Positions 1-33,469 of a DNA stretch of 33,469 nucleotides are shown piece by piece. Under the pieces are notes generated by a model. The model did no database searches. It saw nothing but the letters and a program-made list of their open reading frames with translations, and was not told the DNA's origin. A program made the translations under genes and the position numbers. Positions within the stretch are counted from its first letter, which is position 1. Each line of letters begins with the position of its first letter. Source of the stretch: Alphaproteobacteria bacterium (GTDB lineage: Bacteria > Pseudomonadota > Alphaproteobacteria > Puniceispirillales > Puniceispirillaceae); assembly GCA_009920665.1 (NCBI GenBank), contig RFZL01000025.1, positions 1 through 33,469 on the forward strand, read 5' to 3'.

Positions 1-252
1 GTCATCTGTGTCGGCGTGTTCGGCTATGGCCCGCCGCATATCGGGGATCTGCCGCGGATCATGGACGCCGCCGCGCCCGGCGCGCCGGTGCTGGTCACGG
101 TGAACGGCATGGGATGGGTGAAGATGGGGTGGGAGGACGCGCTGCCGCCGACGCTGGCCAGCGCCGGGGTGGAACTGCGATCACGCACCCGCATCCGCCA
201 TATGGTCAATGAAGGCATCCACGCCGAACTGCTGGATTTAAGGCGGGGGTGA
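1..252 (+). CDS. C-terminal part of a probable SAM-dependent methyltransferase (5' end outside window)
   Basis: The reading frame is open from base 1 to a TGA at 250-252, leaving about 83 residues; the start lies before the window. The fragment opens with a hydrophobic strand (VICVGVFGYGPPHIGDLPRI) followed by a helix and a strand ending in VLVTVNGMGWVKMGWE. That resembles the last strands of class I methyltransferases, where a statement such as 'PGG..VITVN' precedes the C-terminal beta hairpin. The SAM-binding glycine motif would be upstream, so the family cannot be confirmed. The tail (VELRSRTRIRHMVNEGIHAEL) is compatible with the final antiparallel strands. GC-rich codon use matches most of the window, unlike the next small genes. 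The methyltransferase call is inference; substrate unknown. Confidence 0.45.
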   Translation, partial: VICVGVFGYGPPHIGDLPRIMDAAAPGAPVLVTVNGMGWVKMGWEDALPPTLASAGVELRSRTRIRHMVNEGIHAELLDLRRG

Positions 253-283
253 TCAATCCCAAAGTGAGTGCGGGGTGCCACCG

Positions 284-448
284 TTATGACTTGCGTCTGC
301 CCTTACCAAGATTGCGGGACTTCGTTGGATTAAAAATCCGACCTTCAGCTTCATCCTTTTCGAGAAGCTCCCAGTCTTTACCCTTCCATTTCGGCCGATT
401 GATAGTCTGCGTCTGCTGATGACGCTTTTGATGATTTTTGTCACTCAT
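284..448 (-). CDS. Small basic hydrophilic protein, unknown function
   Basis: This 54-residue ORF starts with ATG at 448 (MSDKNHQKRHQQTQTINRP) and ends at TAA 284-286. It lies 8 bases downstream of the GIY-YIG gene on the same strand, so it is probably co-transcribed. A GAGGAA sequence about 11 bases before the ATG could serve as ribosome binding site. The product is rich in Lys, Arg, Gln and Asp/Glu, has no membrane segment or cysteine, and ends in a basic tail (NLGKGRRKS); a central Trp-rich patch reads RPKWKGKDWELLEKDE. Base composition is AT-richer than the chromosomal genes nearby. I do not recognise the family. An overlapping ORF read one frame away (GTG at 444) looks less protein-like. 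Evidence is composition, position and SD only, so confidence is moderate. Confidence 0.45.
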   Translation of the reverse strand: MSDKNHQKRHQQTQTINRPKWKGKDWELLEKDEAEGRIFNPTKSRNLGKGRRKS

Positions 449-456
449 TTGGCCAG

Positions 457-1086
457 CTATTCCTCAATATCCTCGGCCTCGCGCTCCATGCGGGCGCGGC
501 GTTCCGGCAGGGTTTCGCCGTCATATAGCCAATAGGTCGGGCCGTTGGCTGTGACCCAGTTGAAGCCTTCCCGATGCAGGAGGATGAGCGCCGCCGCGCT
601 GAGGCTGGTCACCTCATCCTTAAACACGATCCTGTTGCGGCTATGCACGGTCGCGGTGATGGCGTCATCATCATAATAGGTCAGCACACTGCCGGGCTGG
701 ATATCCATCATCTCAAAATTGAAGGGCGTCTGTCGGCGGGCGGACCGGTTCGCGGCCTCGACGGCGGCCTCGTCCTCGCCAATGTCATCAGTGGGGGTGA
801 CCTCACGTCCGCCAGCAAGTTTCAGCGCCGAGATCACTCGCACCGGGTCGATTTCGAAAAACTCGCGATTGTCGCGCACCCGCCTGTCGCCAAAAGCGTG
901 GTGAAGCAGTTTCTCGGTGGCATCGGCATCGGTGACCCTGGCCGCGAACTCACAGCGGAAGGGCAACGGGATCGACGTGTTGTCGAGACTGCGCAAACGT
1001 TGCGCGAGATCAACCGTCTTACCGATCTGCACGAAACCGTCAAAGGCGGGGTTGGTGAGTATGTAGACAATCGACATGGGCGGCAT
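457..1086 (-). CDS. GIY-YIG nuclease-fold protein (T5orf172 type) with C-terminal RAMA-like domain
   Basis: The protein has 209 residues. Residues 6-80 carry a GIY-YIG-type domain of the T5orf172/Mug113 kind: VYILTNP, then GFVQIGKT, LAQRLRSLDNTSIPLPF, a conserved ATEKLLHHAF helix and DNREFFEI. In this fold the Arg after the second motif and the late Glu/Asn assist phosphodiester cleavage. Residues about 125-200 (PGSVLTYYDDDAITATVHSR to TYWLYDGETL) resemble the RAMA domain, found fused to restriction and methylase modules and thought to read modified DNA. The sequence thus shows a nuclease-like fold joined to a possible modification reader; the biological role is inference. The start could be ATG 1086 or ATG 1077 (MSIVYIL); neither has a strong SD. 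A 54-residue ORF follows 8 bases downstream. Confidence 0.7.
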   Translation of the reverse strand: MPPMSIVYILTNPAFDGFVQIGKTVDLAQRLRSLDNTSIPLPFRCEFAARVTDADATEKLLHHAFGDRRVRDNREFFEIDPVRVISALKLAGGREVTPTDDIGEDEAAVEAANRSARRQTPFNFEMMDIQPGSVLTYYDDDAITATVHSRNRIVFKDEVTSLSAAALILLHREGFNWVTANGPTYWLYDGETLPERRARMEREAEDIEE

Positions 1087-1227
1087 CCGGCAACGACAGG
1101 AACGCCACCAAGCCTATTCATGCGCGCATTCGGGACAACAGCCGATACTTCACGTTTGGGTGAGTGAGTAAAATCGACCGGTTATGAACGGTTTTTTAAC
1201 CCTTCCGCTTTATCCTGCGAAAAAATC

Positions 1228-1234
1228 AGAAGGA
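1228..1234 (+). promoter_or_regulatory. Shine-Dalgarno site deciding the start at 1241
   Basis: AGAAGGA ends 6 bases before the double ATG at 1241/1244. The frame is open further upstream to 1184, but that extension would precede the membrane helix with 19 residues and has no SD, so the downstream ATG is preferred. Confidence 0.6.
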
Positions 1235-1240
1235 ACGGCG

Positions 1241-1681
1241 ATGATGTCTGCCATCGGACGTATATTCGGCTTTGTTGGCCGGGCAATTGTGATCCTTTTG
1301 GTGATTGGTTTCGTAGCGTTGCTGCTTGAGGACGATAAGCCATCGAAACACCTCAATCATGCAAGCTCATCCAATGGCGCGAAAGTAACGGATTATGCGA
1401 CACGCATAAGGCCTTACGCATACCAACCTTACACGGCCGACCAATACCCGAAGACGGTTGCGGAATTTGGCCAGCGCCTTCCCGAGATTGAGCGCCACAA
1501 TCCAGATGTTTCAGAAAGTGGGCAGTTTATCGTCATAAAGAACAATGTAAAAAGGGCATCAATAACTGTAATTTCGTATACTCAACTATTGGATGATGCA
1601 TTCCTGAGGCATAAAGCCTTCTTTAGCTACCTGGAGAAAGAACTACAGACTTCATCAATACAAAGTGATGTCCCCTCCTAA
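1241..1681 (+). CDS. Hypothetical protein with one N-terminal membrane helix
   Basis: A 146-residue product from ATG 1241 (MMSAIGRIFGFVGRAIVILL). Residues about 8-28 form one strong hydrophobic helix preceded by Arg, so the protein is probably anchored in the inner membrane. The rest is polar: a Ser/Asn-rich linker (HASSSNGAKVTDYATRIRPY), then YTADQYPKTVAEFGQRLPEIE, then a mixed region ending DVPS. No catalytic motif or cysteine pair was seen and I do not recognise the family. The gene is clearly AT-richer than its neighbours and uses codons such as ATA, AAT and TCA that are uncommon here, suggesting recent acquisition. It converges on the sirtuin gene, with a 4-base overlap of the two stops. 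Confidence 0.6.
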   Translation: MMSAIGRIFGFVGRAIVILLVIGFVALLLEDDKPSKHLNHASSSNGAKVTDYATRIRPYAYQPYTADQYPKTVAEFGQRLPEIERHNPDVSESGQFIVIKNNVKRASITVISYTQLLDDAFLRHKAFFSYLEKELQTSSIQSDVPS

Positions 1682-2610
1682 CCCACCCATTCCTGTGCTG
1701 TCATGCGGTGGTAGGTGATGTCGGCCATGCCGTCGGGGATGCCGAGATCGACCGGTTCCGGGTCGACGATCTCCACCGGGATGCCGCGCTGGATCGCGCT
1801 GCGAAGCGCGATCGCCGTGATGTTCACCGAAAAGCTGGTGCCGATGAACACCATCCGGCTCGCCGCCTGCATCCAGTCCTCGGCCGTGCCCATGCGGTAC
1901 AGATCGGTGTAATACTCATCAAACAGCAGCACATAGGGTTTCAGCGACACGCCCTGCACCGGTCGCGGCGCGCCGGAACCATCCGCGCCGCCTTCACTCG
2001 CAATACCGCCCGCAACACCACCCGCAAGACCACCGACATCCCCGACGATCCGGCATAAGGCCAGCAGCGCCGCCATCATCTCATCATCGCTGGCGCTTGC
2101 CGGATCGTCACTTGCCGCGCCGATGCGGCGCAGCGCGTCCGGCACATCATCCCACGGCGCCGGCACGACCACGCCGCCGGTCATGACATCATCCTGCATC
2201 GCGGCCGCCGCCTGCGCCCGGCCGTGAAGCGCCATCTGGTCGTCATAGAGCGTCATCATGTCGAGCCGCCCGTGGATGCAGACATAATCCGCATTGCCGG
2301 CGCGCCCGTCCAACCCGTCGATATTCTGCGTGATCAGCCGCGCGCGCGGCGTGCCGTCGGGTGCGGCGGCGTTGCATTCGCCAGCCAGCCAGCGATGAAC
2401 GTCGTTCGGCGGGACATGGCGGTAGGCGGCGAAGCGCCGGTAATACCACAGCAGGAACTGCCCCGGGTCGGATTCATACATCTGGCGGGTGGCCATTTCC
2501 TGGGGCGTGTAGTTGACCGACCCGATGGTCCAGTAACCGTCCTCGCCGCGAAAGGTCGGGATGCCGCTGTCGGCGCTGACACCGGCACCGGTGACATAGA
2601 GTGTCGTCAT
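1678..2610 (-). CDS. Sir2-family NAD-dependent deacylase lacking zinc-ribbon cysteines
   Basis: The 310-residue product carries sirtuin signatures: GAGVSADSGIPTFRG at residues 8-22 (NAD pocket), TQNIDGL at 94-100, the candidate catalytic His113 in CIHGR, LKPYVLLFDE near 223, and GTSFSVN at 257-263. Sirtuins transfer an acyl group from lysine to ADP-ribose, consuming NAD. The usual four-Cys zinc module between the catalytic His and the LRPxxxxFDE motif is missing: the whole protein has only Cys79, Cys111 and Cys186. In its place is a low-complexity stretch with a GGLAGGVAGG-type repeat at about 189-205, encoded by 12-bp tandem repeats. The ATG at 2610 starts directly at the first strand; no strong SD is visible. 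It lies downstream of the dehydratase on the same strand, 145 bases away. Sirtuin fold is confident; activity is uncertain. Confidence 0.82.
   Translation of the reverse strand: MTTLYVTGAGVSADSGIPTFRGEDGYWTIGSVNYTPQEMATRQMYESDPGQFLLWYYRRFAAYRHVPPNDVHRWLAGECNAAAPDGTPRARLITQNIDGLDGRAGNADYVCIHGRLDMMTLYDDQMALHGRAQAAAAMQDDVMTGGVVVPAPWDDVPDALRRIGAASDDPASASDDEMMAALLALCRIVGDVGGLAGGVAGGIASEGGADGSGAPRPVQGVSLKPYVLLFDEYYTDLYRMGTAEDWMQAASRMVFIGTSFSVNITAIALRSAIQRGIPVEIVDPEPVDLGIPDGMADITYHRMTAQEWVG
2000..2047. repeat. 12-bp degenerate tandem repeat inside the sirtuin gene
   Basis: Three clear 12-bp units on the plus strand (GCAATACCGCCC, GCAACACCACCC, GCAAGACCACCG) are followed by one degenerate unit. They encode a Gly-Gly-x-Ala repeat in frame in the sirtuin on the minus strand. 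The 12-bp period keeps the reading frame. Confidence 0.75.
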
Positions 2611-2631
2611 GGGGCTGCCCCTCCTCTTTCA

Positions 2632-2691
2632 ATGGTGCTGGCTATTGTGCAGGCTGGGGTGTTGGCTGGGGTACTGGCTGTGGCGCTGGCC
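2632..2691. repeat. 12-bp degenerate tandem repeat, intergenic, block A
   Basis: Five 12-bp units ending in GGCT or GGCC (ATGGTGCTGGCT, ATTGTGCAGGCT, GGGGTGTTGGCT, GGGGTACTGGCT, GTGGCGCTGGCC) lie between the sirtuin start and the dehydratase stop. I see no gene here. The block would sit in the transcript leader of the sirtuin if the two genes are co-transcribed. Confidence 0.75.
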
Positions 2692-2710
2692 AAGCCGGAG
2701 CACCGGCTCA

Positions 2711-2758
2711 GATATCTTGTCAGACATCGCCTCGGACATCTTGTCAGGCATCGCGTCA
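2711..2758. repeat. 12/24-bp degenerate tandem repeat, intergenic, block B
   Basis: Four 12-bp units (GATATCTTGTCA, GACATCGCCTCG, GACATCTTGTCA, GGCATCGCGTCA) form two 24-bp higher-order copies. The last unit contains the stop codon of the dehydratase gene, so the repeat has reached the 3' end of that gene. Confidence 0.75.
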
Positions 2759-4012
2759 GGCACCGATCGCCTGCTCCGGAAACGTCTCGCAGACAGGCTT
2801 TGTGCCGTCCCACAGGCTCTCGGCATGCTGCGCGGCGGCCAGCCAGTCGGGTTCGATCTCGACCCCCCATCCGGGGGCGTCGGTGACGGTGACATGCCCG
2901 TCCTCGACGGCGAACGGGTCGCCGCGGAACAGCCCCTCGGTCCAAGGATAATAATCCGCCCCCTCGATCGCCAGCTCAAGATAGGGGCCGGCATTCGGGA
3001 TCGCCGTCAAAAGATGCATCGTGCAGGTGGTGACAAGCGACAGGTTCGCCGCATGCGGGGTGCAGGGATAGCCGCGCCCACCCGGTCCGGCCGCATTCCC
3101 GACTTCATTCCCACCCTCATTCCTGGCCTCATTCCCGGCATCAATCCCGGCCTCGTTCCCGGCGTTCGCCAGCATCTCGGCCAGCGCCAGCGTCGGCGTC
3201 AGCCCGCCCATATACATCACGTCGGGCTGCATCACGTCGACAACGTGGTTTGCCGCCATCTCGACCCAGTGCCGCATGTCGCAATCCTGCTCGCCGCCTG
3301 TGACATCGATCTCCAGCGCATGCGTGACCCGGCGGGTCAGGTCGGGCCGCCAATAGGGGCACGGCTCCTCATAATGGGTGATGCCGTTCGCCTCCAGCAT
3401 GCGGCCGACCTCGATGGCGCGCGGCACGTCAAAGGCGCTGTTGGCGTCGACCATGGTGACAACGCCGGGGCCCAGCGCGCGCGGCACGATCTCGATAATA
3501 GCCTCGGTGCGGCCGGGCCATTCATCCCTGCCGCGCCCGCATTCGGCACCGACGCGGAACTTGAAGGCGTCAAAACCATGCGCGTCACGCAACCGGCACA
3601 GCCGGTCGGCCTCGTCCTCGGGCGTGATGTCGCGCTTCATCGACGAGGCATAGGCCCGCACCCGCCCGGGCGCGCCGCCAATCAGGCTGGCGACCGGCTG
3701 TCCGGCCAGCCTGCCCAGCAGGTCCCACAGCGCGGTATCGACGCCGGCAAGCGCCCGCCGCACATAGGAGCCCGGAAATTTATGCTCTCGTTCATGGACA
3801 AAGGCGGCAAGGTCCAGAAAATCGGCCACCGGGTCATCGCCGTCAATGATACGGCCGAGGATCCAGGGCGCGACCTGCCGGTGCAGCACCTGCGCCGTGA
3901 TGTCGGCATGATAGGTCGACATCTGGCCCCATCCGGTCTCGCCGCCATCACCGGTCACCCGCACGAACCCGACATCGGGGGTCGAAAATGTCTCCAGCCT
4001 TGAAATCCGCAT
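2756..4012 (-). CDS. Mandelate racemase/muconate lactonizing enzyme-family protein, probable acid-sugar dehydratase
   Basis: From ATG 4012 (MRISRLETFS) the product has 418 residues. Enolase-superfamily landmarks are visible: KFR at 151-153 (the KxK position, second Lys replaced by Arg), metal ligands in DANSAF (Asp189), EEP (Glu215/216) and GGEQ (Glu241), and an Asp264/His320 pair in QPDVMYMGG and TPHAAN, the base dyad of the mandelate racemase subgroup. Such enzymes abstract a proton next to a carboxylate, commonly dehydrating sugar acids; the substrate cannot be read here. Residues about 285-308 are a Gly-Asn-Glu-Ala repeat from 12-bp tandem repeats, inserted just before the strand that carries His320. 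ATG 4012 is preferred because AGGGA lies 8 bases upstream; ATG 4021 and 4117 are alternatives. It probably leads an operon with the sirtuin. Confidence 0.82.
   Translation of the reverse strand: MRISRLETFSTPDVGFVRVTGDGGETGWGQMSTYHADITAQVLHRQVAPWILGRIIDGDDPVADFLDLAAFVHEREHKFPGSYVRRALAGVDTALWDLLGRLAGQPVASLIGGAPGRVRAYASSMKRDITPEDEADRLCRLRDAHGFDAFKFRVGAECGRGRDEWPGRTEAIIEIVPRALGPGVVTMVDANSAFDVPRAIEVGRMLEANGITHYEEPCPYWRPDLTRRVTHALEIDVTGGEQDCDMRHWVEMAANHVVDVMQPDVMYMGGLTPTLALAEMLANAGNEAGIDAGNEARNEGGNEVGNAAGPGGRGYPCTPHAANLSLVTTCTMHLLTAIPNAGPYLELAIEGADYYPWTEGLFRGDPFAVEDGHVTVTDAPGWGVEIEPDWLAAAQHAESLWDGTKPVCETFPEQAIGA
3094..3165. repeat. 12-bp degenerate tandem repeat inside the dehydratase gene (six units)
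   Basis: Six consecutive 12-bp units follow the pattern CATTCCCGGCNT (for example CATTCCCGACTT, CATTCCTGGCCT, CAATCCCGGCCT, CGTTCCCGGCGT). On the minus strand they encode four-residue units of the type Gly-Asn-Glu-Ala, adding about 24 residues without breaking the frame. Confidence 0.85.
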
Positions 4013-4160
4013 GTCGGCCATCCCTGCAAGTCTCGCCGCCAAAGAGTGGCAACCGATCCCCCGCCACACAAGCCGAAATATGTCCAACGCCGGGGCGTCG
4101 GATATGTCACGCGCCAAAATTTTTTTAGAATAAATTGCGTTTTATTTACATTTTAGGTGA

Positions 4161-4198
4161 TTTTAATTAATATTTTTTGATAAATTATTTAATTAAAA
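4161..4198. promoter_or_regulatory. AT-only inverted repeat in the divergent promoter region
   Basis: TTTTAATTAA at 4161-4170 is perfectly mirrored by TTAATTAAAA at 4189-4198 with an 18-base AT-rich spacer. It lies in a strongly AT-rich stretch (about 4110-4205) between the leftward dehydratase and the rightward secreted-protein gene. It may be an operator, an UP element or a nucleoid-protein site; no -35/-10 pair could be assigned with confidence. Confidence 0.4.
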
Positions 4199-4290
4199 AC
4201 TGACTCAGGTGGATATGAGACAATTACGTTGCATCATCAGGCGTATCCAACCCACGCATTTTGGACCGGAAATACCGAAAGTAACGTGTG

Positions 4291-4956
4291 ATGAAAGACC
4301 TTATCCTATGCATTGTCCTGAGCATTGCCTTCGCCAGTCAGGCATCCGCACTCACCTTCAAGAAAGGTGAAGTCCTCGGACCTGATGGCACGATGCACAA
4401 GGGTGCCTCGCCCGAGCAGATATACCGCCTGATCGCGAATGCCGAGGAATCGGGTGACGTAGGCGGCATCGCCGGCAACAATGTCTTTGTCGTCGTCGGC
4501 GAGGATGTCACCTTCATACCGGTCAACGATCTTCGCAATCTTCCGAAGTATTCCCAGATCAACGTCATCGGCGACGCCGTTGTCCGGGACCTGACCGGCA
4601 ATGATGACATTACCTTCGAACAGGTCAGCGCTGTCAGCGAATTGTCCGCCGAGACAGGAATCAGCGTCGAGGAAATCCTGAAGGACGGCAAAATCGAGGG
4701 CATCGATCCCGACATCATGAAGGAAATCGAGACCATGTCCGCCGAAACCGGCATTTCAATCGACAATCTGATGGCTGTGAGCAGCGTCATGGAGGCAATG
4801 CCGGAAGGCGAGGTCAATCAGTTCATCGAAGACCTTGGCGACCTTGTCGACAGCGGTATGGCCGAGCAGGTTGACGCGTTTCTGGATGACCTCCGAGAGA
4901 TCGAGGGCGCCATGGATGCCATCACCGAATTTGACAGCTATGAAAGCTGTGTATAG
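4291..4956 (+). CDS. Secreted acidic protein of unknown function, probably ended by a premature amber codon
   Basis: From ATG 4291 the product has 221 residues (a GTG at 4288 is directly upstream). Residues 1-20 are a Sec signal peptide (MKDLILCIVLSIAFASQASA), so it is exported to the periplasm or beyond. The mature part is strongly acidic and contains two copies of a similar helix-forming unit, SELSAETGISVEEIL and ETMSAETGISIDNLM, then an acidic helical tail (FIEDLGDLVDSGMAEQVDAF). No enzyme motif was recognised. The frame ends at TAG 4954-4956 after ESCV, but continues for 19 more sensible codons (GGGGATCDAIEAAMNEHDV) to a second TAG at 5014-5016. The extension supplies a second Cys, so the ancestral protein may have ended there. 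A terminator follows at 5039. The AT-rich region upstream probably holds its promoter. Confidence 0.75.
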   Translation: MKDLILCIVLSIAFASQASALTFKKGEVLGPDGTMHKGASPEQIYRLIANAEESGDVGGIAGNNVFVVVGEDVTFIPVNDLRNLPKYSQINVIGDAVVRDLTGNDDITFEQVSAVSELSAETGISVEEILKDGKIEGIDPDIMKEIETMSAETGISIDNLMAVSSVMEAMPEGEVNQFIEDLGDLVDSGMAEQVDAFLDDLREIEGAMDAITEFDSYESCV

Positions 4957-5038
4957 GGCGGCGGCGGTGCCACCTGCGATGCCATCGAAGCCGCCATGAA
5001 CGAACATGACGTCTAGAAACCCGAGGCGCATAACACGC

Positions 5039-5067
5039 AAGGAGGGGGGCCGCGTGCCCCCCTTTTT
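5039..5067 (+). terminator. Rho-independent terminator after the secreted-protein gene
   Basis: GGGGGGC (5044-5050) pairs with GCCCCCC (5056-5062) around a five-base loop, followed by five T residues (5063-5067). An A/G run before the stem pairs with the T run, as is usual for bidirectional terminators. Confidence 0.9.
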
Positions 5068-5158
5068 CATGATCAGCATGACATTGCGTCCCGGCACTTG
5101 CACATGGCGACGAAATTCATGATGCTGTCCCGCCAGTCTCAACTCAGCGGGAAGTGCC

Positions 5159-5728
5159 ATGAGCAGTGTTATCGAATTCCTCTCGACACGTCGGTCGGTG
5201 ACCGCCAAGACCATGCAGCCGGGACAGGTCGACCCGGCGCATCTCGACGAAATCCTGACCGCAGGCATACGCGTGCCCGATCATGGCGCGCTGAAACCGT
5301 GGAAGCTTGTTGTCATCACGGGAGATGCCCGCGCGCGGCTGGACCGTGACATCATCCATGCCGAGTTCATCGCCGCCACGCCCGATGCCAGGCCAGAGGT
5401 CGAGGCCGTCGAAACCGGCCGCCTGCAGCGCGCCGATGTGGTGGTCGCCGTCATTTCCTCGCCAGTGGAGCATCCGAAGATCGACCCGTGGGAGATGCAG
5501 CTGTCCGCCGGTGCCGTCTGCACAACCCTGCTCTATGCCGCGCAGTCTTTCGGCTATGCCGCGCAATGGCTGACCGAATGGTATGCCTATAACGAACGGA
5601 TGCTGACTGAACTTGGCGGCAGGCCGGGGCATGATCGCATTGCCGGCTTCATCTATATCGGGGAAAAGGTGAAGCCCCCGATGGAACGCACGCGCCCTGA
5701 CCCGGCCACCGTCATCACCCGTCTCTAG
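5159..5728 (+). CDS. Nitroreductase-family FMN oxidoreductase (YdjA-like)
   Basis: The 189-residue product is a short, single-domain nitroreductase-fold protein. Visible landmarks are the N-terminal FLSTRRSV (phosphate-binding Arg-Arg-Ser of FMN), RVPDHGALKPWKLVVI, the central MQLSAGAVCTTLLYAAQSFGY helix and the C-terminal GFIYIGE strand. The P-D-H and W residues and the length match the YdjA group rather than longer NfnB or RutE types. Such enzymes use NAD(P)H and FMN to reduce nitro groups, enones or unknown cellular substrates; the physiological substrate is not evident. The ATG at 5159 has GGGAAG about 6 bases upstream. The gene is monocistronic, after a terminator and converging on the oxidoreductase gene at 5750. 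Confidence 0.88.
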   Translation: MSSVIEFLSTRRSVTAKTMQPGQVDPAHLDEILTAGIRVPDHGALKPWKLVVITGDARARLDRDIIHAEFIAATPDARPEVEAVETGRLQRADVVVAVISSPVEHPKIDPWEMQLSAGAVCTTLLYAAQSFGYAAQWLTEWYAYNERMLTELGGRPGHDRIAGFIYIGEKVKPPMERTRPDPATVITRL

Positions 5729-5749
5729 GCAAGCTCATTCCGGCCCCGG

Positions 5750-8041
5750 TCAGTCGCGCGGGGTGAAGGCTGGGGGCCTGAAGGCCTCACGGGGCGGGTT
5801 GTCACCCTCATAACGCGTCACCTCGACAAGACAGCTGTGCGCGGCAGGCCCCTGCGACAATGGCGAGGTTCCGGAATCGGACGACAGAATGTTCGGGTTG
5901 CCATGCCGGCAAAACCCGGTCTCCGGGCAGGGGTCGAACCAGGCACCGGTGCTCATCATAACCACACCCGGCATGACTTCCGGCGTGATGACAGCGCCGC
6001 CAAGACACGCCCCGCGATCATTGCTGACCATGACGATGTCACCGTCATTGATGCCACGGCTGGCGGCATCATCGGGATTGATCTCGACCGCCTCATGCCC
6101 GCCAACCTTGGCGCGCGCGGCGTGCGCGCCGGGGTCAAGCTGCGAATGCAGCTTGTTGCGCGGCTGCTTGCAGAGAAGATGAAGCGGGTGCGAAGCTGTC
6201 ACACTACCAAGCCACTCGTCAGGTTCGTTCCAGGTGGCGTGACCGTGACAGTCGGCATAGCCGTATGCGGCCACGGTCTCCGAAAACAGTTCAATCAGGC
6301 CGCTCGGTGTCGGCAGCGGGTTCGCCTCGGGGTCGGCACGGAAGTCGGCAAACAGGACCGGCTCTTCCGACGGCGTATCGATCCGGTGATATTCGGCCGC
6401 AACCAGCCCGTCATAATCCGGCAGTTCGACCCCGCGGCCAGCCGCCCGCCGGCGTGACTGGTCCCACAGATGGCGCACCCACTCCTCAGCGGTGCGGCCC
6501 TCGCAGAATCTGTCCTCGCATCCCATGACGCGCGCGATGCCTGCCAGAATGTCATAATCATCACGCGCCTCGCCAACAGGTTCAGCGGCCTTTGTCATCG
6601 AAATGATATAGGGGTCGCGCCGCGTCATCCCGATATCGGTGCGCTCCAGCATTGTCGTGCATGGCAGAACGATATCGGCCCGCTTGGCGGAGGCGTTCCA
6701 GCACCAGTCATGCATGATGATGGTGTCCGGCCGCTGCCAGGCATGTTGCAGCCGGTTCAGATCCTGATGATGGTGGAACGGGTTGCCGCCGGCCCAATAG
6801 ACCAGCCGCACATCGGGATAGGTGTAGCGCCTGCCATTGTAATCGAACGACGCACCGGGGGTCAGCAACATGTCACTGACCCTTGCCACCGGAATGAAAT
6901 CGCTGACGCTGTTCTTGCCCTGGGGCAACGCGGCGTAAGGCATCGGATCGACATTGTTGCCGACATAGTTGGCGATGGCATAACCGAACCCGATACCGCC
7001 GCCCGGCGTGCCGATCTGGCCAAGCATGGCGGCCAGCGAGATCGCCGCCCAGAAGGGCTGTTCACCATATTGCTGGCGAGTCAGTGACCAGCTGATCGAC
7101 ACCATGGTGCGTTTCGACGCCATCTGGCAGGCCAGCGCCACGATTTCCGCGGCAGGCACACCGGTCAGGCTGCTGGCCCAGTGCGCGTCCTTGCAGATGC
7201 CGTCGGTCTCACCATCGAGATAGGCCGCGAACCTGTCATATCCGACGGTATAGCGGGCCAGAAACGGCTCATCGGCAAGCCCTTCGGCGCGCAATGTCCG
7301 GCACAGCGCCAGGATCAGTGCTGTATCGCTGGTCGGGCGAAGCCGGATGGTGCGCGGCGGCGCCGGTGCCTCAAGGTCCAGCGCGCGCGGGGATATGTTG
7401 ATGAACTCGACTCCCGCCGCCACCGCGGCTTCATACCCCTCACGCTGGATATGGCGACCGGTGCCGCCATTGCCCATCTGGCCATTGCCAAGCGCCAGGC
7501 CGCCAAAGGCCACGAACAGCTCGCAATGCGCGGCAAGACTGGTCCAGCTTGTATGTTGCCGCAGCAACCTCGTGAAACTGCCAAGCACATGCGGCACGAT
7601 CACCTCGGCGGCGGCATAGCTGTAGGTATTCACCGACCGTGTATAGCCGCCAATACAGTTCAGGAAGCGGTGAATCTGGCTTTGCGCATGGTGAAACCTG
7701 CCGGCACTGGCCCAGCCATAGGATCCGGCATAGATGGCACTGTTGCCATGTTCTTTCCGCACCCGGTCGAGTTCCGCCGCAACAAGACGTTCAGCCTCAT
7801 CCCAGCCAATCTCGACAAACGGGTCGGTGCCGCGCGCACCATCCGCCGGCCCCGGCCCATGGTCAAGCCAGCCGCGCCGCACCGCTGGACGCCTGATGCG
7901 GGCAGGATGGTCAAGAAGTTCGGGAAGTGAGAGGCCGATGGGTGACGGGTCGCGGTCCTCGGCAAAGGGTGTCAACCCGGTTACCCTGCCATCGCTGGTG
8001 ACAACCTGATAGGTGCCCCAATGCATACTTGTCAGCGGCAT
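5750..8041 (-). CDS. Cytoplasmic molybdopterin S/N-oxide reductase (BisC/TorZ/DMSO reductase type)
   Basis: The 763-residue product resembles the single-subunit Mo-bisMGD reductases for biotin sulfoxide, methionine sulfoxide, DMSO or TMAO. Landmarks are YAGSYGWASAGRFHH at about 104-118, RFLNCIGGYT, and NTYSYAAAEVIVPH, where Ser141 sits at the Mo-ligand position typical of this group. A C-terminal molybdopterin-dinucleotide binding domain includes HLLCKQPRNKLHSQ and VMMSTGAWFDP. There is no [4Fe-4S] cysteine motif and no Tat signal (it starts MPLTSMHWGTY), so it should act in the cytoplasm, like BisC. GAGGGA lies 7 bases before the ATG. It follows the choline sulfatase gene by 64 bases on the same strand, suggesting joint expression. 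The oxide substrate is unknown. Confidence 0.88.
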   Translation of the reverse strand: MPLTSMHWGTYQVVTSDGRVTGLTPFAEDRDPSPIGLSLPELLDHPARIRRPAVRRGWLDHGPGPADGARGTDPFVEIGWDEAERLVAAELDRVRKEHGNSAIYAGSYGWASAGRFHHAQSQIHRFLNCIGGYTRSVNTYSYAAAEVIVPHVLGSFTRLLRQHTSWTSLAAHCELFVAFGGLALGNGQMGNGGTGRHIQREGYEAAVAAGVEFINISPRALDLEAPAPPRTIRLRPTSDTALILALCRTLRAEGLADEPFLARYTVGYDRFAAYLDGETDGICKDAHWASSLTGVPAAEIVALACQMASKRTMVSISWSLTRQQYGEQPFWAAISLAAMLGQIGTPGGGIGFGYAIANYVGNNVDPMPYAALPQGKNSVSDFIPVARVSDMLLTPGASFDYNGRRYTYPDVRLVYWAGGNPFHHHQDLNRLQHAWQRPDTIIMHDWCWNASAKRADIVLPCTTMLERTDIGMTRRDPYIISMTKAAEPVGEARDDYDILAGIARVMGCEDRFCEGRTAEEWVRHLWDQSRRRAAGRGVELPDYDGLVAAEYHRIDTPSEEPVLFADFRADPEANPLPTPSGLIELFSETVAAYGYADCHGHATWNEPDEWLGSVTASHPLHLLCKQPRNKLHSQLDPGAHAARAKVGGHEAVEINPDDAASRGINDGDIVMVSNDRGACLGGAVITPEVMPGVVMMSTGAWFDPCPETGFCRHGNPNILSSDSGTSPLSQGPAAHSCLVEVTRYEGDNPPREAFRPPAFTPRD

Positions 8042-8105
8042 GTCAGTTTCCCTCTCCCATCAGGCCATGATCAGCCCTGCAAGGCAATAGACGCGCGCCG
8101 CATGT

Positions 8106-9629
8106 TCAATCACCCGGCGGCGGGAATCGCGTTTTCACCGCTGCCACTGTCCAGTCGATATGATTGCGGACATATTCCTCCGACGCGTCGCGTGGCGGGG
8201 TATAGTCCCAATCGGTGCGCCGGCCGGTCTGCATCGCCTCGAAGACAACACGCCGCGCCGCCTGGCTGGCGATGACATCGTCGCGAAGCGCGGCGCTGTC
8301 CCACCGCGACGCCACCTCTGCCGCAAAATCCGCGGCAATATCGGCGCAGGCCGGGTCGGCCACGAGGTTGGCACGCTCAAGCGGATCATTCTCAAGATTG
8401 TACAACTGCGGCGGGTCATCGTCGCAATGCACATATTTCCACGCACCGCGCCGGATCATGAAGACGGGCGTCGCCGTCATCTCGGCACAATATTCACCAA
8501 TGGCACAGCCGTCATCCTCATCCCCGCCTCGCGCCATCGGCGCCAGCGAGCGCCCGTCGACAGGCTGGCCCAACGGCAAATCGGACGCACCGGCGAAATC
8601 CAGCATTGTCGGCAACAGATCGACGAGTGAACAGGGGCTGGCGATCGGGCCGGCGGCAATGCCGGGACCGGCGATGACCAGCGGCACGCGTGCCGAATGT
8701 TCAAAGAAGCTCATCTTGTACCAGAGCCCGCGTTCGCCAAGCATGTCACCATGATCGGAGGTGACGATGAAGATCGTGTTGTCGAGCTGCCCAATCTCGT
8801 CGATTGTGCGGACAATCTCGCCGATCTTGCTGTCGAAATAGGACACATTGGCGTAATAGCCCCGCCGCGCGCGCCGGATATCGGCCTCGCTCGTCACCGC
8901 AGCGTTGGCACCTATGCCATCAAGAACCCGCGCAGAAAACGGGTCCCGCACGACCGTGTCGATGGTGGTGTCCGGCAGATCGATCGCGTCGTCTTCATAG
9001 AGATTCCAGAATGCCGGCAACGCCACATAGGGGTCGTGCGGATTCATGAAACTGGCGACCAGTGCAAACGGCGTGTCGCGCTCGCAGGCATATTGCATCA
9101 GCCGGCGGCGGGTGGCGTATCCCACTTCCTCGTCATATTCGATCTGGAAGGCGGTGACAGCGCTACCCGCTTCCAACACCGAATCCATATTATGGTACCA
9201 GCGGTCGATCCTCTGATCGGCATGATGCCAGTCCGGCACCCAGGCGAAATCAGCAGGATAGACATCGGTGGTGACACGCTCCTCGAAGCCGTGAAGCTGG
9301 TCCGGGCCGACGAAATGCATTCGCCCGGCAAGGCAGGTTCGGTACCCGGCCTGACGAAGGTAATGCGCAAAGGTCGGCACCGAGGCCGCAAAATCGCTGG
9401 CATTGTCATAAGTGCCAAGGCGACTGATCAGCTGGCCGGTCATGAAGGCGGCACGCGACGGAGCACAGAGCGGCGAATTGCAATAGGCGGCATCAAAGCG
9501 CGCGCCGCGCGCCACCAGCGCGTCCAGATTGGGCGTTTTGACAACCGCATGGCCATAGGCGCCGGTGAAATGCGGCGCCAGCTGGTCTGCCATGATCAGA
9601 ACGATGTTCGGGCGGGTTGTGGAAGCCAT
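8106..9629 (-). CDS. betC: Choline-sulfatase
   Basis: The 507-residue product hydrolyses choline-O-sulfate to choline and sulfate, supplying a sulfur source and the precursor of the osmoprotectant glycine betaine. The sulfatase signature CAPSRAAFMTGQ starts at Cys55, which becomes formylglycine; Asp14/15 in MADQ and the SDHGD motif are metal ligands. Family-specific stretches favour BetC over generic sulfatases: GRMHFVGPDQLHGFEERVTT, DVYPADFAW, and the C-terminal RRTDWDYTPPRDASEEYVRN segment typical of the choline-sulfatase C-terminal domain. There is no signal peptide, consistent with a cytoplasmic enzyme. It is the first gene of a leftward pair with the S/N-oxide reductase. No betaine synthesis or choline transport gene is present nearby. 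Confidence 0.92.
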   Translation of the reverse strand: MASTTRPNIVLIMADQLAPHFTGAYGHAVVKTPNLDALVARGARFDAAYCNSPLCAPSRAAFMTGQLISRLGTYDNASDFAASVPTFAHYLRQAGYRTCLAGRMHFVGPDQLHGFEERVTTDVYPADFAWVPDWHHADQRIDRWYHNMDSVLEAGSAVTAFQIEYDEEVGYATRRRLMQYACERDTPFALVASFMNPHDPYVALPAFWNLYEDDAIDLPDTTIDTVVRDPFSARVLDGIGANAAVTSEADIRRARRGYYANVSYFDSKIGEIVRTIDEIGQLDNTIFIVTSDHGDMLGERGLWYKMSFFEHSARVPLVIAGPGIAAGPIASPCSLVDLLPTMLDFAGASDLPLGQPVDGRSLAPMARGGDEDDGCAIGEYCAEMTATPVFMIRRGAWKYVHCDDDPPQLYNLENDPLERANLVADPACADIAADFAAEVASRWDSAALRDDVIASQAARRVVFEAMQTGRRTDWDYTPPRDASEEYVRNHIDWTVAAVKTRFPPPGD

Positions 9630-9974
9630 GGGGACCCCGAAAAGGCTGAAGGCGGAATTTCAATATCATCACGTTAGGCCAATTTCGCACCGGTCATGCG
9701 CCAAACCCGTCATCCGACGCCCGGAATGCGCCAGGCCGGAATGCGCCGGGCCGGAATGCGCCAAACTGGAAGCCCGGGGTTATTACCGGTCGGCAGCATC
9801 GCGACGGCGACAAATTGCCACATGTGCGACCTGTCAGGCAACGCGCATTCTCTAATTATTCGAGTGGGTGCCATCCACCGAAGTTAACGAAATGTCACGG
9901 GTGGTTTGTTCAATACAGGCCCCCGTGATAGTTGTTTCCCGTATGCTTCAATTATCCGTCGATGAGCCGCCCCG
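9630..9974. other. Intergenic region of 345 bases between divergent betC and ccmF
   Basis: It holds a 15-bp tandem repeat (9721-9765) with an imperfect copy at about 9690-9705, a short hairpin GTGG/CCAC near 9865-9880, and presumably both divergent promoters. A weak TTGTTC / TAGTTG pair (9906, 9929) precedes ccmF but is not convincing. The short ORFs across the repeat are Met/Arg-rich by-products of it. Confidence 0.5.
9721..9765. repeat. 15-bp tandem repeat, three copies
   Basis: CCGGAATGCGCCAGG, CCGGAATGCGCCGGG and CCGGAATGCGCCAAA follow one another without gaps; differences are confined to the last three bases. The sequence CGGTCATGCGCCAAA just upstream is a diverged fourth copy. Confidence 0.9.
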
Positions 9975-11936
9975 GTGATCACCGAACTTGGTCATTTTGC
10001 CCTAATTCTGGCCTTTGTGACGTCGCTATGCGTCGCCATTCTGCCACTTGTCGGCCTGCGCACCGGTCTTGCCTCGCTGAGCGCGCTGGCCGCGCCGGCG
10101 ACGTTGCTGATGGCCGGCGCCGTCAGTTTCGCCTTCATGGCGCTGGTCGCCGCCTTTGTCACCTCCGATTTCTCGGTCGCGCTTGTCGCCGCGCATTCCC
10201 ATTCGACAAAGCCGATGATCTACAAGATATCCGGCACCTGGGGTAACCATGAAGGCTCGCTTCTGCTGTGGATTCTGATCCTCGTTCTGTTTGGCGGCCT
10301 GCTGGCACTACGCGGCCGCGAGATGAATTTCGGGCTGAAGGTGCGCACCCTGGCCGTACAGGCGATGGTTACCGCCGGGTTCCTGGCCTTCTGCCTGTTC
10401 ACCTCGAACCCCTTCGCGCGGCTGGACGAGGCACCGCTTGACGGGCGTGGCCTCAACCCGATCCTGCAGGACCCGGGCCTGGCCCTTCACCCGCCGACAC
10501 TCTATGTCGGCTATGTCGGCCTGTCGCTGGCCTTTGCCTTTGCCGTCGCCGGCCTTATCGAGGGTCGAATCGACCGAGCCTGGGCGCGCCATGTCCGGCC
10601 CTGGATTTCGGCCGCCTGGTGTGCGCTGACGGCCGGCATCGCGCTTGGCAGCTGGTGGGCCTATTACGAGCTTGGCTGGGGCGGCTGGTGGTTCTGGGAC
10701 CCGGTGGAGAACGCCTCGTTGATGCCGTGGCTCGCGGCGACGGCGCTGCTGCATTCAACCATCGTTGTCGAACAGCGTGACCGCCTGAAAAGCTGGACGG
10801 TCCTGCTGGCGATCCTCGCTTTCTCTCTGTCGCTTGTCGGCACCTTCATCGTCCGTTCCGGCCTGCTGACCTCGGTCCACAGCTTTGCCAGCGACCCGGC
10901 GCGCGGCGTCTTCATCCTCGGCATCCTTCTTGCGGCCATCGGTGTGCCGCTGCTGCTGTTCGCGATCCGTGGGCCGCAGCTTTCCAGCCGTAACGACCAT
11001 GTTCTGATCAGCCGCGAGAGCGGCCTGATCCTCAACAATTTCCTGTTGACGGCCGCCACCGTTGTGGTGCTTGTCGGCACCTTCTATCCGCTGGCGCTGG
11101 AAATGGTGAACGGCGCGCGGATCACTGTCGGCCCGCCCTATTTCGACGCCACCTTCAACCCGATCATGGCGGTCCTCGTTCTGGCCATGGCGCTGGGGCC
11201 ACTGACGGCCTGGCGGCGCGGCACCTTGCCATCGCTTCGCCTCAGCCTCGGACTGGCGGCGGCCGGCGCGGTGCTGGCCATCGGTGTCGGCATGGCGCTA
11301 GCAAATGGTATCAGCGCCGCCGGTCTTGCCGGGCTTGGTCTGCTGGGATGGCTGGCACTTGCCATCACCGGCGACATCCTGCACCGGCTGAAGCCATGGC
11401 GCGGCGGCATTGGCACGCGCGCCGCAGTGTTGCCGATGCCGGTCTGGGGCATGTGGACGGCGCATGCCGGCATGGTTGTGTTTCTTGTCGGCGCTCTTGG
11501 CAACGGCCTGTTCCAGACCGAGGTGATTGTCCGCGCCCTGCCCGGCGACAGCGTCGATGTCGCCGGCAAGACGATGACCCTGCGAGCTGTCGAGGCGCGG
11601 CAGGGGCCGAATTATGTGACCGAGACCGCGATCATCGAACTGCGTGACGGCACCGATCTCATGGCCTTCATGACGCCGGAGAAGCGTTTCTACAATGCCG
11701 AGCGCCAGACCACCACCGAGGCGGCGATCCGGCCGCGCATCGGGGGTGATGACTATGCCGTGCTCGGCGACGGTGACGCCACCAGCGGCTATACGCTAAG
11801 GCTCTATCGCAAGCCCTTTGTCAGCTGGATCTGGGCCGGCGCCGGGCTGATGGCGGTTGGTGGCGCGATGGCCGCTCTGGGCCGTCGGCAGCGCCGCCCG
11901 GCACCCCTTGCCGACTCCCTCAGGACGGCGACATGA
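9975..11936 (+). CDS. ccmF: Cytochrome c-type biogenesis protein CcmF (haem lyase subunit)
   Basis: The 653-residue, multi-spanning inner-membrane protein is the haem lyase core of system I cytochrome c maturation: it takes haem from holo-CcmE and attaches it to apocytochrome c with CcmH/CcmI. The WWD signature is clear at about 222-243 (GSWWAYYELGWGGWWFWDPVEN). Other conserved segments are GTWGNHEGSLLLW near 86-98, LHPPTLYVGYVG near 171-182 and FIVRSGLLTSVHSFA, including the His residues expected to bind haem b. The periplasmic domain (VRALPGDSVDVAGKTMTL and onward) precedes the last helix. The start is GTG 9975. It heads a three-gene operon whose next gene overlaps by four bases (ATGA). CcmA-E are not in the window. 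Confidence 0.96.
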   Translation: MITELGHFALILAFVTSLCVAILPLVGLRTGLASLSALAAPATLLMAGAVSFAFMALVAAFVTSDFSVALVAAHSHSTKPMIYKISGTWGNHEGSLLLWILILVLFGGLLALRGREMNFGLKVRTLAVQAMVTAGFLAFCLFTSNPFARLDEAPLDGRGLNPILQDPGLALHPPTLYVGYVGLSLAFAFAVAGLIEGRIDRAWARHVRPWISAAWCALTAGIALGSWWAYYELGWGGWWFWDPVENASLMPWLAATALLHSTIVVEQRDRLKSWTVLLAILAFSLSLVGTFIVRSGLLTSVHSFASDPARGVFILGILLAAIGVPLLLFAIRGPQLSSRNDHVLISRESGLILNNFLLTAATVVVLVGTFYPLALEMVNGARITVGPPYFDATFNPIMAVLVLAMALGPLTAWRRGTLPSLRLSLGLAAAGAVLAIGVGMALANGISAAGLAGLGLLGWLALAITGDILHRLKPWRGGIGTRAAVLPMPVWGMWTAHAGMVVFLVGALGNGLFQTEVIVRALPGDSVDVAGKTMTLRAVEARQGPNYVTETAIIELRDGTDLMAFMTPEKRFYNAERQTTTEAAIRPRIGGDDYAVLGDGDATSGYTLRLYRKPFVSWIWAGAGLMAVGGAMAALGRRQRRPAPLADSLRTAT

Positions 11937-12502
11937 CCGGGGCTCACAGCGGCAGGACAGGACGGCTTCGCCTGTCATTCATTATCCCGCTTGCCGGCTT
12001 TCTGCTGCTTGCGGGATTCGCCACCATGGCGTTGATGGCGACCTTGCGCGGCGAACGTGACATGTCGCAGCTTCCCTCGGCAATGGTCGGCAAGCCGGCC
12101 CCGGCCATCATGCTTCCCAGCCTGCTTGACGAGGGGCGGACCGTGTCGGCTGGCGATTTCGCCGGCCGGGCCTTCCTTGTCAATGTCTTTGCCAGCTGGT
12201 GCGCACCCTGCCGCGCCGAGGCTCCGGCACTGGCCCTGCTGGCCGAGGAGATCGCGATCATGGGCATCGCCTATAAGGATCGCCCCGGGGATTCACGCAG
12301 ATTCCTAACCGATTATGGCGACCCGTTCGCCACCATCGGCATCGACCGTGACGGTGACGCCGGCATGAAATGGGGTGTCTACGGGGTGCCGGAGACATTT
12401 CTTGTCGACGCCAACGGCACCATTCTGTTGCGCCACGCCGGGCCGATTGACCGCCGCGTGCTTGACGAGGTGCTGTGGCCGGCGATCCGTAAACTGCCAT
12501 GA
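11933..12502 (+). CDS. ccmG: Thiol:disulfide interchange protein CcmG/DsbE
   Basis: The 189-residue protein has an N-terminal signal anchor (LSFIIPLAGFLLLAGFATMALM, about residues 14-35) and a periplasmic thioredoxin domain with the WCAPC active site (Cys90, Cys93). GVPETFLVD carries the cis-proline loop and is characteristic of DsbE/CcmG. It keeps the CxxCH cysteines of apocytochrome c reduced for haem attachment. An acidic residue pattern and GVYGVPE near the active site match CcmG rather than general thioredoxins. It overlaps ccmF by four bases and the next gene by four bases, so the three are translationally coupled. Confidence 0.95.
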   Translation: MTGAHSGRTGRLRLSFIIPLAGFLLLAGFATMALMATLRGERDMSQLPSAMVGKPAPAIMLPSLLDEGRTVSAGDFAGRAFLVNVFASWCAPCRAEAPALALLAEEIAIMGIAYKDRPGDSRRFLTDYGDPFATIGIDRDGDAGMKWGVYGVPETFLVDANGTILLRHAGPIDRRVLDEVLWPAIRKLP

Positions 12503-14046
12503 CCGGCTTCCTGTCACGCTGTCTGAGGACTGGCCTTGCATTGGCAATGCTGACGATGCTGGCGCCGCCTCTTCCTGTGTCAGCAGTCACGCCAGAGGAA
12601 ATGCTGGCCGACCCGGCGCTTGAATCGCGGGCGCGCGCGCTGTCGAAACAGCTTCGCTGTCTGGTCTGCCAGAACCAGTCGATTGATGATTCCGACGCCG
12701 AGCTGGCGCGCGATCTGCGGATCGAGGTTCGCAAACAGCTTGCGACGGGGGCCAGCGACGCCGAGATCCTGGCCGCCCTTCGCGACACCTATGGCGATTA
12801 TGTGCTTCTCAATCCACCTGTCTCGCCCGGCACCTACATCCTGTGGGGGGCGCCTGTTGTGATCCTTCTTGGCGGTGTGGTCATCATGCTGGCTGGACGC
12901 CGCCGCCGCACGGATAACGATGCCGGCATCAAGGATGATGAGGTCGCACCCGCCTTACCCACCGCCAGCATTGACCGGCGCATCGCGCTGGCGCTTGGCA
13001 GCCTTGTGATGGCGGCCAGCCTCGGCCTCTATCTGGTTCTTGGCCGCGCCGATCTGCCAGCGCGCCCGCTGGCCGACCGCGGGGCCGAACTTGCCGCCGC
13101 CGCGTCGCAGGCACAGGAGGCCGCCAGCGACCGCAGCGTAGCCCTGCAGGAAGCCCGCGCCGGGGCGGCGGAAACACCTGATGATGTCGGGGCCTGGCTG
13201 CGGCTTGCGATGGCGGCCGCGGCCGCCACGGACAGCGCGACCGAGATCATGGCGCTTGAACAGGCGGAACGGCTGACCGGCGGTGATCCGGCCATTCGCG
13301 CCATGCGTGCCGAGGCGATGGCCCGCGCTGCCGACGGCCAGGTCACACTTCCGGCCCGCGAGCTGATTGCCGAAATCCTGACCGTCAACCCGGCTGAACC
13401 GCGGGCCCTGTATCTGTCGGGGCTTGCCGCCTATCAGGATGAGGATTACACCGCCGCGGTCGGCATCTGGCGCCGTCTGCAGACCCTGTCACCGCCCGAC
13501 GCGCCATGGATGAAATTGCTGGCAGACAATATCGCCGATGCGGCGCGCACCGGCGGCATCGATCCGGGGCCGGATGCCGAGGCTGTCGCCGAGGCTGCCA
13601 CCATGACCGAGGAAGAGCGCGCGACGATGATTGCCGGCATGGTCGAGGGACTTGCCGCCAGGCTTGCCGGGGAGCCGGCAGATGTCGCGGGTTGGCGGCG
13701 GCTGATCCGTGCCTACCGGGTGCTGCAGCGAACCGAAGAGCTGCAGGCGGCATTGATCGGCCTTGCCGACGCCATCCCCGGCGATGTCGACGCACAGCTT
13801 TCGGCGCTCGAACATATGGTTGTCGCCCGCCTCGAGCCGGGCTTTGTTACTGAGTCGCAGCGGCTTCTTGACCGCGTCGAGGCACTCGACCCGAACCGGC
13901 CGGAAGGCATCTATATCAGGGGGCATTTCGCGCGGCAGGCCGGTGACCGGGACCGCGCCCGCATCCTTTGGGAAGACCTCTATGCCCGCCTTCCCGAAAA
14001 CGCACCAATCGCCCCGCAACTCCGCAAGGCCATCGACGATCTCTAG
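12499..14046 (+). CDS. ccmH: Fused CcmH-CcmI cytochrome c maturation protein
   Basis: The 515-residue product joins two parts. Residues 1-29 are a signal peptide; residues about 30-130 are a CcmH domain with the redox motif LRCLVCQNQS (Cys54, Cys57) and DSDAELARDLR; a membrane helix follows (ILWGAPVVILLGGVVIML). Residues about 160-515 form a CcmI-like part with another membrane helix (LALGSLVMAASLGLYLVL) and a periplasmic TPR domain (repeats such as PRALYLSGLAAYQDEDYTAA and GIYIRGHFARQAGDRDRARI) that binds apocytochrome c. In many alphaproteobacteria ccmI and ccmH are separate genes, whereas enterobacterial CcmH is a similar fusion. It ends the operon and converges on pdeM with a 3-base gap. 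Confidence 0.92.
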   Translation: MTGFLSRCLRTGLALAMLTMLAPPLPVSAVTPEEMLADPALESRARALSKQLRCLVCQNQSIDDSDAELARDLRIEVRKQLATGASDAEILAALRDTYGDYVLLNPPVSPGTYILWGAPVVILLGGVVIMLAGRRRRTDNDAGIKDDEVAPALPTASIDRRIALALGSLVMAASLGLYLVLGRADLPARPLADRGAELAAAASQAQEAASDRSVALQEARAGAAETPDDVGAWLRLAMAAAAATDSATEIMALEQAERLTGGDPAIRAMRAEAMARAADGQVTLPARELIAEILTVNPAEPRALYLSGLAAYQDEDYTAAVGIWRRLQTLSPPDAPWMKLLADNIADAARTGGIDPGPDAEAVAEAATMTEEERATMIAGMVEGLAARLAGEPADVAGWRRLIRAYRVLQRTEELQAALIGLADAIPGDVDAQLSALEHMVVARLEPGFVTESQRLLDRVEALDPNRPEGIYIRGHFARQAGDRDRARILWEDLYARLPENAPIAPQLRKAIDDL

Positions 14047-14049
14047 GCG

Positions 14050-14751
14050 TTATCCGCTGCCGCGCCGCCGCCGCCGCGGGTCGCGGGCCAGCCCCGGCGG
14101 GGCGGCAAAGACGCTGTCCGCACCAAGAAGGAACAGCCTTGTCGTCTTGCCGTGGAGCGCGGCCAGTGCCTCATCCCGGCAGTCGAGCCCGCCTGTCAAC
14201 ACGCCGAAGGCCGGCACCACCAGCCGCGTTGTCGCCTGCACGAAACAGGGCCGCCTGAGACGCGTTCCGCGATGGCTGACCACACCCGCAGGGTGGTAAT
14301 GCGCGCTGATCTCGGGACGCGGATCGGTTTCGTCCATGATATGCCGAAAGAGTATCCCGCCTTCGACATGCACGCTGCAACCGCTATGGCCCGGTGGCAC
14401 GAAGCTCTGGTCATGATTGCCCTCGACCCAGATCGTCTCATGCGTATCGGTGATGTCCGACAATGTCTGCCGGTCCTTTCGCGCCATGCGCGTCCAGGCG
14501 GCACCATCATGAAACACATCGCCAAGAAACAGCAGCCGTCGCGGCGCCAGTTCCTGTAGAACCCCGCCAAGCCGTGCCAGTGTCTGCGCCGTGTCGTAAG
14601 GCGGCAGGAACTGCCCCGAGCGGTGATAGGAGCTGGCCTTTTCCAGATGCAGGTCGCCAACAATCAGCAGCGACGCGTCGCGCCAGAACAGCGCGCCCGA
14701 CGGGTGCAGGTCAAAGCCGTGTCCGGCGAAATCAGTGGATCGATTCGACAT
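14050..14751 (-). CDS. pdeM: Ligase-associated DNA damage response endonuclease PdeM (metallophosphoesterase)
   Basis: The 233-residue product from ATG 14751 (MSNRSTDFAG) is a calcineurin-fold phosphoesterase: GDLHLEK (Asp33, His35), GDVFHDG (Asp78, His81), GNHD (111-114) and the later HIMDETDP and HYHPAG segments supply the two-metal site. GDLHLEKxSSYxRxGxxLPPYDT is characteristic of the ligase-associated PdeM group. The protein acts with Lhr-type helicase, an ATP-dependent ligase and an MBL exonuclease in a DNA repair cluster; the exact lesion is not settled. It ends in a basic tail (RDPRRRRRGSG). The start lies inside the 3' end of the helicase gene (20-base overlap), indicating translational coupling; upstream in-frame ATGs at 14802 and 14808 would deepen the overlap. 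Confidence 0.9.
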   Translation of the reverse strand: MSNRSTDFAGHGFDLHPSGALFWRDASLLIVGDLHLEKASSYHRSGQFLPPYDTAQTLARLGGVLQELAPRRLLFLGDVFHDGAAWTRMARKDRQTLSDITDTHETIWVEGNHDQSFVPPGHSGCSVHVEGGILFRHIMDETDPRPEISAHYHPAGVVSHRGTRLRRPCFVQATTRLVVPAFGVLTGGLDCRDEALAALHGKTTRLFLLGADSVFAAPPGLARDPRRRRRGSG

Positions 14752-17182
14752 TGGCGGCGCGGATGATGTCCTCTTCCATGTCTGATAGCAATGCGTCGCC
14801 ATCGTCACTGTGAACGGTGTTCTCGCGGGCGATCTGCATGATCACCGGCACCGCCATCGGCGATATCATATCGAGATGCCGACAGACAATATTGCCGGCG
14901 AATTCCTGCAATGTATCAGCCAGCCTGCCAGCGTCGATCAACCCCTGCATGGCGTCGCGCCGCACCGCCTTCAGCAGGATGTGATCGGGTTCATGCCGGC
15001 GCAGCACATCATAGATCAGGTCCGAGCTGAACAGCACCTGGCGGCCTGTCTTGACCTGCCCGGGATGACGTCGTTCGACCAGCCCGGAGATGATGGCGGT
15101 GTCGCGGAAGAGACGTTTCAGGAGCGGCGTGTCCTGAAGCCATTCCTCGAACTCCTCAGTCATGATATCCGGGTCCAGCAGGCTTTCAACCTCCTCCGGC
15201 GGGCTCAGTGACCAGACCGCCAGCGCATAGTCGGTCATCGAGAAACCCAGCGGCCGCAGCCCGGCGCGTTTCATCCGCCGCAGCATCAGGAAACCCAGCG
15301 TCTGGTTGGCATTGCGGCCGGCAAAGCTGTAGATGACAGTGTGATGGCGCTTGCGATGCGGGAAGATCTCGACAAGCAATGTCTTCGCATCGGGAAGTGC
15401 CGACCGGCTGCCATGAAGCGCCAGCCAGTCGCGGATCTGGTCGGGGAGCCCGGCCCAGGCATGCCGACTGCCAATCAGGTTCCGGACCGCCAGCGACAGA
15501 TTGCTCGACAGCGGCAGACGCCCGCCACCATAGCTCGGGATCTGCGCCTCGCCGCCCTTCGCCTTCGAGACCATCACGGCGGCATTGCTGATACCCTCAT
15601 AGGTCAGAACCCGGCCGCCAAACAGGAAGGTGTCGCCGGGTGACAGGTTGACGACGAAATTTTCCTCGATGCTGCCAAGTGTGCGATTGCGGAGCTTCAC
15701 CTTCATCATCGGCGATTCAACGATGGTGCCGATATTCATCCGGTATTGCCGCGCCATCCGAGGCTCGCGCAACGCGACCATGCCGTCCTTCAGCGTCGCC
15801 AACCGGTTATATTGTGGATAGGCCGCCAGCGCGTACCCGCCATTACTGACAAAACCCACCACCTCATCAAACTCCCGGCGGCCAATATCGGCATAGGGCG
15901 CGGCGCGGATCACCTCGTCATAAAGTGCATCCGGATCGAACGCCCCGCTGCAGGCAACGCCAAAGACATGTTGCGCCAGCACATCGAACCCGCCACGCCG
16001 GAAGGTCGCGCCATCCAGCCTGCGATGCGCGATCTCGGTCTGCGCGGCGACACATTCCAGATATTCGAACCTGTTGGTCGGCACGAGAATGGCGCGACTT
16101 GGCTCATTCAGCCGATGATTGGCCCGCCCCACACGCTGCAACAGGCGGCTGACCCCTTTCGGCGCACCGACCTGGATGACAAGATCAACATCGGCCCAGT
16201 CAAGCCCGAGATCGAGCGAGCTTGTCGCCACCACACAGTCTAGACCACCATCCGCCATCCGCGCCTCGACCTTGCGGCGCAACTCGCGTTCCAGCGAGCC
16301 ATGATGCACCGCAATCCTGAGATTGCGGTCATTCAACTGCCATAACCGCTGAAACACGAATTCCGCCTGTGCCCGCGTGTTCACGAACACGACACTCATC
16401 CGCGCGCCGGCGATCTGCGCGTAAACCTCATCCAGCGCGTGGCGCGCCATATGGCCCGACCAGGGAATGCGGTTCTCGGTCTGCAGAATGTCGATTACCG
16501 GCGCCACCGCCTGCGCCGTGGAGACAATTCTGCCACCGCGCCGGCACAGCCAGTCACGCGCCAGCTTCGGCCTGTCGATGGTGGCGGACAGGCCGATCCG
16601 CCGCGCCCGCGGGGCCAGCGTGGCAAGTCGCGCCAGATTGAGGCTGAGCAGGTCACCACGCTTGTTGTCGAAAAAGGCGTGAAGCTCATCAATGATGACA
16701 AATCGCAGGCCGCTGAAATAGGCGCCGGCATCCTCATAGGACAGCAGCAGGGCAAGCGATTCCGGCGTTGTCATCAGGAAATCCGGCGGTTTCTTCTTCT
16801 GGCGCTGGCGCCGCGATTGCGGGGTATCGCCGGTGCGGGTCTCGAAACTCACCGGCAGGTCGAGCGCCTCGACCGGCGCTGTGATGTTGCGGTGCACATC
16901 CACCGCCAATGCCTTCAGCGGCGAGATATAGAGCGTGTGAAGCTGGCCGGTGGAGCCGTGTTCGGCGATATCGAGAAAGGATGGCAGAAAGCCAGCCAGT
17001 GTCTTGCCGGCCCCGGTCGGCGCGAACACCACAACATCACGCCGCGCCAGCGCATGTTCCGCCGCCTCAACCTGATGGTCGAACCAGTGCCAGCCGCGCT
17101 CCAGAAGCCAGCCTGTCAGCGGGTGGGACTGGAGGCGTGCCGGCAGATCCCTATATTGAGTGTCATGAACTGGTTGAACCAT
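14732..17182 (-). CDS. Ligase-associated DEXH-box helicase (Lhr-Core type)
   Basis: From ATG 17182 (MVQPVHDTQYRDLP) the product has 816 residues, the usual size of Lhr-Core helicases. Superfamily 2 motifs are visible: APTGAGKT (54-61), SPLKALA, TTPESLALLL, IIDELHAF (DELH in motif II), LSATI, VFVNTRAQAE, VATSSLDLGLDWADVD and QRVGRANHR. The C-terminal half contains the winged-helix and Lhr-specific domains (for example VNLSPGDTFLFGGRVL). It unwinds 3'-tailed duplexes, including RNA:DNA hybrids in studied relatives, working with the neighbouring ligase, nuclease and PdeM. The frame is open upstream to 18082, but this only mirrors the opposite exonuclease gene. The start overlaps the divergent exonuclease start by 18 bases. 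Confidence 0.92.
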   Translation of the reverse strand: MVQPVHDTQYRDLPARLQSHPLTGWLLERGWHWFDHQVEAAEHALARRDVVVFAPTGAGKTLAGFLPSFLDIAEHGSTGQLHTLYISPLKALAVDVHRNITAPVEALDLPVSFETRTGDTPQSRRQRQKKKPPDFLMTTPESLALLLSYEDAGAYFSGLRFVIIDELHAFFDNKRGDLLSLNLARLATLAPRARRIGLSATIDRPKLARDWLCRRGGRIVSTAQAVAPVIDILQTENRIPWSGHMARHALDEVYAQIAGARMSVVFVNTRAQAEFVFQRLWQLNDRNLRIAVHHGSLERELRRKVEARMADGGLDCVVATSSLDLGLDWADVDLVIQVGAPKGVSRLLQRVGRANHRLNEPSRAILVPTNRFEYLECVAAQTEIAHRRLDGATFRRGGFDVLAQHVFGVACSGAFDPDALYDEVIRAAPYADIGRREFDEVVGFVSNGGYALAAYPQYNRLATLKDGMVALREPRMARQYRMNIGTIVESPMMKVKLRNRTLGSIEENFVVNLSPGDTFLFGGRVLTYEGISNAAVMVSKAKGGEAQIPSYGGGRLPLSSNLSLAVRNLIGSRHAWAGLPDQIRDWLALHGSRSALPDAKTLLVEIFPHRKRHHTVIYSFAGRNANQTLGFLMLRRMKRAGLRPLGFSMTDYALAVWSLSPPEEVESLLDPDIMTEEFEEWLQDTPLLKRLFRDTAIISGLVERRHPGQVKTGRQVLFSSDLIYDVLRRHEPDHILLKAVRRDAMQGLIDAGRLADTLQEFAGNIVCRHLDMISPMAVPVIMQIARENTVHSDDGDALLSDMEEDIIRAANVESIH

Positions 17183-18154
17183 GAGCTCTATATAGAGCCG
17201 ATCGACGCCTATATCGACCCGGCACGTCCAGTCAGGCGCGCGATCATCACACATGGCCATGCCGACCATGCTCGGGCTGGGCATGATCATGTGCTGGCGA
17301 CGCCGCAGACAATCGCCATCATGAAACAGCGATATGGCGCGCATTGCGCCGGTTCCTTCCAGCCACTTGAATTCGGGATCGAGCTTGTTGACGGGCCGGT
17401 GACCATCACCCTGTTTCCCGCCGGCCACATCCTTGGCAGCGCGCAGGTCAGGCTGGCCTATCAGGGGCGGGTCGCGGTTGTCACCGGCGACTACAAGACG
17501 CATGCCGACAGCACCGCGCAGAATTTCGAGCTGGTCCCCTGCGATCTGCTCGTCACCGAGGCGACCTTCGGGCTGCCGGTCTTCCAGCACCCCGACCCGA
17601 AACAGGAGATTTCGCGTCTTCTGGCTTCGGTACAGGCGCAGCCGGAGCGCTGCCATGTCATTGGCGCCTATGCGCTTGGCAAGGCGCAGCGGGTGATCAG
17701 GCTGATCCGCGAGGCCGGCCATGACGCGCCGATCTTCCTGCACGGGGCGCAGGAAAAACTGTGCGCCTATTATGCCGGCCAGGGGGTCGATCTGGGCAAT
17801 CTGCAAAAGGCCCTCGACCGTGACAAGGCATCCTTTCCCGGACATATCGTCATCGCCCCGCCATCGGCGCTTCGTGACCGCTGGTCGCGCCGCCTTCCCG
17901 ACCCGGTGATCTGCCAGGCGTCCGGCTGGATGACAATCAAGCAGCGCGCCAAACAGAGCGGGGTGGAACTGCCGCTGGTGATCTCCGACCATGCAGACTG
18001 GAACGAGCTGACCGACACCATCACGGCGAGCGGGGCCGACACCATCTGGGTCACGCATGGCCGCGAGGATGCGCTTGTCCATTGGTGCCGGTCACGCGGA
18101 TTGCAGGCCGAACCGCTCTATATGCAGGGCCGCGAAGAGGATGCCGGCGAATGA
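17165..18154 (+). CDS. Ligase-associated DNA exonuclease (metallo-beta-lactamase fold)
   Basis: From ATG 17165 (MNWLNHELYIEPIDAYIDP) the product has 329 residues. The metallo-beta-lactamase signature THGHADHAR (His30, His32, Asp34, His35), AGHILGSAQ, GDYKTHAD and the beta-CASP-like C-terminal part (GAYALGKAQRVIRL, HADWNELTD) fit the SNM1/artemis-related exonucleases linked to bacterial ATP-dependent ligases. It should trim DNA ends for the ligase. The long upstream extension of the frame is antisense to the helicase and was excluded. A TATATT sequence 7 bases before the ATG may be the -10 element, which would give a nearly leaderless mRNA; no SD is seen. The stop overlaps the ligase start by four bases (ATGA). 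Confidence 0.9.
   Translation: MNWLNHELYIEPIDAYIDPARPVRRAIITHGHADHARAGHDHVLATPQTIAIMKQRYGAHCAGSFQPLEFGIELVDGPVTITLFPAGHILGSAQVRLAYQGRVAVVTGDYKTHADSTAQNFELVPCDLLVTEATFGLPVFQHPDPKQEISRLLASVQAQPERCHVIGAYALGKAQRVIRLIREAGHDAPIFLHGAQEKLCAYYAGQGVDLGNLQKALDRDKASFPGHIVIAPPSALRDRWSRRLPDPVICQASGWMTIKQRAKQSGVELPLVISDHADWNELTDTITASGADTIWVTHGREDALVHWCRSRGLQAEPLYMQGREEDAGE
17185..17198. promoter_or_regulatory. 14-bp perfect palindrome at the overlapping divergent starts
   Basis: GCTCTATATAGAGC is its own reverse complement. It starts two bases upstream of the helicase ATG (minus strand) and lies within codons 7-12 of the exonuclease gene. It could be an operator for a dimeric regulator or simply a TATA-rich -10 region for the helicase; a binding protein is not known. 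Confidence 0.35.
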
Positions 18155-19731
18155 AACGGTTCGCGGAATTGCTGGAGACGCTTGTTCTCACCCCGTCGCG
18201 CAACGCGAAGATCGGGGCGATGGCACGCTATTTCGAAACAACCCCCGATCCAGACCGCGGCGTTGCGCTGGCCGCCATCACCCGCGATCTGACGCTGTCC
18301 AACCTCAAAGCCGGGGCCCTTCGCCAGCTGGCTATGGACCGGGTCGATCCCGAGCTGTTCCTGATGAGCTATGATTATGTTGGCGATCTTGCCGAGACGA
18401 TCTCGCTGATCTGGCCGCAACCAGCTGAGGGAGCCGGTCGCACGGACCTCCCCGGCGTCGCCGATTTCATCACCGGCATCGAATCACGGCCCAAGGCGGA
18501 CGTCGCCGACCATCTTGCCGCGCTGCTGGACAGCGCGACCCCGGCGGAGCGCTGGGCAATGATCAAGCTGGCGACAGGCGGGCTGCGCGTTGGCGTGTCG
18601 GCGCGCCTCGCGAAAACGGCGCTGGCGGCCTATGGCGGGCAGAACCTGGCCGCGATCGAGAAGATCTGGCACGGGCTGGAGCCCCCCTATACCGAGCTGT
18701 TCGCATGGCTGGACGGCCGCGGCGCCGCGCCGCGCATTCAGCCGGGGCGGACCTTCCACCCGATGATGCTGTCAAACCCGATCGACGAGACGCGTGATTT
18801 CGACCGGCTCGATGCCGGCGACTATCAGGCTGAATGGAAATGGGATGGCATCCGCGTGCAGCTTGTCTTTGATGGCGAAAGCCGGCGTATCTTTTCACGG
18901 ACCGGCGATGATATCTCGGTCGCCTTTCCCGATCTCGCGGCGGCGCTGGACGGGCATGCCGTTCTCGACGGTGAATTGCTGGTCGGCCATGATTTCCAGC
19001 CTCTCGCCTTCAACAGCCTGCAGCAGCGGCTCAATCGCAAGACACCGGCAAAGACGCATCTTCGCGATCTGCCAGCCTTTGTGCGGGTCTATGACATGCT
19101 GTTCGACGGGGATGAGGACCTCCGTGACCTGCCGCTGTCGGCCCGCCGCCAGCGGCTGGAGCACTGGATACGGCAGCATGAAGGTGGCAGGCTTGATCTT
19201 TCCGAAATCCTGCCGTTCGGGGACTGGCATGATCTGGCAAGGCTACGCCTGGAGGGTGCCGAGATTCATGGCTATGAAGGGCTGATGATCAAAAACCGGC
19301 AAAGCCGCTATGTCGCCGGCCGGCCAAAGGGACCCTGGTTCAAGTGGAAGCGTGAGCCGCGCTTGATCGACACAATCATGATGTATGCGCAGCGCGGTCA
19401 TGGACGGCGAAGTTCCTTCTATTCCGATTTCACCTTTGGCATCTGGCGCGGTAACGAAATCGTGCCGGTCGGCAAGGCCTATTCCGGGTTCACCGATGAC
19501 GAGCTTCGCGATCTAGACAAATGGGTGCGTACCAACACCACCAACCGGTTCGGCCCGGTGCGCGAGGTGGAAAAACGCCTTGTCGTCGAGCTCGCCTTCG
19601 ACAGCGCGCATGACAGCCCGCGCCACAAATCGGGTATCGCGCTCCGCTTCCCCCGTATCAACAGGATTCGCTGGGACAAGCCGGCGGATGAGGCCGATAC
19701 CATCGAGACGGTGCGCGCTCTTGTTGATTGA
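18151..19731 (+). CDS. ATP-dependent DNA ligase (LigC-type, repair cluster)
   Basis: The 526-residue product contains an N-terminal ligase domain (about 1-190: MKRFAELLETLVLTPSRNAK, WAMIKLATGGLRVGVSARLA), a nucleotidyltransferase domain with motif I KWDGIR (Lys230 becomes adenylylated), VLDGELLV (motif III), VYDMLFDG, EGLMIK (motif IV) and PWFKWKRE (motif V), and a C-terminal OB domain (about 400-526). It seals 3'-OH/5'-phosphate nicks with ATP, in contrast to the essential NAD-dependent LigA. Translational coupling to the exonuclease (ATGA overlap) and divergence from Lhr/PdeM define the four-gene repair cluster. The end reads TIETVRALVD. A terminator-like hairpin follows at 19800. Confidence 0.95.
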   Translation: MKRFAELLETLVLTPSRNAKIGAMARYFETTPDPDRGVALAAITRDLTLSNLKAGALRQLAMDRVDPELFLMSYDYVGDLAETISLIWPQPAEGAGRTDLPGVADFITGIESRPKADVADHLAALLDSATPAERWAMIKLATGGLRVGVSARLAKTALAAYGGQNLAAIEKIWHGLEPPYTELFAWLDGRGAAPRIQPGRTFHPMMLSNPIDETRDFDRLDAGDYQAEWKWDGIRVQLVFDGESRRIFSRTGDDISVAFPDLAAALDGHAVLDGELLVGHDFQPLAFNSLQQRLNRKTPAKTHLRDLPAFVRVYDMLFDGDEDLRDLPLSARRQRLEHWIRQHEGGRLDLSEILPFGDWHDLARLRLEGAEIHGYEGLMIKNRQSRYVAGRPKGPWFKWKREPRLIDTIMMYAQRGHGRRSSFYSDFTFGIWRGNEIVPVGKAYSGFTDDELRDLDKWVRTNTTNRFGPVREVEKRLVVELAFDSAHDSPRHKSGIALRFPRINRIRWDKPADEADTIETVRALVD

Positions 19732-19799
19732 AATCAGACCGCTGGCTGATCACCACATCTGCAAATATGCAGCCGGGCAGAGCGAACAGAAAGAAATAC

Positions 19800-19844
19800 A
19801 AACCCATATTTTCTGAGCATTTCGCCAGAAACGGGTTTCGTTTT
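19800..19844 (+). terminator. Probable rho-independent terminator after the ligase gene
   Basis: An outer stem AAACCC/GGGTTT (19800-19805 with 19833-19838) and an inner stem TTTCTG/CAGAAA (19810-19815 with 19826-19831) form an interrupted hairpin, followed by CGTTTT. The stem is AT-rich and thus weaker than the one at 5039. Confidence 0.55.
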
Positions 19845-19845
19845 G

Positions 19846-19877
19846 ATCATTATTTAATAATTTAGTAATAAAATGAT
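19846..19877. promoter_or_regulatory. AT-rich region with inverted repeat upstream of the Lrp/AsnC regulator
   Basis: ATCATT (19846-19851) and AATGAT (19872-19877) are mirrored around an AT-only centre about 58 bases before the regulator start. Lrp/AsnC proteins bind AT-rich pseudo-palindromes and usually control their own genes, so this is a candidate autoregulatory site. Inference only. Confidence 0.35.
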
Positions 19878-19934
19878 GCCAACAGTCGGATGCTACCAAC
19901 GACTGCGCTGCAGAAACCACCGCGGAATCTCTGG

Positions 19935-20357
19935 ATGAAGGATCTTGACGCCAGTATCATCGCCCTCCTGAAGAGCAATGCCCGCATGTCGGTCACGCAG
20001 ATGTCGCAAGAACTTGGCGCCTCGCGGGTCACCATCAACTCACATATCAGGAAAATGGAGCAGTCAGGCATCATCACCGGCTATACGGTGACCCTTGGCG
20101 CCGAGGAGTTCCGGCATAAGGTGTCGGGATGGATCATGATTACCGTCGACGCCAGCAAGGAAGAAGCCGTCATAGACGAGCTTGCCGGCATGCCTCAGAT
20201 CGCCAGACTCTTCACGACAAATGGTCGGTGGGACCTTGCCGCCGAAATCCAGACATCGACGCTGGAAAGTCTTGATGCCGCCATTTCACGGCTTCGACAG
20301 ATCCCCGGGATCAAGGAAACCGATACCAGCCTGTTGCTGAGTTCGCGTGTCGGCTGA
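19935..20357 (+). CDS. Lrp/AsnC-family transcriptional regulator
   Basis: From ATG 19935 (MKDLDASIIALLKSNARMSV) the product has 140 residues: an N-terminal winged helix-turn-helix (MSQELGASRVTINSHIRKME is the recognition region) with the typical hinge GIITGYTVTLG, then an alpha-beta RAM/ligand domain (about 65-140: KVSGWIMITVDAS, TTNGRWDLAAEIQ, TDTSLLLSS). Such proteins sense amino acids or similar small molecules as octamers. The gene lies 162 bases upstream of the TTT transporter/Sau genes on the same strand, so it probably controls them, replacing the regulator found at other sulfoacetate loci; this is inference. The frame is open to 19890 (MLPTTALQ), but the ATG at 19935 matches the usual family start. 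Confidence 0.9.
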   Translation: MKDLDASIIALLKSNARMSVTQMSQELGASRVTINSHIRKMEQSGIITGYTVTLGAEEFRHKVSGWIMITVDASKEEAVIDELAGMPQIARLFTTNGRWDLAAEIQTSTLESLDAAISRLRQIPGIKETDTSLLLSSRVG

Positions 20358-20519
20358 AAGCCCTTCAAAGGGCAAAGGCGTGACATTTAACCGCGCGGCG
20401 AGGCAAATCCTGATCCGTTGATGAATCGTTTTTGGCTTTTCCTACTTTGAAAAGGATGCTCATAATCGGGGTTGTTGCCGGGGGACAAGGCAATGGCGAC
20501 ATAAATTCGGAGGAAACCA
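20358..20519 (+). promoter_or_regulatory. Regulatory gap between the Lrp-type regulator and tctC
   Basis: A hairpin GCCCTT/AAGGGC (about 20362-20375) follows the regulator stop. A second, CTTTTC/GAAAAG (20436-20441 with 20449-20454), lies about 65 bases before tctC and could be an operator or part of the promoter; TTGATG near 20418 is a weak -35 candidate. GGAGG at 20507-20511 is a strong ribosome binding site 8 bases before the tctC ATG. Confidence 0.45.
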
Positions 20520-21536
20520 ATGAAAAAACTTTTTGGAATTGGCGTTGCTGCCACCATGATGATGGCGGTGGGCGGCACAGCCAACGCATTTGAATGCAAG
20601 GTCAAGGAAGCCTCGATGGACAAGCCCGGCGGCTTTCCTGAGCGTGCCCTTACCATGATCGTGCCTTACGGTCCGGCCGGTGGTTCGGGTCAGGTTGCCG
20701 CAGCGATGGCCGAGGGTGTTACCGGCCTGACCGGCGTGGCGATCAACCGGGACCACAAGCCCGGCGGTTCGGGCACTGTCGGCATGACGGCCTATATGGC
20801 CTCACCGGCTGATGGATATAACGTTCTCGAGCATATCGACGACGCCTCGTCGGCGCATGCGCTGGACTCGTCACGGCCGAACCCGGCCGAGGATCTGATC
20901 CCGCTGGTGATCTCGCAGGTCACCTTCTCGCAGATCTATATCCGCACCAACGAGACCCGCTACAATGACTGGGAGTCGTTTGTCGCATGGGTGAAGGCGC
21001 AGGGCGGCAAGGCGACAATCGCCAACGTCTCGAAAGAAGGCTCCATGGAGCGCGTCACGATGAAGTTCATCACCGACGCGACCGGCATGGAAATCCAGCA
21101 GATCTCGTTCGACAAGGGCGCGCCGCGCTATGGAGCGCTTCTCGGTGGCCAGGTCGATGCGCTGTTCGAGCAGCCGGGCGATGTTCGCAAGTTTCTGGAT
21201 GCCGGCAACTTCAAGCCGATCCTGACAATCTTTGACGAGCGCCCGTCGGTCTTTGCTGACGTGCCGACGCACCGCGAAATGGGCATGGATTTCGACCCGC
21301 TGCTTCGTTTCCGTGGCTTCTATGTCCACAAGGATGCCCCGGCGGACCGCGTTGAGTGGCTGCAGTGGGCCTTCCAGCGCGGCTATTGCCAGGACAGCTA
21401 TCAGTCGTTCAACGAGTCGAAGTTCATGACCGTCATCGACAGCTACCGCGACACCGCGGGCGCCCGTGACCTGATCACCCGTTCCATCGCCCAGTACCGT
21501 GAGGTGTACAAGTCGATGGGCATGGATGTGAAATAG
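20520..21536 (+). CDS. tctC: Tripartite tricarboxylate transporter (TTT) solute-binding protein, TctC family
   Basis: The 338-residue periplasmic binding protein has a Sec signal peptide (cleavage likely after Ala23, TANA/FECK) and the TctC/Bug fold: FPERALTMIVPYGPAGGSG at about 39-57 forms the ligand-carboxylate loop, PGGSGTVGMTAYMASPADGY follows, and DEL-type regions close the cleft. It delivers its ligand to TctAB for proton- or sodium-coupled uptake. Cys26 and Cys293 could form a disulfide. Ligand cannot be read from sequence. The linked sulfoacetate-CoA ligase and sulfoacetaldehyde dehydrogenase suggest sulfoacetate or a related C2 sulfonate, and TTT systems for sulfonates such as sulfolactate are known. 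A strong SD (GGAGG) and a downstream stem-loop suggest high expression of this subunit. Confidence 0.93.
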   Translation: MKKLFGIGVAATMMMAVGGTANAFECKVKEASMDKPGGFPERALTMIVPYGPAGGSGQVAAAMAEGVTGLTGVAINRDHKPGGSGTVGMTAYMASPADGYNVLEHIDDASSAHALDSSRPNPAEDLIPLVISQVTFSQIYIRTNETRYNDWESFVAWVKAQGGKATIANVSKEGSMERVTMKFITDATGMEIQQISFDKGAPRYGALLGGQVDALFEQPGDVRKFLDAGNFKPILTIFDERPSVFADVPTHREMGMDFDPLLRFRGFYVHKDAPADRVEWLQWAFQRGYCQDSYQSFNESKFMTVIDSYRDTAGARDLITRSIAQYREVYKSMGMDVK

Positions 21537-21556
21537 GGCTGTCCTTCCAAATTGCA

Positions 21557-21588
21557 GTGCCCCCGGAGGCCTAAGGCGCCGGGGGCAC
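21557..21588 (+). promoter_or_regulatory. Strong intercistronic stem-loop between tctC and tctB
   Basis: GTGCCCCCGG (21557-21566) pairs perfectly with CCGGGGGCAC (21579-21588) around a 12-base loop. No T run follows, so it is probably an mRNA-stabilising or attenuating hairpin. Such hairpins after binding-protein genes raise the level of the binding protein over the membrane subunits. Confidence 0.8.
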
Positions 21589-21641
21589 ACCATCTCCAGT
21601 TTGATACATTATATCGACAGCCTGACTGTCAGGGTTTGATT

Positions 21642-21650
21642 GAGGGAGAG
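21642..21650 (+). promoter_or_regulatory. tctB: Ribosome binding site deciding a TTG start for tctB
   Basis: GAGGGAGAG precedes TTG at 21655; the GAGGG core ends 8 bases before it. No ATG or GTG with comparable spacing exists; the in-frame ATG at 21679 has no SD. Confidence 0.6.
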
Positions 21651-21654
21651 ATCG

Positions 21655-22215
21655 TTGGGTCAGCTCGGTAAATCGCACATGATCGAGACTGTCGTCTGGT
21701 CGCTGATCGCGGTCATTTTTTTCGGTTACACCTTCGAGTTCAACCAGCCGATCGAGATCTATAAGTTCGGCGCTACCGGCTGGCCGCGCGTCATCATCCT
21801 GCTGCTGATGCTGGTGACGCTTGGCAATCTGTATCACCATTTCAAGAATGGCTCGGCGGTTCAGAAGGGCCGCGTCGGCATCGCCGAAACCGATGATTCG
21901 CAGACGGATTACGGCAATCCGGCCACCCTTGCCAAGATCATCGCGATTCTGTTCACGCCTTTCCTGTTCGCCTGGCTGTTGAAGCCGGTCGGGATGTATT
22001 CCGGCGCACCATTTTTTATCGCCGCCGTGATCTGGCTGTTCGGGGAGCGGCGGTGGCAATGGATCCTCGCCATCACGCTACTGATCTATGCCATCCTGCT
22101 TGGCCTGTTTGTCGTCACGCTCAACGCGCCCCTGCCGCAGGGGAACGTGTCACCCTTTTATGATTTCAGCGGGTTCATCCTGAAAATGAACACTCAGCTG
22201 CAACAGCTCTGGTAA
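21655..22215 (+). CDS. tctB: TTT transporter small membrane subunit, TctB family
   Basis: The 186-residue protein starts at TTG 21655 (MGQLGKSHMIETVVW) and has four predicted membrane helices: about 9-27 (ETVVWSLIAVIFFGYTF), 42-58 (WPRVIILLLMLVTLGNL), 98-118 (AKIIAILFTPFLFAWLL) and 128-165 (two adjoining helices around LFGERRWQWIL). TctB subunits are poorly conserved but always small and four-helical, placed between tctC and tctA as here. With TctA it forms the inner-membrane permease. The loop GNPATLAKIIAI and the motif GERRW before the last helix are consistent with the family. It ends 5 bases before tctA. Confidence 0.88.
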   Translation: MGQLGKSHMIETVVWSLIAVIFFGYTFEFNQPIEIYKFGATGWPRVIILLLMLVTLGNLYHHFKNGSAVQKGRVGIAETDDSQTDYGNPATLAKIIAILFTPFLFAWLLKPVGMYSGAPFFIAAVIWLFGERRWQWILAITLLIYAILLGLFVVTLNAPLPQGNVSPFYDFSGFILKMNTQLQQLW

Positions 22216-22220
22216 CGCAC

Positions 22221-23676
22221 ATGCTGGAAAATTTCCTCGCCGGAACCGGCGCGCTCTTTGGCGATCCCTTCACCATCGCGATCTTTGTTTTCGGTGTCGT
22301 TGGCGGCATGCTGTTCGGTGCCATCCCCGGCGTCAGCATGCTGACCCTTGCGGCGATCCTGCTTCCCTTCACCGCCGATCTGGAACCGGCGCAAGGGGTG
22401 ATGCTGTTCGCCGTCATCTACTGTACCGGCACCTATGGCGGTGCCATCACGGCGATCCTGTTCAACATACCGGGCGCGCCGGAAAACGCACCGACCGCTT
22501 TTGACGGCTACCCGATGACCCGCAAGGGCCAGTCCGGCAAGGCCGTTGGCGCGGCGGTGCTGTGTTCGGCCATCGGCGGTGTCGCATCGGCGCTGGTGAT
22601 GATGGCCGCGACCGAACCGCTGGCCAACTGGGCGATCCGCAATATTGGGCCACCGGAAATCTTCGCGCTGGTGTTCTTTGGACTGGCCGTTGCCTCGTCG
22701 GTTGGCGGGCGGACCATCTGGAAGGGCTGGATGTCGGTGCTTCTCGGTCTGCTGATCGCGACAATCGGCCAGGACCCGGTCGGCGGCATCAACCGCTATA
22801 ATTTCGGCTTCACCGACCTTGCCGCCGGCATCGCTTTCGTCCCGGCGATCCTCGGTTTCTTCGCCGTGTCGGAAATTTTCGTGCAGGCCGAGAAGAAGGC
22901 CACCGGCCAGTTCGATGCGCCAAAGGTCGGCATGTCCTTCCCCACGGTCCTTGAGCTGTGGATGCATAAATTCGCCGTGCCTTCCCGGCATCGGCGCCAC
23001 GCTCGCGGCCTTCATGGGCTATGGCGAGGCGGTGCGCTGGTCGAAGAACAAGGAAGAGTTCGGCAAGGGCAAGCTTGAAGGCGTGATCTCGTCCGAGACA
23101 GCCAACAACGCCGCCACCGGCGCGGCGATGATCCCGCTGCTGGCGCTCGGCCTTCCCGGTGGTGCGCTGACCGCGATGATGGTGGCCGTATTCCAGATGC
23201 ATGACCTTGAACCCGGACCGCTTGTCTTCTACAACTCGCCCGACCTGATCTGGATTGTTTTCGCGGCGATGTTCTACGCCAACCTGTCAATCCTGTTTAT
23301 CGGGCTGATCGAAACCAAGACAATCCTCTATCTGCTGAAGATTCCGTTCCAGTTCCTGGCACCACTGATCCTGCTTCTTGCCACCATCGGCGCCTATATC
23401 AGCCGCGGTTTGGTACTGGACGTGATGGTGATGTTCGGAGCCGGCATTCTGGGCTTCCTGCTGCGTCGGACCGGATATTCGATACCGGGCATTGTGCTTG
23501 GCCTGATCCTCGGCAAGATCGGCGAGCAGAATTTCGCCCAGGGCATGCAGATGGTGCATTATGATCTCGGCACCTATTTTTCGCGGCCGATCTGCTCTAT
23601 CCTGATCGCCGCCGGTGCATTGACACTGGCCGCCGGCGTGTATAGAGCGTTCGCATCATCCTCGCACAAAGCCTAA
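22221..23676 (+). pseudogene. tctA: TTT transporter large membrane subunit TctA, interrupted by an internal deletion/frameshift near 22982
   Basis: Two frames together make one TctA of roughly 485 codons; intact family members have about 500. The first part (ATG 22221) is normal: GGMLFGAIPGVSMLTLAAIL near 28-47, YGGAITAILFNIPGAPENAPT near 75-94, then WMHKFAV at about 22962-22982. The frame then turns into nonsense and ends at 23078. The second part resumes one frame over at LPGIGATLAAFMGYGEAVRW and runs through ETANNAATGAAMIPLLALGL to TAG at 23676 region. Family members have about 12 more residues (of the type RSSxIGxxxGA) between these points, so the break looks like a loss of some 35-40 bases that is not a multiple of three. 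Without repair the transporter would be dead. A sequencing or assembly deletion is quite possible because all neighbours are intact. Confidence 0.8.
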
Positions 23677-23704
23677 AGAGGCCCGGCCCCGGAAAGGACG
23701 CGCC

Positions 23705-25120
23705 GTGTCAGACGACATTGCCAAGACAGACGATACTGTAGACGAACTCGTCGCCCGTGCCCGCGAGGCGCAGAGCGCCTATGAGGCGATGGGATCGCAG
23801 GAATTGTTCGACCGCGCATGTCAGGCTGTGGCCTGGTGCCTGATGGAACCGGACCGGAACCGGCGCCTTGCCGAATTCGCCGTCGCCGAGACCGGCCTTG
23901 GCAATGCCGATGACAAGGTACGAAAGAACCACAACAAGACACTCGGCCTGATGCGTGACATCAAGGGTGTCACCGCTTTTGGCCATATCGAGGATGACGC
24001 GGGGCTGGGCCTGTCGACCTTCCTGCGGCCAAAAGGCGTTGTCGCCGCCATCGTGCCGTCGACGAACCCGCTCGCAACACCGGTCAACAATATGATCAAC
24101 GCTTTGAAGACAGGCAATGCGATCATCCTCGCCCCCTCGCCAAAGGGTGTGAAGCCGCTGCTGGCCCTGCTTGAGCATATCCATCCGGCGCTGGCCGCGC
24201 TTGGGTTGCCGGACGGGCTTGTGCAGATGGTGCCGGTACCGCCGTCGAAGCCGAAAACCCAGCGCCTGATGCAGCTTGCCGACATGGTGCTTGTCACCGG
24301 ATCGCAGGCGAATGTGCGGGCCGGCTATTCATCGGGAACACCGGCCATCGGTGTCGGGGCCGGCAATGTGGTAACCATTGTTGACGAAACCGCCGACATT
24401 GCCGCAGCGGCGGCGAAAATCGCCGCGTCCAAGACCTTTGACAACGCCACCTCCTGTTCCTCGGAAAATGCGGTGATTGCTGTTGATGCGGTCCATGACG
24501 AGCTTGTCGCGGCGCTGGCGGCCGAGGGCGGCTATCTTCTCGACGACGCGCAGACCGCCAGCCTTGAGGCCATGCACTGGCATCATGGCAAGCTGGCACC
24601 GCGCCTTCTGGCCAAGGATATAGATATCGTGCTGGCCGAGACCGGCCTTGCCGACAGCGCGCCGCCCGGCACCCGCTTCCTTGTCGCGCCGCAAACGCAG
24701 ATTGGTTCTGATCACCCGATGACCGGCGAGAAAATGGCGCTGTTCCTGGCGCTGCACCGCGCCAGTGATTTCGACGAGGCCCTGCATAAGGCCATCGCCA
24801 TCCAGAATGTCATGGGTGCCGGCCATTCGCTTGGCCTGCATTCTGGTGATGACGCGCGCGCGCGTCGGCTCGCCATGGAGGCGCGCACCTGCCGGGTGAT
24901 CGTCAATCAGGCGCATTGTTTCGCCAATGGCGGTTTCTTCAATAATGGCATGCCCTTCTCGCTGTCGATGGGATGTGGCAGCTGGGGCGGCAATTCGATC
25001 GATGAGAACCTGAACTGGCGCCATTTCGTGAATCAGGTTCGCATCGTGCGGACAATACCCGAACGCAAGCCTTCGCTTGACGAGATTTTCGGCGATTATT
25101 GGGAAGATCACGGCAAATGA
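23705..25120 (+). CDS. sauS: Sulfoacetaldehyde dehydrogenase (CoA-acylating)
   Basis: The 471-residue product is a CoA-acylating aldehyde dehydrogenase: PSTNPLATPVNNMINALKTGN (about 118-138) shapes the cofactor site, NATSCSSENAV places the catalytic Cys251, and GCGSWGGNSIDENLNWRHFVN is the family C-terminus. It would reduce sulfoacetyl-CoA to sulfoacetaldehyde with NAD(P)H and release CoA. The sulfonate assignment rests on the CSSEN motif context resembling SauS and on immediate coupling to a sulfoacetate-CoA ligase-like gene (ATGA overlap) downstream of a transporter. EutE/PduP-type acetaldehyde or propionaldehyde dehydrogenases are the alternative, but there is no microcompartment or alcohol dehydrogenase gene here. 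The GTG start at 23705 follows GGAAAGGA. Product is then expected to go to Xsc, which is absent from the window. Confidence 0.78.
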   Translation: MSDDIAKTDDTVDELVARAREAQSAYEAMGSQELFDRACQAVAWCLMEPDRNRRLAEFAVAETGLGNADDKVRKNHNKTLGLMRDIKGVTAFGHIEDDAGLGLSTFLRPKGVVAAIVPSTNPLATPVNNMINALKTGNAIILAPSPKGVKPLLALLEHIHPALAALGLPDGLVQMVPVPPSKPKTQRLMQLADMVLVTGSQANVRAGYSSGTPAIGVGAGNVVTIVDETADIAAAAAKIAASKTFDNATSCSSENAVIAVDAVHDELVAALAAEGGYLLDDAQTASLEAMHWHHGKLAPRLLAKDIDIVLAETGLADSAPPGTRFLVAPQTQIGSDHPMTGEKMALFLALHRASDFDEALHKAIAIQNVMGAGHSLGLHSGDDARARRLAMEARTCRVIVNQAHCFANGGFFNNGMPFSLSMGCGSWGGNSIDENLNWRHFVNQVRIVRTIPERKPSLDEIFGDYWEDHGK

Positions 25121-26637
25121 CACCGAGCATCATCGCGCAGCTTGACGCCAATGCCGCGGCTGACGGTGATGCGGCATGGCTGATCTCGCCTGATACGGGC
25201 GACAGCGTCACCTGGTCGGAGGCGGCCGCATGGTCGCGCGACATTGCCTGCCGGCTCGATGCGATGGGACTTGCCGAGGGCGCGCCCGTCGCCGTCGCCG
25301 CGCAGAATGCGATCTGGTCGACGCTGTGCTTCACCGGCATCACCACCGGCGGCTATCTGGCGACGCCGCTGAACCTTGTCGCCGGCGCACGGGTGATGTC
25401 CTATGTGATCGAGCATTCCGGGGTCGAGGTGATCCTGTGTACCGATGATCACCGCCAGCTGATTGACGAGGCGCTGGCGGACACCGACCGCCAGGTGACG
25501 ATCATCAGACTCGACCCCGACAACGGGCCGGAATGGCCCGACGGACCGGCACCGGCGCAGACACCGCGTGCAACGCCGGACGCCGGGACTGCCGGCCTGC
25601 TGATGTATACTTCGGGGACGACCGGCAACCCGAAGGGTGTCGTTCTCAGCCACGCCAATCTGATGGCCGCCGGCATGAATGTTGTGGAGGGCCACGGCGT
25701 TCGCCCAGACGACACGGCGATGTGCGTTCTGCCGATTTATCACATTAACGGGCTATGCGTGACGGTGATGGGCACGCTGATGTCGGGCAGCGGCCTTGTG
25801 ATGCCGTACAAATTCTCGCAACGGGCCTTCTGGCAGCAGGTTCAAAACTGCGATGTCAGCTGGTTCAGCGCCGTGCCAACCCTGTTCGCCTATCTCCTGA
25901 ATGACGAGACGCCACCACAGATCAATCGCGACAGGCTGCGCTTCTCGCGCTCGGCCTCGGCTCCCCTGTCACCGGAAATCCACCGCCGTTTCGAGGATCG
26001 GTTCGGCATTCCGATCATCGAAACCATGGGCTTGACCGAAACCGGCGCGCAGATTCTGACCAACCCGATGCCGCCGGCCACCCGCAAGATCGGCTCGCCC
26101 GGCGTTGCTGTCGGCAATGAGATCATCATCGGTGATGACAGCCAGCAGGAAGTGGCACGCGGCGTTACCGGCGAGATTCTGGTGCGCGGCCCGAACGTCA
26201 TGCGCGGCTATCTTGGCCAGCCGGAAGAAACCGCCAAAACCATCACCCCCGAGGGATGGCTTCGCACCGGCGACCTCGGGCATATGGACGAGGACGGGTT
26301 TGTTTTTGTGACCGGTCGCATCAAGGAACTGATCATCAAGGGCGGCGAGAATATCGCCCCGCGCGAGGTCGACGAGGTGCTGCTGGAGCATGACACCATC
26401 CTCGAGGCGGCGGCCTTTGCTGTGCCATGCGATCAATATGGCCAGCGCGTCGAGGCCTGCATTCGCTACAAGCCCGGCAAGGCGGCTGACGAGGCGGTTT
26501 TGCTGGCGCATTGCATCGCCCGGCTTGGCAGGTTCAAGGCACCTGACCGCGTGCATGTCCTTGACGACCTGCCAAAGGGTCCGTCCGGCAAGGTCCAGCG
26601 GCTGAAACTCTATGGTCTGGTCTATGATAATGGCTGA
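25117..26637 (+). CDS. sauT: Acyl-CoA synthetase, probable sulfoacetate-CoA ligase
   Basis: The 506-residue product is an AMP-forming acyl-CoA synthetase: P-loop YTSGTTGNPKGVVLSH (164-179), LPIYHINGL, the ETMGLTETGAQI adenine site, GWLRTGDLGHMDEDGFVF hinge and the C-terminal Lys492 in GPSGKVQR. It activates a carboxylate with ATP and CoA. Being translationally fused to the acylating dehydrogenase, it most likely makes sulfoacetyl-CoA, as SauT does. The acid cannot be proved from sequence, and other short acids are possible. The ATG at 25117 overlaps the sauS stop (ATGA); the frame upstream to 25099 is part of sauS. The next gene begins 15 bases later. Confidence 0.76.
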   Translation: MTPSIIAQLDANAAADGDAAWLISPDTGDSVTWSEAAAWSRDIACRLDAMGLAEGAPVAVAAQNAIWSTLCFTGITTGGYLATPLNLVAGARVMSYVIEHSGVEVILCTDDHRQLIDEALADTDRQVTIIRLDPDNGPEWPDGPAPAQTPRATPDAGTAGLLMYTSGTTGNPKGVVLSHANLMAAGMNVVEGHGVRPDDTAMCVLPIYHINGLCVTVMGTLMSGSGLVMPYKFSQRAFWQQVQNCDVSWFSAVPTLFAYLLNDETPPQINRDRLRFSRSASAPLSPEIHRRFEDRFGIPIIETMGLTETGAQILTNPMPPATRKIGSPGVAVGNEIIIGDDSQQEVARGVTGEILVRGPNVMRGYLGQPEETAKTITPEGWLRTGDLGHMDEDGFVFVTGRIKELIIKGGENIAPREVDEVLLEHDTILEAAAFAVPCDQYGQRVEACIRYKPGKAADEAVLLAHCIARLGRFKAPDRVHVLDDLPKGPSGKVQRLKLYGLVYDNG

Positions 26638-26652
26638 TGCGAGACTGGACGG

Positions 26653-27423
26653 GTGAACGCACTGTCCCTTCAGGCCCTTTTGCCAAGCCTCGACCCGCTT
26701 CTGATTGCCAGCATCTGCGGCATCTTCATATTTGCCGGGATCGTCAAGGGGTTCCTCGGCATCGGGCTTCCCGCCGCCGCCATGGGGCTCCTGACGTTGA
26801 TCTTTCCGCCGACCGAGGCGATATCGCTGCTGTGGCTGCCGATTCTGTTCAGTAACATGTTCCAGTTTGGTCGCGCACGGAACAAACGCGAGATCGCCGT
26901 CACCTATAAATGGTTCGCCGCCGCGATTTTCATCAGTATTTTCCTGACATCGCTGTTCATCAATGACTACCCGACCGCCCTGCTGACCGTCGCCATCGGG
27001 GTGGCGATGGTGGTGTTTTCCATGAATCTGCTATTCGGTCTGTCGTTGCCGGTTGGTCCGGGGCGCGGCTGGCAGGTCGGCGTCGGCATTGTGTCGGGTG
27101 TCCTTGGCGGCCTGTCCTCGATCTGGTCGCCGCCGGTGGCGATGTATCTGATGGCGCGCAACACACCGAAGGACATGTTCATCGGTGCCACCGGCTTTCT
27201 GTTCCTCGCCGGCTGCCTGCCACTCGGGGTCGGGCTCGTCATTTCCGGACTGATCACCGGGCCGGTCATCGTGAAATCGCTTCTTGGCCTGCTGATGACG
27301 CTGATTGGCTTCCGGATTGGTGAAATCCTGCGCGAACGTATCTCACAGGACAGGTTCCGCCAGGTGGTTCTGGTCGCCTTTCTGATCATGGGCGGGCGGC
27401 TTATCACCACCGGCCTTCTGTAA
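26653..27423 (+). CDS. tauE: TauE/SafE-family sulfite/organosulfonate exporter (TSUP permease)
   Basis: The 256-residue product has about eight membrane helices in two similar halves (for example IASICGIFIFAGIVKGFLGIG and VGIVSGVLGGLSSIWSPPVA), the layout of the TSUP/DUF81 family. In sulfonate degraders such proteins export sulfite formed by C-S bond cleavage, and that role fits its position at the end of the sau genes. The motif GxxKGFLGIGLP is the conserved first-repeat loop. GTG 26653 lies 15 bases after sauT, so it is in the same operon; no strong SD is visible. It converges on the orphan permease. Import of a substrate instead of export cannot be excluded. Confidence 0.82.
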   Translation: MNALSLQALLPSLDPLLIASICGIFIFAGIVKGFLGIGLPAAAMGLLTLIFPPTEAISLLWLPILFSNMFQFGRARNKREIAVTYKWFAAAIFISIFLTSLFINDYPTALLTVAIGVAMVVFSMNLLFGLSLPVGPGRGWQVGVGIVSGVLGGLSSIWSPPVAMYLMARNTPKDMFIGATGFLFLAGCLPLGVGLVISGLITGPVIVKSLLGLLMTLIGFRIGEILRERISQDRFRQVVLVAFLIMGGRLITTGLL

Positions 27424-27443
27424 TCGCGCCAAACCGTGTACGA

Positions 27444-28355
27444 TCAGCCCTTCCCGCGCCACGGGATCAACTGTCCAATCACCCAGCGCATGGCAAGGTC
27501 GAACAGCAATCCCAACAGCCCCATGATCAGGATTGTCACCCAGATCAGCTCATAATCGGACACCGTCCGTGCGACATTTTCGATAAAGCCGATACCGGTT
27601 GTGCCAGCCAGCATCTCGGCCGCGACAAGCGTTCCCCAGCAGACACCTATGGCGATCCGCACCCCGGTCAGTATTTCCGGCAACGCGTTGGGAAGAATGA
27701 CATGGCGCAGAATCTGTCCGTTCGTCGCGCCAAGTGAATGTGACGCGCGAATTTTTGACAGCTGCGTTCCCGAGGCACCGGTCCGAGCCGAAATCACCAT
27801 GATGGCGAAGGCGACCATGAACAGAAGGAAGATCTTGCCATCATCCTGAATGCCGAAAATCGTCAGGATCAGCGGTGCCCAGGCCAATGGCGGCACCGGC
27901 CGGTACAGCTCGATCATCGGGTCGAAGAAGGATTTGAAGAAACGCGAGACGCCCATATAGATGCCAAGCGGCACCCCAAGAAGAATGCCAAGCGACAGCG
28001 CCACAAGGACGCGGAACATCGAATCCCAGATATGCCCGTCAAGCATCGGCACCACGCCGAGATAGACATCCCCCTGCGCCACGGCCAGCAAATGGTCCTT
28101 GTAGGTTGGCCGGAAGCCGCCATCCGCGCCATGCAGGCCGTAACGCCCCGGCAACATGTCGACCAGCCCGTCAGCTATCAGGAAGTCGACCACCTTCGCC
28201 ACCGGCAGCCATTTCCACCACAACAGCGTCGTCCCCTTATAGCCGCCGCCGCCGGCAATATCCGGATTGGCGAGGGTCGAGAAGGTGGCCACAACGGCCG
28301 GAAAGATGACAGAAACGGGAAACCACAGGCATCGTAACCCAATCGAAGTTACCAA
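27444..28355 (-). CDS. ABC transporter permease, TauC/SsuC-like, without partner genes
   Basis: The 303-residue product matches inner-membrane permeases for taurine, sulfonate or nitrate: GVPLGIYMGVSRFFKSFFDP, ELYRPVPPLAWAPLIL and the EAA-type loop SHSLGATNGQILRHVILPNA, which contacts the ATPase. An N-terminal helix (CLWFPVSVIFPAVVATF) is followed by a long periplasmic stretch (about residues 30-100) not usual in short TauC proteins. The start is uncertain: the frame begins at TTG 28355 with no SD, and the N-terminus may be truncated. No binding protein or ATPase gene lies next to it, so it is either an orphan remnant or works with subunits encoded elsewhere. It ends tail-to-tail with tauE. 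Taurine specificity is not established. Confidence 0.75.
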   Translation of the reverse strand: MVTSIGLRCLWFPVSVIFPAVVATFSTLANPDIAGGGGYKGTTLLWWKWLPVAKVVDFLIADGLVDMLPGRYGLHGADGGFRPTYKDHLLAVAQGDVYLGVVPMLDGHIWDSMFRVLVALSLGILLGVPLGIYMGVSRFFKSFFDPMIELYRPVPPLAWAPLILTIFGIQDDGKIFLLFMVAFAIMVISARTGASGTQLSKIRASHSLGATNGQILRHVILPNALPEILTGVRIAIGVCWGTLVAAEMLAGTTGIGFIENVARTVSDYELIWVTILIMGLLGLLFDLAMRWVIGQLIPWRGKG

Positions 28356-28494
28356 AGGGTTAAGCCAAGGCGGTTAAAGCGTTATTTTCTTTTTTATTTG
28401 GCTGGTGTAACAAACCGCACCGGTGTGTGCGTTCGCCCAGCGTCCACATATCGGGCCACATTTCGAGATGATCTGCAGTGGGATGGTGCGAAGA
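28356..28494 (+). promoter_or_regulatory. Leader/promoter region of the DUF1737-metZ pair
   Basis: This 139-base gap has an AT-rich core (28380-28400), direct repeats GGTTAA, AGCCAA/TTGGCT mirrored at 28363 and 28398, and a CGCAC/GTGCG hairpin at 28416-28431. Methionine genes of alphaproteobacteria often carry SAM-sensing leaders, but I cannot match the SAM-II consensus here. Confidence 0.35.
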
Positions 28495-28689
28495 ATGAAC
28501 AAGAGCTACCGTTTTCTGACCGGGCCTGACGATGCGGCCTTCTGCCAGAAAGTCAGCGATGCCCTTGCCGAGGGATATGAACTCTATGGCAATCCAATGA
28601 TGGTTGTCAGCAATGGCGAGCGCTATTGCGGCCAGGCTGTCATCATGCCGAACACGACAATCGGTGACGGGGACCGCGAGGATGACTGA
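28495..28689 (+). CDS. DUF1737 small protein, metZ-linked
   Basis: The 64-residue product from ATG 28495 (MNKSYRFLTGPDDAAFCQKV) contains the DUF1737 domain: YRFLTGPDDAAFC, ALAEGYELYGNPMMV and the GQAVIMP strand. Members are small, soluble and often carried beside methionine genes in alphaproteobacteria; function is unknown. It has no membrane segment. The stop overlaps the metZ start by eight bases, so the two are translationally coupled. The frame extends upstream to GTG 28423, but the family starts at the ATG used. No strong SD is visible before it (GGTGCGAAGA). Confidence 0.85.
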   Translation: MNKSYRFLTGPDDAAFCQKVSDALAEGYELYGNPMMVVSNGERYCGQAVIMPNTTIGDGDREDD

Positions 28690-29860
28690 CGAATATCGCC
28701 GCGACACCAAACTTGTCCGTGGCGGCCTTGCCCGTACGTCCTTTCAGGAGACCAGCGAGGCGCTGTTCCTGAATTCCGGCTATGTCTATGACAATGCCGA
28801 GGAAGCCGCCGCCGCCTTTGCCGGCGAGGCTGACCGCTATGTCTATTCGCGCTATGGCAACCCGACGGTGACCATGCTTCAGGACCGGCTTGCCGCGCTT
28901 GAGGGTGCCGAGGCCTGTCTTGCCACCGGCACCGGCATGGCCGGCGTGTTCGCGGCGCTGGCCTGCCAGCTCGACACCGGCGACCGGGTGGTGGCCAGCC
29001 GTGCCCTGTTCGGGGCCTGCTATGCCATCCTGCATGACATCCTGCCACGTTGGGGGATCACCACCGAGTTCGTCGACGGCACCGATCTGGATCAATGGCG
29101 CGCCGCCCTGTCCACCCCGGCCAAGGTGGTGTTTTTCGAATCCCCCTCCAACCCGATGCTTGACCTTGTCGATATCGAGGCAGTTGCCGAGATGGCGCAT
29201 GCGGCGGGCGCGACGGTCATTATCGACAATGTCTTCGCCACCCCGATCGCGCAGCATCCGTTGACGCTTGGCGCTGATATCGTGATCTATTCGGCAACCA
29301 AGCATATTGACGGCCAGGGACGTGTCCTTGGCGGCGCGGTTCTCGCCAGCGAGACCTTCATCAAGGAGCGGATGCTGAAATTCTACCGCCAGACCGGACC
29401 CTCGATCAGCCCGTTCAATGCATGGGTCCTGGTGAAATCACTGGAAACGCTGTCATTGCGGGTTGAGCGTCAGGCGGCAAGTGCCCTTGAACTGGCGCGC
29501 TGGCTGGAATCACGCACGGACATTGCCGATCTGCGCTATCCGGGGCTGGCAAGCCATCCGCAGCACGCCCTTGCAAAGCGCCAGATGTCGAATGGCGGCT
29601 CGCTTGTCGCCTTTACGCTTGCCAGCGGGACCGAATCCGCCTTCCGGGTGCTGAACAGCCTGCAGCTGATCGATATCTCGAACAATCTTGGCGATTCAAA
29701 GACCCTCGCCTGCCACCCCGGCTCGACAACCCACAGCAGCGTCAGCGCCGATGACCGTGCAGCGATGGGCATTGCCGACGGCAGCATCCGCCTGTCCATC
29801 GGGCTGGAGGATATGGAGGATCTGAAGACCGATCTTGACCGGGCGCTTGCCGCCATCTGA
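28682..29860 (+). CDS. metZ: O-succinylhomoserine sulfhydrylase
   Basis: The 392-residue product is a Cys/Met-metabolism PLP enzyme. Visible are RYGNPTVTMLQDRLAALEGAE (57-77), ATGTGMAGVFA, DNVFATP and the PLP-binding Lys207 in YSATKHIDGQGR. The KHIDGQGRVLGG stretch is typical of MetZ rather than MetB/MetC. It joins sulfide to O-succinylhomoserine to give homocysteine, the direct sulfhydrylation route to methionine. It overlaps the DUF1737 gene by eight bases; an upstream ATG at 28604 was rejected as it lies inside that gene. A link to the sulfonate genes (sulfite to sulfide to homocysteine) is plausible but only inference. Confidence 0.94.
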   Translation: MTDEYRRDTKLVRGGLARTSFQETSEALFLNSGYVYDNAEEAAAAFAGEADRYVYSRYGNPTVTMLQDRLAALEGAEACLATGTGMAGVFAALACQLDTGDRVVASRALFGACYAILHDILPRWGITTEFVDGTDLDQWRAALSTPAKVVFFESPSNPMLDLVDIEAVAEMAHAAGATVIIDNVFATPIAQHPLTLGADIVIYSATKHIDGQGRVLGGAVLASETFIKERMLKFYRQTGPSISPFNAWVLVKSLETLSLRVERQAASALELARWLESRTDIADLRYPGLASHPQHALAKRQMSNGGSLVAFTLASGTESAFRVLNSLQLIDISNNLGDSKTLACHPGSTTHSSVSADDRAAMGIADGSIRLSIGLEDMEDLKTDLDRALAAI

Positions 29861-30026
29861 CCGCCACGACCATGCCTCACGTCACGGTTCGCACTTGCGG
29901 CATGAAGGTGCAGGCTGAATAATGCCGGAACAGGCTGCAGGGCGGCTGCCAGCCCACCCCATGCACAGCAGCCGACAACTGATGATGGCTGACCGGGCGT
30001 GCCCGTGATGCGGGACGGAGGCGCGC

Positions 30027-31013
30027 GTGACCTCAATCGTGATTACCGGGGCCAACGGCTTTATCGGACGGCTGCTGGCCGCGCGGCTGACCGTCGGCAC
30101 GCAGATCATGATTGGCGGGCAGACACGGACTATCGGCACGCGGACCCTTGTCGACCGGTTCATTCCCGATGAGGCCGCCAATGATCCGGAATGGATCAGG
30201 GGTGATCTCGGCGCGCTGATCACCGACCGGCCGGAACTCTTCACTGGCGCGGATGTCGTTCTGCATCTTGCCAGCGCCGTCAGCGGCGAATGCGAGGCCG
30301 ATCTCGATCTGGGGCTGGACGCCAATCTGTTCACCGGCATCGCGCTTGGACGCTGCCTTGCCGCCACATCCCGCAAGCCGATGCTGGTCTTTGCAAGTTC
30401 GCTTGCCATCTATGGCGGCACTCCGGACCAGCCGCTTGCCGACTTGATCACCGACACCACCCGCCCGACGCCGCAGAACAGCTATGGCGCACAGAAACTG
30501 ATGCTGGAGGAATTCTACGCCGACCTCGCACGGCGCGGCATGATCTCGTCCCGCTCGGTCAGGCTGATGACGGTCAGCGTGCGCCCCGGCAAACCGAACG
30601 CCGCCGCCAGCAGTTTCCTGTCCGGCATGATTCGCGAGCCGCTGCAGGGCGAGCCTGCCAATGTGCCGGTCGATAAGGCGCTTCGTGTCTTGCTGAATTC
30701 GCCGACCGGCGCGGTTGGCGGGTTGATGCATGCCATGTCGGTCGCCGATGATGATTGGGGCGCGCCACTTGGTCTGAACCTGCCCGGCATTTCGGTGATG
30801 GTCGGCGAGATGGTCGAGGCGCTTCGCGAGGTAGGCGGTGAAGAGGCTGTTTCAAGACTGACTTTTGACCGCGACGAGGCGATTGAACGCATCGTGTCGG
30901 GATGGCCCACCGCGGCGCAGAGCACACGCGCCGCACGTCTCGGCTTTGCCGCCGACAGGCCCTTCATCGCCGCTGTTCGCGATTTTGCCGCATCGCTTGA
31001 CCGCATTGCTTGA
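30027..31013 (+). CDS. NAD-dependent epimerase/dehydratase, D-erythronate dehydrogenase (DenD)-like
   Basis: The 328-residue product is an extended [12 protein letters not shown] (7-15) binds [13 protein letters not shown] and [11 protein letters not shown] give the Ser, Tyr and Lys of the catalytic site. [38 protein letters not shown] and the [16 protein letters not shown] stretch are like DenD (D-erythronate dehydrogenase) proteins, which oxidise the C2 hydroxyl of four-carbon sugar acids. The GTG start at 30027 follows a GGAG site. It lies 14 bases before cuyA. Its presence beside a cysteate lyase and a beta-hydroxyacid dehydrogenase is unusual; the true substrate could be a sugar acid or another hydroxy acid. 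Confidence 0.75.
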
Positions 31014-31027
31014 AAGGAATTGATATC

Positions 31028-32062
31028 ATGCATCTGGCACGTTTCCCCCGTATCTCGCTGGCGCATCTGCCAACCCCGATCGAGCCGCTGCCGCGGCTGT
31101 CCGCGGCGCTTGGCGGTCCGGAAATCTGGATCAAGCGCGATGACTGCACCGGCCTGTCGACCGGCGGCAACAAGACCCGCAAGCTGGAATTCCTGATGGC
31201 CGAGGCGCTTGCCGAGGGCGCAGACATGGTGATGACACAGGGCGCCACGCAATCGAATCATGCCCGGCAGACCGCCGCCGCGGCGGCGCGGCTGGGGCTA
31301 GGCTGCCATATTCTGCTTGAGGACAGGACCGGTTCGAAGGCGCATAACTACAACCATAATGGCAATGTGCTTCTCGACCATCTTCATGGTGCGACAACCG
31401 AGATGTGCCCCTCCGGCGGCGACATGAACGCGGTGATGGAAAAGGTGGCCGCCGAACGCCGCAAGACCGGCGCCAGCGTCTATACGATCCCCGGCGGCGG
31501 GTCGAACCCGACCGGCGCGCTCGGCTATGTCAATGCGGCGCTGGAAATGCTGGGGCAGGTGAACGAGGCCGGGCTGGCCATCGACCATATTGTCCACGCC
31601 ACTGGCAGCGCCGGCACGCAGGCCGGGCTTGCGACCGGCCTTGCCGCGATGAATGCCAATATCCCGCTGCTGGGGATCGGCGTGCGCGCGCCGCAGGCAA
31701 AGCAGGAGGAAAATGTCTTTGCGCTGGCCGCAGCAACGGCGGAAAAGCTTGGCTGCCCGGGCGCGGTGACGCGCGGTGATGTTGTCGCCAACTGCGATTA
31801 TGTCGGCGACGGCTATGGCATCCCGACCCCGGGCTGCCTTGAGGCGATCGCGCTGTTCGCCGAATGCGAGGGCATCCTGCTGGACCCGGTCTATTCAGCC
31901 AAGGCCGCCGCCGGCCTGATCGACATGATCAGGGGCGGCGATTTCACCGCCGGGCAGCGCGTGATGTTCCTGCATACCGGCGGGGCGGCGGCATTGTTCG
32001 GCTATGACGGCGCTTTCGACATGACCGGCAAGTGGACCGGCAGCACGGCAGAGGCTGCCTGA
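31028..32062 (+). CDS. cuyA: L-cysteate sulfo-lyase (D-cysteine desulfhydrase/ACC deaminase fold)
   Basis: The 344-residue product is a fold-type II PLP enzyme. [13 protein letters not shown] (44-56) contains the PLP lysine Lys49; [33 protein letters not shown] and [16 protein letters not shown] bind the phosphate and carboxylate. The start [20 protein letters not shown] and the [11 protein letters not shown] segment are like CuyA from marine alphaproteobacteria. CuyA breaks L-cysteate into pyruvate, ammonia and sulfite; relatives act on D-cysteine or ACC, which are the main alternatives. ATG 31028 has AAAGGA about 10 bases upstream. Sulfite from this reaction could leave through TauE, located 4 kb away. 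Confidence 0.82.
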
Positions 32063-32103
32063 TCCGCAGCATCCTAAACCGCGACTGGCAGGAGGATACC
32101 GCC

Positions 32104-32899
32104 ATGAAGATCGGATTTGTCGGGCTTGGCCAGATGGGGCTGGTCATGGCCCCTCACCTGATGCGCGATGGCTGGCAGGTGACCGGCCACGACCTTGTGG
32201 TGCCGACTGACCTGCCGGACAGGCTGGATTTCAGCGCCGGTCTTAACGATCTTGCCACCAGCGATGTCATCATCACCATGCTGCCGGATGGCGAGGTGGT
32301 GACGGAGGTGGTCGACCGGCTGCTTGGCGCCGGATGCCGGGCGCTGTTCATCGACATGTCGTCCGCGCACCCCGATGACAGCCGCGCGCTGGCGCACCGT
32401 CTTTCAGAGCTGGGGCTTGAATTTGTCGATGCGCCTGTTTCGGGCGGCGTGGCGCGCGCGCGGGCCGGCGAGCTGACGATCATGGCCGGCGGCGACGAGG
32501 CTGCTTTCACGAGGGCGCTGCCAGTGCTGTCCTGCATGGGACATGCCGTCCATCTCGGCCCGCCGGGATGCGGCCATGCGATGAAGGCGCTGAACAACTA
32601 TGTGTCGGCCGCCGGCCTGATCGCCAGCTTTCAGGCATTGGCGACGGCCATCGACAGCGGCATCGCGCCAGCGCGGTTTCTGGAAGTGATCAACGGCTCC
32701 ACCGGCAGCAACAACACCACCCGGGTGAAGATCGACAAATTCGTCCTGACCGAGAATTTTGATTCCGGATTCGCGCTGGCGCTGATGGAAAAGGATGTGT
32801 CGATCGCTGCCGCGCTGCGACGGGCTGGCCGCACTTGGTGACGGCGCCGACCATACCGAGATGTACCGCGCCGTGACCGGCGATCTGCCTGAAACATGA
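32104..32899 (+). pseudogene. Beta-hydroxyacid dehydrogenase (GarR/LtnD/HIBADH family), interrupted near 32820
   Basis: The normal part from ATG 32104 (SD GGAGG) has GFVGLGQMG (NAD site), DAPVSGGVARARAGELTIM (the carboxylate-binding DxPVSGG signature) and HAMKALNNY with the catalytic Lys. After MEKDVSIAAALR the frame becomes RAGRTW and stops at 32839. One frame over, LAALGDGADHTEMYRAVTGD continues to TGA 32897-32899, which is the usual C-terminus of this family. The linking helices (some 30 residues in relatives) are missing, so about 90-105 bases that are not a multiple of three appear lost. The substrate of the ancestral enzyme was probably a 3-hydroxy acid. The Arg that recognises sulfonate in YihU-type reductases is not present at the SGG position. 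Confidence 0.78.
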
Positions 32900-32939
32900 T
32901 CCGGTGACATCGTGATGGGTGGCACGGCTTAACCTGCTG

Positions 32940-32945
32940 TATAAT
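32940..32945 (+). promoter_or_regulatory. TATAAT -10-like hexamer upstream of the YjeH-like gene
   Basis: A perfect TATAAT lies 38 bases before the GTG start. No good -35 is found at 16-18 bases upstream, so the assignment is weak. Confidence 0.35.
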
Positions 32946-32983
32946 CCCTGATCGCGATAAAGCCGTCCCGCCCGGAGTTGCGT

Positions 32984-33469
32984 GTGACAGACCTGAAACC
33001 GACGCTGACCGTGCTGCGCGGCACCGGACTGATGATGAACATCGTCGTCGGTGCCGGCCTGCTGGCCCTGCCGGGGCTGACCGTCGCGGTGGCCGGCAAT
33101 CAGGCCTTGTGGGCCTGGCTTGTCTGCGCGGTCGCCGCGATGCCGCTGCTGCTTGTCTTCGTCATTCTCGGCGGCCGCCATCCCGATGCCGGCGGGGTCG
33201 CGCATTTCGTCAAGCTCGCCTTTGGCGAGGGTGGCTATATCGCGGCCTCGCTGATTTTACTTGGCGCGGTGGTGTTCGGCCTGCCGGCCATCGCGTTGAC
33301 GGCAGGTCATTATGTGACCGCCATCACCGGCGGCGCGCCGCCAGCCATCGCCGGCGGGATCGTCGTTCTGGCCGCGCTGGTCCTGACCATGTCACCCGAC
33401 ATGGCGGCCAGACTGTCGACCCTGATCGCCTCGACCATCCTGATCGTGCTGCTGGCCATCATCGGCATC
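32984..33469 (+). CDS. YjeH-like L-methionine/branched-chain amino acid exporter (3' end outside window)
   Basis: The frame from GTG 32984 (MTDLKPTLTVLRGTGLMMNI) is open through 162 codons to the window end. It encodes membrane helices of the APC superfamily: NIVVGAGLLALPGLTVAVAG, ALWAWLVCAVAAMPLLLVFV, then GRHPDAGGVAHFVKLAFGE. The AGN.LWAW and P.AGGVAHFV..AFG patterns resemble E. coli YjeH, which exports methionine and branched-chain amino acids, rather than importers. Two or more further helices are visible before the cut. The truncated end prevents a full check. It is separate from the broken dehydrogenase gene, with its own candidate promoter. Confidence 0.75.
   Translation, partial: MTDLKPTLTVLRGTGLMMNIVVGAGLLALPGLTVAVAGNQALWAWLVCAVAAMPLLLVFVILGGRHPDAGGVAHFVKLAFGEGGYIAASLILLGAVVFGLPAIALTAGHYVTAITGGAPPAIAGGIVVLAALVLTMSPDMAARLSTLIASTILIVLLAIIGI

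Follow-up and report, generated by a model that had tools for sequence, protein, structure and literature searches.

Cysteate, DHPS, and sulfolactate are exchanged between phytoplankton and marine bacteria. A 2024 report (PMC11382572) names D-cysteate as the preferred substrate of CuyA and CuyB as a racemase, and describes the aminotransferase and racemase genes that supply CuyA in Ruegeria pomeroyi as unknown. Here, we studied a CuyA locus in a window of 33,469 nucleotides (the whole stretch of DNA analyzed) from a draft genome, G000 (2.69 Mb, 99.15% complete), whose genus we infer to be SAR116 (Puniceispirillales); G-labels denote genomes and L-labels the loci compared with it. This locus is a genus-restricted variant of the CuyA locus, in which CuyA is ordinary and its DenD-like partner is unusual. 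We tentatively interpret it as a genus-level sulfonate-catabolism operon that would couple D-cysteate cleavage to the oxidation of a small 2-hydroxyacid, either sulfonated or a C4 sugar acid, a reading that we rate as falling slightly short of probable. A dehydrogenase in place of CuyB beside CuyA would suggest a different way of supplying the enzyme in a widespread marine order. The main text of a 2025 study of SAR116 (PMC12262181) makes no mention of taurine, xsc, cuyA, or DHPS.

The locus comprises a DenD-like SDR, CuyA, and a GarR-like dehydrogenase (Table 1). CuyA had been described in the first-pass annotation as closely flanked by the two dehydrogenases, at 14 and 41 bases; both gaps were confirmed, with all three genes on the plus strand and, by eye, Shine-Dalgarno-like stretches before all three starts. 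The same annotation had placed the trio at positions 30027 to 32899. The three genes are indeed present, but the GarR-like frame, starting at the ATG at 32104, ends at 32841, and 32899 is the end of another frame. This is because of a 56-base deletion: compared with G117, G119, and G120 (the three relatives compared), 56 bases are missing near position 32815, leaving the tail out of frame, and the STGR of these relatives reads STGS in the window. Neither promoters (2 predicted compared to 1.3 ± 1.2 in shuffled sequences) nor terminators (4 compared to 3.0 ± 1.7) gave a signal in the window, and an Rfam scan of it returned no match.

Table 1. Genes of the CuyA locus and its sulfonate-related surroundings in the window
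Feature	Position	Strand	Evidence
SauS, acylating sulfoacetaldehyde dehydrogenase	23705..25120	+	NF047625, 632 bits (cut-off 600)
AMP-dependent CoA ligase beside SauS	25099..26637	+	PF00501/PF13193
TauE/SafE-like exporter	26653..27423	+	PF01925
TauC-type permease, C-terminal remnant	27444..28355	-	PF00528; rest of TauC, TauB, and TauA missing
MetZ, O-succinylhomoserine sulfhydrylase	28682..29860	+	TIGR01325, 566.6 bits (cut-off 510.05)
DenD-like extended SDR (NAD-binding), divergent from D-erythronate dehydrogenase	30027..31013	+	NF043036, 294.7 bits (cut-off 325); SDR triad conserved
CuyA, D-cysteate sulfo-lyase family (PLP enzyme)	31028..32062	+	NF052482, 535.1 bits (cut-off 450)
GarR/HIBADH-like beta-hydroxyacid dehydrogenase, frame broken near 32815	32104..32841	+	PF03446 and PF14833
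Out-of-frame tail of the GarR-like gene	32816..32899	+	matches relatives' C-termini in another frame

The sequence evidence that the central gene encodes a member of the D-cysteate sulfo-lyase family is strong. The protein passes the curated equivalog model NF052482 (Table 1), and in a quick tree it sits within an 83-row clade (support, 100) together with Roseobacter and other CuyA loci and apart from a 38 to 40% identical paralogue, the six genus rows of its type forming one clade. Its homologue on the megaplasmid of R. pomeroyi DSS-3 is 78% identical. By family, this PLP enzyme would convert D-cysteate to pyruvate, ammonia, and sulfite. Loci of the SAR116 family also contain a second CuyA-type gene (e.g., L026, L240, and L241), 53 to 56% identical and with varying surroundings. 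Two representatives of this second type, L024 and L026, exceed the NF052482 cut-off with about 481 bits; neighbors change across the nine stretches compared by eye, and flanks of up to 1.5 kb in L008 to L031 gave no DenD match and a single GarR-type match (30%, L019).

Within the genus, DenD of the window's subfamily and CuyA of the window's type each occur in 7 of 12 genomes. DenD lies directly upstream of CuyA on the same strand in six of the seven genomes with DenD, with gaps of 14, 4, 4, 4, 4, and 15 bases in G000, G117, G119, G120, G111, and G118, respectively, and the two genes are adjacent in all six genomes in which the stretch upstream of a window-type CuyA is assembled. The pair is kept in both genus subclades, the 4-base gap occurring in both, across which the DenD proteins are 62 to 69% identical; the flanking genes are rearranged between genomes. 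Pairwise dN/dS ranges from 0.13 to 0.26 for DenD, from 0.07 to 0.18 for CuyA, and from 0.14 to 0.33 for the intact part of the GarR-like gene, with dS approaching or exceeding 1 in distant pairs. In G115, pieces of CuyA reach the contig ends, the GarR-like gene follows one of them, and there is no DenD match. In G121, DenD has no adjacent CuyA and is still under purifying selection, which argues against the operon reading; elsewhere, this genome holds the other CuyA-type gene (NF052482, 480.8 bits; cut-off 450). Co-occurrence inside the genus thus reveals a conserved DenD-CuyA linkage, and this kept pair suggests that DenD and CuyA work together. For the GarR-like gene, which the first-pass annotation had counted in the same cluster, linkage is partial: it directly follows CuyA in G000, G117, G119, G120, and G115, but it is broken in the first of these and lies away from CuyA in G111 and G118.

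The genes around DenD-CuyA concern sulfonates. The operon reading is supported by SauS, TauE, and Tau-type genes alongside the pair (Table 1) and by ComD (149.9 bits; cut-off, 147.95), ComE (238.3; 221.5), and Xsc (941.2; 676.4) elsewhere in G000. The AMP-dependent CoA ligase scores below the cut-offs of 25 NCBIfam models among the matches listed (106 matched) and is, by position alone, probably a sulfoacetate ligase. At positions 28296 to 28299, the window has a junction at which about 3.1 kb of G119—most of TauC, TauB, and TauA—is absent; TauA was found in 5 of the 12 genus genomes and not in G000. MetZ ends 166 bases before DenD, had no match beside DenD-CuyA in L006, L007, and L075 (G111 and G118), and is probably a separate unit. 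Elsewhere on the contig, a TctA transporter gene at 22221 to 23676 is broken into two frames (N-terminal half, 22221 to 23078; C-terminal half, 22819 to 23676), making a third lesion beside the GarR-like and Tau transporter deletions; these lesions may reflect either genuine losses or errors of assembly.

ComD and ComE lie beside a PF00815 gene, which we call HpsN-like because of these neighbors and because 16 CuyA loci (among the best 80 of 581 relatives) have a relative of it nearby. It scores as a histidinol dehydrogenase in NCBIfam (447.4 compared to 243.8), which counts against the operon reading. L224 (4835 to 12229; G000:C80) holds a DHPS-type cluster of an HpsN-like gene, an SDR, an alcohol dehydrogenase, ComD, ComE, and, by eye, a TRAP-type transporter; beside it, no sulfolactate dehydrogenase was recognized. 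G000 has three PF02615 matches, one of them a fragment; the other two score 241.2 and 175.1, short of the 500 required for an L-sulfolactate dehydrogenase. The gap in sulfolactate oxidation may be apparent only, as the search covered the PF02615 type and left out the SlcD type.

The DenD-like SDR falls under the D-erythronate dehydrogenase cut-off (NF043036; 325), as do the genus copies of G118 (306) and G121 (307.6). Two control DenDs, class homologues with OtnI or OtnK nearby, pass it at 466.3 and 433.4. S124, Y153, and K157, which we take to be the SDR triad, are conserved with the class homologues, and an RPGKPN-type motif shares R186, G188, P190, and N191 with them. All seven genus copies keep 63 of the 88 positions conserved among 29 class homologues and depart at 25, including M181 (proline in 29/29) and position 227, where T, A, or D stands for an arginine found in 28/29. 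Outside the genus, identity peaks at 44% for full-length matches and at 47% for partial ones (class sample, 385 genomes), and all 351 records of a plasmid search were below 60% identity. A predicted structure was set aside (four-row alignment; mean pLDDT, 50.5). In neither the DenD-like nor the GarR-like dehydrogenase was a sulfonate-binding feature identified, a point against the operon reading.

Since its catalytic residues are conserved, the DenD-like SDR, probably made from CuyA's transcript, would be expected to catalyze the NAD-dependent oxidation, at the C2 hydroxyl, of a small acid resembling erythronate in size and shape. As a first guess, its substrate may be a 2-hydroxysulfonate such as sulfolactate, presumably oxidized to sulfopyruvate, which could then be converted to cysteate by an aminotransferase encoded elsewhere or be taken by ComDE and Xsc. 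D-erythronate, a C4 sugar acid, is an almost equally likely substrate; we put the hydroxysulfonate slightly ahead because of the DenD-CuyA linkage and the sulfonate setting. The more specific proposal that a DenD-family SDR was recruited as a sulfolactate (2-hydroxysulfonate) dehydrogenase, feeding sulfopyruvate and cysteate to CuyA, strikes us as unlikely. If true, it would represent an entry to cysteate cleavage without a known CuyB and would fill the sulfolactate-oxidation step left unassigned in the SAR116 genus. The first-pass annotation had suggested that the cluster handles an additional three- or four-carbon acid or links cysteate to a hydroxysulfonate. Both ideas survive, and neither is established: the hydroxysulfonate link draws on the DenD-CuyA pairing, the surrounding sulfonate genes, the ComDE and Xsc route elsewhere in the genome, the low scores of the two PF02615 proteins tested, and the lack of a CuyB match, and the C4 sugar acid on the conserved DenD positions and on the sugar-acid genes that accompany DenD across the genus.

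These sugar-acid genes carry the best-surviving alternative, a serious contender that we nevertheless hold to be somewhat improbable: the DenD-like enzyme would belong to a C4 (or C5) sugar-acid route running from an aldose-dehydrogenase SDR through an SMP-30 lactonase and the DenD-like enzyme to OtnI/OtnK/OtnC, and CuyA would be a later-acquired neighbor sharing its transcript. An aldose-dehydrogenase-like SDR (307.8 bits, compared to a D-xylose dehydrogenase cut-off of 400) occurs in exactly those 7 of 12 genus genomes that have DenD; an SMP-30 lactonase adjoins it in 7/7 (by tblastn in five, read directly in G111 and G118), and the SDR/SMP-30 pair is near DenD in G111, G118, and G121. The C4-acid kinase OtnK is present in six of the seven DenD holders and in 8 of the 12 genomes overall, passes its cut-off in G117 (537.4; cut-off, 350), and is adjoined, by eye, by aldolase- and isomerase-like genes in G117 and G119. 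Moreover, OtnI or OtnK lies within 1.5 kb of 7 of the 29 class DenD homologues. The co-occurrence with the SDR/SMP-30 pair and OtnK and the 63 retained positions also count against the operon reading; however, the five DenD-less genomes are only 58 to 86% complete, so that the co-occurrence of DenD and the SDR may partly reflect phylogeny and completeness. Against the sugar-acid route stand the sub-threshold scores of the window, G118, and G121 DenDs next to the controls, the lack of an OtnK match in G000, and the location of the SDR pair on other contigs than DenD in G000, G117, G119, and G120. It also leaves unexplained why DenD and CuyA stay together. We found no literature joining erythronate with cysteate. 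The SMP-30/SDR pairs near DenD are divergently oriented (L113, 6632 to 9547; L114, 2089 to 4997; L186, 3194 to 5038; from G111, G118, and G121), and glyoxalase- and LysE-type genes lie between the pair and CuyA in G111 and G118.

To place the locus among other CuyA loci, we scanned genome contigs around the best 80 of 581 CuyA relatives, a selection that favors close kin and in which some flanks are short. DenD was near CuyA in three of these 80 loci and a GarR-like gene in two, all from the window's genus, and the DenD-CuyA pairing was absent from the other 77. In 30/80, a CuyB-like gene lay within 1.3 kb after CuyA in the same orientation; one such protein, checked against its model, passes (249 compared to 190). 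With one protein as the query, no CuyB match appeared in G000, and matches in 3 of the 12 genus genomes (drafts) reached no more than 24 to 26% identity, which, set against those 30 loci, favors the operon reading. Among the same 80, relatives of the R. pomeroyi exporter were near CuyA in 15 and TauA-like genes in 13 (two from the window's genus); ComD, ComE, and SauS were near it in none. L059 has the order Tau-type transporter, CuyA, DegT-type aminotransferase, Asp/Glu-type racemase, and HpsN-like gene, and a Tau-type binding protein alongside the genus DenD-CuyA shares 44% identity with one in L059 across 261 residues. The genes after CuyA in L059 and L083 encode an aminotransferase (assigned by Pfam to the DegT type in L059) and a racemase, the former being a candidate cysteate aminotransferase.

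The restriction of the pairing to one genus (3 of the best 80 loci) is also what one would expect if the neighborhood had no functional meaning, CuyA having entered the locus in the ancestor of the genus and the gene order having simply persisted; the GarR-like gene, next to CuyA in five genomes and elsewhere in two, fits this as well. We consider such an origin quite unlikely, as the DenD-CuyA gaps stay at 4 to 15 bases despite the rearranged flanks, and the operon reading gains from a pair kept in both subclades with a CuyA well inside its family. Least of all do we credit a reading in which CuyA functions as a D-cysteine desulfhydrase in a locus concerned with D-amino acids: that name is borne by the closest PDB entry in sequence (7ysk) and by most listed plasmid records, and the broad D-cysteine desulfhydrase subfamily model TIGR01275 is passed (333.2 compared to 289.4), but the three equivalog models for that enzyme are missed (317.4, 310.4, and 285.1 compared to 429, 610, and 469) where the equivalog NF052482 is passed, and the neighboring genes are sulfonate genes.

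In the operon reading, the GarR-like protein would be an accessory and dispensable beta-hydroxyacid dehydrogenase, accompanying CuyA in some genomes of the genus and broken in the window assembly. The broken copy is below the GarR, HIBADH, and LtnD cut-offs (146.2, 153.3, and 108.2 compared to 340.75, 291.6, and 350), as is the intact copy of G119 (146.4, 146.7, and 104.2). Identity with the sulfolactaldehyde reductase YihU was rejected (120.7 compared to 348; intact G119 copy, 111.3; SGG instead of GRT, presumably the sulfonate-binding motif of YihU). A role as CuyA partner outside the genus was rejected as well: among eight loci with 54 to 59% identical relatives, the five read (L190 to L193 and L199; L194, L195, and L202 were left out) have other neighbors, by eye GMC oxidoreductase, CaiB-type, or TPP-enzyme genes.

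Compared with described systems, the GarR-like protein shares a superfamily with YihU (3-sulfolactaldehyde reductase), GarR, HIBADH, and LtnD. It aligns with YihU at the NAD-binding motif and at a lysine that we take to be catalytic, but the intact L032 copy is only 31% identical to it and has SGG at the GRT position. With the D-erythronate pathway (DenD, OtnI, OtnK, and OtnC), the window shares the SDR family, the triad, and most of the conserved DenD positions; it differs in an SDR below the DenD cut-off, with no OtnI, OtnK, or OtnC near it within the window and no OtnK found in G000. On the megaplasmid of R. pomeroyi DSS-3, by contrast, CuyA is flanked by LysR and TRAP transporter genes and a putative sulfate exporter. 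The CuyA-CuyB loci have a CuyA of the same clade, in some cases with a TauA-like gene nearby, and some contain a DegT-type aminotransferase and an HpsN-like gene, whereas the window's CuyA, which adjoins neither of these nor CuyB, has a DenD-like SDR upstream instead.
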